64,000 nucleotides of DNA from Acidaminococcaceae bacterium (GTDB taxonomy: Bacteria; Bacillota; Negativicutes; Acidaminococcales; Acidaminococcaceae). The position numbers were made by a program, and so were the translations under genes. Shown here piece by piece: positions 1 through 64,000 of the stretch. The stretch lies in assembly GCA_944390935.1 (NCBI GenBank), contig CALXRU010000004.1, forward strand, positions 1 through 64,000, given 5' to 3'. The number at the start of each line of letters is the position of its first letter. Positions within the stretch are counted from its first letter, which is position 1. The notes beneath the pieces were generated by a model that saw nothing but the letters and a program-made list of their open reading frames with translations, had not been told where the DNA came from and ran no database searches.

Positions 1-66
1 TGTAGGCCTCGAACCTACGACACCCTGATTAAGAGTCAGGTGCTCTACCAACTGAGCTAATGGGCC
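1..66 (-). tRNA. tRNA-Lys (anticodon CUU), 3' end cut off by the window
   Basis: On the minus strand the 5' acceptor GGCCCAT, the D arm, a five-base-pair anticodon stem with loop CTCTTAA (anticodon CTT) and the T arm with TTCGAGG are all visible. Only the first base of the 3' acceptor strand lies in the window, so the last acceptor bases, discriminator and any CCA are missing. A good minus-strand promoter lies at 95-123. Confidence 0.93.
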
Positions 67-94
67 AAGCAAGTTTTGCAACTGTGCAAGAAAT

Positions 95-123
95 AGTATA
101 TCTGCTTTAGAGCCTCCCGTCAA
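95..123 (-). promoter_or_regulatory. Promoter of tRNA-Lys(CUU)
   Basis: On the minus strand TTGACG (118-123) and TATACT (95-100) are separated by 17 bases. The predicted start point lies about 20 bases before the tRNA 5' end. Confidence 0.7.
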
Positions 124-224
124 GTGTTTTTGTAAAAAATTTTTAAAAATCGGCAGCGTTTGAGCAAAAAATTCGATTTAATTAAAACCTTTTTCCCGTT
201 TTACTTTAATATTGCCGCCGTTTG

Positions 225-233
225 TGCTACAAT
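225..233 (+). promoter_or_regulatory. Extended -10 element upstream of serS
   Basis: TGC-TACAAT ends 39 bases before the serS start; no good -35 is seen at the right distance. The short leader leaves no room for a T-box, which many Firmicute synthetase genes carry. Confidence 0.4.
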
Positions 234-248
234 AATAGTATTATTTAA

Positions 249-1553
<1,305 letters not shown>

Positions 1554-1569
1554 TCAGTTTAAACTTAAT

Positions 1570-1603
1570 GGCTCTGCCCTTAAAAGGCAGGGCCTTTTTA
1601 TTT
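1570..1603 (+). terminator. Intrinsic terminator of serS
   Basis: Nine-base-pair stem (GGCTCTGCC / GGCAGGGCC, one G-T pair) at 1570-1594, followed by TTTTTATTT. Confidence 0.85.
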
Positions 1604-1774
1604 GCTGTATTTTGTCCTTTGCGTTGGTTTGTGGCACAATATTTTGTATAGGGGAGTTATGATGAAAAAATCCTAAAAAATCAGCATTTTTCCACTTAAA
1701 TTTGCCGCTATCCGTGATTATTTTAGTTTTGGTTTAAACTCCTTTAAAAATTTGTAATTTCTTTCATTTTCCTA

Positions 1775-1802
1775 TTGTACTTTCTGAAAATTGTGGTACA
1801 AT
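1775..1802 (+). promoter_or_regulatory. Promoter of the decarboxylase gene
   Basis: TTGTAC (1775-1780), 16 bases, TACAAT (1797-1802), preceded by TGG, an extended -10. It lies 41 bases before the ATG at 1843. Confidence 0.6.
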
Positions 1803-1842
1803 CATATACGTTAATTAATGCATAGGCAAGGGGAGAGTGGAT

Positions 1843-3012
1843 ATGAAAAAAGAAAAATATTTTCAGTTAAACCAGGCAGCGGTTGAAGCACTGGCAGAAA
1901 AATACGGAACGCCGTTACTCGTGCTTTCGCTGGAGCAGATTGAAAAAAATTATAACCTTCTGCGCACTCATATGCCGCGCGTTAAAGTATTTTACGCCAT
2001 TAAGGCCAATCCCCACAGGCGCATTCTGGAGCTGATGCGTGACCTCGGCTCTAACTTTGACGTTGCTTCCGATGGCGAGATTATGGAGCTTGCTTCTTTG
2101 GGCGTGGACGGCAGCAGGATGATTTACGCCAACCCGATGAAAACGGTGAACGGTTTGCGTGCCTGCCGTAATGCCGGTGTAGGCAAGATGACCTTTGACA
2201 GCGCAGGTGAGATAGATAAAATGGCGCGTGAGTGCCCGGGTGCAACGGCGCTCTTGCGTATCAGGATAGATAATTCTTCGGCACATGTCGACTTAAATAA
2301 AAAATTCGGCGCAGGCCGCGAGCAGGCTTTGGAGCTTTTGCAGAGAGCGAAAGCGGCAGGGCTTGACGCTGCGGGCATTGCCTTCCATGTAGGCAGCCAG
2401 ACGACGAGCGCTGACCCATATTTGAACGCGCTGGATATTGCGCGCGAAATTTTTGAAGAAGCTGCTGCCAACGGCATGCAGCTGCGCATTATGGATATCG
2501 GCGGCGGCTTCCCCATCCCCGAACCGAAGGTGCGTTTTAACCTTGCAGAGATGTTAAAGCAAATCAACGCGCGCCTTGATGAGGACTTTCCGGGCGTGGA
2601 AATCTGGTGCGAACCTGGGCGCTTTATCTGCGGCACGGCGGTGAACCTTATTACCAGTGTCATCGGCGTGACGGAGCGCGGCGGGCAACCGTGGTATTTC
2701 CTTGACGACGGCTTGTACGGAACTTTTTCCGGCGTGCTGTTTGACCAGTGGGATTTCAAGCTCATCAGCTTTAAGGAAGGCGAGCAGGTTGCGGCAACTT
2801 TTGCGGGGCCGAGCTGCGATTCGCTGGATATTATGTTCCGCGGCAAAATGACGGTGCGCCAGGAGGAGGGCGACTTAATCCTCGTGCCTATCTGCGGCGC
2901 GTACACCTCCGCTTCGGCGACGACGTTCAACGGCTTCAGCAAAGCCAACTTTGTGGTGTGGGAAGATGTTAAGGGCGAAATCCCTGACGCATCTCCTGCA
3001 AAGGAACAGTAA
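1843..3012 (+). CDS. Lysine/ornithine decarboxylase (PLP fold type III)
   Basis: Predicted to decarboxylate lysine and/or ornithine to cadaverine/putrescine. The 389-residue protein has the alanine-racemase-type PLP barrel: lysine in FYAIKANPH (about residue 53), FDVASDGEI, HVGSQ (about 181), the phosphate loop DIGGGFP (about 219) and CEPGRF. The late GPSCDSLD (about 321) matches the ODC/LDC branch and not the CES motif of diaminopimelate decarboxylases, so lysA is not used although the families are related. From memory, the Selenomonas ruminantium enzyme has a similar GEQPWY/GIYG segment. In Negativicutes cadaverine is known to be attached to peptidoglycan; a potABCD importer lies elsewhere in this window. 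The ATG at 1843 is preferred to the GTG at 1837 because AAGGGGAG ends seven bases before it. Confidence 0.85.
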   Translation: MKKEKYFQLNQAAVEALAEKYGTPLLVLSLEQIEKNYNLLRTHMPRVKVFYAIKANPHRRILELMRDLGSNFDVASDGEIMELASLGVDGSRMIYANPMKTVNGLRACRNAGVGKMTFDSAGEIDKMARECPGATALLRIRIDNSSAHVDLNKKFGAGREQALELLQRAKAAGLDAAGIAFHVGSQTTSADPYLNALDIAREIFEEAAANGMQLRIMDIGGGFPIPEPKVRFNLAEMLKQINARLDEDFPGVEIWCEPGRFICGTAVNLITSVIGVTERGGQPWYFLDDGLYGTFSGVLFDQWDFKLISFKEGEQVAATFAGPSCDSLDIMFRGKMTVRQEEGDLILVPICGAYTSASATTFNGFSKANFVVWEDVKGEIPDASPAKEQ

Positions 3013-3096
3013 ATTTTGCCTTTAGTCCGTTTGGATACTTATAGAAGGTAATAAATGTTACAAAAAGTTAATAATTTTAATAATTTACAGAAAAAC

Positions 3097-3125
3097 TTGA
3101 CAAATCTCTGTTAGGAGTGTATAAT
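3097..3125 (+). promoter_or_regulatory. Consensus sigma-70 promoter with no gene directly behind it
   Basis: TTGACA (3097-3102), exactly 17 bases, TATAAT (3120-3125). It is one of only two perfect consensus promoters I see in the window; the other drives a tRNA. A terminator-like hairpin follows about 100 bases later. Confidence 0.8.
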
Positions 3126-3131
3126 TTGCAT

Positions 3132-3230
3132 TGTGCAATGATATTTTTTATACATTGCCTGACAGACGCTTTCCCTTATTTTAGGCTGCTGTGCGTACAT
3201 CTTTCGGTGTGAGCCGCAGCCTTTTTTTAT
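3132..3230 (+). ncRNA. Candidate small RNA of about 100 nt
   Basis: The stretch from the predicted start point to the terminator holds two hairpins: GCAATG/CATTGC (3135-3158) and a long terminal hairpin ending in seven T. The following gene has its own promoter after this terminator, so this looks like an independent transcript and not a leader. A 24-codon frame from the ATG at 3139 exists but has no ribosome site and lies in the hairpins. I do not recognise a known RNA family (not SRP RNA, not 6S by eye). Confidence 0.5.
3183..3230 (+). terminator. Intrinsic terminator of the small-RNA unit
   Basis: Outer stem AGGCTGC/GCAGCCT, inner stem GCGTACA/TGTGAGC with one mismatch, loop TCTTTCGG, then seven T. 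Confidence 0.8.
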
Positions 3231-3249
3231 TTAAGCCCCGCTGATTATA

Positions 3250-3258
3250 TGGTATAAT
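3250..3258 (+). promoter_or_regulatory. Extended -10 of the TPR-like gene
   Basis: TGG-TATAAT, with a poor -35 (TTTAAG at 3230-3235) 17 bases upstream. It lies after the preceding terminator, which makes the next gene a separate unit. Confidence 0.55.
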
Positions 3259-3308
3259 TAAACCGCTGAACGATAACAAAAGCGTTTATATATAAGGAGG
3301 TAAAAATT

Positions 3309-4046
3309 ATGGACAAGCAGGAATGGATGGGCTATGTATCCCGCCTGGCTAACGGCGAATACCCGGTGCCGGTGGGTATGATACAGGATTATAACGACTG
3401 GCGCTGCCGCTCTATTGTGGGGCGCGCGCTGTACTGGATGGGCGACACCGAAAGCGCGATGCGCGTTTTAAGCACTGTGGTGGATGTTGAGCCGAACATG
3501 GACGACGACCCGGAATACGGATTGAGCGAAGCGGAACACAAGGTTTTGTGCCTGCGCGACATTGCCGAAATTGTGTGGAAGCTGGCAAAAAGCGAAGAAG
3601 CGGCGCTGACTTATCTGCAGCAGGCTTATGACATTGCCCGTGCTTACACGCACACCTTCCACAGCTGCGCGCGCGGCGATATGTTTTACCGCCGCCTGAC
3701 CGTGCTGCGCGAAGCAGGCAGGGAAGAACAGGCCGTTACGGAAGCGCAGCAGATGGTGGAAGCCGAAAAGGACAACAACGGCGTAAACCCGTACAAATAT
3801 TTTGCGCTGAAATTTTTGGCTGAAGACGCGCATAACGCCGGTGACGATGCCAAAGCAAGCGATATCTACGCCGAAGCGTTTAAATATTACCCGCGCAATG
3901 AGATTGCCGAGCGCGATTTGACCAAAGCGGCAGAGGAAACGGACGCTGCCAAACGCTACAAAGCCTACGAATTTTGCAGCACCGTGCAGTACAAACCGTG
4001 GGAAAAACAACGCCCGGTTGTTTTGCGCCGCGGCATTGACGGCTGA
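3309..4046 (+). CDS. TPR-like hypothetical protein
   Basis: A 245-residue cytoplasmic protein without signal peptide or membrane segment. It is helical, with tetratricopeptide-like alternation of small and aromatic residues: ALYWMGDTESAMRVLSTVV (about 39-57), AALTYLQQAYDIARAY (about 98-113) and DDAKASDIYAEAFKYYP (about 180-196). Such repeats usually bind other proteins. No catalytic motif is visible and I do not recognise a named family. AAGGAGG lies nine bases before the ATG. It is a single-gene unit with its own promoter and terminator. Confidence 0.7.
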   Translation: MDKQEWMGYVSRLANGEYPVPVGMIQDYNDWRCRSIVGRALYWMGDTESAMRVLSTVVDVEPNMDDDPEYGLSEAEHKVLCLRDIAEIVWKLAKSEEAALTYLQQAYDIARAYTHTFHSCARGDMFYRRLTVLREAGREEQAVTEAQQMVEAEKDNNGVNPYKYFALKFLAEDAHNAGDDAKASDIYAEAFKYYPRNEIAERDLTKAAEETDAAKRYKAYEFCSTVQYKPWEKQRPVVLRRGIDG

Positions 4047-4053
4047 TAATTTT

Positions 4054-4093
4054 AAATACGCCTTTTGCAAATTGCAGAGGGCGTATTTTTTTT
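4054..4093 (+). terminator. Intrinsic terminator of the TPR-like gene
   Basis: AAATACGCC / GGCGTATTT stem with a 17-base loop, followed by a T run. Confidence 0.8.
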
Positions 4094-4114
4094 GTAGCCA
4101 AAATTTTACAAATA

Positions 4115-4151
4115 TGTTACAATAGTACCAGCTACTAAAATACAGGTACTA
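4115..4151 (+). promoter_or_regulatory. Promoter and leader inverted repeat of the FadL-type gene
   Basis: Extended -10 TGT-TACAAT ends at 4123; a TTGTAG lies 20 bases upstream. Overlapping and following it is a perfect seven-base inverted repeat TAGTACC (4123-4129) / GGTACTA (4145-4151), either an operator or a leader hairpin. Confidence 0.45.
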
Positions 4152-4171
4152 ATTTAAACAGGGGTGACGAC

Positions 4172-5410
4172 GTGAAAGTAAAAAATAAACTTATCGCAAT
4201 GGGCGTACTTTGCGCCCTGTCCGTGCCGCAGCTTGCCGGTGCGGAAGGCTTTGCCATTAACGAGTGGAGTGCTGAAGGCGTTGCCATGGGCGGCGCGCGC
4301 ATGTTTGCCGAAGGCGACGCTGCCAACGTGGCGTACAATCCGGCTTCCATTACCAAGGTAGACGGCGAGGCTTTTAAAGCAAGCGTAACCTACATTAGTC
4401 CGCACGGCGATTACGATTTGTACAAAAATGATGGAACACATGAAAGCGGCCATAACCGCGTGCATTTTGGTTTTGCACCCGGTACTTATTATGTAAAAAA
4501 GATTAACGATAAAGACTGGTTCGGTATTGGTGCCTTCAGCCGCTTTGCCATGGTTTCTGAATTTGAACGTAATTCTGCCGTTTCCACTAATGCTTTTGTA
4601 TCGCGTTTGGATGGCGTGAGCGTTACGCCGACCTTTGCACATAAATTTGACGATAAATGGAGCGCAGCTGTAGGTGCGGAAATTAACTATGTGCGTTTGA
4701 CTATGGAGAAAAATACCGCATATAATCCTTTGACTGGTCTTGGTGTTGGTCCTACCCATACAAAAGGCGAAAGTTATGCTTTGGGCTGGAATGCTGCCGC
4801 CAACTATGCTTTTGATGATAAGAACGAAATCGGTGTAGTATACCGCAGCCGCATTAAACATTCCATGGAAGCAGATTTTAAAGGCTATGGAATTCCGAAC
4901 GGCATAGGTGATGTTTCCGGTGATGCTTACGGTGAAGTAACGCTGCCGGAATCCTGGCATATTGGTTACAGCCATAAGTTTAATGATAAAACCCGTGTGG
5001 AATTAAATGCCGTACGTACCGGTTGGGATACTTATGATGCTTTAAACATTAATACACCAATTGCATACATTGAAAATCCTAAAAACTGGGAGGACGGCTG
5101 GCGTTATGCCATCGGTATTGAACATAAGCTGAGCGATAAATATACCGTTATGGCAGGCTATGCTTATGACGAATCTTCCATTCCTTATGAAGGCGGCGAC
5201 TTTATGGTGCCGACCGGCAACCGCCGTACCTATTCCATCGGCGCGCGCTACAATGATAAAGACCAGACCGTAGCTTTGGCACTGGGCTGGATGGATGTAG
5301 GCGATTTGCAGTTTAAATTTAAAGGAACTGGTCCTGCTGATGGCGGCCGTGCCCACACTCACGACAGCTTTACCAAAATTATCGGTATCAGCTACCAGCG
5401 CAATTTTTAA
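4172..5410 (+). CDS. OmpP1/FadL/TodX-type outer-membrane channel
   Basis: Predicted outer-membrane beta-barrel for uptake of hydrophobic compounds. The 412-residue precursor has a Sec signal peptide (residues 1-24, ending AGA before EGF), then the family's N-terminal hatch region (FAINEWSAEGVAMGGARMF then DAANVAYNPAS), then alternating aromatic strands and a terminal Phe (SYQRNF), the usual outer-membrane assembly signal. It starts at a GTG; AGGGGTGA lies shortly before it. The substrate cannot be told from sequence. It is a single-gene unit and good evidence that this Firmicute-like organism has an outer membrane. Confidence 0.88.
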   Translation: MKVKNKLIAMGVLCALSVPQLAGAEGFAINEWSAEGVAMGGARMFAEGDAANVAYNPASITKVDGEAFKASVTYISPHGDYDLYKNDGTHESGHNRVHFGFAPGTYYVKKINDKDWFGIGAFSRFAMVSEFERNSAVSTNAFVSRLDGVSVTPTFAHKFDDKWSAAVGAEINYVRLTMEKNTAYNPLTGLGVGPTHTKGESYALGWNAAANYAFDDKNEIGVVYRSRIKHSMEADFKGYGIPNGIGDVSGDAYGEVTLPESWHIGYSHKFNDKTRVELNAVRTGWDTYDALNINTPIAYIENPKNWEDGWRYAIGIEHKLSDKYTVMAGYAYDESSIPYEGGDFMVPTGNRRTYSIGARYNDKDQTVALALGWMDVGDLQFKFKGTGPADGGRAHTHDSFTKIIGISYQRNF

Positions 5411-5428
5411 AATTAAGTAAAATTTTTA

Positions 5429-5457
5429 AAATCCCTGTTTTTCAGCAGGGATTTTTT
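5429..5457 (+). terminator. Intrinsic terminator of the FadL-type gene
   Basis: AAATCCCTG / CAGGGATTT stem, then a T run. Confidence 0.85.
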
Positions 5458-5479
5458 GTTTTTATCAGCGTAAGCGCTT

Positions 5480-5508
5480 TTGTAATTTATGCAATTTTGT
5501 ATTATAAT
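5480..5508 (+). promoter_or_regulatory. Promoter of the glcD-like pair
   Basis: TTGTAA (5480-5485), 17 bases, TATAAT (5503-5508). The leader to the first ATG is about 55 bases. Confidence 0.7.
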
Positions 5509-5570
5509 TATAAAAGATATGTATTTGCCTGCGCCGCCTGTGCGGGGCAGTTATGGAAGGATGATGAAGT

Positions 5571-6974
5571 ATGAAAACTTATGCTCCCGTTACCGAAGAA
5601 GTAATTGAAGCATTGAAGGGCGTTGTAGGCGCTGAATATGTGCTGAACGACGCCGAAACATTGGAACACTATCAGACCGACGAGGAAACCGACTGCCGCA
5701 AGTTCCACAAGCCGGAAGTTGTTGTTAAACCGGCTAACGCCGAGGAAATTGCGGAAATTATGAAGCTTGCCAATAAATTTGACGTGCCCGTAACCGTGCG
5801 CAGTGCAGGCACCAGCCTTGCAGACGGCGCTATCCCGGTTTGCGGCGGCATTGTGCTTTTGATGGAACGCCTGAACAAAGTGCTGGAGCTGAACACCGAA
5901 GGCATGTACCTTGTTACGGAAGCTGGCGTGCCGACGATTGATATTCAGAAAATGGCCAACGAAGCAGGTTACTTGTATGCAGGCGACCCGTGCAGCGCCG
6001 ACAGCTGTCTTATCGGCGGCAACCTGGCAACCAACGCGGGCGGCAACAAAGCCGTGCGCTACGGCACTACACGCGACCAGGTACACGAAATTGAATTTGT
6101 CAGCCCGACGGGCGAAATTATTGAAGTTGGTGCGCGTTTGAAAAAATGCTCGACCGGTTACTGCCTGGAGCAGCTTATTATGGGCAGCGAAGGCACGTTG
6201 GGCATTATTACCAAAGCGACTCTGAAACTGTTGCCGCTGTGCCCGTATAAATTTGACCTTGTGGCCGTGTTTACCGACCCGGACAAGGCTATTGACCTTG
6301 TGCCGCTGCTTTTAAAAGCAGGCATTGACCCGACCAGCATTGAATACATGGACAACACCTATGTGCGCACTACTGCGGATTACTGCGAATACAAAAACGT
6401 GCCGCATTATGAGGACGGCATTTACGTTATCGTTACCGTTGAAACCTACAACGAGGACGAACTGGATATGAAGATGGAACGCCTTGACGAGCTTTGCACC
6501 GAAGCAGGCGCTGTAGAAGTGCTGGAAGCTGACGAACGCATCTGGAAAATGCGCCGCAACTGCCAGGAAAGCGTGCGCCTGATCAGCCTTGTATCGCTGA
6601 CGGACGACGTTGTTGTGCCGCGCGATAAAGTTGCCGATGCGGTTAAATTTGTTATGAAAACCGGCGAAAAATATCCGTTTACGCCGCTTATCTGCGCTCA
6701 TGTCGGCGACGGCAACCTGCACATTGTGCTGTGCAAATGCGATTTGACCGACGAAGAATGGGAACAGAACGTACAGGCTTTCCACGACGAGGTTTATACC
6801 TACGCTTACAGCATCGGCGGACGCCTTGCCGGTGAGCACGGCATCGGCGCGAAGAAGCTGAAAGAAATGGAAAAATATACCCGCCCGGGCGAACTGAACT
6901 TAATGCGTATCATTAAAAAAGCAATGGACCCGAAATGCATTTTGAACCCCGGCAAGATTTTTAACATGGATTAA
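5571..6974 (+). CDS. FAD-linked 2-hydroxyacid dehydrogenase, GlcD family (copy 1)
   Basis: Predicted FAD enzyme oxidising a 2-hydroxyacid such as D-lactate, glycolate or 2-hydroxyglutarate. The 467 residues match the family. The PCMH-type FAD domain holds VRSAGTSLADGA (about 77-88) and GGNLATNAGGNKAVRYG (about 149); the C-terminal FAD-oxidase domain holds AHVGDGNLHIVL (about 376) and GEHGIGAKK (about 421). The electron acceptor is unknown; no etfAB or iron-sulfur partner lies next to it. A second copy follows 31 bases downstream, probably in one transcript. AAGGATGATGA precedes the ATG. Confidence 0.88.
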   Translation: MKTYAPVTEEVIEALKGVVGAEYVLNDAETLEHYQTDEETDCRKFHKPEVVVKPANAEEIAEIMKLANKFDVPVTVRSAGTSLADGAIPVCGGIVLLMERLNKVLELNTEGMYLVTEAGVPTIDIQKMANEAGYLYAGDPCSADSCLIGGNLATNAGGNKAVRYGTTRDQVHEIEFVSPTGEIIEVGARLKKCSTGYCLEQLIMGSEGTLGIITKATLKLLPLCPYKFDLVAVFTDPDKAIDLVPLLLKAGIDPTSIEYMDNTYVRTTADYCEYKNVPHYEDGIYVIVTVETYNEDELDMKMERLDELCTEAGAVEVLEADERIWKMRRNCQESVRLISLVSLTDDVVVPRDKVADAVKFVMKTGEKYPFTPLICAHVGDGNLHIVLCKCDLTDEEWEQNVQAFHDEVYTYAYSIGGRLAGEHGIGAKKLKEMEKYTRPGELNLMRIIKKAMDPKCILNPGKIFNMD

Positions 6975-7005
6975 TTTTGTAGTACATTAGAAAGGATTTG
7001 AGAAA

Positions 7006-8403
7006 ATGATGAATTACAAACCGGTCACCGAAGAAGTATTGGAGGCTCTGCGTAAAGCAGTGGGCAGTGAAAACGTAATGACCGACCCCGAAGTTCTGGA
7101 CAGATACAAAACCGACGAGGAAACCGACCCGCACTACCATCATCTGCCGGAGGTTGTAGTTGCCCCGGCCAATACCGAAGAAGTTGCGGCTGTTATGAAA
7201 ATTGCCAACGAATTTGACGTGCCCGTTACCCCGCGCAGCGCCGGTACCAGCGTATCCTGCGGCGCAGTGCCCGTTTGCGGCGGCATTGTAATGCTGATGG
7301 AGCGCATGGACAAAATCCTTGAGCTGAACAAGGAAGGCATGTACATGGTTGTTGAAGCCGGTGCCAGAACGCTGGAAATTCAGGAATACGCCAACAAAGA
7401 AGGCTTTTTGTACGCAGGCGACCCGTGCAGTGCAGACAGCTGCCTTATCGGCGGCAACATTGCTACCAACGCGGGCGGCAACAAGGCTGTGCGCTACGGC
7501 ACGACCCGCAATCAGGTTTATTCTATCGAAGCGGTTACCCCGACCGGTGATATCGTAACGCTCGGCTCAACGCTGAAAAAGAACAGCACCGGTTACTGCC
7601 TTGAACAGCTCATCATGGGCAGCGAAGGTACTTTGGGCGTTATCACCAAAGCCAGCCTGAAACTTTTGCCGCTGTGCCCGTATAAGCTGGATATCTTAGC
7701 AATCTTTACCGAACTTGACAAAGCAATCGGCGTTGTGCCGAATTTGATTAAAGCCGGTTTGAACCCGACCAGCGTTGAATTTATGGACAACGGCTTTGTG
7801 CGCAGCGCCAGCGATTACAGCGAGCTGAAATTGCCGCATTACGAAGACGGGTACTATGTAATTATTACCGTGGAAACCTTCAGCGAGGACGAGCTGGAAA
7901 GCAAGATGGAACAGCTGGACGAAATCTGCACCGCCAGCGGTGCGACCGACGTACTGGAAGCAGACGAACGCGTTTGGAAAATCCGCCGCAACTGTCTGGA
8001 ATCCACCCGCGTGCTGAGCCTTATCAGCACTTCGGACGATTTGGTTGTGCCGGTTGATAAAATTGCCGAGTGCATTGAACATCTTAACGAAGTTTCCAAA
8101 AAATACAGCTTTAAACTGCTGTGCCTGGCACATGCCGGTGACGGCAACCTGCATTTCCAGATTCTTAAATGCGATTTAAGCGAAGAAGAATGGGAAAAAC
8201 AGCTCAGCGAATTCCACGCCGAAGCCTATGCTTATGTTTACAGCCTTGGCGGACGCCTGAGCGGCGAGCACGGCATTGGCGCCAAGAAGCTGCCCGCTAT
8301 GGAAAAATATACCGACCCTGTCGAAATGAAAATGATGCGTGCCATCAAAAAAGCGCTTGACCCGAAATGCATCCTGAACCCGGGCAAAGTATTCAACGTA
8401 TAA
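7006..8403 (+). CDS. FAD-linked 2-hydroxyacid dehydrogenase, GlcD family (copy 2)
   Basis: Paralog of the preceding gene, 465 residues, collinear along the whole length with most motifs identical (TPRSAGTSVSCGA, GGNIATNAGGNKAVRYG, GDGNLHFQI, GEHGIGAKKL). The two look like products of a tandem duplication. Differences cluster after residue 230 and near the FAD loop, so substrates may differ. ATGATG offers two starts; the first is listed. It has no promoter of its own that I can see and shares the terminator behind it. Confidence 0.88.
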   Translation: MMNYKPVTEEVLEALRKAVGSENVMTDPEVLDRYKTDEETDPHYHHLPEVVVAPANTEEVAAVMKIANEFDVPVTPRSAGTSVSCGAVPVCGGIVMLMERMDKILELNKEGMYMVVEAGARTLEIQEYANKEGFLYAGDPCSADSCLIGGNIATNAGGNKAVRYGTTRNQVYSIEAVTPTGDIVTLGSTLKKNSTGYCLEQLIMGSEGTLGVITKASLKLLPLCPYKLDILAIFTELDKAIGVVPNLIKAGLNPTSVEFMDNGFVRSASDYSELKLPHYEDGYYVIITVETFSEDELESKMEQLDEICTASGATDVLEADERVWKIRRNCLESTRVLSLISTSDDLVVPVDKIAECIEHLNEVSKKYSFKLLCLAHAGDGNLHFQILKCDLSEEEWEKQLSEFHAEAYAYVYSLGGRLSGEHGIGAKKLPAMEKYTDPVEMKMMRAIKKALDPKCILNPGKVFNV

Positions 8404-8412
8404 TTTACGGTT

Positions 8413-8447
8413 AAAAAAATCCCCCGCTTTTAGCGGGGGATTTTTTT
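8413..8447. terminator. Bidirectional terminator between glcD copy 2 and gluQ
   Basis: Perfect 15-base-pair stem (seven A, TCCCCCGC / GCGGGGGA, seven T) with a five-base loop. The gluQ stop codon touches its edge, so it can serve both convergent genes. Confidence 0.9.
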
Positions 8448-9390
8448 AGTTTACTATGATATTTTCCTTCGGTACTTTTTGCCAGTCAAACAGTGGGATG
8501 AGTTCAGCGGTTTTGATCGGTTCTTCTTTTTCAAGCAGCCCTGCAAGAAAAGCGAGTTTGCCAATAACGGCTTCCGGCGTTTTGTAGTGCTGGCGCAGCG
8601 CGCCCATGTCCAAATCAAGGTTACGTTTGGCAAGGCGGCGTCCGTCCGGTGCTGTCAGCAGCGGCAGGTGCCCAAAATGCGGCGCGCTAAAGCCAAGCTG
8701 CTTGTACAGATAAAGCTGCGGTGCGGTGGAAGTCAGTAAATCGCTGCCGCGGATGACTTCCGTGACATTCATCAGCGCGTCGTCGATAACGACAGCAAGC
8801 TGGTAAGCATAGATATTGTCGCTGCGGCGCACGATGAAGTCGCCCCATTCACACGAAAGGTTAAGGCTTTGCCTGCCGTAATGCAAATCGTCAAACGTAA
8901 CATCAGCACCAGGCACCTTAATGCGCCATGCGCATTTGTGCGCGCCCGCAAGTTTTGCGGCGCGCTGTGCCGCCGTTAAACGGCGGCAGGTGCCGGGGTA
9001 CACAAAATGCCCGTCGCTGGCGTGCGGTGCGCTGGCGGTATGCAGCTCGGCGCGGCTGCAAAAGCAGGGGTAAATTAAATCCTGCGCCGCAAGCTCATCA
9101 AAGTATTTTTTATATATCCCGCTGCGGCGGCTTTGGTAATATTCGTCTGCCGGTTTGTCCGGCGCTGCGCCGTAATCCCAGTCCAGCCCCAGCCACAGCA
9201 AGTCATCCATCAGCATGCGCGCTTTTTCTTCCGTGCAGCGCGAGGTGTCAAGGTCTTCGATGCGCAGCAGTATGCTGCCGTTTTGGCTGCGCGCACTAAG
9301 CCATGCCAGCAGCGCGCAAAAAATGTTGCCAAGGTGCATTCTGCCGCTGGGCGACGGCGCAAAACGCCCGCAGATTTTATTTTCAGCCAT
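8446..9390 (-). CDS. gluQ: Glutamyl-Q tRNA(Asp) synthetase
   Basis: Attaches glutamate to queuosine at position 34 of tRNA-Asp. It is a 314-residue paralog of the GluRS catalytic domain without an anticodon-binding domain. It has the class I HIGH-like FAPSPSGRMHLGN (residues 10-22), a zinc site CFC then YPGTC (about 108-131) and a KMSKS-like RLAKRN (about 255). The zinc site and the absence of a C-terminal domain separate it from GltX. AAAGGAG lies eight bases before the ATG. It is convergent with the GlcD pair. Confidence 0.93.
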   Translation of the reverse strand: MAENKICGRFAPSPSGRMHLGNIFCALLAWLSARSQNGSILLRIEDLDTSRCTEEKARMLMDDLLWLGLDWDYGAAPDKPADEYYQSRRSGIYKKYFDELAAQDLIYPCFCSRAELHTASAPHASDGHFVYPGTCRRLTAAQRAAKLAGAHKCAWRIKVPGADVTFDDLHYGRQSLNLSCEWGDFIVRRSDNIYAYQLAVVIDDALMNVTEVIRGSDLLTSTAPQLYLYKQLGFSAPHFGHLPLLTAPDGRRLAKRNLDLDMGALRQHYKTPEAVIGKLAFLAGLLEKEEPIKTAELIPLFDWQKVPKENIIVN

Positions 9391-9473
9391 TGTTAAGCTC
9401 CTTTAACGTTAATTACCTTCATTTTAACATTGATTTGCCAATTTTTACAGCTCTTTCACCGCTTTGTTTTACT

Positions 9474-9501
9474 TTGCTTTTTTGCCTTTTTGCGGTACAA
9501 T
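9474..9501 (+). promoter_or_regulatory. Promoter of the DUF2232-gdpP-rplI-dnaB operon
   Basis: TTGCTT (9474-9479), 16 bases, TACAAT (9496-9501), overlapping an alternative TATAAT at 9501-9506. Confidence 0.5.
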
Positions 9502-9544
9502 ATAATTACGTGGGCATATGCCCTGTTTATTAAGGAGGAAAATT

Positions 9545-10495
9545 TTGGTAAGAAAAACTTCGGAAATGGTGGAAGCCGGTATTTTAGCGGCGGTTGCCGT
9601 TTTGTTTGCCATTCTTGGCGCATATCTGCCCGTGCTGGGCGCGCTGTTTAATTTGCTGTGGCCGGTGCCGGTAGCAGTGTGCGGCATGCGCAACGGCCTG
9701 CGCTGGAGCGTGATGAGTTTAATCGTCGCCTGCGCGGTAATCGGTTCGCTGCTGGGGCCTTTGCAGTCGCTTTCCATTATGGCAATGTTCGGCCTGATGG
9801 GGCTGGTGCTTGGCGAGTGCCTGCATCGCGGTTACAGGCCGGTTAAAACGCTGCTGTTTTCATCGGTGGCAACACTTATTTCCATTATATTAAGCATCGG
9901 TTTTGGCATGCTGGTGTTGGGCACCGACCCGGTGAACCTGATGTTTGAAGGCATGGAACAGGCGATGCAGGAAAGCACCGTTTATTACCGCGAAGCCGGT
10001 ATGAGCGAGGAGCAGATTGCCGCTGCCGTTAAGGATAACCAGAACTTGCTTCAAACTATCCGTTTAATCCTGCCGGGTTCGCTGGTGGTATGTTCGCCGA
10101 TACTGGCGTTTGCCAACTACATGGCGGCGCGCAAAATTCTTGGCAAAATGGGCGTGGCGTTTGAGCCGCTGCCGCCGTTTACGCACTGGCGCGTGCCGGA
10201 ATATTTTATCTGGCCTTACGGCTTGTCCGTTATGGTGGTTTCGTTCTGGCGTGATGCGCCGCAGCTTGTTTATGATCTGGCAATGAACCTGCAAATGGTT
10301 GTCAGCGTTGTCTTTTTCTTTCAGGGGCTGGCAGTTGTTTACTGGTGGATTAATAAAAACCAGAAGCCGCAGTGGTGGGGCACAATAGCAGTTATTCTGG
10401 CATTTGCGGTGCAGGTGTTTTCCATAATAATAGTACTTTTGGGTGCGTTTGAATCCGTTTTTGACTACCGTAAATTAAAGGAACGCAGCCTGTAA
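9545..10495 (+). CDS. DUF2232 (YybS-like) integral membrane protein
   Basis: A 316-residue polytopic membrane protein with about seven to eight hydrophobic segments, beginning after VRKTSEMVEAG. The family (DUF2232, YybS in Bacillus) is of unknown function and regularly sits upstream of gdpP, as here, 14 bases away. The start is a TTG at 9545: AAGGAGG at 9532-9538 is at ideal distance, while the in-frame ATG at 9518 lies upstream of that ribosome site and would add an untypical MPCLLRRKI leader. Confidence 0.85.
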   Translation: MVRKTSEMVEAGILAAVAVLFAILGAYLPVLGALFNLLWPVPVAVCGMRNGLRWSVMSLIVACAVIGSLLGPLQSLSIMAMFGLMGLVLGECLHRGYRPVKTLLFSSVATLISIILSIGFGMLVLGTDPVNLMFEGMEQAMQESTVYYREAGMSEEQIAAAVKDNQNLLQTIRLILPGSLVVCSPILAFANYMAARKILGKMGVAFEPLPPFTHWRVPEYFIWPYGLSVMVVSFWRDAPQLVYDLAMNLQMVVSVVFFFQGLAVVYWWINKNQKPQWWGTIAVILAFAVQVFSIIIVLLGAFESVFDYRKLKERSL

Positions 10496-10509
10496 AGGGA
10501 GCGGTAAAA

Positions 10510-12585
10510 ATGTTTAATAAAATCTGGAACTTTTGGAACGACATGAAGGTGCCGTTAAGCCTTACGGCCGGCTTTACCGTAATTTTAACGTATTACGGCT
10601 GGTGGTGGCTGCCTGTGGGCCTTGCTGCGATGGGTGGTTTATATTGGTACAGCCGCCGCAGCTTTTATAATAAGGAAATCCAGTTTAACGGCTACCTTGA
10701 CAACATTGTGCGCAACATTGAGCGCACCAGCCATTACGCCGTGCAGAACCTTGACGTGGCGATGGCGGTGTTCGGGCAGGACGGCAAATTGCAGTGGAAA
10801 AACGAACTGTTTGCCGAATATGCCGGTTACGCCGGTGTAAAAAATGTGGACGGCAAACGCCCGGAAGAAATTTTTGACCTGCCGGAAAATGCCTTTGATA
10901 CTTTAAGCATTAAGGATGGCGAGCGCCTGCTTTTGATTGACGGGCGTTATTACAAGCTGCGCCACTGCCGCGTGCCTGCGGGAGGAAACAGCAAAAAGGA
11001 CGGCGGCAAAGCCTACAGCCTGATTTTTTACCTGACCGACGTAACGGATTTTGAACTGCTGCGCCAGAAATACGACAACGAAAAGCTGTGCCTGGCCTAT
11101 GTGCGTTTTGATAACTACGAGGACGTTACCAAGGGCATGGTCGAAAGCGCGCGTGCCAATATCTCCGGCGAGGTTAACGAGGTTTTGAGCAAATGGGCCG
11201 AAGAAGAAAGTGGCTTCATCCTTGCCAATAATAAGGAAAGTTACCTTATTGGCATCAATCAGGCCTCTTTGCAGGATTTAATGGAAAAGAAATTCCCTGT
11301 TCTTGACAGGATACATGAAATACAGGTCGGCAACAAAATTACGCCGACTATCAGCGTGGGTATTTCCTGCGACGGGCGCAGCCTTGAGGAAGTAAGCCTT
11401 AACGCTGCCAAAGCGCTTGATCTGGCACTTGGGCGCGGCGGCGACCAGGTGGTTGTTACCATCGGCGGCAACATGCAGTTTTTTGGCGGCGTTACAACCG
11501 TTGCTGCCAAAAGCACGCGCGTGCGTGCCCGCATTGTGGCGCATACCGTGCATGAGATGATGGCTAACGCCGAAAAAATCTTTATCATGGGGCATACGAT
11601 GGAAGATTTTGACGCTGTCGGCAGTGCGATTGGCATGGCCAAGATGGCGCGCAGCCTGAACAAGGAAACTTACATCGTCGTCAGCGGGCAGAACGAATCG
11701 GTAACTAAAATTGCCGAAGCCCTGCGCAGCAACGATATGAAGCTGATGGACGAGGACGATGTTTACGCCGATATCATGGTTGAAGAAGAAGAAGCGCTGA
11801 AGCATATTACGCCCAAGTCGCTGCTGGTACTGGTTGACCATCACCGCAAAATGCTTTGCGCCAGCCAGAAGGTGTTGGAGGCAATACCGCTGCGCATTAT
11901 CATCGACCATCACCGCAGGGCGGAGGACGCCATTAAAAATACCACCTTGCAATATATGGAACCGTCATCGTCTTCGACCAGCGAACTGGTTACGGAACTT
12001 GTGGGCTACTTTAACGACCGCCTGGAATTTACCAAAGGCGAGGCAACGGCGCTGTATGCCGGTATTGTGGTAGACACCAAAAACTTTGCCGTGCAGACGG
12101 GCGAGCGTACCTTTGAAGCGGCCGCACTTCTGCGCCGCAGCGGTGCCGACCCGAACATGGTAAGGCAGCTGTTTAAGGATGACCTTGATTCCGTGCAGAT
12201 TAAATCGCGCCTTGTGGCGGAAGCAGAAATGCCGGAGCCGGGCATGATGATTTCGGTTTACAACGACGCGCCGAAGGAAGTACGGTCGTCAGTTATCGCA
12301 GCGCAGGCTGCCGATACGATGATTTACATTACCGGCGTGTGCATGAGCGTTGTCATTACGGAATACACGGCGGACAATTCCATCGGCGTAAGCGCGCGCA
12401 GCGACGGCACGGTAAACGTGCAGATTATAATGGAAGAACTTGGCGGCGGCGGGCATCAGACGGTGGCCGGCGTGCAGCTTAAAAATATCAGTGTTGAAGA
12501 AGTAAAAAAACAGATAATCGCACTGGCGAAAAAACAGTTAGAGGAGAATGAGAACAATGAAAGTAATTCTGTTGCAGGACGTTAA
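10510..12585 (+). CDS. gdpP: c-di-AMP phosphodiesterase GdpP
   Basis: Membrane-bound DHH/DHHA1 phosphodiesterase that degrades cyclic di-AMP. The 691 residues hold two N-terminal membrane segments (about 15-50), a PAS-like domain (about 80-170), a degenerate GGDEF domain (about 175-300), the DHH domain with GHTMEDFDAVGSA (about 360), VDHHRKML (about 442) and IDHHRRAED (about 463), and the DHHA1 domain with GGGGHQTVAG (about 645). The first metal loop has EDFD where NPDMD is usual, keeping both aspartates. Its end overlaps the rplI start by 29 bases, indicating translational coupling. Confidence 0.95.
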   Translation: MFNKIWNFWNDMKVPLSLTAGFTVILTYYGWWWLPVGLAAMGGLYWYSRRSFYNKEIQFNGYLDNIVRNIERTSHYAVQNLDVAMAVFGQDGKLQWKNELFAEYAGYAGVKNVDGKRPEEIFDLPENAFDTLSIKDGERLLLIDGRYYKLRHCRVPAGGNSKKDGGKAYSLIFYLTDVTDFELLRQKYDNEKLCLAYVRFDNYEDVTKGMVESARANISGEVNEVLSKWAEEESGFILANNKESYLIGINQASLQDLMEKKFPVLDRIHEIQVGNKITPTISVGISCDGRSLEEVSLNAAKALDLALGRGGDQVVVTIGGNMQFFGGVTTVAAKSTRVRARIVAHTVHEMMANAEKIFIMGHTMEDFDAVGSAIGMAKMARSLNKETYIVVSGQNESVTKIAEALRSNDMKLMDEDDVYADIMVEEEEALKHITPKSLLVLVDHHRKMLCASQKVLEAIPLRIIIDHHRRAEDAIKNTTLQYMEPSSSSTSELVTELVGYFNDRLEFTKGEATALYAGIVVDTKNFAVQTGERTFEAAALLRRSGADPNMVRQLFKDDLDSVQIKSRLVAEAEMPEPGMMISVYNDAPKEVRSSVIAAQAADTMIYITGVCMSVVITEYTADNSIGVSARSDGTVNVQIIMEELGGGGHQTVAGVQLKNISVEEVKKQIIALAKKQLEENENNESNSVAGR

Positions 12586-13003
12586 AAATTTAGGCAAAAA
12601 AGGCGATATTGTTGAAACTGCGGAAGGCTACGGCCGCAACTACCTGCTGCCGCGCAAAATGGCTAAGGAAGCCAACGCCGCTAACCTGAACGAAGCCAAA
12701 CAGAACAAGGCTACCGAAGCACACCGCGCAGCACAGCGCAAGGACGAAGCAGTTATGCTGGCAGCACAGCTGAAAAAAGTGCACGTTATTGTTAAAGTGC
12801 GCGTGGGCGACAACGGCAAGATGTTTGGCAGCGTAACCAGCAAGGACGTTGCCGAAGCCTTGATTGAGCAGACCAAGCTTGACATCGACCGCCGCAAGGT
12901 TGAACTTAAATCCGCCGTTAAAGGCGTGGGCGAATACACCGCGGTTGCCAAACTGCACCCAGAAATTTCCGCAGAATTTGCCGTAACCGTTGCTGCGGAA
13001 TAA
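12557..13003 (+). CDS. rplI: 50S ribosomal protein L9
   Basis: Binds 23S rRNA. The 148-residue product starts with the conserved MKVILLQDVKNLGKKGDIV then the rRNA-binding GYGRNYLLPR; a long central helix leads to the C-terminal domain (VTSKDVAEAL then LKSAVKGVGEYTAVAKLHPEI). The ATG at 12557 is preferred over 12548 because MKVILLQ is the family start; GAGGAG lies ten bases before it. Second last gene of the DUF2232-gdpP-rplI-dnaB operon. Confidence 0.96.
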   Translation: MKVILLQDVKNLGKKGDIVETAEGYGRNYLLPRKMAKEANAANLNEAKQNKATEAHRAAQRKDEAVMLAAQLKKVHVIVKVRVGDNGKMFGSVTSKDVAEALIEQTKLDIDRRKVELKSAVKGVGEYTAVAKLHPEISAEFAVTVAAE

Positions 13004-13013
13004 GGCGAGCGCC

Positions 13014-14369
13014 ATGATTGACAGAGTACCACCGCAAAACATAGAAGCAGAACAGGCCGTGCTGGGTGCAATGCTTTTGGAGCGCGAGGCGATTGCCAAG
13101 GTAATGGAAAAGCTGCGTTCCGAAGATTTTTACCGCGAGGCGCACAAGGTAATTTTTAACGCCATGCTGGAGCTTTACAACCGCAACGAAGCCGTCGATC
13201 TGGTAACGGTGACGGAGGTTTTGAAGAAAAACGGCAAGCTGGAGGACGTGGGCGGCATTGCTTACGTTACATCGCTGGCTAATGCCGTGCCGACGGCTGC
13301 CAACGTGGTGTACCATGCGGGCATCGTCGAAGAAAAATCGATTCTGCGCCAGCTGGTGCGCAGCGCTACCGAGATAGCAGAGCTGGGCTACGAAGGCAGC
13401 GAGGACGTCAGCGACATTATTGATTCTGCCGAAAAGAAAATACTGGATATTTCCAACCGCAAAAAGGACACCGACTTTGTGCCGATTAACAACATCGTCA
13501 TGGATTCCTTTAAGGACCTGGAAGCCCTGATGAACAACAAAAACGGGCTTACGGGTTTGCCGACCGGTTTTGTGGATTTTGATAACTTGACCAGCGGCCT
13601 GCATGGCAGCGATTTTATCATTCTGGCGGCGCGCCCTTCCATGGGTAAAACGGCGCTTTCGCTGAACATTGTGCAGAACGTGGCTATCCGCAGCGGCAGG
13701 CAGACGGACGGCAAGCCGAAAGTTGTTGCCTTTTTCAGCTTGGAAATGAGCAAGGAACAGCTGGTGCAGCGTATGCTCTGCGCCGAAGCCAATATAGATT
13801 CGCAGCGCCTGCGTATCGGCGAACTGCGCGACGAGGACTGGATGCAGCTGATACAAACGGCTGACGCACTCAGCGCGGCGCAGATTTATATCGACGACAC
13901 AGCAGGCATAACGGCGATGGAAATGCGCAGCCGTGCGCGCCGGTTGAAGGCGGAACACGGGCTGGATTTAATCGTCGTCGATTACCTGCAATTGATGCAG
14001 GGCAGCGGCAAACGCAATTTAAGCGGCGACCGCCAGCAGGAGGTTTCCGAAATTTCCCGCTCGCTTAAAGCGCTGGCGCGTGAGCTGAACGTGCCGATAA
14101 TTGCACTGTCGCAGTTAAGCCGCAGCGTGGAATCGCGTCAGGTAAAACGCCCGATGCTTTCCGACCTGCGCGAATCCGGCTCACTGGAGCAGGACGCCGA
14201 TATCGTAATGTTCCTGTACCGCGAAGATTACTACAACCCCGAAACCGAAAACAAAAACATCACCGAGCTTATCGTCGCCAAGCACCGCAACGGTCCGGTA
14301 GGCACCATCAACCTGTTCTTCCACAAACAATTCACCAAGTTTGTAAGTTTAACGAAAATGGATAAATAA
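13014..14369 (+). CDS. dnaB: Replicative DNA helicase
   Basis: Hexameric helicase that unwinds DNA at the replication fork. The 451 residues hold the DnaB N-terminal domain (about 10-110), a linker and the RecA-like C-terminal domain: Walker A ARPSMGKTALS (about 208-218), FSLEMSKEQL with the catalytic Glu, VVDYLQLM (Walker B, about 321), the sensor glutamine in ALSQLSR and the arginine-finger segment AKHRNG (about 421). The ATG at 13014 gives the usual MIDRVPPQNIEAE start, ten bases after rplI. A degenerate paralog of its C-terminal domain lies 2.3 kb downstream. Confidence 0.97.
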   Translation: MIDRVPPQNIEAEQAVLGAMLLEREAIAKVMEKLRSEDFYREAHKVIFNAMLELYNRNEAVDLVTVTEVLKKNGKLEDVGGIAYVTSLANAVPTAANVVYHAGIVEEKSILRQLVRSATEIAELGYEGSEDVSDIIDSAEKKILDISNRKKDTDFVPINNIVMDSFKDLEALMNNKNGLTGLPTGFVDFDNLTSGLHGSDFIILAARPSMGKTALSLNIVQNVAIRSGRQTDGKPKVVAFFSLEMSKEQLVQRMLCAEANIDSQRLRIGELRDEDWMQLIQTADALSAAQIYIDDTAGITAMEMRSRARRLKAEHGLDLIVVDYLQLMQGSGKRNLSGDRQQEVSEISRSLKALARELNVPIIALSQLSRSVESRQVKRPMLSDLRESGSLEQDADIVMFLYREDYYNPETENKNITELIVAKHRNGPVGTINLFFHKQFTKFVSLTKMDK

Positions 14370-14370
14370 G

Positions 14371-14406
14371 AAAACGCTGTACGCATTTGTGTACAGCGTT
14401 TTTTAT
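14371..14406 (+). terminator. Intrinsic terminator of dnaB
   Basis: Twelve-base-pair perfect stem AAAACGCTGTAC / GTACAGCGTTTT, then more T. It ends the housekeeping operon before the A+T-rich island. Confidence 0.9.
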
Positions 14407-14485
14407 ATCTTGCTTTAGAAAAATGAAAGAAGAAAAAGAAGATAGAAAAAATTAAAGAAGATAGACGTATAATGTCCATTATCTC

Positions 14486-14494
14486 TGTTATAAT
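14486..14494 (+). promoter_or_regulatory. Extended -10 of the WYL island
   Basis: TGT-TATAAT, 21 bases before the GTG start at 14516; no clear -35. Confidence 0.5.
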
Positions 14495-14515
14495 AAAATC
14501 AAAGAGGTGATAAAC

Positions 14516-15484
14516 GTGGATAATATCAATAAAAACAGAAAACTTTCGATATATTCCAGATTGATAAGAGGCTGCTATATCGATAAAGAAGAGGAAGCAG
14601 AAAATTATGGCGTTTCGCTGCGTACTATCCAACGGGATTTAGAGGATATCAGAGATTTTATGGCTGAAGAAAATAGTGGTAACAAAATTATATATGATAA
14701 AAAGCTTGATATGTACAGAGCTTCATATTCTGAAGATGCAATAGTAACAACAACGGCAATTGCGTTGATAAAAATATTACTGGGCTGCAAGGCATTTACA
14801 AAAAACGAATTAAAAAGAATAATAGAAGAATTGTGCCCTGGTTATTATGACTGGAATTCGGAAGCAACAAAAGAAAAAAATGATTATGTTAAAAAGCTTA
14901 TACAAAATGAACTGTTTAACTATGTAAGCCCTGTACATGGCAAAACAATTTTAAAAACTATCAGTGAAATTAATGATGCCATTATAAATCAAAAGATTTT
15001 AAAAATACATTACCGCCGTATGGAGGGCAACATTGTAACCCGCGAAATTAAGCCGGTTGGGCTGCTGTTTTCCGAATATTATTTTTATATGCCGGCGTAT
15101 TTTACGGAAAAAGATGCTGAAGATGATTATGCAGACGGCACATTAGTGCCGGTTATTTACAGAGTTGACCGTATTGAGGAGATAATGGATACAGGCAGGC
15201 ATTATAAAATAAATTACGCCACGCGCTTTCAGGAAGGAGAGTTCCGCAAACGCATTCAGTTTATGCAGACAGGTACGCTGGTAAAAATAAAATTTTACTA
15301 TAATGGGCCGTCGCTTGAAGCGGTTTTAGACAGAGTGCCTACTGCCAAAATTTTGGAACACAACCAGAGAGGCTGGCTTATTGAAGCGGAAATGTACAAC
15401 AAAGGCATTGAAATGTGGCTGCGAAGCCAAGGCGGGATGGTTGAACTTTTAGAGGAAAAAGAAATTAAAAACAGAACATATTAA
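14516..15484 (+). CDS. WYL-domain transcriptional regulator
   Basis: A 322-residue DNA-binding regulator of the HTH-WYL-WCX type. Residues 10-50 form a DeoR-like winged helix (IDKEEEAENYGVSLRTIQRD). The middle (about 150-220) is the WYL domain (ILKIHYRRMEGNIVTREIKPVGLLFSEYYFYM), where YFYM replaces the tryptophan motif; the C-terminal part (about 235-320) fits WCX (KIKFYY then GWLIEAEM). Such proteins sense nucleic acids or nucleotides and often control defence genes. The GTG at 14516 follows AGAGGTGA. The first and last thirds are A+T-rich compared with dnaB. Two genes follow in the same direction, 29 and then 13 bases apart. Confidence 0.82.
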   Translation: MDNINKNRKLSIYSRLIRGCYIDKEEEAENYGVSLRTIQRDLEDIRDFMAEENSGNKIIYDKKLDMYRASYSEDAIVTTTAIALIKILLGCKAFTKNELKRIIEELCPGYYDWNSEATKEKNDYVKKLIQNELFNYVSPVHGKTILKTISEINDAIINQKILKIHYRRMEGNIVTREIKPVGLLFSEYYFYMPAYFTEKDAEDDYADGTLVPVIYRVDRIEEIMDTGRHYKINYATRFQEGEFRKRIQFMQTGTLVKIKFYYNGPSLEAVLDRVPTAKILEHNQRGWLIEAEMYNKGIEMWLRSQGGMVELLEEKEIKNRTY

Positions 15485-15513
15485 ATTATAAAGCAAAAAA
15501 GGAGTGCTGTATT

Positions 15514-16656
15514 ATGTATGAGAACTTTGCCAAAAACGAACTGAAAAACAATTTATTTGAATATGCAACCAGTGAACTTTCGCAGGACGCATTTATCTGC
15601 TGGCTTGCTTCTTATGCGCATGAAGAAGCGGAGAAAGATGAAGCGCTTAACGAATGTGCCAAAAAGATGCTGGAAATGTTTGTAAAGGAATTTGAAGGCA
15701 AAAACTTTAAGCTATTAAATGTTGAGCGTCAGGTTGATAATGTTGATGTTTTGTTGACAGTTGATTGTGAGGGTATAATCTACAAAATTATTGTGGAAGA
15801 TAAGACATATACTTCTGAACATGATAACCAGTTAAAAAAATATAAAGTAGATTTAGAAGATAAATATAAAGATAAAGATAAAGATAAAGGTATTAAAGTT
15901 AAGGGCGTTTATTATAAAACTGGGTTTCAAAGTGATTTAAGCAGTGTTGACGAAGCTGAATACCAACCAATCGGCAGAGAAGAAATGTTGAAATTAATGC
16001 AGCCCTATGCCAAAAAAACTAATAATCAGATATTTATCAGTTATTATAATTATTGGAATAGTAAACAAAAATTAGTTGAAACTTTTAAAACACTGCCGGT
16101 TGTTGACTGGAGCTGGTGGGCTGTTTATGGATTTTATGATTATTTGAAAGAAAAATTAGAAAAAAGTGATATGGTTTGTTGGTATGGTGATGTTTCTAAT
16201 CCAGCGGGAGGATTTGAATGTTTGGCTATTTGGTTGAATAATGATCAAGACAAAATAATTGTAAAAGATACTGCAAAAGAAGTACCGTGTAGTGTTTATT
16301 TTCATTTAGAGTTTCATAGAATTTATAATGCTGAAAGAAATATATGGGAAAGAAGATTGCAAAGTTCTTTAAAGTTACAAATTTGTGCAGGAAAAGAATA
16401 TAAAAACTATGGCAAAAAAGAAATAGTAAACGATGGTATTAATATACAAAATGTTAGAGAAAAAGTATTAGAAAAATTATATTCTAATAAAAATTTAAAT
16501 AAACATTATTTTGAAAAACCAAAAAGAAATGGTAACGGCCGACATATTACTGTGGGAGTCATTGAAGATTTCGCAGAAGATGCTGAAAGTTTAGAAAAAA
16601 AGACCTATGAAATTGTTAAAGACTATAAAGAAATTTTAGAAAAACTAAAAAATTAA
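15514..16656 (+). CDS. PD-(D/E)XK nuclease superfamily protein
   Basis: A 380-residue protein that fits the PDDEXK_4 group: the N-terminal signature SELSQDAFICWL (residues 20-31), then the nuclease core with Asp78 in DNVDVLL and E95-D96-K97 in IIVEDKTYTSEHDNQLKKY. The catalytic pattern D-x(16)-E-x-K is intact. After an Asp/Lys-rich repeat (about 112-128) a larger C-terminal region (WSWWAVYGFYDYLKEKLE and following) carries no motif I recognise. No signal peptide. AAGGAG lies upstream. Strongly A+T-rich, unlike dnaB. Substrate unknown; DNA cleavage is inferred from fold only. It is the middle gene of the WYL / nuclease / pseudo-DnaB set. Confidence 0.75.
   Translation: MYENFAKNELKNNLFEYATSELSQDAFICWLASYAHEEAEKDEALNECAKKMLEMFVKEFEGKNFKLLNVERQVDNVDVLLTVDCEGIIYKIIVEDKTYTSEHDNQLKKYKVDLEDKYKDKDKDKGIKVKGVYYKTGFQSDLSSVDEAEYQPIGREEMLKLMQPYAKKTNNQIFISYYNYWNSKQKLVETFKTLPVVDWSWWAVYGFYDYLKEKLEKSDMVCWYGDVSNPAGGFECLAIWLNNDQDKIIVKDTAKEVPCSVYFHLEFHRIYNAERNIWERRLQSSLKLQICAGKEYKNYGKKEIVNDGINIQNVREKVLEKLYSNKNLNKHYFEKPKRNGNGRHITVGVIEDFAEDAESLEKKTYEIVKDYKEILEKLKN
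15866..15889 (+). repeat. Four tandem ATAAAG hexamers in the nuclease gene
   Basis: Four perfect hexamer copies encode alternating Lys-Asp inside the coding frame. Gain or loss of a copy changes length by two residues and keeps the frame, so it alters the protein without switching it off. Confidence 0.8.
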
Positions 16657-16669
16657 ACTGGTGATATAA

Positions 16670-17551
16670 ATGGCAGATTTAAATTTTAACAACTTTACTT
16701 CAGCATCGGATATCGCCTACAAAGCTTTTCAGGAAATTGAGGGCTATGTTAATGAGCTGGCTACTTGTCCCAAAATACCAACAGGATTAAAAGAATTTGA
16801 CAGAGCAATTATGGGCGGTATTTACGATACCGATTTAATGGTTTTGGCGGCACGGCCTAGTATGGGTATAACAACACTTGCCCTTAATTTTTTGAATAAC
16901 ATTGCTTGCAACGGAAATGCTTCTGTGGCATATTTTTCATTTGATTTAAGTAAAGAAGTTTTAATTAAAAGATTACTTTGGTTGATGGCAGAAATTAAAA
17001 GAAAAAATGTATCAGAAGGCTGGCTGACGGATAAAGATTGGCAAAGAATGGTTAACGCCGTTGAAACAGTACAAAAAAGTAAAATCTTTTTTGACGATAC
17101 TCCGCTTATAAGTGTTGAGGATTTTTTACAGCGTATAAAACAGGCCAAAGAATCTTTAAATGTAGATTTGATAATCGTAGATTCTTTTAATTTTATTCCC
17201 AATAATTTAAAAAACATTCAAGAGTGTTCTAAACTGGCTGATAAAATTAAAGAGCTGATTTTGGAATTACATGTACCTGTTATTTTGCTTTTGCAATTAA
17301 AGTATACTAGTGATTATAGACACTTCAATTATCCGGATATAAGAGAATTGCGAAAGTTTGGTTCACTGAATAAACATGCTGATATAGTTACTTTTTTGAA
17401 CAGGTTTTCCTATTATGATCCGGATGAGCAGTATGCTTATATGTGCGAGTTAATTATAGCAAGACAAAGGCGTGGAATAGCAAGAGTAATAAATTTATTT
17501 TATGATTTGACTACCGGAAAAATTAAATCATTAGCCCGTTGTTCGGAATAA
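16670..17551 (+). CDS. DnaB C-terminal-domain paralog with a dead Walker A motif
   Basis: A 293-residue protein collinear with the linker and RecA-like domain of DnaB but lacking the N-terminal domain. The P-loop reads ARPSMGITTLAL, so the essential lysine is Ile67 (codon ATA where AAA would encode Lys). The catalytic glutamate segment reads YFSFDLSKEVL, with Asp92 for Glu. Kept are Walker B Asp171 (IIVDSFNF), the sensor glutamine (LLLQLKY) and the arginine-finger segment ARQRRG (264-269). ATP hydrolysis is therefore unlikely, while subunit contacts may persist. It lies 13 bases after the nuclease gene, so the two are probably co-translated; GGTGAT is a weak ribosome site. Base composition is A+T-rich. 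An adaptor or poison for DnaB-type rings is inference. Confidence 0.85.
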   Translation: MADLNFNNFTSASDIAYKAFQEIEGYVNELATCPKIPTGLKEFDRAIMGGIYDTDLMVLAARPSMGITTLALNFLNNIACNGNASVAYFSFDLSKEVLIKRLLWLMAEIKRKNVSEGWLTDKDWQRMVNAVETVQKSKIFFDDTPLISVEDFLQRIKQAKESLNVDLIIVDSFNFIPNNLKNIQECSKLADKIKELILELHVPVILLLQLKYTSDYRHFNYPDIRELRKFGSLNKHADIVTFLNRFSYYDPDEQYAYMCELIIARQRRGIARVINLFYDLTTGKIKSLARCSE

Positions 17552-17594
17552 GCAAAACCGTCAGAAACATTTGCTTCTGACGGTTTTGCTGTTT
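17551..17594. terminator. Terminator closing the island
   Basis: Perfect 16-base-pair stem (AGCAAAACCGTCAGAA / TTCTGACGGTTTTGCT) with an eight-base loop, between the pseudo-DnaB gene and the convergent ppx. It can serve both, although the T tracts are within the stem. Confidence 0.8.
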
Positions 17595-17600
17595 CTATCT

Positions 17601-19130
17601 TCACTTTTCTTCCACCAAACTTATATTCAGCGGTACGCCGAAGGTTTTGGAGAACCATTTTAAGTGTGTGCGGATTTGGTGCATTTCGATGGCGGGGATG
17701 CCGTCGGCGTGCAGCAAAAGGTTGGCGCCGGTTTTATTAACTGTTGCGCTTTTAATTTGCAGCAGGCTGCTTTGCGTATAATCCAGGCTTTCGGCCAGCG
17801 CCAGTATCAGCGCCAGCTTATTGACCGTGTCCCAGTTTTTGGGGGTCAGCATGCTGGTAAAAAGCTGGTCGCGGAAGAAGTAGCTTTTGGATACGCCGTT
17901 GTGCCAGCCCGCGATGGCGCTGGTTACAAGCTGTTCTTTATGCGTAAGCCCGAACAGTTTGGCGTTTTGTATCATGTAAGCGCCGTGGCGCGCGTGGCTG
18001 TAAAAGTTAATGATAATGCCGATGTCGTGCAGCAGCGCCGCTGTTTTTAAAAGGCGGCGGCAGCTTTTGCCAAGCCCGTGCAGCTGTTTCCAGCTGTCAA
18101 ACATTTGCAGTGCCAGTTCCGTAACGTGCTTGCTGTGCGTAACATCCGGCGTGTACAGGTTCAAAATGTTTTCGGTGCTGCGCGCCAAAATATCGTCGGC
18201 AATCAGCGGTATATTGCGCTCCTTGCTGTAATAGTCAAAAAACAGCCCTTCGCGCAGGCCGCAGCCCGATGTAATAAGCTGCTTGCTGCCGGTGACTTCA
18301 AACAGGGCGTTGATAATGGCGGCGCCTGCGAAGATAATATCGGCGCGGTCGCTGCTTAAGCCGGAGATTTTTTTGCGTTCTTCCAGCGTGCTGCCTTTAA
18401 GGCGGTTGAAGATGCCGCGGAAGGCCTGCACCGTCAGTTTATAGTTATGGATTTTGGTGGTGGGGTATCTGGTGGCGCGCTGGTGCATTTTGCCAATGGT
18501 GCGCGCCGTGCCGCCGACGCCTATCAGCGGAAGCTTGGGCTGTTTTAGCCACGGATATTCCGAAAGGCGCGTGCGCAGGAAAAAGGTCAGGTCGCTGTAA
18601 GCTGTGGGGCTGATATCGTTGCGGGTGTTGAACATGGCGGTGGTGTTTACCGCGCCGATGGGCACGGAAACGGATTCCAGTATTTTGCGTTCGTGAAAGT
18701 AAATAAGTTCCGTGCTGCCGCCGCCAAGGTCAAAGATGATGCCGCTTTCATACGGCAGGGTGTTGATTACGCCGAGGTAGCTGATATAGGCTTCGGTGTT
18801 GCCGGTGATGATGTGCAGGCTTATGCCTGTTTCCTGCTCAACAAGCTTTGTAAGTTCCGCGCCGTTTTTGGCGTTGCGTATGGCGGCCGTTGCCACGGCG
18901 ATGGTTCGGTCGGCGTGGTACAGCTTGCACATATGGGCAAAGCTTTTCATTGTTTCAATGGTGTCGGTAAAGGCCTGCGGCGTCAGGCATCCTTTTTTGT
19001 CGGTCTTCTGGCTTAAGCGCAGGGCTTCCTTCTGGTTGTAAACCATGTTGTAGGCGCCGTTTTTGTAAATATGCGTTATTACAAGGCGCGCCGAGTTGGA
19101 GCCGATATCTATAATCGCAATCCTCTGCAA
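17601..19130 (-). CDS. ppx: Exopolyphosphatase, Ppx/GppA family
   Basis: Hydrolyses the ends of inorganic polyphosphate (or pppGpp). The 509 residues hold an ASKHA phosphatase domain with phosphate-1 loop IIDIGSNSARLVI (about 5-17), ATAAIRNAKNG, and phosphate-2 loop FDLGGGSTELIY (about 139-150), followed by an HD domain (AALLHDIG, about 367-374, then SHARHGAYMI). The start is a TTG; GGGAGGG lies about eight bases upstream, and an ATG just before it is out of frame. It is divergent from a Ppx-like gene and ppk, forming a polyphosphate locus. Confidence 0.9.
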   Translation of the reverse strand: MQRIAIIDIGSNSARLVITHIYKNGAYNMVYNQKEALRLSQKTDKKGCLTPQAFTDTIETMKSFAHMCKLYHADRTIAVATAAIRNAKNGAELTKLVEQETGISLHIITGNTEAYISYLGVINTLPYESGIIFDLGGGSTELIYFHERKILESVSVPIGAVNTTAMFNTRNDISPTAYSDLTFFLRTRLSEYPWLKQPKLPLIGVGGTARTIGKMHQRATRYPTTKIHNYKLTVQAFRGIFNRLKGSTLEERKKISGLSSDRADIIFAGAAIINALFEVTGSKQLITSGCGLREGLFFDYYSKERNIPLIADDILARSTENILNLYTPDVTHSKHVTELALQMFDSWKQLHGLGKSCRRLLKTAALLHDIGIIINFYSHARHGAYMIQNAKLFGLTHKEQLVTSAIAGWHNGVSKSYFFRDQLFTSMLTPKNWDTVNKLALILALAESLDYTQSSLLQIKSATVNKTGANLLLHADGIPAIEMHQIRTHLKWFSKTFGVPLNISLVEEK

Positions 19131-19337
19131 AGTTCATCCCTCCCGCAGATTATGGTTAAAAATTTGTTCCGTTCAAGTCACATAGTATTATATATTTACC
19201 GGCAAAAGTAAAAAATCCTGCATGCAGGGATAAAAAATGTAAAAAGCATTGCAAAGCGCGGTAAAAACTTTGTTAAAAGCAAGGATTTGAAGCGTACGTG
19301 TCGAAATATTTAAGTAATACTCAAATGAGGTGGTCAT

Positions 19338-20891
19338 GTGAGAAAAAAACAATATAAAATTTTTGCGGCCATTCATCTCGGCTCTGAGATGATAAGCATG
19401 CAGATTGTGCAGTACCGCAATTTGAACAACATTAAAATCCTTGAAGAATGTAACCGCCGCGTGCGTCTGGGCGAGGAAACCTTTAAAAATAAAATTATCC
19501 CGTTCAGCATGGTTAACGAAATCTGCGAGCTTCTTGTCGGCTTTAAACGCCTGATGACGGAGTACGAGGTTGAGGAATACAGCATGCAGGCGACTACCGC
19601 CGTGCGCGAGGCGCTGAACCGCGTATTTTTGATTGACCAGATTTATATCCGCACGGGGCTTAAAGTTACCGTTATTGATTTACCGGAGGAAATTTACACC
19701 AAGTATCAGTCCATCCGCCGCACGATGAAGCTGGATGGCCTCACAGGCGTGGATGAGAGCATGCTGATGATGGATATTTCGTCCGGCGGGCTTGGTATTA
19801 CCTTTGTGAAGGACAACGTCATCCGCTACCAGCAGAATTTGAACATCGGCGTTATCCGTGTGAAGGAAAGCTTTAACCGCAACCAGCGCAGCTCGATGAA
19901 GTTTAACCAGGCTTTGGCGGAATACCTTTCCAGCACGATGGGCGCGGTAAGGGACGCACTGAAAAATGAGCAGGTGCGTTACCTTGTGCTTTCCGGTGCG
20001 GAATCGGAGCTGCTTTTGCAGATGCTGGGCATTGAGTTTAAGGCGGGCGTTATCCGCATTAAGACGGAGCAGTTTATGCAGCTGTTTAAAACGGTGCATG
20101 CGCTGAACCTGCCGCAGATTATCAAAGTGTTTAAAATTAACGAGGACATTGCCGAACTTGTTGTGCCGACCATTTTGTTGTACGAGCAGCTTCTGGCTCT
20201 GGTGCAGGTACAGGAAATTATCCTGACGGACGACCGCTTTATCGACGGCATCTGCCTGCTGCATATCGGGCCGAAAACCAACAGGGATTATGCCGCAGAG
20301 CTGGAGCAGGAGCAGCTTAGTTTGTTCCACAGCATCGGCAGGCGTTACCATTATGACGAGGCACATTCCCGTCAGGTTGAAAAGCTGGCGGTGGCGATGT
20401 TTGATAAACTTGGCAAGCACCACGGGCTGGACAGCCACAGCCGCATCTTACTTCAGGCAACGGCGCTGCTGCACGATATCGGCAAGTACGTATCGCTGCG
20501 CAGCCATTCGCTGTACAGCTACAAGCTGCTGATGTCGAGCGATATGCTTGGTTTCAGCGAGCTGGATAAAAAGATTGTGGCGCTGGCCAGCTATTACCAT
20601 GCGCACAGGCTGTTCAGCGGCAGTATCCACGCCGACGTGGAGGAAATGTCGCCGGAGATTATGCCGCTGGTAGCAAAACTTGCCGCGCTGGTGCGTTTGG
20701 CGGACGCAATGGACCGCAGCTATAAACAGAAAATTAAAAGCTGCCGCGTAAATGTTAAAAACGGCGTGATGAAGGTGGAAGCCGTTACGCGCGAGGATTT
20801 AACGATTGAGGAATGGACGTTTGCTTCCAAGGCATCGTTCTTTGAAGAAGTTTACGGATTACAGGCAGTTTTGGAACGGGTGGAAAGATAA
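19338..20891 (+). CDS. Degenerate Ppx/GppA-like protein with C-terminal HD domain
   Basis: A 517-residue protein with the same two-part layout as the divergent ppx. The first phosphate loop reads AAIHLGSEMISMQIV, where His replaces the loop Asp, and the second reads MDISSGGLGITF in place of DLGGGSTE, so exopolyphosphatase activity is doubtful. The HD domain looks intact (ALLHDIGKYVSL, about 375-386, then YYHAHRLF and RLADAMDRS). It starts at GTG 19338 after GAGGTG; the ATG two bases upstream runs straight into TGA. Its stop codon is directly followed by the ppk ATG, so the two are translationally coupled. A regulator of ppk or a phosphohydrolase is inference. Confidence 0.82.
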   Translation: MRKKQYKIFAAIHLGSEMISMQIVQYRNLNNIKILEECNRRVRLGEETFKNKIIPFSMVNEICELLVGFKRLMTEYEVEEYSMQATTAVREALNRVFLIDQIYIRTGLKVTVIDLPEEIYTKYQSIRRTMKLDGLTGVDESMLMMDISSGGLGITFVKDNVIRYQQNLNIGVIRVKESFNRNQRSSMKFNQALAEYLSSTMGAVRDALKNEQVRYLVLSGAESELLLQMLGIEFKAGVIRIKTEQFMQLFKTVHALNLPQIIKVFKINEDIAELVVPTILLYEQLLALVQVQEIILTDDRFIDGICLLHIGPKTNRDYAAELEQEQLSLFHSIGRRYHYDEAHSRQVEKLAVAMFDKLGKHHGLDSHSRILLQATALLHDIGKYVSLRSHSLYSYKLLMSSDMLGFSELDKKIVALASYYHAHRLFSGSIHADVEEMSPEIMPLVAKLAALVRLADAMDRSYKQKIKSCRVNVKNGVMKVEAVTREDLTIEEWTFASKASFFEEVYGLQAVLERVER

Positions 20892-23009
20892 ATGGAAAAG
20901 AAAGAAAAAATTAATCTTAACAAACCGGAATACTTTTTTAACCGCGAACTGAGCTGGTTAAAATTTAACCTGCGTGTGCTGCGCGAAGCCGGCGTTAAAA
21001 CCACGCCGCTCCTGGAACGCTTAAAATTTGTGGCGATTACCGCCTCGAACCTTGACGAGTTTTTTATGGTGCGCGTTGCCGGGTTGTGGGACCAGTTTGA
21101 AAACGGCATCAACAAGCGCGACGCCGCCGGGCTGACGGTTAAGCAGCAGCTGGCGGAAATCAGTAAATCCGCGCACGACCAGATGCGCCTTTTAAACAAA
21201 TATCTGCTTTCGCTGATTAAGGAACTGCGCGCCGCAGGCATTTATATCTGCCGCGTCAGCGATTTGAGCGAGGGCGGGCGTCGCTGGCTGGAAGGCTATT
21301 ATCAGGAAGAAATCTTCCCGGTATTGACGCCGATGGCGGTTGATGCTTCGCGCCCCTTCCCGTTTCTGGCAAACAAAACCTTAAACCTTGCCGTTGAACT
21401 GACCAATCAGGAGGGCGAGGACAGCATGGGCATCGTGCAGGTGCCTTCCGTACTGCCGCGCCTGATTGAAGTGCCGGGCGAGAGCAAGCGCACCTTTGTA
21501 TTTTTGGAGGACGTTATCAACGAGCACTGCGGCGATTTGTACAGCGGCTGCAAGATTCTGGATATTGTGCCGTTCCGCATTACGCGCGACAGTGACCTGG
21601 AAGTTGACGAGGACGACATCGACAACCTGCTGAAGGAAGTGGAAAAATCCCTGCGTGCACGTACACGCGGAGCTTCTGTAAGGCTTGAGATTTATAACAA
21701 GGCCAACAGCCGTATCCGTAAGTTCCTGTACGATAATCTGGATATTACCGAGCAGGAAGTTTACGAAATCAACGGGCCGCTTGACGCAACCTGCTTCTTT
21801 AAATTTGCTTCGCTGCCCGGCATGTGGCCGTGGCTGTATGAGCCATTTGTGCCGCAGCGCCCGCTGGAGCTGCCCGACGACAGCGATATTTTTGCAGTTC
21901 TGCGTGAGCGCGACGTGCTTTTGCACCACCCATTTGAAAGCTTTGACGCCGTTGTTAAATTTGTCAGCGACGCTGCTGATGACCCCAACGTGCTGGCAAT
22001 CAAGCAGACTTTGTACCGCGTCAGTGGCAACTCGCCGATAGTAGCGGCACTGGCACGCGCTGCCGAAAACGGCAAGCAGGTTACGGTACTGGTGGAATTA
22101 AAAGCACGCTTTGACGAAGAAAACAACATCCTGTGGGCACGCCGCCTTGAACAAGCTGGCTGCCACGTAATTTACGGTTTGATGGGGCTCAAGACCCACG
22201 CCAAAATTATCCTTGTTGTGCGCAAGGAAGCCGACGGCATTAAACGCTATGTACATCTCGGCACGGGCAACTACAACGATAACACCGCCAAGCTGTACAC
22301 CGATATGGGCTTAATGACGGCTAACGACCAGTTCGGCAGCGACGCATCGGCGTTCTTCAACGTGCTGTCCGGCTATTCCGACCCGCCGGTATGGAACAAG
22401 CTGGTTATGGCTCCGCTCGGACTGCGCAAAAAGATTTACGAGCTGATTGACAACGAAATCGCCATCGTGAAAAACGGCGGCACGGGCCACATCATCGCCA
22501 AGATGAACTCCCTGATTGACTATCCTGTTATCCAGAAGCTGTACGAGGCTTCGATGGCAGGCGTTAAGATAGACCTGATTATCCGCGGTATCTGCGGTTT
22601 GCGCGCGGGTATGGAAGGCATCAGCGACAATATTACCGTGCGCAGCATCGTCGGCAGGCAGCTGGAACACAGCCGCATTTTCTGGTTCCAGGGCGGCGGC
22701 AAGGAGCAGTTGTTCCTTTCCAGTGCGGACTGGATGCCGCGTAACCTTAACGACCGCGTTGAGCTGTTCTTCCCGGTAGAAACACCGGCGCATATTGAGC
22801 GCATTAAAAAGGTGCTTGATTTGTACCTGCGCGACAACGTCGGCGCGCATATGATGCAAAGTAACGGCACCTACCGCCGCGTAACCAACAGACTGGAGCC
22901 CGTCGGTGCGCAAAGCACGCTGTACGAATGGGCACTGCTTGCCGCAACGGCGGATAAAATACCGATGCAGGACCGCCTGCGCCCGATGTACAACCGCGAC
23001 AAGGCATAA
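20892..23009 (+). CDS. ppk: Polyphosphate kinase 1
   Basis: Reversibly makes polyphosphate from ATP. The 705 residues match Ppk1: N-terminal domain FFNRELSWLKFN then ASNLDEFFMVR, head domain, and two PLD-like catalytic domains with the phosphorylated histidine in LKTHAKI (about residue 435) and the second histidine in EHSRIFWF (about 592). IKQTLYRVSG and HLGTGNYND are also present. Zero bases separate it from the preceding Ppx-HD gene. Confidence 0.97.
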   Translation: MEKKEKINLNKPEYFFNRELSWLKFNLRVLREAGVKTTPLLERLKFVAITASNLDEFFMVRVAGLWDQFENGINKRDAAGLTVKQQLAEISKSAHDQMRLLNKYLLSLIKELRAAGIYICRVSDLSEGGRRWLEGYYQEEIFPVLTPMAVDASRPFPFLANKTLNLAVELTNQEGEDSMGIVQVPSVLPRLIEVPGESKRTFVFLEDVINEHCGDLYSGCKILDIVPFRITRDSDLEVDEDDIDNLLKEVEKSLRARTRGASVRLEIYNKANSRIRKFLYDNLDITEQEVYEINGPLDATCFFKFASLPGMWPWLYEPFVPQRPLELPDDSDIFAVLRERDVLLHHPFESFDAVVKFVSDAADDPNVLAIKQTLYRVSGNSPIVAALARAAENGKQVTVLVELKARFDEENNILWARRLEQAGCHVIYGLMGLKTHAKIILVVRKEADGIKRYVHLGTGNYNDNTAKLYTDMGLMTANDQFGSDASAFFNVLSGYSDPPVWNKLVMAPLGLRKKIYELIDNEIAIVKNGGTGHIIAKMNSLIDYPVIQKLYEASMAGVKIDLIIRGICGLRAGMEGISDNITVRSIVGRQLEHSRIFWFQGGGKEQLFLSSADWMPRNLNDRVELFFPVETPAHIERIKKVLDLYLRDNVGAHMMQSNGTYRRVTNRLEPVGAQSTLYEWALLAATADKIPMQDRLRPMYNRDKA

Positions 23010-23032
23010 CACTGGCAGCGCAGCCTGCGATG

Positions 23033-23041
23033 TGTTATAAT
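23033..23041 (+). promoter_or_regulatory. Extended -10 before the DUF535 gene
   Basis: TGT-TATAAT, 30 bases before the ATG at 23071; no convincing -35. Confidence 0.45.
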
Positions 23042-23070
23042 GTAACATATCAAACAATTGCGAGGCTGAC

Positions 23071-23976
23071 ATGGATACGGAAATTTTAAGTCATATCGGG
23101 CATAGCCTGTACAAGACAGAGATATTAAAAGAATGGAAACGCTACGTTGTTTTCCGCACGCGCTGCATGCTGCACAGTGCGGAAATCAGCGGGCTGCTGG
23201 ATTTTTTTGCGGCAACGCCTTTAAGGCGCGATATGCTGCACCATACCACCAGTTTTGTGGAACAGGCCACGCGCCAGTTCTTTTATAAAAACAGCAACTA
23301 CACGGAGCGCATTGCGCTGATTAAAGCGCATGTGGAATTTTTAGAAGGCAAATTAAACGAAGAAGCCCTGCGCAAGCTGTATGTAAACGGCGAAATGCTG
23401 CGCCTGTGGGAGGACAGCTACGAAGAAAAGCCGCTGACGCTGGAGCTGTGGTTCCACGCCGGGCAGCGCAAGGAAGGCTGCCTGTCGTTGGTGCTGAAAT
23501 GGGATACCGAAGCGCTGTACCAGATTATGTTCTGGCTCGCGCCGGATAAGGAAGGCAAACCTGCGCTGTGGATTGGCGCGTTGCAGGGCACGCCCAACGG
23601 TTCGGAAGTTATCAAGGGCTTAACCAAAGCTTTCTTCGGCTACCGCACCAAAAACCTTATTTTCTACGGCATCCGCAATGTGGCGCATGTGCTGGGCTGC
23701 GAAAAAATTTACGCCGTCAGCAACGAAGGCTATTACGCCATGAACCATGTGCGTATCGACCGCAAGCTGAAAACCTCGCTGGACGATTTTTGGACAGAGT
23801 GCGAAGGGCACCAGCTTGACGACAAGCGTTTTTACGAAATTCCCATTCCGGAATACCGCAAATCCATGGAGGAATTAAAGCCTTCCAAACGTGCGCAGCA
23901 CAGAAGGCGCTTTGCCAAAATGGATGAAATGAAGGAAGCCGTGGCGCAAAACCTTGGCAAATATTTAAAGGCATAA
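23071..23976 (+). CDS. DUF535 (VirK/YbjX family) protein
   Basis: A 301-residue cytoplasmic protein fitting the VirK/YbjX family: WIGALQGTPNGSEVIKGLTKA (split here: IGALQG about 168-173 and VIKGLTKAFFGYRTKNL), VLGCEKIYAVSNEGYYAM, DDFWTECEGH (about 231-240) and the basic tail SKRAQHRRRFAKMDEMK. Members are linked to envelope stress and virulence in enterobacteria; the biochemical role is unknown. It follows ppk by 61 bases but has a possible own promoter. GCGAGG lies five bases before the ATG. Confidence 0.82.
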   Translation: MDTEILSHIGHSLYKTEILKEWKRYVVFRTRCMLHSAEISGLLDFFAATPLRRDMLHHTTSFVEQATRQFFYKNSNYTERIALIKAHVEFLEGKLNEEALRKLYVNGEMLRLWEDSYEEKPLTLELWFHAGQRKEGCLSLVLKWDTEALYQIMFWLAPDKEGKPALWIGALQGTPNGSEVIKGLTKAFFGYRTKNLIFYGIRNVAHVLGCEKIYAVSNEGYYAMNHVRIDRKLKTSLDDFWTECEGHQLDDKRFYEIPIPEYRKSMEELKPSKRAQHRRRFAKMDEMKEAVAQNLGKYLKA

Positions 23977-23985
23977 TAAAAAATT

Positions 23986-24016
23986 ACCGGGCTTAGCACA
24001 ATGCGGGCCCGGTTTT
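23986..24016 (+). terminator. Intrinsic terminator of the DUF535 gene
   Basis: ACCGGGC / GCCCGGT stem with a 14-base loop, then TTTTC. Confidence 0.6.
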
Positions 24017-24048
24017 CAATTAGTTTACTATTTTTTTGTGCGGCTTTG

Positions 24049-24057
24049 TGTTATAAT
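24049..24057 (+). promoter_or_regulatory. Extended -10 of the secreted repeat protein gene
   Basis: TGT-TATAAT, 30 bases before the ATG at 24088. Confidence 0.5.
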
Positions 24058-24087
24058 GATTATATATATCAACATGGAGGTACGAAA

Positions 24088-25074
24088 ATGAAACAGAAAC
24101 TCCTTACCTTACTTTTAACCTTATCGCTTACTGTTACGTCAGTTTTCCCGGGCGTTGCCTTAGCCGCCAGCGGCGATGAAATTTCGGCCAGTGCCGCTAT
24201 TGAAGAAACCGCAGCGCCGAAAACCATGTCTGCCAGCGAAAAAATCAGCGCGCTGGAAAGAACTTTGTACGGCACGGAACAGGCAGGCGCACTGGTCAGC
24301 AGAATGGACAGCCTTGAAGATGATATTTACGGCACCATTACTACAGACCCGATTTTAAATAGAGTTGACAATCTGTATGATTATGTTAACGGTTATGCCG
24401 GCAGCGGCGAAGCAAGCTTTTTAACCAAGCTGAGCGCTGTTGAATGGCAGTTTACCGAAAGCACGGCAGGCGGCCCGGCCAAAAGCCGCATTGAATCGCT
24501 GGAAACCATGCTGAACGGCGAAGTTGGCACCGGTTCCCTTGCCAGCCGTCTGGAAGGTCTTGCAAACCTTGCTTTCCAGGATGGCATTGTAGTTGTTGAA
24601 ACCGTTACCCTGCCGAAAGACAGCGTAATTAAACTGGAATTTGCCGAAGACTTGAGCAGCAAAACCGCACAGGCTGGCGACGTTGTTAAATACAAAGTTG
24701 CCGATAACGTATTCGTTAACGATGTGCTCGTAATCCCCAAAGGCGCTGAAGGCCTTGGCAAAGTTACGAAGGTAGTCGGCCCGCGTATGTTCGGACAGGA
24801 TGCCCGCATCGACGTTGACTTCGGTTTCCTTTATGCAATCGACAACACCCGCGTTAAAGTATTCCTCGGCGAAATTGCCAAACAGGAAGCCAAAACCATT
24901 GCCGGTGCAGCAGGCGCTACTATCGGCGGCATGGTTGTGCTTGGGCCTATCGGTGTAATCGGCGGTGCGTTTGTAACCGGTAAATCCGTAAACATCCCGG
25001 CAGGCTCCGTAACCTTTGTACAGGTTAAAGGCGATACCGAAATTCAGGGCATGGTTTATCAGGGTATCAACTAA
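24088..25074 (+). CDS. Secreted repeat protein with glycine-zipper C-terminus
   Basis: A 328-residue exported protein with a Sec signal peptide (MKQKLLTLLLTLSLTVTS, cleavage near ALAAS). Residues about 50-170 hold four to five imperfect repeats of roughly 30 residues with the theme LE-x-x-LYG/LNG then SRxxSLE. Next comes a beta-rich domain (TLPKDSVIKLEFAEDL then VFVNDVLVIPKGAEG, about 175-240) and a glycine-zipper-like segment (AGAAGATIGG then GPIGVIGGAFVTGK, about 273-300), which may touch a membrane. I do not recognise the family. The ATG at 24088 with TGGAGG seven bases upstream is chosen; a longer in-frame start at 24001 would run through the promoter. Confidence 0.75.
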   Translation: MKQKLLTLLLTLSLTVTSVFPGVALAASGDEISASAAIEETAAPKTMSASEKISALERTLYGTEQAGALVSRMDSLEDDIYGTITTDPILNRVDNLYDYVNGYAGSGEASFLTKLSAVEWQFTESTAGGPAKSRIESLETMLNGEVGTGSLASRLEGLANLAFQDGIVVVETVTLPKDSVIKLEFAEDLSSKTAQAGDVVKYKVADNVFVNDVLVIPKGAEGLGKVTKVVGPRMFGQDARIDVDFGFLYAIDNTRVKVFLGEIAKQEAKTIAGAAGATIGGMVVLGPIGVIGGAFVTGKSVNIPAGSVTFVQVKGDTEIQGMVYQGIN

Positions 25075-25096
25075 TCCATGACAACTAAAAATAAAA

Positions 25097-25133
25097 CCCC
25101 GTTTACCGTAAAGGTAAGCGGGGTAATTTTTTT
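25097..25133. terminator. Terminator between the repeat-protein gene and the convergent dehydratase-type gene
   Basis: CCCCGTTTACC / GGTAAGCGGGG stem (one G-T pair), five-base loop, TAATTTTTTT after it. Confidence 0.85.
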
Positions 25134-25138
25134 GCGTT

Positions 25139-26374
25139 TTATTCTGCCGTTGCCAGCATCAGCTTAATGCGGTTTTCCTGGTTAACTTTAGAAGCGCTTG
25201 AATCGTAGTCAATTGGCAAAATGTTGGCGTCTTCGGCAATCTCCTTAATTTTGTTAAGCATGCCGCGCCCGGCGATGTGGTTGGGCAGGCAGCCAAACGG
25301 CTGTGCGCAGATGATATTGTTGTAGCCGTTTTTGGCAAGTTCCAGCATTTCCGCCGTCAGCAGCCAGCCTTCGCCCATGTTGTTGCCGTAGCCGATTACG
25401 TTTTTAACCAGCGCTTTGGTTTCTTCGTAAGACGCGGGCGGCTTAAACGGCTGGGTATCCAGCGCGTGCAGCATAATTTTTTCCAGCTTCTTCAAATAAA
25501 CCATTACCATTTTGGAGATGCCGTATTTGAAGAACTTGCCGCCGTACAGCTTGTAGTCCGTCAGGTAGGTATCGGCGCAGTACATAATAAAGTTCAGCAT
25601 GCCCGGCAGCATGTATTCGCAGTTCTGTTTCTGCAAAAACTGTTCCAGATTGTTGTTGCCAAGCCCTGCGTATTTAATGTAAATTTCGCCGACGATGCCG
25701 ACCTTGATTTTTTCTTCCGCCTTTTGCGGCAAAGCGGCAAAGTCTTCCGCCAGTGCTTTGGAAAGCTGCTTCATCGTGCTGGTGGCCTGTGCCTTGCCTT
25801 CAAGGAAGGCGTTTTCCAGTTTGTTCAGCCATTTGTTGGCCAGTTCATCCACCGCACCTTTGATGGTTTCGTAAGGGCGGGTTCTGTTGGCAAGGTACAT
25901 CAGTGTATCGCCGTAAATAACGGCCGCCATAAGTTTTTTCAGCATGGGCAGGTTCAGCTCAAAGCCCGGCTGTGCGTTCATGCCGTTCACGTTCAGGCTT
26001 ATAATAGGGATATTGCCGAAGCCTGCTTTTTCCATGCCCTTGCGCAGCAGGTAAATATAGTTGGAGGCACGGCAGCCGCCGCCCGTCTGCGAAAGGATAA
26101 CGGCGGTTTTTTCAAGGTCGTATTTTCCGCTTTCCAGCGCGCTGATAATTTGCCCGATAACTAGCAGTGCGGGGTAGCAAATATCACTGTTGACGTATTT
26201 TAATCCCGTTTCGATAACTTCGCGTCCGGTGTTCTGCAAAATTTCTGCCTTGTAGCCGCAGCTTTGCAGTGCCGAGCGCAGAAGCGCGAAATGAAACGGC
26301 AGCATACCTGGTACAAGTATGGTATGCGTGGCTTTCATATCTTTTGTAAAAACCGGCAAAGCGTTTTCTGACAT
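25139..26374 (-). CDS. 2-hydroxyacyl-CoA dehydratase-like protein (activase partner)
   Basis: A 411-residue cytoplasmic protein related to the HgdB/COG3581-type half of the large activase-dehydratase fusions of anaerobes. Visible features are HTILVPGMLPFHFALLRSAL, the cysteine segments NSDICYPALLVIGQ (about 63-76) and TGGGCRASNYIYLLRKGM (about 96-113), GIVGEIYIKY (about 224) and CAQPFGCLPNHIAGRGM (about 351-367). The cysteines could bind an iron-sulfur cluster. It begins 24 bases after the 972-residue activase gene, in one operon. The substrate is unknown; involvement in a radical dehydration or ATP-driven reduction is inferred from family. Confidence 0.78.
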   Translation of the reverse strand: MSENALPVFTKDMKATHTILVPGMLPFHFALLRSALQSCGYKAEILQNTGREVIETGLKYVNSDICYPALLVIGQIISALESGKYDLEKTAVILSQTGGGCRASNYIYLLRKGMEKAGFGNIPIISLNVNGMNAQPGFELNLPMLKKLMAAVIYGDTLMYLANRTRPYETIKGAVDELANKWLNKLENAFLEGKAQATSTMKQLSKALAEDFAALPQKAEEKIKVGIVGEIYIKYAGLGNNNLEQFLQKQNCEYMLPGMLNFIMYCADTYLTDYKLYGGKFFKYGISKMVMVYLKKLEKIMLHALDTQPFKPPASYEETKALVKNVIGYGNNMGEGWLLTAEMLELAKNGYNNIICAQPFGCLPNHIAGRGMLNKIKEIAEDANILPIDYDSSASKVNQENRIKLMLATAE

Positions 26375-26398
26375 AAAAATTGCTCCTTCAAAAATATT

Positions 26399-29317
26399 TC
26401 AGCATTCAAAGCCCAGCGCTGCAAAAAGGCTGCGCAGCCTTATGCGCGCGGCGCCGAGGTTTTCGATATCGTCGATTTTGATTTCGGTGTAAATCTTATC
26501 GCTTTCTTCCAGTATGCGGCGGCATTCGTCGGCCGTAATGGCGTCGCAGCCGCAGCCGAAGCTTACCAGCTGCACCATGTTCATGTCGCTGTTTTCCGCC
26601 GTGTATTTGGCAGCGGCGTACAGCCTGCTGTGGTAGGTCCACTGGTTCAAAACTTCAAGGTCCTCGTTCAAATCCTTGCGCGGTATTTCACCGGCAACGG
26701 CGTCTTCGCTGACCAGTGCCGCGCCCAACCCTGTAATCAGGCGGTCAATGCCGTGGTTGATTTTCGGGTCGGTGTGGTACGGGCGCCCTGCCAGCACCAC
26801 AATGGGCATGTTCTTGCTGCGGGCTTCTTCAATAATCTTTTTGCCCTGCGCCTTAACCTTGTCTTCAAAAGCGTGGTAAGCGTCAAAGGCAGGCGTCAGC
26901 GCTTTTTTAATCTCTTTTTCGCTGATATCCGCGTAAGCGGGATGCAGCATTTTGTAAAGCTCTTTCGTCAGGCGTTTTTTGTTTAAAAGGCCCAAATAAT
27001 CGTAGAAGAAGTGGATGCTTTTCAGTTCTTCGATGTTCGCCGCCAGAACTTCCGGATAGTAGGCGACTACCGGGCAGTTGTAGCAGTTTTGCGAGGTGTC
27101 CTCATCGACGTTGTAGGTCATGCAGGGGTAGAAAATGCTCGTCAGCCCCTGTGCCAGCAGCCATTTGATATGCCCGTGCATCATTTTTGCAGGGTAGCAG
27201 ACAGTGTCGCTGGGGATGGTGTTCTGCCCTTTCTGGAAGATGGTTTTGTCGTTAATCGGGCTGGTAATTACTTCAAAGCCGAGCGTGGTAAAAAAGGTGT
27301 GCCAGAACGGCAGCAGCTCGTACATGTTCAGCCCCAGCGGCAGGCCGATTTTGCCGCGTTTGCCGGGTACGGGCTGCAATTCTTCCAGTAGTTGCAGTTT
27401 GTAGCGGTACAGGTTCAGGCTGTCGTTGGGCGCGCAGTGCGTTACCGGGCGCTCGCAGCGGTTGCCGCTGATATATGGTTTGCCGTCGGCAAAAATGTTG
27501 ACGGTTAAATGGCAGTGGTTGCTGCATAAACCGCAGGTTACGGTTTTAACGGTGTGTGAAAAATTCTTTAACTGTTCTGCGTTGATTAAAGTGGATTCGC
27601 CGCCGTGTACTTGCTGTCGTTCCTGCGCGTACAGCGCCGCGCCGTAGGCACCCATCAGCCCCGCAATGTCCGGGCGTACCACTTCAAGGTTCAGCTCTTG
27701 CTCAAAGGCACGCAGCACGCAGTTGTTTAAAAACGTGCCGCCCTGTACAACAATGTGCTTGCCCAAATCTTCCGGGCTGCTGGGGCGGATAACTTTAAAC
27801 AGCGCGTTTTTAACAATGCTGATGCACAGCCCGGCGCTGATGTTGGCGACGGAAGCACCGTCCTTTTGCGCCTGTTTGACGTTGCTGTTCATAAACACGG
27901 TGCAGCGGCTGCCAAGGTCAACAGGTTTATCGGCAAAAAGGCCGATGTTGGCAAAGTCCCCTGCGCTGTAGCCGAGGATACCGGCAAAGGTCTGCAAAAA
28001 GCTGCCGCACCCGCTGGAGCAGGCTTCGTTTAAGAAGATGTTGTCAATGCAGCCGTTATGGATTTTTAAGCATTTAATGTCCTGCCCGCCGATGTCGAGG
28101 ATAAAGTCAACGTCAGGCAGCAGGCTTTTAGCGGCAATAAAGTGCGCCATTGTTTCCACAATGCCGTAATCGGCGTGGAAGGCGTGTTTTATCAGTTCTT
28201 CGCCGTAGCCCGTAACGGCGCTGGCGATAATTTTGCAGTTGGGGTATTTATTGTAAAAATCGGTCAGGTAATCGCGCACGGCGATAACCGGGTTGCCCTT
28301 GTTGCTCTGGTAGAAGGAATCCAGCAGCTTGCCGTCCGGCGCAACGGCGGCAATTTTAATGGTGGTGCTGCCGCTGTCGATGCCAAGATATGCTTCTGTG
28401 GCGGTCGCGATATCGCCGCGCGGTACGTTGTCGCGGGTGTGACGCGCAATAAAGGCGTTGTATTCTTCTTCGCTGGTAAACAGCGGCGGCAGATGGTCAA
28501 ACTCGCGGTTGGCGTCGGCGGCGCGCATTTTATCAATCAGCGTCGTCAGGTCAACCGGGTTTTCCGCGCAGAAGGCGCAGCCCATGGCCACATAATATAA
28601 GCTGTTATCCGGGCAGGTGCCGGTTAAATTTAAAATTTTATCAAAGCTGGCGCGCAGGCAGCCAAAAAATGTCAGCGGCCCACCGAGATACAGCACGTTG
28701 CCCTTAATGGGGCGGCCTTTGGCAAGGCCCGTTATTGCCTGGCTGGCAACCGCGTCCAGAATGCTGGCAGCCAAATCGTTCTTTGCCGCGCCCTGGTTCA
28801 GCAGCGGCTGGATGTCGCTTTTGGCAAATACGCCGCAGCGGCTGGCGATGGTGTATCTGGTTTTGGCGGTGGCGGCCAGTTTATCAAGTTCTTCCGTCGG
28901 CACGTTTAAAAGCGATGCCATCTGGTCGATAAAGGCGCCTGTACCGCCCGCGCAGCTGTCGTTCATGCGTGCGTCAAAGTGGCGGCCTAAAAATAAAATT
29001 TTCGCGTCCTCGCCGCCCAGCTCAATAACAACGTCGGTGTCGGGGTTCAGGCGTTCCGTACAGATTTTTTCGGCAAAAACTTCCTGTACAAACTGTACGC
29101 CGCAGCCTTCCGCCACGCCGATACCTGCGCTGCCGCTGATGGCAAGGCGCGCGGTTTTCAGCCAAGGCATTTCGGCTGCAAGTTCTTCCAAAATATTTTT
29201 AATTGTTTCCGTAATGCGGCTGGCATGACGGGCATATTTACTGAAAAGCAGCTTTCCGGCATCATCCAGCACGGCTATTTTAACAGTGGTGCTGCCGATA
29301 TCCAAACCTATCTGCAT
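26399..29317 (-). CDS. BadF/BadG/BcrA/BcrD-type double activase with DUF2229 domain
   Basis: A 972-residue protein with two ASKHA activase modules and a C-terminal DUF2229 domain. Module 1 starts GLDIGSTTVKIAVLDDAGK (4-22), with Fe-S cysteines in NDSCAGGTGAF (about 119-129) and SRCGVFAKSD. Module 2 (from about 307) repeats LGIDSGSTTIKIAAV, NEACSSGCGSF (about 436) and SRCTVFMNSNVK. The DUF2229 part (from about 645) has GLPLGLNMYELLPFW, PSDTVCYPAKMMHGH and YNCPVVAYYPE. Such proteins use ATP to deliver low-potential electrons to hydroxyacyl-CoA dehydratases. Many anaerobes carry the same parts plus the partner as one long chain of about 1400 residues; here it is split in two genes. Confidence 0.85.
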   Translation of the reverse strand: MQIGLDIGSTTVKIAVLDDAGKLLFSKYARHASRITETIKNILEELAAEMPWLKTARLAISGSAGIGVAEGCGVQFVQEVFAEKICTERLNPDTDVVIELGGEDAKILFLGRHFDARMNDSCAGGTGAFIDQMASLLNVPTEELDKLAATAKTRYTIASRCGVFAKSDIQPLLNQGAAKNDLAASILDAVASQAITGLAKGRPIKGNVLYLGGPLTFFGCLRASFDKILNLTGTCPDNSLYYVAMGCAFCAENPVDLTTLIDKMRAADANREFDHLPPLFTSEEEYNAFIARHTRDNVPRGDIATATEAYLGIDSGSTTIKIAAVAPDGKLLDSFYQSNKGNPVIAVRDYLTDFYNKYPNCKIIASAVTGYGEELIKHAFHADYGIVETMAHFIAAKSLLPDVDFILDIGGQDIKCLKIHNGCIDNIFLNEACSSGCGSFLQTFAGILGYSAGDFANIGLFADKPVDLGSRCTVFMNSNVKQAQKDGASVANISAGLCISIVKNALFKVIRPSSPEDLGKHIVVQGGTFLNNCVLRAFEQELNLEVVRPDIAGLMGAYGAALYAQERQQVHGGESTLINAEQLKNFSHTVKTVTCGLCSNHCHLTVNIFADGKPYISGNRCERPVTHCAPNDSLNLYRYKLQLLEELQPVPGKRGKIGLPLGLNMYELLPFWHTFFTTLGFEVITSPINDKTIFQKGQNTIPSDTVCYPAKMMHGHIKWLLAQGLTSIFYPCMTYNVDEDTSQNCYNCPVVAYYPEVLAANIEELKSIHFFYDYLGLLNKKRLTKELYKMLHPAYADISEKEIKKALTPAFDAYHAFEDKVKAQGKKIIEEARSKNMPIVVLAGRPYHTDPKINHGIDRLITGLGAALVSEDAVAGEIPRKDLNEDLEVLNQWTYHSRLYAAAKYTAENSDMNMVQLVSFGCGCDAITADECRRILEESDKIYTEIKIDDIENLGAARIRLRSLFAALGFEC

Positions 29318-29649
29318 ATAAAAAACCTCCGTATGTGGCGGTGTTCGCTATTACTAACTTATTTTTGCGTCTGCTTTCTATGTTATCACAGTTTTGCCAT
29401 AATTTCCAGTATTTTGCGCTAAAAACTATGGTGTGACAGTACAAATTACCGCAGGTTAGCTTTTGCTTACATCATAGTATATAATACACCTTTTAAAAAT
29501 TTTGTAAACAGCTTTGGGCAATCTTTATAAAAGGCGGCGCGCTGCGAAAATTTTTAAAATAAATTGCCGCAAAACGCTTGACAATTGGTTGTGTGGTTTG
29601 TATAATATTTATGTTGCTGAAACGGGCTTGACGTTGAGGCGACGGATGT
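29318..29649. other. Gene-free stretch between the activase operon and tRNA-Lys
   Basis: No coding frame with a ribosome site is seen. The left part (29318-29420) should hold the minus-strand promoter of the activase operon, but I see no convincing pair of boxes there. The middle is A+T-rich with a TATAAT (29480-29485) that lacks a -35. The right end contains the tRNA promoter at 29578-29606. Confidence 0.5.
29578..29606 (+). promoter_or_regulatory. Consensus promoter of tRNA-Lys(UUU)
   Basis: TTGACA (29578-29583), 17 bases, TATAAT (29601-29606): a full consensus, typical for a stable RNA. Confidence 0.85.
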
Positions 29650-29725
29650 GATCCACTAGCTCAGTCGGTAGAGCACCTGACTTTTAATCAGGGTGTCCCG
29701 AGTTCGAGTCTCGGGTGGATCACCA
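29650..29725 (+). tRNA. tRNA-Lys (anticodon UUU)
   Basis: 76 bases with encoded CCA. Acceptor GATCCAC pairs with GTGGATC; the anticodon loop is CTTTTAA (anticodon TTT); the T loop is TTCGAGT. It is a single tRNA gene with its own promoter and terminator. Confidence 0.97.
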
Positions 29726-29739
29726 TTTTTTTATCTGCT

Positions 29740-29780
29740 AAACGCTGTATCCATGCGGGTACAGCGTTTTTTGTATTTTT
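29740..29780 (+). terminator. Terminator behind tRNA-Lys
   Basis: AAACGCTGTA / TACAGCGTTT stem with a ten-base loop, then a T run. The stem resembles the dnaB terminator. Confidence 0.8.
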
Positions 29781-29853
29781 AATGGGCGCAACCAATCAGC
29801 GTGTACCGGGAGCAACGTGGGGACGGTTAGCTTTTGTTGGAGTTTGTTTCAAC

Positions 29854-29902
29854 TTGCGCAAAGCCGTAAATTTTTTTAAAATAAAAGTAACAGATTGCGC
29901 AA
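29854..29902 (+). promoter_or_regulatory. Two TTGCGCAA palindromes before the LysR gene
   Basis: Identical eight-base palindromes at 29854-29861 and 29895-29902, 41 bases apart (close to four helical turns). The second ends 15 bases before the LysR ATG. LysR proteins bind such paired dyads, so autoregulation is plausible. Confidence 0.5.
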
Positions 29903-29916
29903 GGCAGGTGGCAAAA

Positions 29917-30810
29917 ATGGAATTACGCATTTTAAAATACTTTTTAATGGTAGCGCGCGAAGAAAACATCACGCGGGCGGCTAACCTGCTGCACGTTACG
30001 CAGCCGACTTTATCGCGCCAGCTGATGCAGCTGGAGGACGAGCTGGGCGTAAAACTGTTTTACCGTACCAGCCACCGCATTACGCTGACGGACGAGGGCA
30101 TGCTGCTTAAGCGCCGTGCGCAGGAAATTTTAGAACTGACGGAACGCACCGAGCGGGAAGTATCGCGCCGTGAGGGCAGCCTGATGGGTGAGATTGCCAT
30201 CGGGTGCGGTGAAACGCGCAATATGGCAGCAGTAGCGGAGGTTATGGCGGCGTTCCGAAAAAAATATCCGCTGGTGCGCTTTAATGTTTATACGGCCATT
30301 GCCGATGACGTGAAGGAGCGCATTGAAAATGGGCTGCTGGACATCGGTCTTTTGGTAGAGCCGGTAGACATCAGCAAGTACGAATTTATCCGCCTGCCGC
30401 AAAAGGAAGAATGGGGCGTGCTGGTAAGGGCGGATTCGCCGCTGGCGGCAAAAACGGCTGTGCGCCCGCAGGATTTGGCAGGTGTGCCGCTGATAATGGT
30501 TAAGCGCGAGCTGACGCAGAACGAGATGAGCAACTGGTTTGGCGATTATGCCAATAATATGGAAATTGCCGCTGTTTATTCGCTGATTTTAAACGCGGCG
30601 CTGATGGTGCGCAGCGGCGTAGGTGCGGCACTTTGCTTTGACATGGGCAACCTTTATTATGACGATTTGCGCTTTGTGCCTTTTACGCCCGCGCTTAAAA
30701 CGGGTGCGGTGCTGGCATGGAAGAAAAGCCAGCGGATGACGCCGGCGGTGGAGGAGTTTATCAAGGACATCCGCTCATACATTGCAGGCATGGACGGCAA
30801 TAAAATATAG
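29917..30810 (+). CDS. LysR-family transcriptional regulator
   Basis: A 298-residue regulator: N-terminal winged helix (ELRILKYFLMVAREENITRA then LHVTQPTLSRQLMQLEDELG, residues 2-45) and a LysR substrate-binding domain (GEIAIGCGETRNMAAVAE from about 91, GLLDIGLLVEP, and SGVGAALCFDMG near the C-terminus). The ATG at 29917 with GCAGGTGG upstream is chosen; the open frame extends back to 29782 but that part would run through the palindromes and is unlike the family. It probably controls itself and the exported-enzyme genes that follow. A terminator separates it from the next gene. Confidence 0.92.
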   Translation: MELRILKYFLMVAREENITRAANLLHVTQPTLSRQLMQLEDELGVKLFYRTSHRITLTDEGMLLKRRAQEILELTERTEREVSRREGSLMGEIAIGCGETRNMAAVAEVMAAFRKKYPLVRFNVYTAIADDVKERIENGLLDIGLLVEPVDISKYEFIRLPQKEEWGVLVRADSPLAAKTAVRPQDLAGVPLIMVKRELTQNEMSNWFGDYANNMEIAAVYSLILNAALMVRSGVGAALCFDMGNLYYDDLRFVPFTPALKTGAVLAWKKSQRMTPAVEEFIKDIRSYIAGMDGNKI

Positions 30811-30842
30811 GTATTAGATTATTTTTAATACGCATAATACAA

Positions 30843-30877
30843 TGTAGGTGTAAGAAATTGCACCTGCATTTTTTATT
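30843..30877 (+). terminator. Intrinsic terminator of the LysR gene
   Basis: TGTAGGTG / CACCTGCA stem (one G-T pair) with a ten-base loop, then six T. Confidence 0.7.
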
Positions 30878-30901
30878 GCATGGGTTAAGGAGGGGAAAGA
30901 G

Positions 30902-31888
30902 ATGAAAGCGATGACCCGCAGGGAATTTTTAAAAGGTGCGGCCGCCGGTGCCGGAAGCGCTGTGCTGATGAACGGCTTTAATTTGCCCAAAGCGCAGGCC
31001 GCCGGTGCGGATGAAAAACTGCTACAGCGCGACCCGCTGCTTGACGGCGTGAGCGATATACATCTGCATTTGGCGCCGGACGTTAAGGCACGCTGTACAG
31101 ACGAATATAATTTTGCGTGCCGTGCCAAAGCGGCAGGCTACCGCGCGGTGATGTATAAAGCCAACGAATGGAGCTGCCATGACAGGGCGTATTTAATCCG
31201 CCGGGCGCTGCCGGATTTTGAAGTGTTTAGCAGTTTTTGCATGAACTTTACCTACGGCGATAAAATAAATGTTTACGCTGCTAAAATGGCGGTGCAGACA
31301 ACGGGCAAAACCTGCCGATGCATTTGGATGCCAACACAGACTGCGGTGTACCACCAAAACTGCTTTGGCGAGAAGGGTACGGGCATACCGGTAACGCAAA
31401 ACAGCCGGCTGCTGCCTGAGGTTGTGCAGGTTATGGAGCTTTGCGCGGAAAATGATATTATTTTTGCAACCGGCCATTCCGCGCCGGAAGAAAGCATTTT
31501 GATGGCGCAAAAAGCACACGAGATGGGCTTTAATAAACTTGTCGTTACGCACCCCAACACAACGGTATGGCAGATGACTGAAGATGAGATTAAACGCTGC
31601 GTTGATTACGGCGCTTACATTGAATACTGTTATCTCAGACGCTTATGGGGACCGGGCAGCGCCATGCCGGAATATGTGCAGCAGACAGGCGAAGAATTTT
31701 TAAACTATGTACGCATCGCACCGGAGCGCAGTTTTATAAGCACCGATTTGGGGCAGGCAGGTATGCCCGACCCGCTTGACGGCATGCGTACCTGCATTAA
31801 AGAAATGCAAAACGCAGGGTTGCCGCAGCGCACGATTGACCTGCTGGTGCGCAAAAACCCGGCATACCTGATTGGATTGGAGGGATAA
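30902..31888 (+). CDS. Tat-exported amidohydrolase-like protein (DUF6282-like)
   Basis: A 328-residue protein with a Tat signal (MTRREFLKGAAAGAGSAVLM, cleavage near AQAAG). The mature part has metal-binding patterns of the amidohydrolase fold: DIHLHLAPD (about 55-63), a histidine in CHDRAYL, TGHSAPEES (about 192) and THPNTTVW (about 215-222). The closest recognisable group is DUF6282, whose substrate is unknown. AAGGAGGGG precedes the ATG. The next gene begins after three bases and carries the same Tat motif, so the two form an operon ending with a MerR regulator. Confidence 0.75.
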   Translation: MKAMTRREFLKGAAAGAGSAVLMNGFNLPKAQAAGADEKLLQRDPLLDGVSDIHLHLAPDVKARCTDEYNFACRAKAAGYRAVMYKANEWSCHDRAYLIRRALPDFEVFSSFCMNFTYGDKINVYAAKMAVQTTGKTCRCIWMPTQTAVYHQNCFGEKGTGIPVTQNSRLLPEVVQVMELCAENDIIFATGHSAPEESILMAQKAHEMGFNKLVVTHPNTTVWQMTEDEIKRCVDYGAYIEYCYLRRLWGPGSAMPEYVQQTGEEFLNYVRIAPERSFISTDLGQAGMPDPLDGMRTCIKEMQNAGLPQRTIDLLVRKNPAYLIGLEG

Positions 31889-31891
31889 GCC

Positions 31892-33187
31892 GTGCCAATG
31901 ACAAGACGTGAATTTTTAAAGGGAGCTGCCGCAATGGCGGCGGGCGCAATGCTGCCGGATAGTTTAATTAAAACGCCGAAAGCGGAAGCAGCGTATAAAA
32001 TTAACCCGAAGGACGTTTTAAACTACAACCCCAAAATGCAGTACCGCCCGATGGGGCGCACAGGCGTTAACGTATCGGCACTGGGCTTTGGCATGCTGCG
32101 CCTGCCGATGCTGGCTGACGGCAAAACCGTTGACGTAAACCAGACGGTGGATATGGTGCATCGTGCAATTGAAGGCGGCGTAAACTACATCGACACCGGG
32201 CGAGTTTACCTTGGCGGGCAGAGCGAGCTGGCAGTCGGTAAGGCTCTGGCAAACGGCTGGCGCGACCGCGTTTATGTAACCAGCAAAATGCCGTGGTGGA
32301 TTATGGAACGCCCGGAGGATTTTGAAAAGTTTTTTGACGAATCGCGCCGCGCGATAGGCACTGACGTAATTGATTTTTACCATATCCACATGATTATGCA
32401 CCGTGGCTGGAAAGAAAAAGTAGTGCCGTGACATTTGATTGAAAAAATTGAGAAGCTGAAAGCGCAGGGTAAAATCCGTTTCAGCGGCTTTTCATTCCAC
32501 GACAGGCTGGAGCTGTTTAAAGAAGTTGTGGAAGCCAACTCCAACTGGGATTTTTGCCTGATTCAGCACAACTACCTTGATTTTGAATACGAAGCGGGCG
32601 TGCTTGGACCTAAATACGCAGCTGCCAACGGCATGGGGCTGGCAGTAATGAAGCCCGCGCGCACAGGTTTCTTGGCAAATCTGCCGGAGGTTATGCGCAA
32701 GGCGCTGGCGTCCACCGGCGTGCATAAGCCGGATAACGAATGGGCGCTGGATTATCTGTGGGATATTCCTGAGGTCAGCGTCGCCGTTAGCGGCATGGGC
32801 TCGATGAAGGACGTGGAAGCAAACCTTGAGTATGCCTCCCGCGCCAAACCGAATATGCTGACGCCTGCTGAACGCGAGGCACTGGGGAACGCTATCCGCG
32901 CTTACCGCGAAACACCGGGGCATATTGACTGCACCGGCTGCTATAAGTGCATACCCTGCCCGCATAACGTGGCGATTGGTTATATTTTTGCCTACGTTTA
33001 CAACAATTACCTGCTGCATAAAAATATGGACAGGGCGATGTTTGATTACACCGTTTCCATGTCGCCCATTCAGCGCGGGGCACCGGCTTCTGCCTGTACT
33101 AGCTGCGGCGCGTGCCTTGCCAAATGCCCGCAGGGATTGAATATACCGGAGCATTTAAAAACCGTTGCCGGAACCTTTGGCAAATAA
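31892..33187 (+). pseudogene. Tat-exported aldo/keto reductase with ferredoxin tail, interrupted by an in-frame TGA
   Basis: One continuous frame of 432 codons broken only by a TGA at 32429-32431. Part 1 (179 codons, GTG start after GGAGGG) has a Tat signal (TRREFLKGAAAMAAGAML), the start of the reductase barrel (YRPMGRTGVNVSALGFGMLR), and tetrad residues in YIDTGRVYLGG, TSKMPWW and DFYHIHM. Part 2 continues with GKIRFSGFSFHDRLEL, IQHNYLDFEYE and a dicluster ferredoxin-like end (CTGCYKCIPCP then CTSCGACLAKCP). Part 2 has a TTG one codon after the TGA but no ribosome site. The likely explanation is a recent nonsense mutation or a read error; recoding is discussed under findings. A periplasmic oxidoreductase role is inferred. 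Confidence 0.8.
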
Positions 33188-33199
33188 GTGGGGGATTGC

Positions 33200-33592
33200 A
33201 TGACTATCTACGAAGCAAGTGAACGATACAATATACCGCTGGAAATTTTGCGCGAGTACGAAAGCTGGGGGTTGTGCGGCGCTGTCAAAAAGGTAATGGG
33301 CGCGTGGCAGTACGACGACACCGACATTGAACGCCTGAGCCTGATTATGACGCTGCATGACATAGGCTTTGCTACGGACGAGATTGAAAATTACATGAAG
33401 CTGTTGGTGGAGGGGAAGGACAGCGACGCAGCGCGACTGCAAATGCTTAACCAGAAGCGCAGCAATATGCTGGATGAAATCCACTTACGCGAAAAACAGC
33501 TTGACAGGCTTAACTACCTGCGCTACGAGATACAAAAAATAACAAAGCCAAATGAAGGCAAAACAAAAAGCCATTTCCATCACTTATTATGA
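33200..33592 (+). CDS. MerR-family transcriptional regulator
   Basis: A 130-residue regulator with an N-terminal MerR winged helix (TIYEASERYNIPLEILREYESWGL, residues 2-25, then WQYDDTDIERLSLIMTLHDIGF) and a C-terminal dimerisation helix (about 80-118). No cysteine pattern typical for metal sensors is present, so an organic or redox ligand is more likely. The ATG at 33200 follows GTGGGGGA at suitable distance. It lies 12 bases after the reductase gene and probably regulates that operon. Confidence 0.85.
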   Translation: MTIYEASERYNIPLEILREYESWGLCGAVKKVMGAWQYDDTDIERLSLIMTLHDIGFATDEIENYMKLLVEGKDSDAARLQMLNQKRSNMLDEIHLREKQLDRLNYLRYEIQKITKPNEGKTKSHFHHLL

Positions 33593-33606
33593 TGGGTATG
33601 GCTTGT

Positions 33607-33870
33607 TTATTTGTCGCGGTAATGCGAACCGCATTGAGCTATGATTAAATTATTACCTTCAATTTTAAAAACTATACGATTGTCATGGTCTATACGTACG
33701 CTCCACATTGTAGATAAACCATATTTTAAAGGTTCAGCTTTGCCAAAACAGTTATATCCGTTGCGGTCTATATCCTGCAAAAGTTTGTTAATGCGTTTTA
33801 AAGTTTTCTTATCCTGTGTTTGCCAGTATAGATAATCTTCCCAAGCTTCATCAGTCCACAGTTTATTCAT
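33607..33870 (-). CDS. yoeB: Txe/YoeB-family mRNA interferase toxin
   Basis: An 87-residue RelE-superfamily toxin that cleaves mRNA at the ribosome. It has the YoeB start LWTDEAWEDYLYWQTQDKKTL, the middle EPLKYGLSTMWSVRI and the catalytic end RIVFKI then CGSHYRDK, with the Arg, His and Tyr conserved in active YoeB. The ATG at 33870 overlaps the antitoxin stop by eight bases (ATGAATAA), typical coupling. A start four codons earlier is possible but less likely. Confidence 0.92.
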   Translation of the reverse strand: MNKLWTDEAWEDYLYWQTQDKKTLKRINKLLQDIDRNGYNCFGKAEPLKYGLSTMWSVRIDHDNRIVFKIEGNNLIIAQCGSHYRDK

Positions 33871-34132
33871 CGTCCACCTCAATCAGTTCATGTTTGGTTA
33901 AACGCCCTTCTTCGATATCTTTAATTGCTTTGTCCAGGCGTTTTAAATTTTCAGGGCTGTAAAAAGGGTCGCCGACGATTTCAAAAGGGATTTTGTTTTG
34001 CATGGATACGGCTTTATAAAACAGTGTGATGGCAGTGGTTGCAGTTAAGCCCATGCTTTTAAAAATTCTTTCGGTATTTTCTTTTAAATCCTTATCCATT
34101 TTTGCGCTGGCAACAGCGATTGCTTTAGACAT
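33863..34132 (-). CDS. RelB/DinJ-family antitoxin
   Basis: An 89-residue antitoxin. The N-terminal ribbon-helix-helix reads DKDLKENTERIFKSMGLTATTAITLFYKAV (two parts, residues 14-43) and a C-terminal toxin-binding segment follows (DPFYSPENLKRLDKAI, then an acidic end). The ATG at 34132 has AAGGGAG eight bases upstream; an in-frame GTG at 34150 overlaps that site. It belongs to RelB/DinJ although its toxin belongs to YoeB, whose classic partner is YefM. Confidence 0.9.
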   Translation of the reverse strand: MSKAIAVASAKMDKDLKENTERIFKSMGLTATTAITLFYKAVSMQNKIPFEIVGDPFYSPENLKRLDKAIKDIEEGRLTKHELIEVDDE

Positions 34133-34155
34133 AGTATCAACTCCCTTCACCGATA

Positions 34156-34184
34156 ATTATAACAGAAAAGTTTACTGATGGCAA
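34156..34184 (-). promoter_or_regulatory. Promoter of the RelB/YoeB pair
   Basis: On the minus strand TTGCCA (34179-34184), 17 bases, TATAAT (34156-34161), with TGT before the -10 box. Confidence 0.75.
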
Positions 34185-34232
34185 TCTATTGGATAGCTAA
34201 CAGCTTTATGTTAATTGGTTGACAGGCAAAAC

Positions 34233-34260
34233 AAAAAGCAGGCGTTAAGCCTGCTTTTTT
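34233..34260. terminator. Terminator of the esterase operon
   Basis: AAAAAGCAGGC / GCCTGCTTTTT stem with a five-base loop; it functions for minus-strand transcripts coming from 34277 and is symmetric. Confidence 0.85.
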
Positions 34261-34276
34261 AGTGCAAGTATGCCGT

Positions 34277-35278
34277 TTATTCTGCCAATTTTGCTTTGGT
34301 GTAGCTGTAAATGGTTTGCCAAAAATCGTGGGTGGCCTGCGCATTGGGGTTGGCGGTTTCAAAGGCGTGGTACAGTCCGGGCACAACGTGCATGGTAACG
34401 GCGTTGCCGTCTTCAACAAGTTTACCCGCGTAGGCAATGTCTTCGTTAGCAAATAAATCAAGGCTGCCGACGTAAATCAGCGTGGGCGGCAGGTTTGTCA
34501 AATCCTCCGCCATGGCAGGGCTGAAATAGGGCAGCATTTTACTGCTGATGTCTTGCCCGCCACGCAGTTTTTCCCACGCAAAAACATTGGTGGGGCGCAG
34601 CCAGCAAATGTGACCGGTGTATTCGTCGTTGTAAGGTGATTCATCCGAGCCGGTGCGGTAATCAAGCATCGGGTAAATTAAAACCTGCGCCTTTAAGGGG
34701 ATGTTGGCGTTGTCGCGGTTGTAAAGCGCAAGGCTTGCCGATAAGCCGCCGCCAGCGCTGTCGCCCATGATGACGATGTTATCGCCGTCAAGCCCGAGGC
34801 TTTGGGCATTTTGCTTAATGTACAGCAGCCCGTTGTAAGCGTCGTTAAGCGCCGCCGGGAAGGGCGCTTCGGTGGAAAGACGGTAGTCCGGCGTAATTAC
34901 AGCAGCGCCGGTGTTGTCGGCAATGTTCTGGTAACGCGCCGTGTAATCCATCGCCTTGCGGAACAGATAACCGCCGCCGTGGGAATAATAAATTACCGGC
35001 AGCTTACCGCTGTCCGTATTTTGCGGGCGGAAAACATACATGGTTACGGAAGCCTCACCGCCTTTGGCGGGAACGGTAACGGTTTCGCGCCCCTGCGCCG
35101 TTGTTTGCTGCATGGCTTTAGCAGCTTCAAGGTCGGCGTCAGATGTATAAAGGAACATAAAATTTTCCGCCGCCGCACGGTATTCTGGCTGCACGCGGTC
35201 AAGATAGGGGATTTCCGCAGGCAGCGCCGTAACGGTAAAGCTAAACAGCGCCAGCAGCAGAACCAAAAGCTTTTTCAT
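34277..35278 (-). CDS. Exported alpha/beta-hydrolase, hormone-sensitive-lipase type
   Basis: A 333-residue esterase or lipase with a Sec signal peptide (MKKLLVLLLALFSFTVTA). It has the oxyanion motif SHGGGY (about 99-104), the nucleophile elbow GDSAGGG (about 171-177), an acid in GSLDLFANED (about 268-277) and the catalytic histidine in GLYHAFE (about 300). Family members hydrolyse short-chain esters; the natural substrate is unknown. Last gene of a minus-strand group of exported enzymes, 15 bases after the ABM gene. Confidence 0.88.
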   Translation of the reverse strand: MKKLLVLLLALFSFTVTALPAEIPYLDRVQPEYRAAAENFMFLYTSDADLEAAKAMQQTTAQGRETVTVPAKGGEASVTMYVFRPQNTDSGKLPVIYYSHGGGYLFRKAMDYTARYQNIADNTGAAVITPDYRLSTEAPFPAALNDAYNGLLYIKQNAQSLGLDGDNIVIMGDSAGGGLSASLALYNRDNANIPLKAQVLIYPMLDYRTGSDESPYNDEYTGHICWLRPTNVFAWEKLRGGQDISSKMLPYFSPAMAEDLTNLPPTLIYVGSLDLFANEDIAYAGKLVEDGNAVTMHVVPGLYHAFETANPNAQATHDFWQTIYSYTKAKLAE

Positions 35279-35293
35279 AAAATCACCCGCCCA

Positions 35294-35986
35294 TTAAATT
35301 TTGCCGCTCAAGGTAACGTCCTGCAATTTGTTAACGATGAGGGTTTTATCCGTCACCATGTTTTGCACGGCTTTGTTGTATTCCTGAAAGTACGGCCCTG
35401 CGATATGTGCTTTGTAGGCTTCGTCATCGGCATAAAGCTCCAGCAGGTGGAATACGTTGGGGGTGGCGGTTTCCGTCGTTGCCAACAGTGCCAGCACGCC
35501 AGTTTCGTTGGTAACGGAGGCTTTCATTTCCTTTGCCAGCACTTTTTTATATTCATCAAGCTGCGCCGGGTCGATAACAAGTTTTGCCATGCGCGGCTTA
35601 TCGGCGGTGCCGCTTGCTTTGCTTTGCAGCAAAAAGGCTTCAGCGTTTAAAATGCCGGTTTTGTTGGCAAGCTTTGCAATTTCCGTGCGGGCGGATTGCA
35701 GTCTGGCATCGTTTTGCAGTGCGGTGCAGGCGGCTTCGTCTTTGTAAATTTCAAGGTAGCGCATTACGCCGTTTTCGTCTTCACCGCCGTAGACAGCCAG
35801 CACGCCGCTGCCTTTTTGCAGTTCTGCGTTGTACGCCGTTACTGCTTCAAACAGCGCGGGCGTGTTCTGTGCTTCGCTGCTGTAAACTACCCAGCGCACA
35901 AAGGGCTGCACCGCTGCGGCAGCGCCTGCCGGTAAAGCCTGCAATCCCAAAACTAACATCAATGCGGTTAAAAATAATTTTTTCAT
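35294..35986 (-). CDS. Exported protein with two ABM-like domains
   Basis: A 230-residue protein with a signal peptide (MKKLFLTALMLVLGLQAL, cleavage near AGAAA). Two antibiotic-biosynthesis-monooxygenase-like ferredoxin folds follow: residues about 28-115 (WVVYSSEAQNTPALFEAV then MRYLEIYKDEAACTAL) and about 130-225 (KLVIDPAQLDEYKKVL then FHLLELYADDEAYKAH). ABM proteins often act on quinones or phenols without a cofactor. AGGAG lies before the ATG. The gene sits between the cyclophilin-like lipoprotein (14 bases) and the esterase. Confidence 0.78.
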   Translation of the reverse strand: MKKLFLTALMLVLGLQALPAGAAAAVQPFVRWVVYSSEAQNTPALFEAVTAYNAELQKGSGVLAVYGGEDENGVMRYLEIYKDEAACTALQNDARLQSARTEIAKLANKTGILNAEAFLLQSKASGTADKPRMAKLVIDPAQLDEYKKVLAKEMKASVTNETGVLALLATTETATPNVFHLLELYADDEAYKAHIAGPYFQEYNKAVQNMVTDKTLIVNKLQDVTLSGKI

Positions 35987-36000
35987 ATCGTTCTTCTCCT

Positions 36001-36468
36001 TTACTCAGCTTTTTCCAAAGTGGCGGTAAAATTGCCGGTTTGTGCTTTAATAATGTCCAGCCCATCTTCCAGCCTGCCGATGGGGATTAAATTGGGGTCG
36101 TCCTTAAAATCTACATAAAAAATGCTTAAATTACCCCACGGCTGGTAAACGCACAGGTCGCCCGCCAGCGGGTGGCAGCCAATGTGCTGTCCTTTTTCGT
36201 CAAGGCGCTTATCAAAATAGGCAATCTTTTCCATGCCGCTAAAATCCTTAAACTCCAGCGTCACGGGCAGGCGGTTGTATAAATCAGCAGCGCTCGGTTC
36301 GCTGCGCAGCGTTACCGGCAGCCTGTGCCCGTCCACGTTCAGCGCGGCTTTATAAGTTTGCGCTGCGGCAGCCTGCTCTAACGGCGCGGCCTGCGTGTCC
36401 TGCATCCCGCCGCAGGCGGATAAACCCAAAGCAGCGGCAATGCCCAGCAGTAAAAATAATTTTTTCAT
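36001..36468 (-). CDS. Cyclophilin-like-fold lipoprotein
   Basis: A 155-residue lipoprotein: signal peptide with lipobox LSAC (Cys about 19), a short linker, then a cyclophilin_like domain (LNVDGHRLPVTLRSEPSAADLY split near 46-67, LPVTLEFKDFSGMEKIAYF, GDLCVYQPWGNLSIFYVDF and LIPIGRLEDGLDII). The domain is small and lacks the prolyl-isomerase residues of true cyclophilins; its function is unknown. First gene of the three-gene unit with the ABM and esterase genes. GGAGGGG precedes the ATG. Confidence 0.8.
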   Translation of the reverse strand: MKKLFLLLGIAAALGLSACGGMQDTQAAPLEQAAAAQTYKAALNVDGHRLPVTLRSEPSAADLYNRLPVTLEFKDFSGMEKIAYFDKRLDEKGQHIGCHPLAGDLCVYQPWGNLSIFYVDFKDDPNLIPIGRLEDGLDIIKAQTGNFTATLEKAE

Positions 36469-36499
36469 AATTACCCCTCCAAATCATTTTGTTACCTTA

Positions 36500-36529
36500 A
36501 TTATAAAAAGCATAATGCGCCGCGTCCAA
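36500..36529 (-). promoter_or_regulatory. Promoter of the cyclophilin-like/ABM/esterase unit
   Basis: Minus strand TTGGAC (36524-36529), 18 bases, TATAAT (36500-36505). Confidence 0.6.
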
Positions 36530-36574
36530 TGCTTAAATATTATCCACCGTTATGCGTTTTGGCTATGAGTCTGG

Positions 36575-36609
36575 CGCAAAAAAAAGGATCGGTTCAGTGC
36601 CGGTCCTTT
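36575..36609 (-). terminator. Terminator of the cupin gene
   Basis: Minus strand AAAGGA / TCCTTT plus CGG / CCG with one mismatch between, followed by a long T run. Confidence 0.7.
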
Positions 36610-36619
36610 GTGTTTGGTG

Positions 36620-37114
36620 CTATTTTAATTTACCGTATTCTTCGTCGGTAACGGGTTCCAGCCATTCGTTGCTTGCGCCTTCGGCAGGCACTTCAATGGC
36701 GATGTGCGCAAACCAGCTGTCCGGTGCGGCGCCGTGCCAGTGTTTAACCTCCGGCGCAATGTTTACAACGTCCCCCGGTTTCAGTTCCTGTGCAGGCTTG
36801 CCCCATTCCTGGTAATAGCCGCGCCCTGCGGTAACAAGCAAAATTTGCCCGCCCTTGTGGTGAATGTGCCAGTTGTTGCGGCAGCCCGGCTCAAAGGTTA
36901 CATTGGCAACGGGCACGCGCTCGGTGGTCAGCATGTTCAAATAGCTTTGGCCGATAAAATACTGCTGGTAAGCCACGTTGGGGTTCCCCAGTTTAAAAAT
37001 GTTTTCTGCGTTAAATTCTTCAGGCATTGCTTTTTCCTGTGCCATAGCGGCATTACCTCCCATAATCATAAATGCGCAAAGTGCAAGTAATAATTTTTTA
37101 GCCTTCATCTTCAT
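36620..37114 (-). CDS. Exported cupin-domain protein
   Basis: A 164-residue protein with a signal peptide (KKLLLALCAFMIMGGNAAMA, cleavage before QEK). One cupin barrel: motif 1 NNWHIHHKGGQILLVTAGRG (histidines about 82, 84, 85) and motif 2 PGDVVNIAPEVKHWHG (about 113-128). The histidine/glutamate pattern should bind a metal. Such single-domain cupins often occur beside CMD proteins, as here (57 bases). Its signal peptide is nearly the same as that of the CMD protein, also at DNA level. Confidence 0.87.
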   Translation of the reverse strand: MKMKAKKLLLALCAFMIMGGNAAMAQEKAMPEEFNAENIFKLGNPNVAYQQYFIGQSYLNMLTTERVPVANVTFEPGCRNNWHIHHKGGQILLVTAGRGYYQEWGKPAQELKPGDVVNIAPEVKHWHGAAPDSWFAHIAIEVPAEGASNEWLEPVTDEEYGKLK

Positions 37115-37171
37115 AACTCCTCCTTCGTAAAGCTTCCGCCTTAGGGCGGATATATTTTGCGGACGGGGATT

Positions 37172-37999
37172 TTATTTTGCCGGTGCCACTGCGTTAATGG
37201 CGCTGATGGCGTTAAGCGTGCGCGGATAGCCGATATACGGCAGTGCGATGGTAGCGGCGTCGATTAAATCCTGACGGGTGTTGCCCACGCCGAGGTTGCT
37301 GTTAACATGCGCTTTAGCCTGCGGGTCGCAGCAGCCCAGCGTAATGATGGCGGTAAAGGTTATCAGCTCGCGCTGTTTTAAATCCAGTACCTTGCGGGTG
37401 TAATAATCACCAAAGCAGTTGCCGCTGAGCCAGTTGTTGATGTGCTTTTGGTCGCCCGTGCCGGAATTTGCAAAGCCGCGCATGCCTTCGCCGAAAATGG
37501 CAACCTGCGTATCTTCGCCTTTTTGTACGCGGTCGGCGTCGGTAGTGGTGCCCTGGTTGGCAAGTTCACCGATGCCTGCTTCTTCAAACGCCAGTTGCAT
37601 TTCAATTAGTGCGTTTTTAGCGCGGGCAAAGCCAACGTAAGGCGTGGTCTGGTAAATTGTTTCGCGGATTTCATCCGGCGTTGCGCCGGCAGCAAGCGCG
37701 CCTTTAACGTGAATGCCGATGTCCTCCGGCGTAGCGTTGGCGGTTAAAACCACAATGGTTAAAAGTTCCTTCTGCGCCAGCGGCATCTGTACCTGATTGT
37801 TAACGTCGCTGTAAATAAATTTCTGCATTATGTCGCCCAGCTCCGGCGAGCCTTTGACATAGCACGGGTTTTCCGTGCCGTAAAGCGTTTTAACGGTGGC
37901 TGCGCTTTCAGCCATTCTGTCCTGTGCCATAGCGGCATTACCTCCTATAACCATGCAGGCGCAAAGCGCCAGTAAAATTTTGGCTGTTTTCTTCATCAT
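37172..37999 (-). CDS. Exported protein with two carboxymuconolactone-decarboxylase (AhpD-like) domains
   Basis: A 275-residue protein with a signal peptide (KKTAKILLALCACMVIGGNA, ending AMAQ). Two CMD/AhpD-like helical domains follow: about 55-140 (QKELLTIVVLTANATPEDIGIH, then GATPDEIRETIYQTTPYVGF) and about 190-270 (LKQRELITFTAIITLGCCDPQ, then DLIDAATIALPYIGYPRTLN). The peroxidatic CxxC of AhpD is absent; the second domain has adjacent cysteines in LGCCDP. Function unknown, possibly a lactone, peroxide or quinone reaction. First gene of the CMD-cupin pair. Confidence 0.86.
   Translation of the reverse strand: MMKKTAKILLALCACMVIGGNAAMAQDRMAESAATVKTLYGTENPCYVKGSPELGDIMQKFIYSDVNNQVQMPLAQKELLTIVVLTANATPEDIGIHVKGALAAGATPDEIRETIYQTTPYVGFARAKNALIEMQLAFEEAGIGELANQGTTTDADRVQKGEDTQVAIFGEGMRGFANSGTGDQKHINNWLSGNCFGDYYTRKVLDLKQRELITFTAIITLGCCDPQAKAHVNSNLGVGNTRQDLIDAATIALPYIGYPRTLNAISAINAVAPAK
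37920..37945 (-). repeat. Signal-peptide coding segment shared with the cupin gene
   Basis: 26 bases here are identical to 37035-37060 in the cupin gene, and the match continues imperfectly upstream. Both encode the end of the signal peptide (GGNAAMAQ). Confidence 0.8.
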
Positions 38000-38049
38000 A
38001 ATCCCTGCCTTTTTAGCCTGCTCGGGGCAGGATTTTCTTTTGTAATTTA

Positions 38050-38080
38050 ATCATAAAACTTGGAGGCGGCTCAAAGTCAA
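38050..38080 (-). promoter_or_regulatory. Possible promoter of the CMD-cupin pair
   Basis: Minus strand TTGACT (38075-38080), 19 bases, TATGAT (38050-38055). The spacer is long, a form that MerR-type activators use, but this is only suggestive. Confidence 0.4.
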
Positions 38081-38089
38081 GAAAAATAT

Positions 38090-38145
38090 AAAAAACTGCA
38101 CTGCCGTTGGATTAGTTAATCCGTTGGCAATGCAGTTTATTTTTT
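38090..38145 (-). terminator. Terminator of the flavin-binding protein gene
   Basis: Long imperfect hairpin with outer AAACTGCA / TGCAGTTT and inner GGATTAGTTAATCC, followed on the minus strand by TTTTTTATATTTTT. Confidence 0.7.
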
Positions 38146-38149
38146 AGCC

Positions 38150-38542
38150 TTACGCCAGTTCTTTCGGTTCTTCGGTAAAGGAGCAGACGGTTGCTTTGAC
38201 GTTGTCCAGATAGAACACAACCATCACGCCGTCGTCGGGATTATACATGTTTTTAAGTGCCGGCACTGCTTCCAGCATGGCAACGCGTGCTTCGCGGCGG
38301 TCATCAAATTTTGTCTCGCCGTCAAGGCGGATCCAGCTGTCCTGCCCTTTCATGGCAGAAATTTCAACTTTAGGGTTGGCAACCAGCTGTTTGTAAACAT
38401 TTTTGGTGTTGGCGGTGATAAAATACAGCTTGCCTTCAAATTCGCATACAGCGCCGAAGGGGCGTACGCGCGGCTGGTCACCGTCCATGGTGGCGATGTA
38501 GAACACGCCACAGTCTTTTAAATAATCAAGTACAGCAGACAT
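38150..38542 (-). CDS. Pyridoxamine-5'-phosphate-oxidase-like flavin-binding protein
   Basis: A 130-residue cytoplasmic split-barrel protein: VFYIATMDGDQPRVRPFGAV (13-32), LYFITANTKNVYKQLVANPKVEI (39-61) and WIRLDGETKF (69-78). This is the PPOX-like group that binds FMN or F420; the real substrate is unknown and pdxH is unlikely because the length is too short. AAAGGAAG precedes the ATG. It is transcribed alone and sits next to the exported enzymes. Confidence 0.85.
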   Translation of the reverse strand: MSAVLDYLKDCGVFYIATMDGDQPRVRPFGAVCEFEGKLYFITANTKNVYKQLVANPKVEISAMKGQDSWIRLDGETKFDDRREARVAMLEAVPALKNMYNPDDGVMVVFYLDNVKATVCSFTEEPKELA

Positions 38543-38589
38543 TATAATTACTTCCTTTCATAAGCCGGTTTAGGTTGGCTTACGTTTTT

Positions 38590-38618
38590 ATTATAACGCT
38601 GCCGCCGCAAAAAATAAA
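38590..38618 (-). promoter_or_regulatory. Promoter of the PPOX-like gene
   Basis: Minus strand TTTATT (38613-38618), 17 bases, TATAAT (38590-38595). Confidence 0.45.
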
Positions 38619-38640
38619 TATATGCCCCGCATTTAAAAAA

Positions 38641-38649
38641 TGTTATAAT
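38641..38649 (+). promoter_or_regulatory. Extended -10 of the patatin gene
   Basis: TGT-TATAAT, 31 bases before the ATG at 38680; no good -35. Confidence 0.5.
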
Positions 38650-38679
38650 TAAAGGCAGAAACAATTACGGAGGTGCTTT

Positions 38680-39534
38680 ATGATACTCGGCAATCTCAGC
38701 CTGATACTTGAAGGCGGCGGCATGCGCGGCATGTTTTCGGCAGGTGTGTTTGACGCTTTTATAGAAAAAGAGCTTGTGTTCCCGCATATTGTCGGCGTGT
38801 CGGCAGGCGCCTGCAACATACTTTCGTATATGTCCGGGCAAAAGGGGCGCACAAGGCGGATAATTGAGGATTTCGTCGGCGACGACCGCTATTGCAGCGT
38901 AAAAAACTGGCTGCGAACACGCTCACTGTTCGGCTTTGATTTTATTTTGAACGATATACCGCGCCGCCTGCTGCCGTTTGATTACGAAGCGTTTTACGAT
39001 TACCCCGGCAGGTTGGAAGTCGGCACGACGGACTGCGAAACAGGCGAATCAATCTGGTACACGCAGATGGACATGGGCAAAAACTTCACGCCGGTGCGTG
39101 CTTCGGCATCGCTGCCGTTTTTTGCGCCGGTTGTGCATTTTGATAAGCGCCGCCTGCTGGACGGTGCGCTGACCGACCCCATTCCGGTGGACCGGGGGCA
39201 AAGGGCAGGCTATGATAAATTTGTCATCGTGCTGACGCGCAACAAAGGCTACCGCAAACACCGCGCCGTGCCTTCGGCGCTGGTTAAGCTGTGGTACCCG
39301 CATTACCCGCTTTTGCAGCAGATTTTAGCGGAGCGCCCTGCCAACTACAACAAACAGCTTGAAGCAGTGGAAGCACTGGCAGAGCAGGGCAAGGCGGTAA
39401 TCATCCGCCCGCAGCAGCTTTTGGAAATTGACCGTTTGGATTTGGACAAACAAAAACTTTTGGCGCTGTATGACCACGGCTACGACTGCGGCCTTGCGGC
39501 GTGCAACGAAATTTTAAAACTGAACTATAAATAA
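38680..39534 (+). CDS. Patatin-like phospholipase
   Basis: A 284-residue lipid acyl hydrolase of the patatin family. It has the oxyanion loop [13 protein letters not shown] (residues 9-21), the nucleophile serine in VGVSAGACN (about 39-47) and the dyad aspartate in [12 protein letters not shown] (about 160-171). Layout and length resemble the YjjU/RssA-like housekeeping group. No signal peptide. GGAGGT precedes the ATG. It is followed ten bases later by the DUF2130 gene, so the two form an operon. Confidence 0.9.
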
Positions 39535-39544
39535 GGAGAACACA

Positions 39545-40858
39545 ATGCAGGAAATAAAATGCCCCAAGTGCGGCGAGGTGTTTCAGGTTGACGAAACGGG
39601 TTACGCCGCGATTGTAAAACAGGTTAGGGACAGGGAATTTACCAAAGAGATACAGGAGCGCCTGGCGCAGTTTCAGACGGAAAAGGAAAGCGCCGTGACG
39701 CTTGCCAAAACGGCGACGGCAAAGGCTTATGACGTTGCGCTTGCCAAAAAGGCGATGGAAATTAACGATTTGAAAAACCAGCTTGATATGCAGAAGGTGG
39801 CTCAGGCTTCCAGCTTGCAGGAGGCGCTGAACAAAAAAGAGCTGGAGCTGGCGCAGAAGGAGCAGCAGATTGCCGAATTAACCGCGCGCCTGCAAAGCAG
39901 CGAAACGGCGAAGGAGCTGGCGGTGAACAAAGTCATCAGCGAAAAGCAGCAGGAGCTGTTCAATAAAGAACAGAACATTCTGCAGCTGACCTCGCAGGTG
40001 GAAAACAGCAAAAAGGAAAGCGCTATCCGCGAGCAGAACATCATCAGCACCTACGAAGAAAAGCTGAAATTTAAAGATGAGGAGATTGAACGCTATAAAG
40101 ATTTCAAACTGCGCCAATCTACTAAGATGGTCGGCGAAAGCCTTGAGCAGCATTGCGAAATTGAGTTTAACAAGCTGCGCGCGACGGGCTTCCAGAACGC
40201 TTATTTTGAAAAGGACAACGATGCCCGCACCGGCAGCAAGGGTGACTACATCTACCGCGAGGCTGACGAGGACGGTACGGAGTTTATTTCCATTATGTTT
40301 GAGATGAAGAACGAAATGGACGCGACAGCGACGAAGAAGAAAAATGAGGACTTTTTTAAGGAACTGGACAAGGATCGCCGCGAAAAGAACTGCGAATACG
40401 CCGTGCTGGTTTCGATGCTGGAGAGCGAAAGCGAACTGTACAACACCGGCATCGTCGATGTCAGCTACCGTTACCCCAAAATGTACGTCATCCGCCCGCA
40501 GTTTTTCATCCCCATCATCACGCTTCTGCGCAACGCGGCGCAGAACTCGCTGGAATACCGTAAGGAATTAAGCGTTATCAAAACGCAGAACATTGATATT
40601 TCCAACTTTGAAAATGATTTGAACGAGTTTAAGGATAAGTTCTCGCGCAATTACCGCCTTGCCAGCGAAAAATTTAAAAAGGCGATTGAGGAAATCGACA
40701 AAACCATCGACCATTTGCAGAAAACCAAAGAGGCATTGATGTCGTCGGAGAACAATCTGCGCCTTGCTAACAACAAAGCCGAGGATTTAAGCATTAAACG
40801 CCTGACGCGCAACAATCCCACCATGGCCGCCAAATTTGCGGAACTTGACGAAGATTAA
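39545..40858 (+). CDS. DUF2130 protein (coiled coil plus PD-(D/E)XK-like domain)
   Basis: A 437-residue protein beginning with a small zinc-ribbon remnant ([12 protein letters not shown], residues 4-15), then a long coiled coil rich in K, E, Q and A (about 30-190), then the DUF2130 domain with [18 protein letters not shown] (about 197-214), [10 protein letters not shown] (about 235) and FEMKNEMDA (about 258-266), followed by a helical end. The D then E-x-K pattern fits a restriction-endonuclease-like fold. Activity is unproven. AAGGAG lies seven bases before the ATG. Confidence 0.83.
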
Positions 40859-40914
40859 AAATAAAAACTGCCTTTGCACATCGGCGTAAGCCGTTACAAA
40901 AGCAGGCAAAACAA

Positions 40915-40950
40915 AAATCCCCTGAGGAAATTCCCCGGGGGATTTATTTT
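40915..40950. terminator. Bidirectional terminator between DUF2130 and tRNA-Ala
   Basis: AAATCCCC / GGGGATTT stem with an internal loop region, T runs on both strands. Confidence 0.75.
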
Positions 40951-40954
40951 TTAT

Positions 40955-41030
40955 TGGTGGAGACGAAGGGGATTGAACCCTCGGCCTTACGGATGCGAAC
41001 CGTACGCTCTCCCAGCTGAGCTACGTCCCC
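40955..41030 (-). tRNA. tRNA-Ala (anticodon CGC)
   Basis: 76 bases with encoded CCA. The acceptor GGGGACG pairs with CGTCTCC (one G-T pair); anticodon stem TACGG/CCGTA encloses loop TTCGCAT, giving anticodon CGC, which reads GCG. Confidence 0.93.
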
Positions 41031-41042
41031 GTTGATAGTATT

Positions 41043-41071
41043 AGTATAGCACTTTGCGCGTCGGCGTACAA
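41043..41071 (-). promoter_or_regulatory. Promoter of tRNA-Ala
   Basis: Minus strand TTGTAC (41066-41071), 17 bases, TATACT (41043-41048) preceded by TGC. Confidence 0.7.
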
Positions 41072-41081
41072 TAGGCGCGGC

Positions 41082-42581
41082 TTAATTTTCTGCCGTTTCC
41101 GTTTTGCTGCGGCGGTGCCTGGCCGCTGCTAGAAGTTCATCACGGCTGTTATTTAAGTTGCCGCTCTGCACGCGCGCCAACAGGTATTTTAAATACGCGC
41201 CGGTTTCTTCCGGCGGCACTGTTCCGTGCAAGTCCGCGCCGCTGATTGCCAAATCCGAAGTATGCACCGGCATTTTGGTGCGCGCCAGTTCGATAACGGC
41301 GTCTGCCAGCTCGCGTCCTTCCGCCATCAGCTGCGGGTTCTTGCCCGCGTGCGTTGCGCCCATGTCCGCCAGAAACACTTCTTTCAGCTGCGTAAACGCT
41401 TCCGTCAAATCCTTTTCGGTGCGGAACTCGCCGCTTGCAGCTTCCGCCCGTACCCAGCGCATCAGCGTGCGCTCCTTGGTAAACATCATCGGCGCAAAGC
41501 GCATGTGGCGCGATACCAGCCAGACCACGCGCTTTTTAAAATCTTTCGGGTAACGCAGGCGCGTTAAAAGTTCTTCCGCCATGACAGCGCTTAATGCTTC
41601 GTGCCCGTGGTCGCTCGGCGAACCGTCCGGGTGCGTGCCGCGGATGCCGGGCATGCCTTTGCCAAGGTCATGCAGCAGCATCGCCCAGCGGATAGTTAAA
41701 TCGCGCGGACTGTTATCGACGGCGGCCAGCGTGTGTTCCCAAGCATTGTAGCAATGGAAGCGCCTGTTTTGCGGCAATCCTGCCAGATGGCGCAGCTCCG
41801 GCAGGATTGCGATTTCCGTATAGCTGCCGCCTTCTTTTATGCGGCAATGTGCGTCTGTCAGCCCCGTTGCCATTAAAAGCATTAAACCGTGCCCGGCGTA
41901 CTCGCTGAGCAAAAGCTTATCCAGTTCGGTGCGCACGCGCTCCAGCGAAAGCCCGGCGCAGCGTTCAACCGGGAACTTAAAATTCTGTGGCAAGTAATAG
42001 GGCGTGCCTTCTTCGCCAAAGGGCGGCAGCAAACCGTCTCCCTGCACATAAGTAAAGCCAAGCTGCCCCACAAAACGGCAGGCGCGCAGCATGCGCAATG
42101 CGTCCTCGCTGTAGCGTGTCTGCGCATCACCGACGGTGCGCAAAATTTTTTTCGCCAAATCCTCCTGTCCGCAGTGATAATCGTAAATCTTGCCGTCCGC
42201 GTCCATCACCATGGCGTTAACGGTAAAATCGCGGCGGCTTAAATCATCGCGCAGCGACTTGCTGAACCACACCTTCTCCGGCTTGTGGGCGTCGCTGCCG
42301 TAGCTTTCGCCGCGGAAGGTCGTTATCTCCACATTGTGTCCTTCGATAACGGCGACAACGCAGCCAAAGTTCTGCCCCAAGTTATCAACCGTTTTAATGT
42401 CGTGCGCTTTGCAAACGGCGGCAGTTTCTTCCGGCAATGCGCTTGTCGTAGCGTCAAAATCGCCGGGCGGCCGCCCCAAAAGCAAATCGCGCACAGCGCC
42501 GCCGGCAATATAAGCCTCATAACCGGCAGCGTTCAGCACGTTCAATATTTTTTTGGCGTAAGGGGGGATAGCATATTTCAT
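41082..42581 (-). CDS. cca: CCA tRNA nucleotidyltransferase with HD domain
   Basis: Adds or repairs the 3' CCA of tRNAs. The 499-residue class II enzyme has the head motif AGGAVRDLLLGRPPGDFDATTSA (two catalytic aspartates, about 25-47), RRDFTVNAM (about 115-123), the helical neck region YSEDALRMLRACRFVGQLGF (about 157-176) and an HD phosphohydrolase-like domain (WAMLLHDLGKG, then SDHGHEALSA). The tRNAs in this window encode CCA, so repair is the likely main role. The tRNA-Ala gene follows on the same strand. Confidence 0.92.
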   Translation of the reverse strand: MKYAIPPYAKKILNVLNAAGYEAYIAGGAVRDLLLGRPPGDFDATTSALPEETAAVCKAHDIKTVDNLGQNFGCVVAVIEGHNVEITTFRGESYGSDAHKPEKVWFSKSLRDDLSRRDFTVNAMVMDADGKIYDYHCGQEDLAKKILRTVGDAQTRYSEDALRMLRACRFVGQLGFTYVQGDGLLPPFGEEGTPYYLPQNFKFPVERCAGLSLERVRTELDKLLLSEYAGHGLMLLMATGLTDAHCRIKEGGSYTEIAILPELRHLAGLPQNRRFHCYNAWEHTLAAVDNSPRDLTIRWAMLLHDLGKGMPGIRGTHPDGSPSDHGHEALSAVMAEELLTRLRYPKDFKKRVVWLVSRHMRFAPMMFTKERTLMRWVRAEAASGEFRTEKDLTEAFTQLKEVFLADMGATHAGKNPQLMAEGRELADAVIELARTKMPVHTSDLAISGADLHGTVPPEETGAYLKYLLARVQSGNLNNSRDELLAAARHRRSKTETAEN

Positions 42582-42608
42582 AAAAACCTCATTTAATATT
42601 TTGGAAAC

Positions 42609-42624
42609 ATAGTTATATAACTAT
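42609..42624. repeat. 16-base perfect palindrome upstream of cca
   Basis: ATAGTTATATAACTAT lies 28 bases before the cca start and 57 bases before the -35 of the divergent toxin-antitoxin pair. It could be an operator. Confidence 0.5.
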
Positions 42625-42680
42625 TATATATTTTAACAAAGTAATAGTATAGCTTGATTCTAAAAAATTTTTAAAACTAC

Positions 42681-42709
42681 TTTACAAATCTTATTTTGTA
42701 TGCTAAACT
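42681..42709 (+). promoter_or_regulatory. Promoter of the Phd/ParE-type pair
   Basis: TTTACA (42681-42686), 17 bases, TAAACT (42704-42709) preceded by TGC. Confidence 0.6.
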
Positions 42710-42768
42710 TTTGTATGTTCTTTGTCATGAATAATGGCTAGGAAATTTGATGAGAAGGGAGGAAGAGC

Positions 42769-43035
42769 ATGGTTTATATCGAGCCCGCAACGCGTTTGCG
42801 TACCGATTATAACAGGATTGCTGATTTAGCACGCAGAACGGCTGAGCCGGTTTATATTACAAGAAACGGCACGACCGAAGTAGTGGTAATGGACATTAAA
42901 GCATTCCAGCAACGTGAGCTTGTGCTTAAGCTTGGCAACGTTGTTTTGGAAGGCGAACTTAAAAGGCGGAACGGTACTGCCACACTCAGTATAGAAGAAA
43001 TGGAAGCTCTGTTAAAGAAATATGCTGAGGGCTGA
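42769..43035 (+). CDS. Phd/YefM-family antitoxin
   Basis: An 88-residue antitoxin: N-terminal Phd/YefM fold (IEPATRLRTDYNRIADLARR, then PVYITRNGTTEVVVMDIKAF, residues 4-47) and a C-terminal toxin-binding region. It should repress its own promoter. GGGAGGAAGAG precedes the ATG. It overlaps the toxin frame at its 3' end. Confidence 0.88.
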   Translation: MVYIEPATRLRTDYNRIADLARRTAEPVYITRNGTTEVVVMDIKAFQQRELVLKLGNVVLEGELKRRNGTATLSIEEMEALLKKYAEG

Positions 43036-43342
43036 AACTGTGGTGAAATTTATGCCGCGCGCCGTGGAAGACCTTAGCAATATCACGGCTTACTGGCAGC
43101 GAAACATAACGCAGGAAGAAGCACAGAAAATTACTACTAAAATACTGCGCGATTTAAAAGAATTGGCATTGTTTTATCCGGCAGCAAACATTATTCGCTA
43201 CGAGCCGTTAAAAAGCCAGTCCTTCAGATTTTTCAGAAGCGCACCCTATGTGTGCATTTGCAAGAAGATAGAAAACATTATATATGTCTATCATATTGCA
43301 CATGAAGATGGCGAATATCCGGATATCTTTATGCGCAGGTAA
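43022..43342 (+). CDS. RelE/ParE-family toxin
   Basis: A toxin of the RelE/ParE superfamily: VKFMPRAVEDLSNITAYW at the start and a core with SQSFRFFRSAPYVCICKK and a late IIYVYHIAH. The listed ATG at 43022 overlaps the antitoxin by 14 bases and gives 106 residues. GTG codons at 43040 and 43043 would give about 100 residues beginning at the usual family start, with GAGGG upstream, and may be the true start. Target (gyrase or mRNA) cannot be told. Confidence 0.85.
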   Translation: MLRAETVVKFMPRAVEDLSNITAYWQRNITQEEAQKITTKILRDLKELALFYPAANIIRYEPLKSQSFRFFRSAPYVCICKKIENIIYVYHIAHEDGEYPDIFMRR

Positions 43343-43345
43343 AAG

Positions 43346-43392
43346 AAAAACAGCAGTACTCTGATTTTCAGGTCAGGGTACTGCTGTTTTTT
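43346..43392 (+). terminator. Terminator of the toxin-antitoxin pair
   Basis: Nearly perfect 19-base-pair stem (AAAAACAGCAGTACTCTGA with its complement at 43373-43391), then T. Confidence 0.88.
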
Positions 43393-43486
43393 ACTGATAA
43401 AAATTAAAGATTGCTGATAATATCTCACGAAAATCATAAAATACGCCGCAAATTTTATAAAAAAGAGCTGTACTTACGCAAAACTT

Positions 43487-43515
43487 TTGCGAAACGCCGC
43501 AGAATGTGATAAAAT
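43487..43515 (+). promoter_or_regulatory. Promoter of metG
   Basis: TTGCGA (43487-43492), 17 bases, TAAAAT (43510-43515). The leader of about 55 bases is too short for a T-box. Confidence 0.55.
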
Positions 43516-43574
43516 TACAAAAGAATTCCTTTAAAAAAGCAAAACAAAATTAACATAAAAGAAGGGAAAGCCAG

Positions 43575-45533
43575 ATGAGTAAAAACAGCTTCTATATTAC
43601 TACTCCGATTTATTATCCGAGCGATAATCTGCATATCGGCCACGCGTACTGTACGACGATTGCCGATACTGTTGCCCGCTATCACCGCGCCAAAGGCGAG
43701 GATGTTTTCTTCCTGACCGGCAGCGATGAACACGGCCTGAAAATTCAGCGCAAGGCTGCCGAAAAAGGCGTTACGCCGATTGAATATGTCGACGGCATTG
43801 TTGCCAACTTTAAAAAGCTGTGGAAGATGCTGAACATCTCCAACAACGATTTTATCCGCACCAGCGAGGAACGCCACCACAAGGTTGTGCAGGCGGTACT
43901 GCAAAAAATTTACGAGCAGGGCGATATTTACAAAAAGAATTATGAAGGTTTGTACTGCGTTCCTTGCGAATCGTACTGGCTGGAGCGCCAGCTTGTTGAC
44001 GGCAACTGCCCGGACTGCGGACGCCCGGTAGAAAAGATGGCTGAGGAAAGCTATTTCTTCAAACTGTCCAAGTATCAGGACAGAATTCTGGAATACATCG
44101 AAACGCATCCTGATTTCATCCAGCCGGTTTCGCGCCGCAACGAAATGATTAACTTCATTAAACAGGGGCTTGAAGATTTGTGCATTACCCGCACGACCTT
44201 TGACTGGGGTATTCCCGTGCCGTTCGACCCGAAACACGTTGTTTATGTTTGGTTTGACGCGCTTTTGAACTACTTCACCGCTATCGGCTACGGCACGGAT
44301 GAAGAAAAGTTCCATAAATTCTGGCCTGCCAACATTCATCTGGTTGGCAAGGAGATAGTTCGCTTCCATAGTATTATCTGGCCGATTATGCTGATGGCTA
44401 TGGGCGAAGAACTGCCGAAACAGGTTTACGGCCACGGCTGGCTGGTTGTTGACGGCGACAAAATGTCCAAGTCCAAGGGCAACGTAATTGACCCGATTGC
44501 GCTGATTGACGAGTTTGGCCCGGATGCCATCCGTTACTTCCTGCTGCGCGAAATTGCGCTGGGCAGTGACGGCAACTTCTCGCGCGACGCGCTGATTAAC
44601 CGCATTAACGCAGACCTTGCCAACGACCTTGGTAACCTGCTGCACCGCACTGTAAGCATGATTGAAAAATATCACGGCGGCGTTGTAACGCACAAAGAAG
44701 GCACGGAAGCTGTCGATAAGGATTTTATCGCGCTGGTTAACGAAACCGTTGCCAATTACAAAGACGACATGGACCACATGGAGCTGAATCAGGCTATTAA
44801 AGACGTTTGGGCGCTGATTGGCCGTGCCAACAAATATATTGATGAAACAGCGCCGTGGATTTTGGCGAAAGACCCCGCGCAGGCAGAGCGTTTGCAGGCA
44901 GTTATGTACAACCTTGCCGAAGCGCTGCGCATTGTGGCGATTTTGATTGCTCCGTTTGTACCCGTTACCGCACCGAAAATTTACGAACAGCTGGGCCTTG
45001 GCAAACCGGAAAGCTTTTTGCTGGCTGACGCCGAATGGGGCAAGCTGGCAACCGGCACCAAAGTGCAGAAGGGCGATCCGCTGTTCCCGCGCATTGAAGT
45101 AACCGAAGACGGCGACACCGTAATTGCCGCAACCAAAAAAACTGCTGCCAAACCTGCCAAGGCAGAAGCACCGAAAGCAGAAGCAAAAAAAGCAGCACCG
45201 GCAGCAGCCGATGAAATTACTATTGAAGATTTTGCCAAGCTCGACCTGCGTGTGGCAACGATTGTAGCGGCAGAACGCGTGCCGAAAACCGATAAACTGC
45301 TGAAAATTCAGGTAAAAATCGGCGATGAGGAACGTACCATTGTCAGCGGCATTGCCCAGCATTACGAGCCGGAAGCATTGATTGGCAGAAACGTTATCGT
45401 TATTGCCAACCTTAAGCCTGCCAAACTGCGCGGAATTGAAAGCCGCGGCATGGTTCTGGCTGCCAGCGACGGTGAAGGCAACCTGGTACTGGCAGACGCA
45501 CCGGGCATTGCCAGCGGTAGCAAGGTGAAATAA
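43575..45533 (+). CDS. metG: Methionyl-tRNA synthetase
   Basis: Charges tRNA-Met. The 652 residues hold the class I core with HIGHAY (about 18), a knuckle with CVPCESYWLERQLVDGNCPDC (zinc-binding CxxC pairs, split near 127-147), KMSKSKGN (about 297-304), the anticodon-binding helical domain, an Ala/Lys/Pro-rich linker (about 517-548) and a C-terminal EMAP/Trbp111-like tRNA-binding domain (DFAKLDLRVATIVAAE, then LKPAKLRGIESRGM). First gene of metG-tatD-yabE-like-rnmV-ksgA, the order known from Bacillus. Confidence 0.97.
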   Translation: MSKNSFYITTPIYYPSDNLHIGHAYCTTIADTVARYHRAKGEDVFFLTGSDEHGLKIQRKAAEKGVTPIEYVDGIVANFKKLWKMLNISNNDFIRTSEERHHKVVQAVLQKIYEQGDIYKKNYEGLYCVPCESYWLERQLVDGNCPDCGRPVEKMAEESYFFKLSKYQDRILEYIETHPDFIQPVSRRNEMINFIKQGLEDLCITRTTFDWGIPVPFDPKHVVYVWFDALLNYFTAIGYGTDEEKFHKFWPANIHLVGKEIVRFHSIIWPIMLMAMGEELPKQVYGHGWLVVDGDKMSKSKGNVIDPIALIDEFGPDAIRYFLLREIALGSDGNFSRDALINRINADLANDLGNLLHRTVSMIEKYHGGVVTHKEGTEAVDKDFIALVNETVANYKDDMDHMELNQAIKDVWALIGRANKYIDETAPWILAKDPAQAERLQAVMYNLAEALRIVAILIAPFVPVTAPKIYEQLGLGKPESFLLADAEWGKLATGTKVQKGDPLFPRIEVTEDGDTVIAATKKTAAKPAKAEAPKAEAKKAAPAAADEITIEDFAKLDLRVATIVAAERVPKTDKLLKIQVKIGDEERTIVSGIAQHYEPEALIGRNVIVIANLKPAKLRGIESRGMVLAASDGEGNLVLADAPGIASGSKVK

Positions 45534-45534
45534 A

Positions 45535-46320
45535 ATGTCGCGCACAGGCTTGTGGGATTCGCACGCCCACCTGGATTCCGACTATTTTACCGATGACCGT
45601 GACGAGCTGATTACTAAAATCGGCGAAGAAATGGACGGCTTTATCAACCCCGGCTGCGACGAAGAAAGTTCCGCCTTTGCGGTACAGCTTGCCGAGAAAT
45701 ACGATTTTGTATATGCGGCAGTCGGCTGGCACCCGGAGGATTTGGCCGGCATTAAGGACGAACATTATCTTGATAAGCTGGCGGCTTGGGCGGTACATCC
45801 CAAGGTTGTCGCTATCGGCGAAATCGGGCTTGATTATTATTGGAAGGAAAACGAACCGAAAGAGGTGCAGAAAAAGCGCCTGCTGGAGCAGATTGACCTT
45901 GCCGTACAGTTTGATTTGCCTGTAATCATCCACGACCGCGACGCGCACGGCGATATTTTTGATATCTTCCGCAATGAAGTACCGAAAAATACGCGTGCAG
46001 TGTTCCATTGCTATTCCGGTTCGCTGGAAATGGCAAAGGAGCTTGCCAAACGCGGTTATTATTTCGGATTCGGCGGCACAAGCACCTATAAAAATTCCGC
46101 CAAAGTGCGAGAGGTACTCGCCTTTGTGCCGGACGAGCTGCTGCTGTTTGAAACGGATTCACCGTATTTAACGCCGGTGCCCTACCGCGGCAAACGCAAC
46201 TGCCCGCTGTATACCGAACTGGTAGCGCAAAATGCGGCGCAGGTACGCGGCACGGATTTTGAAACCATTGCGGCAATAACGACTCGCAATGTGAAGACGC
46301 TGTTTAACAAAATTAAATAA
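45535..46320 (+). CDS. tatD: TatD-family metal-dependent DNase
   Basis: A 261-residue TIM-barrel hydrolase (Mg-dependent 3'-5' DNase group). It has DSHAHLD (8-14), the metal ligands in GEIGLDYYW (about 95-103), PVIIHDRDAHGD (about 124-135), FHCYSGS and ETDSPYLTPVPYRGKRN (about 203-219). The ATG follows the metG stop by one base, so translation is coupled. Confidence 0.94.
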   Translation: MSRTGLWDSHAHLDSDYFTDDRDELITKIGEEMDGFINPGCDEESSAFAVQLAEKYDFVYAAVGWHPEDLAGIKDEHYLDKLAAWAVHPKVVAIGEIGLDYYWKENEPKEVQKKRLLEQIDLAVQFDLPVIIHDRDAHGDIFDIFRNEVPKNTRAVFHCYSGSLEMAKELAKRGYYFGFGGTSTYKNSAKVREVLAFVPDELLLFETDSPYLTPVPYRGKRNCPLYTELVAQNAAQVRGTDFETIAAITTRNVKTLFNKIK

Positions 46321-46323
46321 TAC

Positions 46324-46358
46324 AAACGCGGTGGTTTAATACTGCCGCGTTTTTGTTT
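46324..46358 (+). terminator. Terminator of metG-tatD
   Basis: AAACGCGG / CCGCGTTT stem, then TTGTTT. Confidence 0.75.
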
Positions 46359-46438
46359 GAAATAAAAGTGCGTTACTAAAAAACTTTTTGTTTAAAAGTT
46401 TTTGAAATTATACTTAATGTGTTGTAACAGTGGGCGGC

Positions 46439-46468
46439 TTGACATTGTAAAAAAGCCTGTGATAAAAT
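46439..46468 (+). promoter_or_regulatory. Promoter of the yabE-like/rnmV/ksgA unit
   Basis: TTGACA (46439-46444), 18 bases, TAAAAT (46463-46468). Confidence 0.7.
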
Positions 46469-46493
46469 ACCCCAGAATTAAGGAGGTTATTTT

Positions 46494-47468
46494 ATGCCCA
46501 AACATGTTACATTTTGGAAACGAACCATTCTGATTGCAGTTATGTTTGTAATTTTATTCGCGGGGCAAACTCATCCCGGCCTTGCCGAATCGGCCGTAAC
46601 CATTTTAAAATTTGACGGTACGGAAAAGACGGTAACGACCACGCTGAAAGAGCCGCGCGAAATTTTTAAAGAAGCTGGTGTGCGTGTCGGCCAGTCCGAT
46701 TTAATTAAGGAAGAAAACGGTGCGCAGGGAACGGTGCTGACTTTAAAACGCGCCCTGCCTATTGTCGTTGTACGCGGCGAATCCGAACAGAAGTTTTTTA
46801 CCAATAAAGATACCGTCGGCGCAGCGCTGCGCGATTTAAAAATACGTTACGACAAACAGCTTGTTTACCCGACGCCGGAAACTAAAATTACTTCCGGACT
46901 TGAAATTCACATCCTTAATAAAGGTGATAAAATAAGCAGCGAAGAAGCGGATTTGGAAATCCCCGTTAAATATTACGATGACGAAAGCATCCCTTACGGC
47001 GAACACAAAGTTGAAGACCAGGGCGCCGTTGGCAGGGTAAAAATTATTAAAAAATCCGTTGCCGGTGCAGATAATACCGCCAAAGAGGTGGAAATCGCAC
47101 GCGAAGTGCTGGCAGACCCGAAATATTCCATCATCCGCCGCGGCGTTGGCATGTCCGTTGAAACGCCGGAAGGACGCAAAAAATATACCCGCATCGTTAC
47201 CATGGAAGCCAGTGCTTATACCATTCACTGCGGCAGCGGTACGGGGCTTACTTCCATCGGGCTGGTGCCCGTGCGCGGCATTGTTGCTGTTGACCCGCAC
47301 GTAATTCCGTATTATACTAAAATGTATGTTCCCGGTTACGGCGTGGCTATGGCCGGCGACACCGGCGGCGCGATTGTGGGCAACCGCATAGACCTGTTTA
47401 TGGACAGCTACGAAGAAGCCATTAACTGGGGCCGCCGCGATGTGGAAGTTTATATTTTAGAGGACTGA
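46494..47468 (+). CDS. YabE-like cell-wall protein (DUF348, G5, 3D domains)
   Basis: A 324-residue exported protein. A signal peptide or anchor (ILIAVMFVILFAGQTHPG, about 11-28) is followed by two DUF348 repeats (about 34-120), a G5 domain (about 150-215: EIPVKYYDDESIPYGEHKVEDQ) and a C-terminal 3D domain with AYTIHCGSGTGLTSIG (about 241-256), VAVDPHVIPYYTKMYVPGYG and the aspartates of AGDTGGAIVGNRIDLF (about 288-303). The 3D domain is a lytic-transglycosylase-like fold acting on peptidoglycan. AAGGAGG lies seven bases before the ATG. rnmV and ksgA follow as in Bacillus. Confidence 0.9.
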   Translation: MPKHVTFWKRTILIAVMFVILFAGQTHPGLAESAVTILKFDGTEKTVTTTLKEPREIFKEAGVRVGQSDLIKEENGAQGTVLTLKRALPIVVVRGESEQKFFTNKDTVGAALRDLKIRYDKQLVYPTPETKITSGLEIHILNKGDKISSEEADLEIPVKYYDDESIPYGEHKVEDQGAVGRVKIIKKSVAGADNTAKEVEIAREVLADPKYSIIRRGVGMSVETPEGRKKYTRIVTMEASAYTIHCGSGTGLTSIGLVPVRGIVAVDPHVIPYYTKMYVPGYGVAMAGDTGGAIVGNRIDLFMDSYEEAINWGRRDVEVYILED

Positions 47469-47472
47469 TAAT

Positions 47473-48018
47473 TTGCTGAAAGAAGTTTTGGTGGTTGAAG
47501 GCAAGAGCGACACAGCAGCCATCAGGCGCGCGCTGGAAGCCGATACGATTGAAACCGGCGGCTTTACGCTGGCGCCTTCCACCTTAAAAAAGATTGAAGC
47601 GGCTTATAACAAGCGCGGCATTATTATTTTGACCGACCCGGACGGCGCAGGCAACCGCATCCGACGCTTTTTGACGGAGCGTTTCCCCGAAGCCGGGCAG
47701 GCGTTTATACCGCGTATTGACGCGACGGCAAATGGCGACGTCGGCGTGGAACAGGCCAGCCCTGCGGCGATTTTAGCTGCGCTGGGCAAGGTGCGCCACC
47801 ACGAATTTAACCCTGCTTTTGAATTTACCGAACGCGATTTGATGACGAACGGGCTGAGCGGCGGCAGTATGGCTTCCGCACGGCGCGATAAAATGGCGGC
47901 GCTGCTGGGCATTGGCTACGGTAACGCCAAAACTTTTTTGCAAAGGCTGAATACTTACGGCGTAACGCGCGCTGAATTTGACGCCGCACTGAAAGAGCTT
48001 GGAGATTTGGATGAATAA
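47473..48018 (+). CDS. rnmV: Ribonuclease M5
   Basis: Matures 5S rRNA. A 181-residue Toprim protein: VLVVEGKSDTAAIRRA (5-20) with the catalytic Glu, and ILTDPDGAGNRIRRF (about 52-66) with the DxD. The start is a TTG with AGAGGA about eight bases upstream, four bases after the previous stop. Its end overlaps ksgA by eight bases, indicating coupling. Confidence 0.93.
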   Translation: MLKEVLVVEGKSDTAAIRRALEADTIETGGFTLAPSTLKKIEAAYNKRGIIILTDPDGAGNRIRRFLTERFPEAGQAFIPRIDATANGDVGVEQASPAAILAALGKVRHHEFNPAFEFTERDLMTNGLSGGSMASARRDKMAALLGIGYGNAKTFLQRLNTYGVTRAEFDAALKELGDLDE

Positions 48019-48868
48019 ACCCGTAATTGCAACCCCCGAGGTTACCAACTACATACTGCGCAGGTTCAACCTGCATGCCGACAAAAAACTGGGGCAGAAC
48101 TTTTTAATCAGCGAGGACGTTGTGCGCCGCATTGCCGCCGCTGCGGAACTTGCTGAAGGCGACGCCGTGCTGGAAATCGGCCCGGGCATTGGCACGCTGA
48201 CGCAGGCTTTGGCAGAAACCGGCGCGGATGTAACGGCGATTGAACTGGACAGACGCCTTTTGCCGGTGCTGGATAAAACGCTGGAAGGTTACGGCAATGT
48301 GCGCGTTATCAACGCAGATGTGCTGGAACTGAACGTAAACGAAGCGATGGGCGGCAAAACCTTTAAGGTTGCGGCCAACCTGCCCTATTACATAACAACG
48401 CCGATTATTTTTGCGCTGCTGGAGAAAAAACTGCCGGTAGAGCGTATGGTAGTTATGGTGCAGAAGGAAGTTGCCGAGCGCATGACGGCAGCGCCGGGCG
48501 GCAAGGAATACGGCGCGCTTTCCGTAGCGATGCAGTATTATACCGAGCCGGAACTGGCGTTTATCGTACCGCCGGATTGCTTTATTCCGCGTCCGTCTGT
48601 GGACAGCGCCGTTGTGGTCTGCAAAAACCGTACAACACCACCGGTAGATGTCTGTGACGAAAAACTGTTCTTTAGGGTTGTTAAGGCAGCGTTCTCCCTG
48701 CGCCGCAAAATGTTAAGCAACGCGCTGAAAAATATGGGCATTACCGCGCAGCAAGCACAGGAATGGCTGGCTCTTGCAGGTATCGACCCCAAACGCCGCG
48801 GCGAAACACTTTCGCTTCAGGACTTTGCCAATTTAACCAATACGTTTGAGAAGATTAAAAATCAATAA
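48011..48868 (+). CDS. rsmA: 16S rRNA dimethyladenosine transferase
   Basis: KsgA dimethylates two adjacent adenosines near the 3' end of 16S rRNA. The 285 residues hold KKLGQNFLIS (about 26-35), the SAM motif LEIGPGIGTLTQAL (about 55-68), IELDRRLL, the catalytic NLPYYITTP (about 122-130) and the C-terminal helical part (AAFSLRRKMLSNAL). The ATG at 48011 is preferred over 47999 because GGAG lies six bases upstream and MNKPVIATPEVTNYIL is a usual start. Confidence 0.95.
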   Translation: MNKPVIATPEVTNYILRRFNLHADKKLGQNFLISEDVVRRIAAAAELAEGDAVLEIGPGIGTLTQALAETGADVTAIELDRRLLPVLDKTLEGYGNVRVINADVLELNVNEAMGGKTFKVAANLPYYITTPIIFALLEKKLPVERMVVMVQKEVAERMTAAPGGKEYGALSVAMQYYTEPELAFIVPPDCFIPRPSVDSAVVVCKNRTTPPVDVCDEKLFFRVVKAAFSLRRKMLSNALKNMGITAQQAQEWLALAGIDPKRRGETLSLQDFANLTNTFEKIKNQ

Positions 48869-48880
48869 AACCATAAAAAG

Positions 48881-48919
48881 AACCCTCCGTTAAACTGCTA
48901 ACGGAGGGTTTGGTTTTTT
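48881..48919. terminator. Terminator between ksgA and the convergent potD
   Basis: Perfect 12-base-pair stem AACCCTCCGTTA / TAACGGAGGGTT, T runs on both sides. Confidence 0.88.
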
Positions 48920-48959
48920 CTGTTAAATTTTAAGCCGGCGTTCTGCCTTCAAACCACAA

Positions 48960-50027
48960 TTATTTTGCGGTTTTCAGTTCGGTCCAGTAACGGTCGTACA
49001 TGGGCAGTGCTTCGCCGATATCGATGAGCCATTCGCCCTTGTCGATGTTTTCCATGCCGATTTTCAGCATCGGGTCGTTTTTAAATTCATCGCTGTGGAA
49101 TTCCTGGGCTTTTTCGTTCGGGTCGTTGTAGCCGATGTATTCATAGTTTTTAGCGCTGATTTGCGGGTCATAGATAAAGTTGATGAATTTTTCGGCCAGT
49201 TCTTTATGTTTTGCGCCTTTGGGGATTGCAAAGGTATCAGCCCAGATGGTTGCGCCCTCTTTCGGCACTACAAAGCCGATGTTCGGGTTATCCTTTAAAG
49301 TGTAGCTGGCATCGCCGGTCCACATCGTGCCAATCCATGCTTCTTCAGCGATGAATTTTTGTTTGATGGTGTCGGTATCGAAGGCCAGTACGTTAGGAGC
49401 AAGCGCTTTCAAATCCTGAAAAGCTTTTTCAACTTCAGCAGGGTCGGTGCTGTTGTTGGAGAAGCCGTTTTTCTTCAGCGCCATGCCGATGGTTTCGCGG
49501 CTGTCGTTTAAAAGAATCAGGCGGCCTGCATATTCGGGGTTCCACAAATCTTCCCAGCTGTCGGGCACGTCTTTAACATAGTTTTTGTTGTAGGCAATGC
49601 CGGTAATGCCCCAGGTGTAAACCAGGCTGTGGTCGCCGGTCGGGTCATAAACGGGTGCCTGCAAAGTGCTTACAAGGTTTTTGGCGTTGGGGATGTTGTC
49701 CATGTTCATTTTTTCCAGCAAATCAAGTTTGAGCATGGTAGCAACCATATAGTCAGAAGGCTGGATTAAGTCGTACTGTGCGCCGCCGGCCTGAATTTTT
49801 GCCAGAAGCTCCTCATTGTTGGCAAATACGTCGTAATTAACCTTACAATTGTATTGCTTTTCAAATTCGGCAATTACCTCCGGGTCAAAATTGTCTGCCC
49901 AGCTAAAGAGGTTAAGAACCTGCTGTTCTCCTGCCGCTGCATCTTTCTTATCAGCGTCACCTCCGCAGCCTGCTGCGAGCAGGGCCATGGTCAGTACGGA
50001 AACGAGAAAGACCAAAAGTTTTTTCAT
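48960..50027 (-). CDS. potD: Spermidine/putrescine-binding lipoprotein
   Basis: Substrate-binding protein of a polyamine ABC importer, held at the outer face of the inner membrane. The 355 residues start with a lipoprotein signal (KKLLVFLVSVLTMALLAAGC, Cys about 21), then the periplasmic-binding fold: LNLFSWADNFDPEVIAEFEK, YDLIQPSDYMVATM, YTWGITGIAYNK, IGTMWTGDASY and IPKGAKHKELAEKFINFI. Aromatic and acidic residues in these segments fit polyamine binding. Last gene of potABCD. The start at 50027 gives a normal signal peptide; 50039 is possible. Confidence 0.92.
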   Translation of the reverse strand: MKKLLVFLVSVLTMALLAAGCGGDADKKDAAAGEQQVLNLFSWADNFDPEVIAEFEKQYNCKVNYDVFANNEELLAKIQAGGAQYDLIQPSDYMVATMLKLDLLEKMNMDNIPNAKNLVSTLQAPVYDPTGDHSLVYTWGITGIAYNKNYVKDVPDSWEDLWNPEYAGRLILLNDSRETIGMALKKNGFSNNSTDPAEVEKAFQDLKALAPNVLAFDTDTIKQKFIAEEAWIGTMWTGDASYTLKDNPNIGFVVPKEGATIWADTFAIPKGAKHKELAEKFINFIYDPQISAKNYEYIGYNDPNEKAQEFHSDEFKNDPMLKIGMENIDKGEWLIDIGEALPMYDRYWTELKTAK

Positions 50028-50080
50028 TTTGCAAATCATCCTTTCTTTTTTTGGGATTTTATTGTACCGGTTTTACGGCA

Positions 50081-50875
50081 TCAATCGTTATTTTTGCTGC
50101 TGTGCTGCGGCTGCAAAATCTGCGCGATGACAACCAGCGAAATGGTTGCGCACATTAAAAGCGTGGAAAGGGCGTTGATTTCCGGCGAAATGCCGCGTTT
50201 TACCATGGCGTAAATGTACAGCGGCAGCGTGGTGGAATTAGGCCCGGCCACAAAGAAGCTGATGATAAAATCGTCAATGGAAAGCGTAAAGGCAATCAGC
50301 GCGCCTGCGACGATGCCCGGCATGGCCAGCGGCAGCGTTACGTAACGGAAGGTCTGAAGCGGCGTTGCGTATAAGTCCATAGCGGCCTGTTCCAGTTCGT
50401 GGCGCATGCCCTCCAGCCTTGCGTTGACGGTAATGACAACAAACGACAGGCAAAAGGTGATGTGCGCCAGTATCAGCGTCGTTTTGCCGAGCGGAACCTG
50501 CGTCTGTGCAAACAGCACCAACAGCGACAGGCCCATAACGATTTCCGGAATCAGAATCGGCAGATATAAAAGCCCATTGATGACGGGCTTGCATTTATAC
50601 TGGTATCTGTTCAGCGCAATGGCGGCAATGGTGCCCAGCACAGTGCTGACAACGGTGCTGATAATGGCGATGAACAGGCTGTTCATCAGCGCCTCCAGCA
50701 CGCGGCGGTTTTGGAACAGCGTTTTGTACCAGTCCAGCGTAAAGCCGGTCCACACCGCGTTAATGCGCGATTCGTTAAAGGAATACAGTGCGAGGATTAA
50801 CAGCGGCAGGTACAAAAACGCCAGTATTACCAGCGAATAAGCTAACAGAAGATGGCTACGCCACGTCTTTTGCAT
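50081..50875 (-). CDS. potC: Spermidine/putrescine ABC transporter permease
   Basis: A 264-residue inner-membrane permease with six predicted segments and the EAA loop LEQAAMDLYATPLQTFRYVTLPLAMPGI (split around residues 170-197) that contacts the PotA ATPase. Its N-terminal ESRINAVWTGFTLDWY is typical for PotC. It overlaps potB by 20 bases and precedes potD by 53 bases. Confidence 0.93.
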   Translation of the reverse strand: MQKTWRSHLLLAYSLVILAFLYLPLLILALYSFNESRINAVWTGFTLDWYKTLFQNRRVLEALMNSLFIAIISTVVSTVLGTIAAIALNRYQYKCKPVINGLLYLPILIPEIVMGLSLLVLFAQTQVPLGKTTLILAHITFCLSFVVITVNARLEGMRHELEQAAMDLYATPLQTFRYVTLPLAMPGIVAGALIAFTLSIDDFIISFFVAGPNSTTLPLYIYAMVKRGISPEINALSTLLMCATISLVVIAQILQPQHSSKNND

Positions 50876-51713
50876 CGGCTTTGCCCCCTTCCTGCGACTG
50901 TAAAGCTCTGTAATAAAGGATAATCAGCACAAGGCTCATCACGGCCAGCACAATCGACAGCGCGGAACCGAACGGCCAGTCGCGCGCGGCGAGGAACTGG
51001 TTCTGAATGAGGTTGCCGATAAGCGCGGATTTGGCGCCGCCCATAACGTCCGGCACAACGAACATGCCGAGCGAGGAAATGAATACCAGAATCGTGCCTG
51101 CGGCAATGCCCGGCATCGTCAGCGGCAGCGTAATTTTGCGGAAAGCCGTCAGCGGCGATGCACCAAGGTCGCTGGCTGCTTCCAGCAGGCGCAGGTCAAG
51201 CTGCTCGATGGAAACGTAAATCGGCAGCACCATAAACGGCAGCAGCGCGTAAATCATGCCCAGCATAACAGCTGCGTCATTGTACAGCATCTGCAATGGC
51301 TGGTCGATAAGCCCCAGCTTCATCAGCAGCGTGTTAACCACGCCCTGCGTACGCAGGATGATAACCCACGCATAAGAGCGGATTAAAAAGTTAATCCAGA
51401 ACGGAATCATTACCAGTATCAGCCCCGGCTGCTGCCATTTTTTAGGCAGACGTGCGATAAAATACGCCAGCGGATAGCCCATGATGATGGTAGCCACCGT
51501 GGTGATAACGGCAACGATTAAGGTATCGGCAAAAATCTGCAAATATAACGGTTCTAAAAAGCGCAGATAATTGTCCGTGGTAAATTCAAAAATAATTTGT
51601 CCGTAAGGAGTGCGTCCGGCAAAGGAAACTGCAACTACGATGAGAAGCGGGATAACGAAAAAGATGCTTAACCACAGCATTGCCGGAGCAACCATCAGTT
51701 TTCCGTTTTTCAT
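50856..51713 (-). CDS. potB: Spermidine/putrescine ABC transporter permease
   Basis: A 285-residue inner-membrane permease with six segments and the EAA loop LLEAASDLGASPLTAFRKITLPL (about 180-202). FWINFLIRSYAWVIIL and the VPDVMGGAK segment are typical for PotB. The ATG at 51713 overlaps the potA stop (ATGA), so translation is coupled; the longer frame to 51746 has no advantage. Confidence 0.93.
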   Translation of the reverse strand: MKNGKLMVAPAMLWLSIFFVIPLLIVVAVSFAGRTPYGQIIFEFTTDNYLRFLEPLYLQIFADTLIVAVITTVATIIMGYPLAYFIARLPKKWQQPGLILVMIPFWINFLIRSYAWVIILRTQGVVNTLLMKLGLIDQPLQMLYNDAAVMLGMIYALLPFMVLPIYVSIEQLDLRLLEAASDLGASPLTAFRKITLPLTMPGIAAGTILVFISSLGMFVVPDVMGGAKSALIGNLIQNQFLAARDWPFGSALSIVLAVMSLVLIILYYRALQSQEGGKADAKDVA

Positions 51714-52714
51714 CGCGTTACTCTCACCTCGTCTTTCGCGTACCACCAGATGCCGACGCGTTCATCGGGCGACCAGCGTTTAACGTCGTCAAAATACTGG
51801 TAGGCAACAACGGTCTGGTTGGAGTTATCCAGACGGATGAAAACCTTGTCGATAGTGCCGTAGAAAACAACGTCGACAACGGTGCCGTAATAACCCGGTT
51901 CGGGGTGCGTTTTTTCGGCGGCCTCGTCCTCATATTCCGGGCACAGGTTAAGTTTTTCCGGGCGGATAACCAGTGTTTCATTGTCCGATTCAAAAAAGTT
52001 GCTTTCGCCGATGAATTTGGCAACGAAGCGCGTATTGGGGTAATGATAAATCGTATCCGGGTCGTCGTCCTGTTCGATGACGCCTTTATTCATAACCACG
52101 ATGCGGTCGCTCATGGTCAGGGCTTCTTCCTGGTCGTGCGTTACGTAAATAAAGGTCAGGCCAAGTCCGCGCTGAAGGTTTTTAAGTTCCAGCTGCAAAT
52201 TTTTGCGCAGCTGGTAATCAAGCGCGCCCAAAGGTTCGTCCAGAAGCAGCACTTTGGGGTTGTTGACCAAAGCGCGGGCAATGGCAACGCGCTGCTGCTG
52301 GCCGCCGCTCATCTGCTGCGGACGGCGGTTGCGGAACTCCTCCAGCTGCGTCAGGTATAAAACCTGCGCAACGCGCTCCTTCTGCTCCTCGGCTGGAACT
52401 TTTTTCATCATCAAACCGAATTTTATATTTTCCTCAACAGTCATGTGAGGGAACAGTGCGTAATGTTGAAAAACCATATTGACATCACGTTTATAGGGGG
52501 GCTTATTGGTAACGTCTTCGTCATCCAGATAAATTTTGCCGGTCGTCGGCGTGTCAAGCCCGGCAATCATGCGCAGCAAAGTAGTTTTGCCGCAGCCGGA
52601 AGGGCCTAAAAGCGTCAAAAATTCACCGTCGTATATGGTAAGGTCCAGGTTGGGGATGATGAGGTTATTGCCGTATTTTTTGGTAATTCCCTGCAAACGG
52701 ATCATTTCTTCCAT
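51710..52714 (-). CDS. potA: Spermidine/putrescine ABC transporter ATP-binding protein
   Basis: A 334-residue ABC ATPase: Walker [10 protein letters not shown] (about 37-45), Q-loop [12 protein letters not shown], signature [15 protein letters not shown] (about 134-148), Walker [14 protein letters not shown], the switch histidine in VTHDQEEAL, and a C-terminal TOBE-like regulatory region. The start is uncertain: 52714 begins near the conserved [12 protein letters not shown], while in-frame ATGs at 52738 and 52756 exist; none has a strong ribosome site. First gene of potABCD. Confidence 0.93.
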
Positions 52715-52779
52715 TTTTTTGTTGTCACAACCTTTCATAAAAAATTTTGTTTGCATATTCCTAACTATAATAATAACAT

Positions 52780-52809
52780 ATTATAAACAGATTTGTGTAA
52801 AAAAATCAA
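52780..52809 (-). promoter_or_regulatory. Promoter of potABCD
   Basis: Minus strand TTGATT (52804-52809), 18 bases, TATAAT (52780-52785). Confidence 0.55.
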
Positions 52810-52929
52810 TGATTTTTTGAAAAAAATGCAGGAGAGTCAACAAAAACAGAGAATATTAAACCTTGTAAAGAATAAAAACGGATTTTGCTTGTTTTTCCCG
52901 AAAAATAAGTAATTTATGAGGTGAAAAAA

Positions 52930-54153
52930 TTGCTGAATAAAAAATTTATTGAATTTTTGTTTGAAGCGGCGCATATTCAGCGCTGGAATGACCATATCCG
53001 CCCCAATGGCTTTACAGAATTGGACAAACAGGAGCATAAAATGATGATTTTGTATATTATCGCCAAGTATGAGGAGCAGGATCACAACGCAGAAATTAAC
53101 TGGCGCGTGTTAATTGAAGGCGGAATTTTTGAATTTATGCACCGCATTATTTTGACGGATATTAAACCGCCGATTTATCACGAGCTGATGCGCGTGCACG
53201 GGCGCAAGCTGAACGCATGGATTTACGAGCAGCTTTCCCGCCGTGTGCCGGATATGGATGAGGTGTTTTTTGCCAAGCTGAAACGCTGGTTTGACCATCC
53301 GGAGGAATACCGCCTTGAAAAAAAGCTGCTGCGTGCGGCGCATTACCTTGCCACGCAGTGGGAATTTGGCATTATCTACCATTTTAATCAGGGCATTTAT
53401 GGCGTGGAAGAAACCAAAGCCGCCATTGAAAGTGAGATCGAGGATCATTACGACCTTGCCGGTGTGCAGAAGCTGTCGCTGAAAGGCAAAACCAGCAAAT
53501 TTATCGATCTTGTTGGGCAGCTGCGTTTCCAAAAACGTTGGGCGCAATCTCCGCGCGTGCCGGAAACTTCCGTTATGGGGCATGTGCTGATTGTGGCCAT
53601 TCTGGGCTACTTCTGCGCAGCAAAGCTCAATGCTTCGGACGAGCGCGTGGTCAACGACTTTTTGTGCGGGCTGTTCCACGATTTGCCGGAGGTGCTGACG
53701 CGCGACATCATCTCGCCTGTTAAAACTTCCGTTGAAGGACTGGACGATTTGATTAAGGACATTGAAAAACGCCAGGTTGCCGAAAAGCTGCTGCCGCTTT
53801 TGCCGTGGGGCTGGCACGAAGAAATCAGCTACTTTACGCAGAATGAGTTTACCAACCGCGTCATGCTGGAAGGCAAGCCGTTTGAATGCAGCGAGGAAGA
53901 ACTTAACATGAAATATAACATCGACGGCCATGGCTATAAACCGGTAGACGGCAGAATGCTAAAGGGCTGCGACCATCTGGCAGCATTTGTGGAAGCTTAT
54001 TTATCCACAGAGTGCGGCATTACCAGCAAGCATTTGCTGAAAGGCATGGAGGACCTGCGCAAAAAGTACAAGGGCCAGACCATTGCCGGAATCAACTTCG
54101 GCGCGATTTACGACGAGTTCCCCGAATTTGAAGGTTTAAACCGCCGCTGGTAA
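52930..54153 (+). CDS. HD-domain protein (YfbR-like)
   Basis: A 407-residue cytoplasmic protein with two HD-type modules. The first (about 10-110) is degenerate (LDKQEHKMMILYIIAKYEEQD). The second (about 200-330) has VPETSVMGHVLIVAILGYF and the HD pair in LCGLFHDLPEVLTRDIISPVK (about 242-262), then an acidic residue in GCDHLAAFVEAYLS. It resembles the YfbR group of 5'-nucleotidases but is longer. The TTG at 52930 is preferred because GAGGTGA lies five bases upstream; the GTG at 52921 is part of that site. Confidence 0.78.
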   Translation: MLNKKFIEFLFEAAHIQRWNDHIRPNGFTELDKQEHKMMILYIIAKYEEQDHNAEINWRVLIEGGIFEFMHRIILTDIKPPIYHELMRVHGRKLNAWIYEQLSRRVPDMDEVFFAKLKRWFDHPEEYRLEKKLLRAAHYLATQWEFGIIYHFNQGIYGVEETKAAIESEIEDHYDLAGVQKLSLKGKTSKFIDLVGQLRFQKRWAQSPRVPETSVMGHVLIVAILGYFCAAKLNASDERVVNDFLCGLFHDLPEVLTRDIISPVKTSVEGLDDLIKDIEKRQVAEKLLPLLPWGWHEEISYFTQNEFTNRVMLEGKPFECSEEELNMKYNIDGHGYKPVDGRMLKGCDHLAAFVEAYLSTECGITSKHLLKGMEDLRKKYKGQTIAGINFGAIYDEFPEFEGLNRRW

Positions 54154-54188
54154 ATTTGTTAAATATTTTGTATATTTGTAAAAATCAG

Positions 54189-54217
54189 TGGACGGGTGTT
54201 TTTGTAGGCGTTATAAT
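54189..54217 (+). promoter_or_regulatory. Promoter of the glutamate dehydrogenase gene
   Basis: Weak TGGACG (54189-54194), 17 bases, TATAAT (54212-54217). The leader is about 78 bases. Confidence 0.4.
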
Positions 54218-54301
54218 TGAAGTAAGAACAGTATTTTATATCATCAAAAATATATTTTACTGTATCATAAATTTAAGATGATTTAAAAGGAGGCATGGAT
54301 T

Positions 54302-55537
54302 ATGAATTTATTTGAAATGGCGCAGATACCTCTGCACAAAGCTATCGAGGTAATGAAGCTGAACCCGAACGCTGCGGCAATTATTGATTGCCCGGAACGC
54401 ACGCTTGAGGTTTCCATTCCGGTTAAAATGGACGACGGCACGACCAAGGTGTTTACCGGCTACCGCAGCCAGCACAGCACCATTATGGGCCCTGCCAAAG
54501 GCGGCATCCGTTATCATCAGAACGTTAATATGGATGAGGTAAAAACGCTGGCTTTCTGGATGACCTGCAAATGCGCAGTTGCCAATCTGCCCTACGGCGG
54601 CGGCAAAGGCGGCATTATTGTTGACCCGTCCAAGCTTTCCGCCGGCGAGCTGGAACGTCTGACGCGCGGTTACATCGACAAGATTGCTCCGATTATCGGC
54701 GAAAAAATGGATATTCCTGCCCCTGATATGAATACCAATGCTCAGATTATGGGCTGGATGATGGACGAATACAGCAAGCTGAAAGGCCAGTATGAACCGG
54801 GCTTCATTACCGGCAAACCTATCTGCATCGGCGGCTCTTTGGGCCGCACCGCAGCTACCGGCCGCGGCGTAATGGTTGCAGCTGGCGAAGCTATTAAAGC
54901 CCTAGGCATTAAGCCGGAAGAAGCAACATGCGCAGTACAGGGCTTCGGCAACGTAGGCAGCTGGACCGCTAAACTTATTCACGACATGGGCGTAAAAATT
55001 GTGGCATTAAGCGATGTTTACGGCGCAATTATGAACGAAGATGGACTTGACCCGTACGAAGTTGAAAAACATGTACAGGCAACCGGCAGCGTAGTAAACT
55101 TCCCGGGCAGCAAAGCTATCACCAACGCCGACCTGCTGGCAATGGAAGTTACCGTACTTGCTCCGTGCGCAATGGAACTGCAGCTGACCAAAGACAATGC
55201 GGCTGACGTTAAAGCCAAAATTGTTGTTGAAGGTGCTAACGGCCCGACGACTCCGGAAGCTGATGAAATCCTTGATGCTAAAGGCATTCTGGTTGTACCG
55301 GATATCCTCGCCAACGGCGGCGGCGTAACCGTAAGCTATTTTGAATGGGTACAGTGCCTGTACCGTTACTTCTGGACCGAAGAAGAAGTTATTGAAAAAC
55401 AGACCCAGCTGATGATTGGCGCGTTTAAACAGGTTTACGATACCGCTAAAAAGTACAATGTTAACATGCGTACCGCAGCTTATATCGTAGCCCTCAATCG
55501 TCTGGACGAAGCCATGAAATTCAGAGGCGCGTATTGA
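54302..55537 (+). CDS. Glutamate dehydrogenase
   Basis: Interconverts glutamate and 2-oxoglutarate plus ammonia. The 411 residues hold the substrate-binding domain PAKGGIRYHQNVNMDEVK (about 64-81), the catalytic lysine in YGGGKGGI (about 98-105), DIPAPDMNTN (about 139-148), and the Rossmann motif VQGFGNVGSW (about 213-222) followed by SDVYGAI. An aspartate at the end of the second strand suggests NAD, not proven. AAAAGGAGG lies eight bases before the ATG. A single-gene unit; it fits amino-acid fermentation. The family also includes Leu/Phe/Val dehydrogenases, but length and motifs favour Glu. Confidence 0.93.
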   Translation: MNLFEMAQIPLHKAIEVMKLNPNAAAIIDCPERTLEVSIPVKMDDGTTKVFTGYRSQHSTIMGPAKGGIRYHQNVNMDEVKTLAFWMTCKCAVANLPYGGGKGGIIVDPSKLSAGELERLTRGYIDKIAPIIGEKMDIPAPDMNTNAQIMGWMMDEYSKLKGQYEPGFITGKPICIGGSLGRTAATGRGVMVAAGEAIKALGIKPEEATCAVQGFGNVGSWTAKLIHDMGVKIVALSDVYGAIMNEDGLDPYEVEKHVQATGSVVNFPGSKAITNADLLAMEVTVLAPCAMELQLTKDNAADVKAKIVVEGANGPTTPEADEILDAKGILVVPDILANGGGVTVSYFEWVQCLYRYFWTEEEVIEKQTQLMIGAFKQVYDTAKKYNVNMRTAAYIVALNRLDEAMKFRGAY

Positions 55538-55604
55538 TTACAAATTAACTGTTAAATGATTTCAGCATGGGGTATTCGTCCCCGGAGAAATTGTTTAATA
55601 AAAC

Positions 55605-55640
55605 AAACCCCGGCAGTTTTCTGTCGGGGTTTAATGTTTT
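55605..55640. terminator. Terminator between gdh and the convergent EamA gene
   Basis: AAACCCCGGCAG / CTGTCGGGGTTT stem (one G-T pair) with a TTTT loop; T-rich on both sides. Confidence 0.85.
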
Positions 55641-55665
55641 TATATACAATTTCAAACTACACTCT

Positions 55666-56565
55666 CTACTTCCTCTCCGGCATCTGCGCGAGCAGGATGG
55701 CGATGAAGACGAGGGCGCAGCCGCCGATTTCACGTAAGGTGAGAGTTTCGCCGAGCAAAGCCCAGCCTGCAAGAACGGAGAAGACGGATTCCAGACTTAA
55801 CAGAATAGACGCGAGGATGACGTTGACGTATTTTTGCCCGGCGATTTGCAGGGTGTAGGCAATGCCGCAGCTCATAATACCGGCGTGCGCCAGCGGCAGC
55901 CACGCGGCGGTGATGGCGACAAGGGTTGGTTGTTCTGCCCAGACGATGACGGGCAGGCTTAAGCAGCCGCAGACAAAAAACTGAATGGCAGACATGCGCA
56001 CCGGGTCAACCAGCTGCGTAAAGCGTTCAATAGCCATGATGTGTACGGCAAAAACAACGGCGCAGCCAAGGATGATTAAATCCCCTTTATTAATGGAAAA
56101 ACCTTCGTTAATGCAGATGAAGTACATGCCGACAGCGGCGACGGCGACAGCCGTCCACTGCATTAAAGTAACACGCTTTTTAACCAGTAGCCCTAAAATT
56201 GGTATGATAACGATGTATAGCGCCGTTATGAACCCGGCCTTACCGGCAGAAGTGTAAGCGATGCCCGCCTGCTGCAAGGTACTGGCAACGGTCAACAGTA
56301 CGCCGCAGCAAATGCCGCCGGTAATTAAATCGCCGCGCTTGTGGTCGTTGTCCGTACCCCAAAAAGTCAGCGGTTTGCCGGATAATTTATCAATTACTGC
56401 TATGCACGGAACCAGAAAGAACGCACCCAAAAACGAACGGATGCCGTTAAAGCTGAACGGCCCGAGTAAATCCGCGCCGACGCTTTGGGCAACAAAAGCC
56501 GTGCCCCAGATAAAAGCACATAATAACAGCATGGCAATGCCTTTAAAGCTGTTTGTTTGCTGCAT
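55666..56565 (-). CDS. EamA-family (DMT) transporter
   Basis: A 299-residue inner-membrane protein with ten predicted segments in two EamA repeats (about 8-140 and 155-290). Typical points are FIWGTAFVAQSVGAD in the first repeat and SLESVFSVLAGWALLGE in the second. Members export amino acids or other metabolites; the substrate is unknown. Transcribed alone, convergent with gdh. Confidence 0.9.
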   Translation of the reverse strand: MQQTNSFKGIAMLLLCAFIWGTAFVAQSVGADLLGPFSFNGIRSFLGAFFLVPCIAVIDKLSGKPLTFWGTDNDHKRGDLITGGICCGVLLTVASTLQQAGIAYTSAGKAGFITALYIVIIPILGLLVKKRVTLMQWTAVAVAAVGMYFICINEGFSINKGDLIILGCAVVFAVHIMAIERFTQLVDPVRMSAIQFFVCGCLSLPVIVWAEQPTLVAITAAWLPLAHAGIMSCGIAYTLQIAGQKYVNVILASILLSLESVFSVLAGWALLGETLTLREIGGCALVFIAILLAQMPERK

Positions 56566-56642
56566 ATATAAAACCCCTTAACGTAAATTTATAAACAATA
56601 TTATTATAGCATTTTGCGCGCAGATTGTTTTCTGAAAATGGC

Positions 56643-56676
56643 AAAGAAAAAGCGCACAGCTTAAACTGCTGTACGC
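56643..56676 (-). terminator. Terminator of the zinc-ribbon gene
   Basis: Minus strand GCGTACAGC / GCTGTGCGC stem (one G-T pair), seven-base loop, then TTTTTCTTT. Confidence 0.8.
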
Positions 56677-56689
56677 TTAATGGTTAAAA

Positions 56690-57265
56690 TTATTTTTCTT
56701 CGGGTTTTGCTTCTTCCGTTTTGGCAGGTTCTTCGGCAGGTTTTTCTTCTTCTGCCGGTTTGGCTTCCGGCGCGATTACTTCAACTTCGGCTTCCGCTTC
56801 GGTTTTGTGTTCGGCGCCTTCGCCTACAACTTCCGCTTCTACGGTTTTAGCGGTTTCAACAGGCTCCATCTTGCCGCCGCATTCGCTGCAGAACTTGGCG
56901 CTGATGCCGACAGCCGCACCGCAGTTGGGGCAGGTAACTTTCGGCTCATCGCCGTTAAAGGCGGTAGCTTTAATGTTGCTGATTTTAAAATTCAAATCTT
57001 CTATTGCGGCAAGGCTTGCTTTAACAGCTTCGCATTCAGCTTTAAATTCGTCGGGCAGGCAGTCGCAGGTCTGCGATTTTTCCCAAACCATTTTGCCCAT
57101 TTTTTTGTAGGTGCTTTCAATTTTGCTTTCTTCTTTGCTTACCAGCGAGGTAAGTTTCTGGATCTCCATAGCGGCTTCGGCTTTTTCGCCGATGGTTTTA
57201 GTGATTTCTTCGGTTTTGTTGGCCGCTATCTTGGCGATTTCGCCAATTTTATCAAATATTGCCAT
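56690..57265 (-). CDS. Zinc-ribbon protein with coiled-coil N-terminus and acidic tail
   Basis: A 191-residue soluble protein. Residues 1-105 are helical and amphipathic (GEIAKIAANKTEEITKTIGEK and similar), followed by a four-cysteine zinc ribbon VTCPNCGAAVGISAKFC-SECG (cysteines about 111, 114, 127, 130) and a low-complexity Glu/Ala/Pro-rich tail to the end. Comparable zinc-ribbon proteins occur widely in Firmicutes without known function. AAAGGAGG precedes the ATG; the extended -10 at 57300-57308 drives it. Confidence 0.75.
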   Translation of the reverse strand: MAIFDKIGEIAKIAANKTEEITKTIGEKAEAAMEIQKLTSLVSKEESKIESTYKKMGKMVWEKSQTCDCLPDEFKAECEAVKASLAAIEDLNFKISNIKATAFNGDEPKVTCPNCGAAVGISAKFCSECGGKMEPVETAKTVEAEVVGEGAEHKTEAEAEVEVIAPEAKPAEEEKPAEEPAKTEEAKPEEK

Positions 57266-57299
57266 AGTTAAGATCCTCCTTTATTGCTTTGATACTTTT

Positions 57300-57308
57300 A
57301 TTATAACA
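57300..57308 (-). promoter_or_regulatory. Extended -10 of the zinc-ribbon gene
   Basis: Minus strand TGT-TATAAT, 35 bases before the start; no -35 seen. Confidence 0.5.
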
Positions 57309-57329
57309 CATAACAGTGCCCCGCGTTTG

Positions 57330-58220
57330 TTAATTTACGGTGACGCTTATTTCCATGCCTTCCTTTAAATCCAACGAAGTGTTGTCAAGGTTCACCGTCA
57401 CGTCGGTGCCTTCAATTTTGGCAATGCTGCCGTTAAAATTTTTGTTAATGCTGCCAGCGCGGGCGGTAATGCTTTGTCCAACCTTTAAATTTTGCGCCGC
57501 TTGCGCGGATATTTTTATAACGGCGCTGCAATTTTCAAGATCGCGGATTGCAAGAACCTGCTGTCCGGCAGCGGCGGTATCGCCAGCGTTAAGGTATTTT
57601 TCCGTAACGATGCCGGTACAGGGGCTTTCTTCTTCCAGTGCCAGCTGTTTTTGCAGCAGGGCGTGATATTTTTGCTGCTGTTCCTCCAGCAGTTTTTGTT
57701 TTTCGGCAATGGTTTCCGGTGATGCTTTAACCGGCTGCCCTGCGCTTTGCGCCGCGCTTAACGCTGCCTGTGCCGCTGCTTTGGCGGCGCTTGCTGCTTC
57801 GTACTGGCGGCGGGCAATGGCGCCCTGTTTATAAAGCGATGCCATTTTTGCTTCCTGTGCCGCAGCCTGTTCGTATTGCTGCTGTGCGGCGGCAATTGCT
57901 GCCGTGTTATCGGCGCGGCTCTGACCGTTCTGCATGGCTTTTATTTCCGCTTCGGTGCGGGCGGCGTCCGTGGCAGCCTCTTTAATTTCGGCGTCAAGCT
58001 GCTGGTCGTCAACGGCAAACAGTGGCTGTTCATGACCGATACGGTCGCCTTTTTCCAGAATCAGCCCCAATATTTTACCATCCGCCGGGGCGGTTATTTG
58101 GTAAACGGGGAAGTACACGCTGCCGCTGCCGAGTGCAGGAGTGCTGCTGCTGTTACTTTTGCAGGCGGTAAGCGCAAGTATTAAAATTGCAAGGGTTATT
58201 AATGTAAGTTTTTTCATCAT
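57330..58220 (-). CDS. HlyD/biotin-lipoyl-type membrane-fusion lipoprotein
   Basis: A 296-residue periplasmic adaptor of the kind used by efflux systems. It has a lipoprotein signal with LTAC (Cys about 20), a lipoyl-type half motif (YQITAPADGKILGLILEKGDRI, split near 40-62), a long Ala/Gln-rich coiled-coil hairpin (about 75-205), the second half motif ESPCTGIVTEKYLNAGD and a beta-barrel end. No pump gene lies beside it. The longer frame from 58238 would start inside the promoter. The predicted transcription start coincides with ATG 58220, so the message may be leaderless. Confidence 0.82.
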   Translation of the reverse strand: MMKKLTLITLAILILALTACKSNSSSTPALGSGSVYFPVYQITAPADGKILGLILEKGDRIGHEQPLFAVDDQQLDAEIKEAATDAARTEAEIKAMQNGQSRADNTAAIAAAQQQYEQAAAQEAKMASLYKQGAIARRQYEAASAAKAAAQAALSAAQSAGQPVKASPETIAEKQKLLEEQQQKYHALLQKQLALEEESPCTGIVTEKYLNAGDTAAAGQQVLAIRDLENCSAVIKISAQAAQNLKVGQSITARAGSINKNFNGSIAKIEGTDVTVNLDNTSLDLKEGMEISVTVN

Positions 58221-58226
58221 GGCTTT

Positions 58227-58255
58227 AGTGTAGCACAAAACGCCAACGCCTGCAA
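58227..58255 (-). promoter_or_regulatory. Promoter directly abutting the HlyD-like gene
   Basis: Minus strand TTGCAG (58250-58255), 17 bases, TACACT (58227-58232) preceded by TGC. The -10 box ends six bases before the ATG. Confidence 0.6.
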
Positions 58256-58302
58256 ACGACTAAAATAAATGTAATAAAATTGACAAAGCCGTTAAAAAAT
58301 AT

Positions 58303-58331
58303 TTTTCAAAAACTGTTAAATGCGATATAAT
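58303..58331 (+). promoter_or_regulatory. Possible promoter of the NlpC/P60 gene
   Basis: TTTTCA (58303-58308), 17 bases, TATAAT (58326-58331). The leader would be about 110 bases. Confidence 0.4.
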
Positions 58332-58447
58332 ATATTCGAAAAGTGTATTATAAGTTGCTTATTTTAAAAGCGATTTTACCGTTTTGTAATGTTTTGATGA
58401 AATGATTTTATCAAAACGCAGTTTTGCTGAAAGAAGGGAGGACTGCA

Positions 58448-59134
58448 ATGCAGCGTAAAAAATTAACTGTTTTTATCTGCTGCCTGCTTGTGCTTTGCCT
58501 TGTGCCGGCAATGGCTATGGCCAAAAGCAAAACGCCGGCGCGCGACTGGAAACTGACGGTGGCGCAGCAAAAGCTGGAGATGCTCGGCTACGACGTTGAC
58601 CGCAAGGACGGGCGCATGTCGAAGGACACCGGCGAAGCCATCAAAAAGTTTCAGAAGGAACACGGGCTGAAAAAGAGCGGCAAGCTGGATAACAAAACCT
58701 ATAATAAAATCTCGTGGGAAGCCTTTAAAATGGAAGGCATACCCGATGTGCGCGGCAAGGACATTGTAAAAACTGCAGCCAAATACAAGGTCGTGCCTTA
58801 TAAATTCGGCGGCACCACGCCGAAAGGCTTTGACTGTTCCGCTTATGTGCAGTACGTTTTCGGCAAGCATGACGCCAAGTTGCCGCGTACCGCCGACGTG
58901 CAGGTGCTGGACGGGATTTTTGTGTTAAAAAACAAGCTGAAACCGGGCGATCTGGTGTTCTTTACCACTTACGCCGCAGGGGCGTCCCATGTGGGGATTT
59001 ACGCTGGCAGCGGCAAGTTCTGGACGGCGTCATCGTCACGCGGGGTCGTGCTCGATTCGCTTGACAGCGACTACTGGAAATCGCATTATTACGGAGCGCG
59101 CCGTGTTTTGATTGAAAACGGCGAGGCAGCTTAA
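58448..59134 (+). CDS. NlpC/P60 endopeptidase with peptidoglycan-binding domain
   Basis: A 228-residue exported cell-wall hydrolase. Signal peptide (KKLTVFICCLLVLCLVPAMA, ending AMA); PG_binding_1-type domain (about 35-85: VAQQKLEMLGYDVDRKDGR, then AIKKFQKEHGLKKSGKLD); NlpC/P60 domain with the catalytic Cys in GFDCSAYVQYVFG (about 129) and His in SHVGIYAGSGKFW (about 180). It should cut peptide cross-links of peptidoglycan. The ATG at 58448 with GGGAGGA upstream is preferred over 58424. Confidence 0.9.
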   Translation: MQRKKLTVFICCLLVLCLVPAMAMAKSKTPARDWKLTVAQQKLEMLGYDVDRKDGRMSKDTGEAIKKFQKEHGLKKSGKLDNKTYNKISWEAFKMEGIPDVRGKDIVKTAAKYKVVPYKFGGTTPKGFDCSAYVQYVFGKHDAKLPRTADVQVLDGIFVLKNKLKPGDLVFFTTYAAGASHVGIYAGSGKFWTASSSRGVVLDSLDSDYWKSHYYGARRVLIENGEAA

Positions 59135-59155
59135 TAAATTTAAGGGGGAGCTTTA

Positions 59156-61042
59156 ATGATTCGTGAAAGACGCAACAAAGAAAAACTGGCGTTGTATTAT
59201 AAAAAATTTATGGAGGAGGGCATTGTTGACCCCAACGTGCATCCGTGGGTTGCCGAATCGTGGCAGCGCTGCCGCAAAATGAGGCTGCCGCATGAAACGA
59301 TGCCGAAAATCAACAAGCTGAGCCGCGAAGAAATCATCGAGCATCAGAAAACGCACGAATTCATCGTTAAATACGTGGACGGACTGTATGAACAGAGCAA
59401 GCAGCATTTTAACATTCATAATTTAAGCATGCTGCTGATTGATGAGGACGGCTATGTTATCAAAAACTATGCGCTGCCGTTTTTCCAGCGCGTAATTGAG
59501 GACATTCAGGGTATGCGCGTGCTGGAAGAAGACGTCGGCACGTCCAGCATCAGCATTGCGCGCGAACATAATGTTCCGTTCCTGATGTTCGGACCGGAAA
59601 TGTGGATTAAAGACAGCCATTCCGGCGATGCGTGCAGTGCGCCGATTTGCGTCGGCGGCAAAATCCGCTACATTATTTCCTTCTTCTCGCTGGACCAGAA
59701 CGATTTGCCGTATGACCTTCTGCTTTCGCTTTTGCTGACGATGAAATATGCTATTGAGCAGCATTTGCAGATGCTGGAATACTGGAGTATCCAGCAGATG
59801 ATGATGGAAGAACTGCCGGTTGCCGTTTACTGGATTGGACAGGACGAAAAACTGAAATACTGCAACGGCAACGCTAAACGCCGTCTGGAAGGTAAGGAAA
59901 ATCTGGAAGATATCTTCCTTAACTACGAGCATATTCCCATTAAAAAGGCGTTGCAGGGTACGCCTACGCACCGCCGCGAGATTACCTGGATTACGCAGGA
60001 CCGCACTTACGAAGATATTACCACCGTTATGCCGGTTAAAGTCGGCAGCGAGGTTGAAAGCGCGCTGGTAATGAGCATGAGCATTGAAGATTTGAAGACC
60101 ACCATTGCCCATGCTACCGGTTACAGCTCCCGTTACAGCCTGTACAGCATGGTCGGCGAAACGAGCGAGTTCCTTGCATTGCAGCACAAAGCATCGCGCA
60201 TTGCCCGCAGCGACAACAATATTTTGTTACAGGGCGAACCGGGTACCGGCAAGCAGCGTCTGGCACACGGCATCCATCAGGCCAGCCCGCGTGCGGCGGC
60301 GCCGTTAATTGTCGTTAAATGTTCCGACGCGCCGATCAAAATACTGGAAGAAGAATTTTTCGGCAGCGAGGACGGCGACCATCAGCCGACGGCTGGCAAG
60401 CTGGAACTTTCGATGGGCGGCACGCTGTTCCTTGACGAAGTGGAAAAACTGCCTGTAGAAATGGGCGACAAGCTGGCCGACGCTTTGAAAAACGGCCTCT
60501 TGAATAAAGAAACCGGCCTGCGCAAAAAACTTAACGTGCGCGTAATCGCCGCCTGCGATTCCAATCTTAAACGCCTGGCGGATAAGGGCTTGTTCTCCCG
60601 TGCACTGTATGAGCTGGTACTTGATACTACTATCCGCGTTCCGCCTCTGCGTGAACGCAGCAAGGATATTGAAGTTATCGCAGCGCATATTCTGGCAGAG
60701 ATGTCTGCACAGCATAACCTGTCACCGAAACGCCTGTCGCCGGAAGCACTGGAGCTGCTCAAAAGCTGCAGCTGGCCCGGCAACATCAAACAATTGCAGG
60801 GCGTTATCGAACAGGCCTTCTTCCATACTCCCGGCAGCATTATCGAAGCAGAAAATATCAAACTGCCCGGCGATAAAACTCTGGAAAAATCTTGGAAGTA
60901 CGACAAGGACGCTTTCATCGCGGCATGGAAATCCTCCGGCGGCAATATCAGCAAACTCGCCGGTATGCTGGATGTCAGCCGCGTAACGCTGTACCGCTAC
61001 CTTAAAAAATATGACCTGACCCCGAAAACCGGGAAGAAATAA
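59156..61042 (+). CDS. AcoR/DhaR-like AAA+ regulator lacking the GAFTGA loop
   Basis: A 628-residue enhancer-binding-type regulator. N-terminal GAF-like region (about 50-200), PAS-like region (about 215-310), AAA+ domain with Walker A LLQGEPGTGKQRLAHG (about 357-372) and Walker B GGTLFLDEVEKLP (about 420-432), the arginine region VPPLRERSKDIE, and a Fis-type HTH at the end (GGNISKLAGMLDVSRVTLYRYL, split near 598-619). Where GAFTGA should be, the sequence reads FFGSEDGDHQPTAGKLEL, so contact with sigma-54 is doubtful. The signal it senses is unknown. It follows the NlpC/P60 gene by 21 bases. Confidence 0.85.
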   Translation: MIRERRNKEKLALYYKKFMEEGIVDPNVHPWVAESWQRCRKMRLPHETMPKINKLSREEIIEHQKTHEFIVKYVDGLYEQSKQHFNIHNLSMLLIDEDGYVIKNYALPFFQRVIEDIQGMRVLEEDVGTSSISIAREHNVPFLMFGPEMWIKDSHSGDACSAPICVGGKIRYIISFFSLDQNDLPYDLLLSLLLTMKYAIEQHLQMLEYWSIQQMMMEELPVAVYWIGQDEKLKYCNGNAKRRLEGKENLEDIFLNYEHIPIKKALQGTPTHRREITWITQDRTYEDITTVMPVKVGSEVESALVMSMSIEDLKTTIAHATGYSSRYSLYSMVGETSEFLALQHKASRIARSDNNILLQGEPGTGKQRLAHGIHQASPRAAAPLIVVKCSDAPIKILEEEFFGSEDGDHQPTAGKLELSMGGTLFLDEVEKLPVEMGDKLADALKNGLLNKETGLRKKLNVRVIAACDSNLKRLADKGLFSRALYELVLDTTIRVPPLRERSKDIEVIAAHILAEMSAQHNLSPKRLSPEALELLKSCSWPGNIKQLQGVIEQAFFHTPGSIIEAENIKLPGDKTLEKSWKYDKDAFIAAWKSSGGNISKLAGMLDVSRVTLYRYLKKYDLTPKTGKK

Positions 61043-61049
61043 ATACTAT

Positions 61050-61081
61050 AACGGCAGCTTTTTGGCTGCCGTTAATTTTTT
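61050..61081 (+). terminator. Terminator of the AAA+ regulator gene
   Basis: AACGGCAGC / GCTGCCGTT stem with a six-base loop, then AATTTTTT. Confidence 0.85.
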
Positions 61082-61136
61082 ATCTGCGTAAGCGCAGTTA
61101 AAATAGGCTGTGGCAGTTTTTGTTTAAGCGCAGATG

Positions 61137-61145
61137 TGGTATAAT
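61137..61145 (+). promoter_or_regulatory. Extended -10 of the lptD-gmhA-hldE unit
   Basis: TGG-TATAAT with only a poor -35 (TTTTTG at 61117-61122). Confidence 0.5.
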
Positions 61146-61206
61146 TATAATGTTATAGAATGCTTACAAGGCTTTTGTTAATAATTTACCGGTGAGGAGC
61201 GGAATT

Positions 61207-62718
61207 ATGAATAAAAAACTTCTGGCTGCCGTGTGTTTGGCTGCGGCAACAACTTTAAATACTGCCTGGGCAGAGGATTATACTAATGGCGATGGCAGAT
61301 ACGAAGAACCTGATTTTGATGTGCAGCAAACGCAGGGGGAAGCTGCTGCTGTTAAAGACGATAAAGACGTGACGGAAGCAAAAGACGGCGAAGAAAAAGC
61401 CGCACCGCTGCCGATAACGATGACCGGCGAATATGCCAGCTATGATTCCGTAAGCGGCGATTTTGTTGCCGAAGGCAATGTTGTTATTACGCAGGGCACC
61501 GAAACTTTAAAAACGGTGCGCGCCGAGGGTAATATGAAAACCGGTGACGTATGGCTGAAACAGGGCGGTACTTTGGTAGAGCCCAAAACCGTTATGAATG
61601 GTGACTGGGTTTACTATAATTTTAATAATAAAACCGGTGAGATTAAGCAGATTCACGGCAAAGGCAACGAGGACTTTTTCCGTGCACCGCACGCGACGAT
61701 TTACCCTGACAAAATGGTCGTTGACCAGGGCGGTGAAACAACACGCTGCCCGGCGGTGGAGCATTCTCCCTGCCTGTTAATTAAAGCCGATACTTTTGAA
61801 ATTTATCCGCACGATAAAATGGTAGCGCATAATGTAAAAGTGTATGTTAAAGGCAAACATGTTTATTCCCGTGATACCTGGGTAAATAACCTCAATGATG
61901 ACGGCGGTACGCGCATTATGCCGTCAATCGGATATGATGGTGACGACGACAAAGGTGCTTATATTAAACTGAAACTTGATTATGATATAGACGAAAACAC
62001 CAATGTTCATGCAGAATTGCCGTATTATAACCGCGGCCATTTTAAACCGATTTTTCAGGCTAAACATGACCAGCGCAATTACTATATTACTTATCAGAGT
62101 GGCTGGGAAGAAGAGGATGACGAGTGGGTAAATAAAAAGAATGAGATTGGTTTTTATTATAAACCGCATTATTTTATTGACGGCATTCCCGTAACTTACA
62201 GATTATACGCGCACAGAGGTTTATGGGAAAATGACGAAACCGGCAGACAAAGCTGGCACACAGAATATGGTGCTTATTTAACGCATGACCGCATCTACTT
62301 ATTTGACAGCAAAAAGACGTTCCTTGATTTGACCATCGGTAAAAAATGGGTAAATGAAAGTTATACTGATGAAACCCGTTCTACCATGATGTATTACGGC
62401 ACGCTTGGTCAGAAGCTGGGTGACAAATGGAATACATGGGTTGGTTACTATCGTGAAAAGGTTACCAGTGATTTGTACGATTTAGGTCAGCCGGATATGG
62501 AACGTGAATTGCGCAACGGTATCAGCTACAAGCCGGATGACAGAAATACTTTCAGCATCATAAACCGTTACGATACCGGCAAACATGAAAATTATGAAAC
62601 AATTTATTCCTGGACGCATCGCTTCTGCTGCTGGGCAATTACCTTTGAATATGAGCATGCACAAACTGAAAAAGAAGATACTCAGTGGAATATCAGATAC
62701 GAATTTTTGAACTGGTAA
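61207..62718 (+). CDS. LptD-like LPS-assembly / OstA-domain outer-membrane protein
   Basis: A 503-residue exported protein: signal peptide (KKLLAAVCLAAATTLNTAWA), an acidic linker (about 24-65), an OstA/LptA-like beta-jellyroll (EYASYDSVSGDFVAEGNVVI, then TVRAEGNMKTGDVWL, about 72-150), then aromatic-rich strands to the end that fit an outer-membrane barrel. It is much shorter than E. coli LptD (about 780), so a shortened LptD or an LptD paralog is possible. GAGGAG precedes the ATG at 61207. gmhA and hldE follow directly, which supports an LPS role. Confidence 0.78.
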   Translation: MNKKLLAAVCLAAATTLNTAWAEDYTNGDGRYEEPDFDVQQTQGEAAAVKDDKDVTEAKDGEEKAAPLPITMTGEYASYDSVSGDFVAEGNVVITQGTETLKTVRAEGNMKTGDVWLKQGGTLVEPKTVMNGDWVYYNFNNKTGEIKQIHGKGNEDFFRAPHATIYPDKMVVDQGGETTRCPAVEHSPCLLIKADTFEIYPHDKMVAHNVKVYVKGKHVYSRDTWVNNLNDDGGTRIMPSIGYDGDDDKGAYIKLKLDYDIDENTNVHAELPYYNRGHFKPIFQAKHDQRNYYITYQSGWEEEDDEWVNKKNEIGFYYKPHYFIDGIPVTYRLYAHRGLWENDETGRQSWHTEYGAYLTHDRIYLFDSKKTFLDLTIGKKWVNESYTDETRSTMMYYGTLGQKLGDKWNTWVGYYREKVTSDLYDLGQPDMERELRNGISYKPDDRNTFSIINRYDTGKHENYETIYSWTHRFCCWAITFEYEHAQTEKEDTQWNIRYEFLNW

Positions 62719-62729
62719 CGAGGTGACTT

Positions 62730-63290
62730 ATGGATATTATTAAAGAGCGTTTTGCCGAGCACATCGCTTTGGCGCAGCAGGTAGCTGCAAGCGGCATTAT
62801 GCAGCAGGTTGCTGGTGCCGCCGACATTATCAAAAAAGCACTGGAAGGCGGGCATAAGGTGCTGTTCTGCGGTAACGGCGGCAGCGCGGCCGACAGCCAG
62901 CATCTGGCAGCGGAATTTGTCGGGCGCTTCCAGAAGGAGCGCAAGGGCATTGCCGGTATCGCGCTGACGGTGGATACTTCCATCCTGACGGCCGTTGCCA
63001 ACGATTACGGCTACGACCGCGTGTTCTCCCGTCAGGTAGAGGCATTGGGACAGCCGGGCGACGTTCTGGTAGGCATTTCTACCAGCGGCAACAGTAAAAA
63101 CGTGCTGGCAGCTATCGCCGAAGCCAAAGCTAAAGGCATGTCCTGCATCGGCATGACGGCCGAGGGCGGCGGCAAAATGAAGGACGAGTGCGATATCTGC
63201 ATCGCCATCCCGTGCCCGGTTACGGCGCGCGCGCAGGAGATGCACATTTTAATCGGCCATATTATTTGCGAACTGGTGGATGGTGAATAA
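62730..63290 (+). CDS. gmhA: Sedoheptulose-7-phosphate isomerase
   Basis: Makes D-glycero-D-manno-heptose 7-phosphate for the LPS inner core. The 186-residue SIS-domain protein has [18 protein letters not shown] (about 46-63), the substrate loop [11 protein letters not shown] (about 114-124) and the metal/catalytic end [17 protein letters not shown]. It begins 11 bases after lptD and its stop overlaps the hldE start (TAATG). Confidence 0.94.
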
Positions 63291-64000
63291 TGTCACAGTT
63301 AAGCTGCACCAATTTTTTAGCAGAAAAAATACAACAACTTAAAATTGCCGTTATCGGCGATGTAATGCTGGACCGCTATTTTTACGGCGAGGTTAAGCGC
63401 ATTTCGCCGGAAGCGCCGGTGCCTGTCAACAAGGTAACGCGCATTACTTCCGTGCTGGGCGGCGCGGCCAACGTGGCTGCCAACCTGGCGCATCTGGATT
63501 GCAAGGTATATGTCGGCGGCGTGACTGGCGACGATGAAAACCGACATTTGCTTGAGAAGATGATGGCGGAGGCCGGCATTGATTACAGCGGTCTGATTAA
63601 ATCGGACAAGCGCGCCACCATTACCAAAATGCGTATTTTAGGCGCCAAGCAGCAAATGCTGCGCCTTGATTTTGAAGAAGTCGGCGATATGTCCGAAGAC
63701 GAAACAGAGCGCCTCAGCGCATGGCTTCTGAGCCTCATTGACAGCGGGCTGGACGGCATTGCCATTTCGGATTACGCCAAGGGCGTTTGCTCACATAACT
63801 TTCTGCAATGGGTCATCGCCACGGCGGAACAGCACAAGATACCGGTACTGGTCGACCCGAAGGGCGCGGATTGGACGAAGTACAGCGGCTGCACTTTTAT
63901 TACCCCTAACTTAAAGGAAATGTGCGAAGCGGCGCACGAAACCGTGCCTAACGAGGATGAACCGGTACTGTGCCTTGCGCGCGATGCTGCCAAAACCTAC
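63290..64000 (+). CDS. hldE: D-glycero-beta-D-manno-heptose-7-phosphate kinase (HldE kinase domain), cut by the window end
   Basis: Phosphorylates the product of GmhA. 237 codons are visible, no stop. It is a PfkB/ribokinase-family kinase: AVIGDVMLDRYFYGEVKRIS (about 20-39), PEAPVPVN, the GG motif VLGGAANVAANLAHL (about 55-69), KMRILGAKQQMLRLDFE and SDYAKGV (about 161-167), then VDPKGADW. Whether the C-terminal adenylyltransferase domain is fused (HldE) or separate (RfaE1) lies outside the window. Confidence 0.9.
   Translation, partial: MSQLSCTNFLAEKIQQLKIAVIGDVMLDRYFYGEVKRISPEAPVPVNKVTRITSVLGGAANVAANLAHLDCKVYVGGVTGDDENRHLLEKMMAEAGIDYSGLIKSDKRATITKMRILGAKQQMLRLDFEEVGDMSEDETERLSAWLLSLIDSGLDGIAISDYAKGVCSHNFLQWVIATAEQHKIPVLVDPKGADWTKYSGCTFITPNLKEMCEAAHETVPNEDEPVLCLARDAAKTY

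What the first reader, a model, noticed from the sequence alone, without database searches (positions are those of the whole stretch)
14407..17594. Three-gene A+T-rich island: WYL regulator, PD-(D/E)XK nuclease-like protein and pseudo-DnaB, set between dnaB and ppx
The sequence shows three closely spaced co-directional genes between two terminators, clearly more A+T-rich than both neighbours. WYL regulators and PD-(D/E)XK nucleases are common in phage-defence loci (family knowledge). The third gene is a truncated, probably ATP-dead DnaB C-domain. A nuclease paired with a helicase mimic suggests a system that watches or blocks replication helicases, for example sensing a phage DnaB-type helicase or attacking stalled forks. 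I know of no described system with this composition; that is a statement of memory, not a search.
Basis: partly seen in the sequence, partly recalled or inferred. Interest (0 to 1): 0.82.

Follow-up and report, generated by a model that had tools for sequence, protein, structure and literature searches.

The report
Nuclease island with a dead DnaB
Between two housekeeping genes this bacterium carries a small acquired gene cassette, probably an anti-virus defence, that pairs a DNA-cutting enzyme with a disabled copy of the motor end of the replication helicase DnaB, which may act as bait for viruses that hijack that helicase.

Summary
Three intact co-directional genes (WYL regulator, PD-(D/E)XK nuclease, DnaB C-domain protein "psB") lie between two terminators in the most A+T-rich stretch of the window. 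The slot is empty in two same-genus genomes and holds other cargo in two more, so this is an accessory island, not decay. psB keeps the DnaB linker helix and C-domain fold (Z 34.7) but has lost the Walker A lysine (K>I) and catalytic glutamate (E>D). The three genes are not a widespread fixed module. The nuclease belongs to a scattered family (246 genome loci, no hit in the viral or phage collections; PADLOC candidate PDC-S26) and none of 85 loci has a DnaB C-domain gene nearby. WYL is its commonest neighbour family, and close relatives of this WYL head cassettes resembling Eleos (Leo), Bunzi and HEC-07. In the 59 family genomes only two carry an interior DnaB-C-only gene; both lie beside a PDC-S26-type nuclease and a WYL gene. 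The second locus also has a PolC fragment without its catalytic aspartates; such dead PolC genes lie near similar WYL genes in four genomes. Best reading: a WYL-controlled defence cassette in which psB is a replisome mimic. Function is untested.

The parts
14371..14402 (+). terminator hairpin after dnaB; left border of the island. The same terminator sequence follows dnaB in G002, while the two empty-slot genomes have a different one
14469..14482 (+). candidate WYL operator: palindrome ATAATG-TC-CATTAT overlapping a TATAAT-like -10; weak, may be chance in A+T-rich DNA, not shared with other WYL loci
   Evidence: sequence, palindrome scan
14516..15484 (+). WYL-domain transcriptional regulator (322 aa, HTH + WYL), first gene of the cassette
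   Evidence: Pfam WYL 5.4e-11, PADLOC WYL 8e-16; relatives 38-46% identical head defence-type cassettes
15514..16656 (+). PD-(D/E)XK nuclease (380 aa) of the PADLOC PDC-S26 / PDDEXK_4 type; predicted active site D78, E95-D96-K97, Q106, Y110 plus N-terminal motif NxFxxATSELSQDA
   Evidence: model pLDDT 84.8; weak fold matches to EndoMS, Can2/Card1, MspJI, FokI, Z 5-7
16670..17551 (+). psB: DnaB linker helix + C-terminal domain only (293 aa), Walker A K>I (I67), catalytic E>D (D92), segment after Walker B diverged; arginine finger R267, Walker B D171 and Q209 kept
   Evidence: DnaB_C 4e-56; alignments; model pLDDT 84.1, Z 34.7 to Thermus DnaB
17551..17590 (+). terminator hairpin after psB; right border of the island, facing the convergent ppx gene

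Best explanation
The island is an acquired WYL-controlled defence cassette in the dnaB-ppx slot. Shown: three intact, closely spaced co-directional genes; the slot is empty in sister genomes; the nuclease active-site motif is intact; psB has the DnaB linker helix and C-domain fold without the catalytic lysine. Inferred: the WYL protein represses the operon until a phage-related signal arrives; the nuclease is the effector that cuts DNA; psB is a replisome mimic. Because psB keeps the linker-helix/C-domain surface to which helicase loaders (DciA, DnaC, phage lambda P) bind on DnaB, the most likely role is bait: a phage protein that seizes the host DnaB binds psB instead, which releases or directs the nuclease, or simply soaks up the hijacker.
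For: Empty slot (about 52-60 bp between dnaB and ppx) in G003 and G004, other cargo in G002 and G005. Window-type WYL relatives head cassettes whose next genes match PADLOC LeoA/LeoBC, BnzB, HEC-07 and PDC-M40B; WYL regulators co-localise with defence systems (PMC9122601). Nuclease: 246 relatives across phyla, none found in viral contigs or phages; WYL is the commonest family among 119 neighbours (7 by Pfam; one of them, L087, is a second neighbour that I added by hand), in some loci directly upstream. psB: lysine and glutamate lost within an otherwise conserved Walker A segment; fold kept. Loaders bind the LH-DH module of DnaB (PMC9912922); the host has the DciA loader. Recurrence: interior DnaB-C-only genes in 2 of 59 family genomes, both within 1.2 kb of a PDC-S26-type nuclease; nucleases of the two subfamilies were found in only 3 of the 59. 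PolC fragments lacking the catalytic PDIDLNF motif and about 130 residues lie near L031-type WYL genes in G035, G030, G039 and G040.
Against: No ortholog of psB was found, so selection on it cannot be measured. None of 85 nuclease loci carries psB, so the nuclease works without it elsewhere. The G035 nuclease is not alignable to this one by BLAST, its genes are not one operon, and its DnaB-C keeps the Walker A lysine. The G035, G030 and G039 cases share one genus, so they are not independent. No binding, DNase or phage experiment exists. PDC-S26 is itself only a candidate family.
Confidence: 0.42

Rival explanations
1. WYL + nuclease is the whole functional unit; psB is an unrelated passenger, or an accessory with a role outside defence, that happens to sit in the same transcription unit.
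For: Nuclease relatives stand alone or behind WYL in all 85 loci searched, never with DnaB-C; psB is unique in 398 phylum genomes.
Against: 13-bp gap, shared base composition, no terminator found between them on the + strand; the other interior DnaB-C-only gene of the family also lies next to a PDC-S26-type nuclease and a WYL gene.
Confidence: 0.27
2. psB is a poison subunit: made during infection, it mixes through its linker helix into DnaB-type hexamers (host or phage) and stalls them; the nuclease then cuts the stalled forks.
For: psB keeps the linker helix and the trans-acting arginine finger R267 but lacks the catalytic lysine, as expected for a mixed-ring blocker; model matches DnaB.
Against: Only about 34% identity to the host DnaB; linker and following segments are only 35-42% like the DnaB consensus; no complex could be modelled here.
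Confidence: 0.2
3. psB is the restraint or immunity partner of the nuclease (toxin-antitoxin-like), with the DnaB fold used only as a scaffold.
For: Adjacent genes, 13 bp apart.
Against: The nuclease family manages without psB elsewhere; no TA pair with a DnaB-fold antitoxin is known to me.
Confidence: 0.06
4. Remnant of a mobile element or prophage whose DnaB is decaying.
For: A+T-rich, accessory, variable slot.
Against: No integrase, phage gene or tRNA nearby; ORFs intact although psB is very diverged (P of no stop 1.5e-11); lysine lost while the rest of Walker A is kept.
Confidence: 0.05

Closest known systems
PADLOC candidate PDC-S26 (PDDEXK_4 type nuclease, candidate stand-alone defence gene)
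   Same: the nuclease matches four PDC-S26 models (best 1e-9); scattered distribution, some defence-type neighbours
   Different: only part of the profile is matched (about 70-120 residues); here it sits between a WYL gene and a DnaB mimic
BrxR-type WYL regulators of defence islands (PMC9122601)
   Same: first gene of a cassette of defence-type genes; HTH + WYL layout
   Different: sequence relation to BrxR not tested; operator, repression and ligand untested here
Replicative helicase DnaB
   Same: psB has the linker helix + C-domain fold, Z 34.7
   Different: no N-domain, K216I, E241D, segment after Walker B diverged; about 34% identity to the host DnaB
DnaB-C-only gene plus dead PolC fragment of G035 (L031)
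   Same: same bacterial family, beside a WYL gene and a PDC-S26-type nuclease
   Different: DnaB-C keeps its catalytic residues; nuclease from another subfamily; different gene order
Eleos (LeoA/LeoBC) and Bunzi (BnzB) type cassettes headed by close WYL relatives
   Same: same WYL family as first gene
   Different: different cargo (dynamin-like GTPases and others)

Membership tests
PADLOC PDC-S26 nuclease | match to the family profiles | tested here: met
   4 models, best 9.9e-10, over residues about 26-171; partial coverage
PD-(D/E)XK nuclease superfamily | conserved D and (D/E)XK residues | tested here: met
   D78, E95-D96-K97, Q106, Y110 invariant in a 32-row alignment
PD-(D/E)XK nuclease superfamily | restriction-endonuclease-like core fold | tested here: inconclusive
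   model residues about 10-180 match EndoMS, Can2, Card1, MspJI, FokI only at Z 5-7; PDDEXK_4 0.0019, below cut-off
DnaB replicative helicase | N-terminal domain + linker + RecA-like C-domain | tested here: not met
   no N-domain; 212 bits against a TIGR00665 cut-off of 385
DnaB replicative helicase | Walker A lysine and catalytic glutamate | tested here: not met
   K>I at 67, E>D at 92
DnaB C-terminal domain fold | RecA-like DnaB_C fold | tested here: met
   PF03796 4e-56; Z 34.7, rmsd 1.7 over 247 residues
WYL-domain regulator of defence islands | WYL domain with N-terminal HTH | tested here: met
   WYL 5.4e-11 over its cut-off; HTH_11 0.011, weak
WYL-domain regulator of defence islands | represses its operon through inverted repeats | not tested
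   only a weak palindrome at 14469-14482
anti-phage defence system | protects against phage | not testable with these tools
   needs plating assays

The most novel reading that the evidence does not exclude
This bacterial family repeatedly builds defence cassettes around dead mimics of its own replisome (an ATPase-dead DnaB C-domain here, catalytically dead PolC fragments near WYL genes in four other genomes), used as bait for phage proteins that seize the host helicase or polymerase, with a nuclease as the effector.
Probability: 0.25. Interest if true: 0.87.

Novelty: new variant of a known kind. Interest (0 to 1): 0.6.

Why it matters
Phage takeover of the replicative helicase is an old theme, but I know of no bacterial defence that uses a disabled DnaB or PolC as bait or poison. 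If true, dead copies of replisome proteins next to WYL genes and nucleases would be a recognisable signature for finding such systems, and psB would be a ready-made probe for phage helicase hijackers. Even without that, the work ties a candidate nuclease family (PDC-S26) to neighbouring WYL genes in several lineages.

Tried and rejected
(1) psB as a local copy of the neighbouring dnaB: the tree puts psB on a very long branch (6 changes per site) with no supported place; neither shown nor excluded. (2) psB relatives: none at E<=1e-56 in 398 phylum genomes; no viral contigs relative; no viral hit for the Walker A K>I pattern; phage and plasmid hits listed are about 30-37% identical, and the annotated ones opened are full-length helicases. 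A Clostridia-centred search was not possible. (3) Counting DnaB-C-only genes over the class: the output was cut before low-scoring rows, so the 2-of-59 count is for the family only. (4) A shared operator among WYL relatives: none seen. (5) Foldseek on the nuclease: no match at E<=0.001; matches of its C-terminal half (Mediator, capping protein, Z about 7) are at the level the tool calls common. (6) Island borders: no flanking repeat clearly marking a transposition or att site. (8) PADLOC PDC-S26 hit of psB (0.0044) taken as chance.

Full report
WHAT IS THERE. The island runs from 14516 to 17551 on the + strand between dnaB (12990-14369) and a convergent ppx gene (17601-19130, - strand). It holds three intact ORFs spaced 29 and 13 bp apart. 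GC is 0.30-0.36 against 0.50-0.54 for the neighbours, and the lowest-GC 3-kb stretch of the window starts at 14401. Terminator hairpins close both ends (14371-14402 and 17551-17590). Third-position GC is 0.23-0.35 in the three genes and 0.66-0.68 in dnaB, ppx and ppk, which fits horizontal origin.

AN OCCUPIED SLOT. In two genomes of the same genus (G003, G004; dnaB 100% and ppx 94-99% identical to the window's in protein) dnaB and ppx are separated only by a short shared terminator region. In G005 the slot holds an autotransporter-like gene, in G002 an autotransporter-like gene with an IS200-type transposase ORF (both by eye from the translations), and in G001 dnaB has other genes downstream. 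The slot is variable, and the island is absent rather than decayed in its relatives.

THE WYL GENE. Pfam WYL 5.4e-11 and PADLOC WYL 8e-16. Relatives with 38-46% identity head short cassettes whose following genes match PADLOC candidates: LeoA/LeoBC (dynamin type) in G005 and Lachnospira eligens, BnzB in G001 and L. eligens, HEC-07 in G040 and G065, PDC-M40B in G035. Some relatives stand beside other genes, for example a serpin in G002 and, by eye, tryptophan-synthesis-like genes in G010 and G023, so the association is strong but not universal. WYL regulators are known to control defence islands (BrxR, PMC9122601).

THE NUCLEASE. Pfam PDDEXK_4 is weak (0.0019, below cut-off), but PADLOC PDC-S26 matches at 1e-9. 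The family alignment has invariant D78, E95-D96-K97, Q106, Y110 and an N-terminal NxFxxATSELSQDA motif. One scan of 84,980 species genomes found 246 relatives in many phyla. Searches of viral contigs and phage records found none, and plasmids gave four. In the family it occurs in G000 and G011 only. In 85 loci with up to 8 kb on each side no DnaB C-domain gene was found. WYL was the commonest family among 119 neighbours (7 members by Pfam, one of which I had added by hand from second position), sometimes overlapping the nuclease start by about 4 bp (L035 by the match coordinates; L049). DrmC, RmrA and HEC-type matches are among the other neighbours. The AlphaFold model (pLDDT 84.8) matches PD-(D/E)XK enzymes only weakly (Z 5-7), so the assignment rests mainly on the motif and the family match.

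psB. DnaB_C 4e-56. It aligns to Geobacillus DnaB from residue 159 to 439: linker helix plus C-domain. K216 is I67, E241 is D92, K418 is R265; D320 (D171), Q362 (Q209) and R420 (R267) are kept; the roles of these residues are from family knowledge. Of 91 nearly invariant DnaB columns psB keeps 50. The Walker A segment keeps 86% of the consensus although its lysine is gone, while the segment after Walker B keeps 8%. A pointed loss of catalysis with retention of the fold is the simplest reading. The model (pLDDT 84.1) fits Thermus DnaB at Z 34.7, rmsd 1.7 over 247 residues. Its place in a tree of DnaB C-domains is unresolved. The ORF has no stop in 293 codons despite great divergence (chance 1.5e-11 at its base composition), so it is probably a maintained protein; without orthologs this is inference.

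RECURRENCE. In 59 genomes of the family an interior DnaB-C-only gene occurs in two: this one and G035 (other short frames lie at contig ends). The G035 locus (L031) also has a WYL gene 125 bp away, a PDDEXK_4 / PDC-S26 nuclease 1.1 kb away, an AAA ATPase and a 376-aa PolC-derived protein. Nucleases of the two subfamilies occur in 3 of the 59 genomes, so co-location in both DnaB-C-only genomes is unlikely to be chance, though two cases are few, the two nucleases are not alignable by BLAST and the G035 gene order differs. The PolC-derived protein has relatives of 355 aa in G030 and G039, a piece at a contig end in G040, and one in G455 of another family. Aligned to canonical PolC they lose the PDIDLNF catalytic motif and about 130 following residues but keep the flanks. 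In G035, G030, G039 and G040 they lie within about 3 kb of an L031-type WYL gene, which is itself rare (6 of 61 genomes). G035, G030 and G039 belong to one genus, so independent cases are perhaps two or three. In 398 phylum genomes only G455 gave a further dead PolC gene at high score.

HOW IT MAY WORK. Shown: gene order, intact nuclease motif, lost catalytic residues and kept fold of psB, accessory status. From the literature: helicase loaders, among them DciA, DnaC and phage lambda P, bind the linker-helix/determinant-helix module of DnaB (PMC9912922); the host has DciA. Inferred: psB offers this module without activity, so a phage loader or inhibitor aimed at DnaB would meet psB, and this would trigger or guide the nuclease or simply titrate the phage protein. 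A poison-subunit model fits almost as well; a passenger model remains open because nuclease relatives do without psB.

VERDICT. Observation confirmed; the defence reading is well supported by association; the replication-helicase link is a good but untested hypothesis; the three genes are not a conserved module. New variant of a known kind (WYL-headed nuclease cassette) with an unusual third component.

Noticed in passing
L031 4737-5867 (G035); L187 5432-6499 (G030); L188 165-1232 (G039); L190 166-606 (G040, at contig end); L189 4841-5905 (G455): Stand-alone PolC-derived proteins lacking the catalytic PDIDLNF motif and about 130 following residues (L190 is only a piece); in four of five genomes near a WYL gene.
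   Followed up: partly
L031 5870-6772: A second DnaB-C-only gene, with intact Walker A, 2 bp from the PolC-fragment gene on the same strand and divergent from a WYL gene.
   Followed up: partly
L187 5023-5311: Remnant of an L031-type WYL gene (only residues 1-28 and 281-342) beside the PolC-fragment gene in G030, with an intact WYL gene about 3.7 kb away.
   Followed up: no
L024 1919-3466 and 4382-4879; L023 2235-4406: The same dnaB-ppx slot holds autotransporter-like genes in G002 and G005, with an IS200-type transposase ORF in G002: a small insertion hotspot.
   Followed up: partly
L139 1921-3072: A serpin gene (Pfam 1.6e-37) directly after a WYL relative in G002.
   Followed up: no
window 17601-19130, 19338-20891, 20892-23009: Two diverged ppx-like genes on opposite strands followed by a ppk-like gene.
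   Followed up: no
window 14371-14402; L022 about 4530-4600; L025 about 4850-4920: The dnaB terminator differs between filled slots (G000, G002) and empty slots (G003, G004), so gain or loss of the island replaced the terminator too.
   Followed up: no
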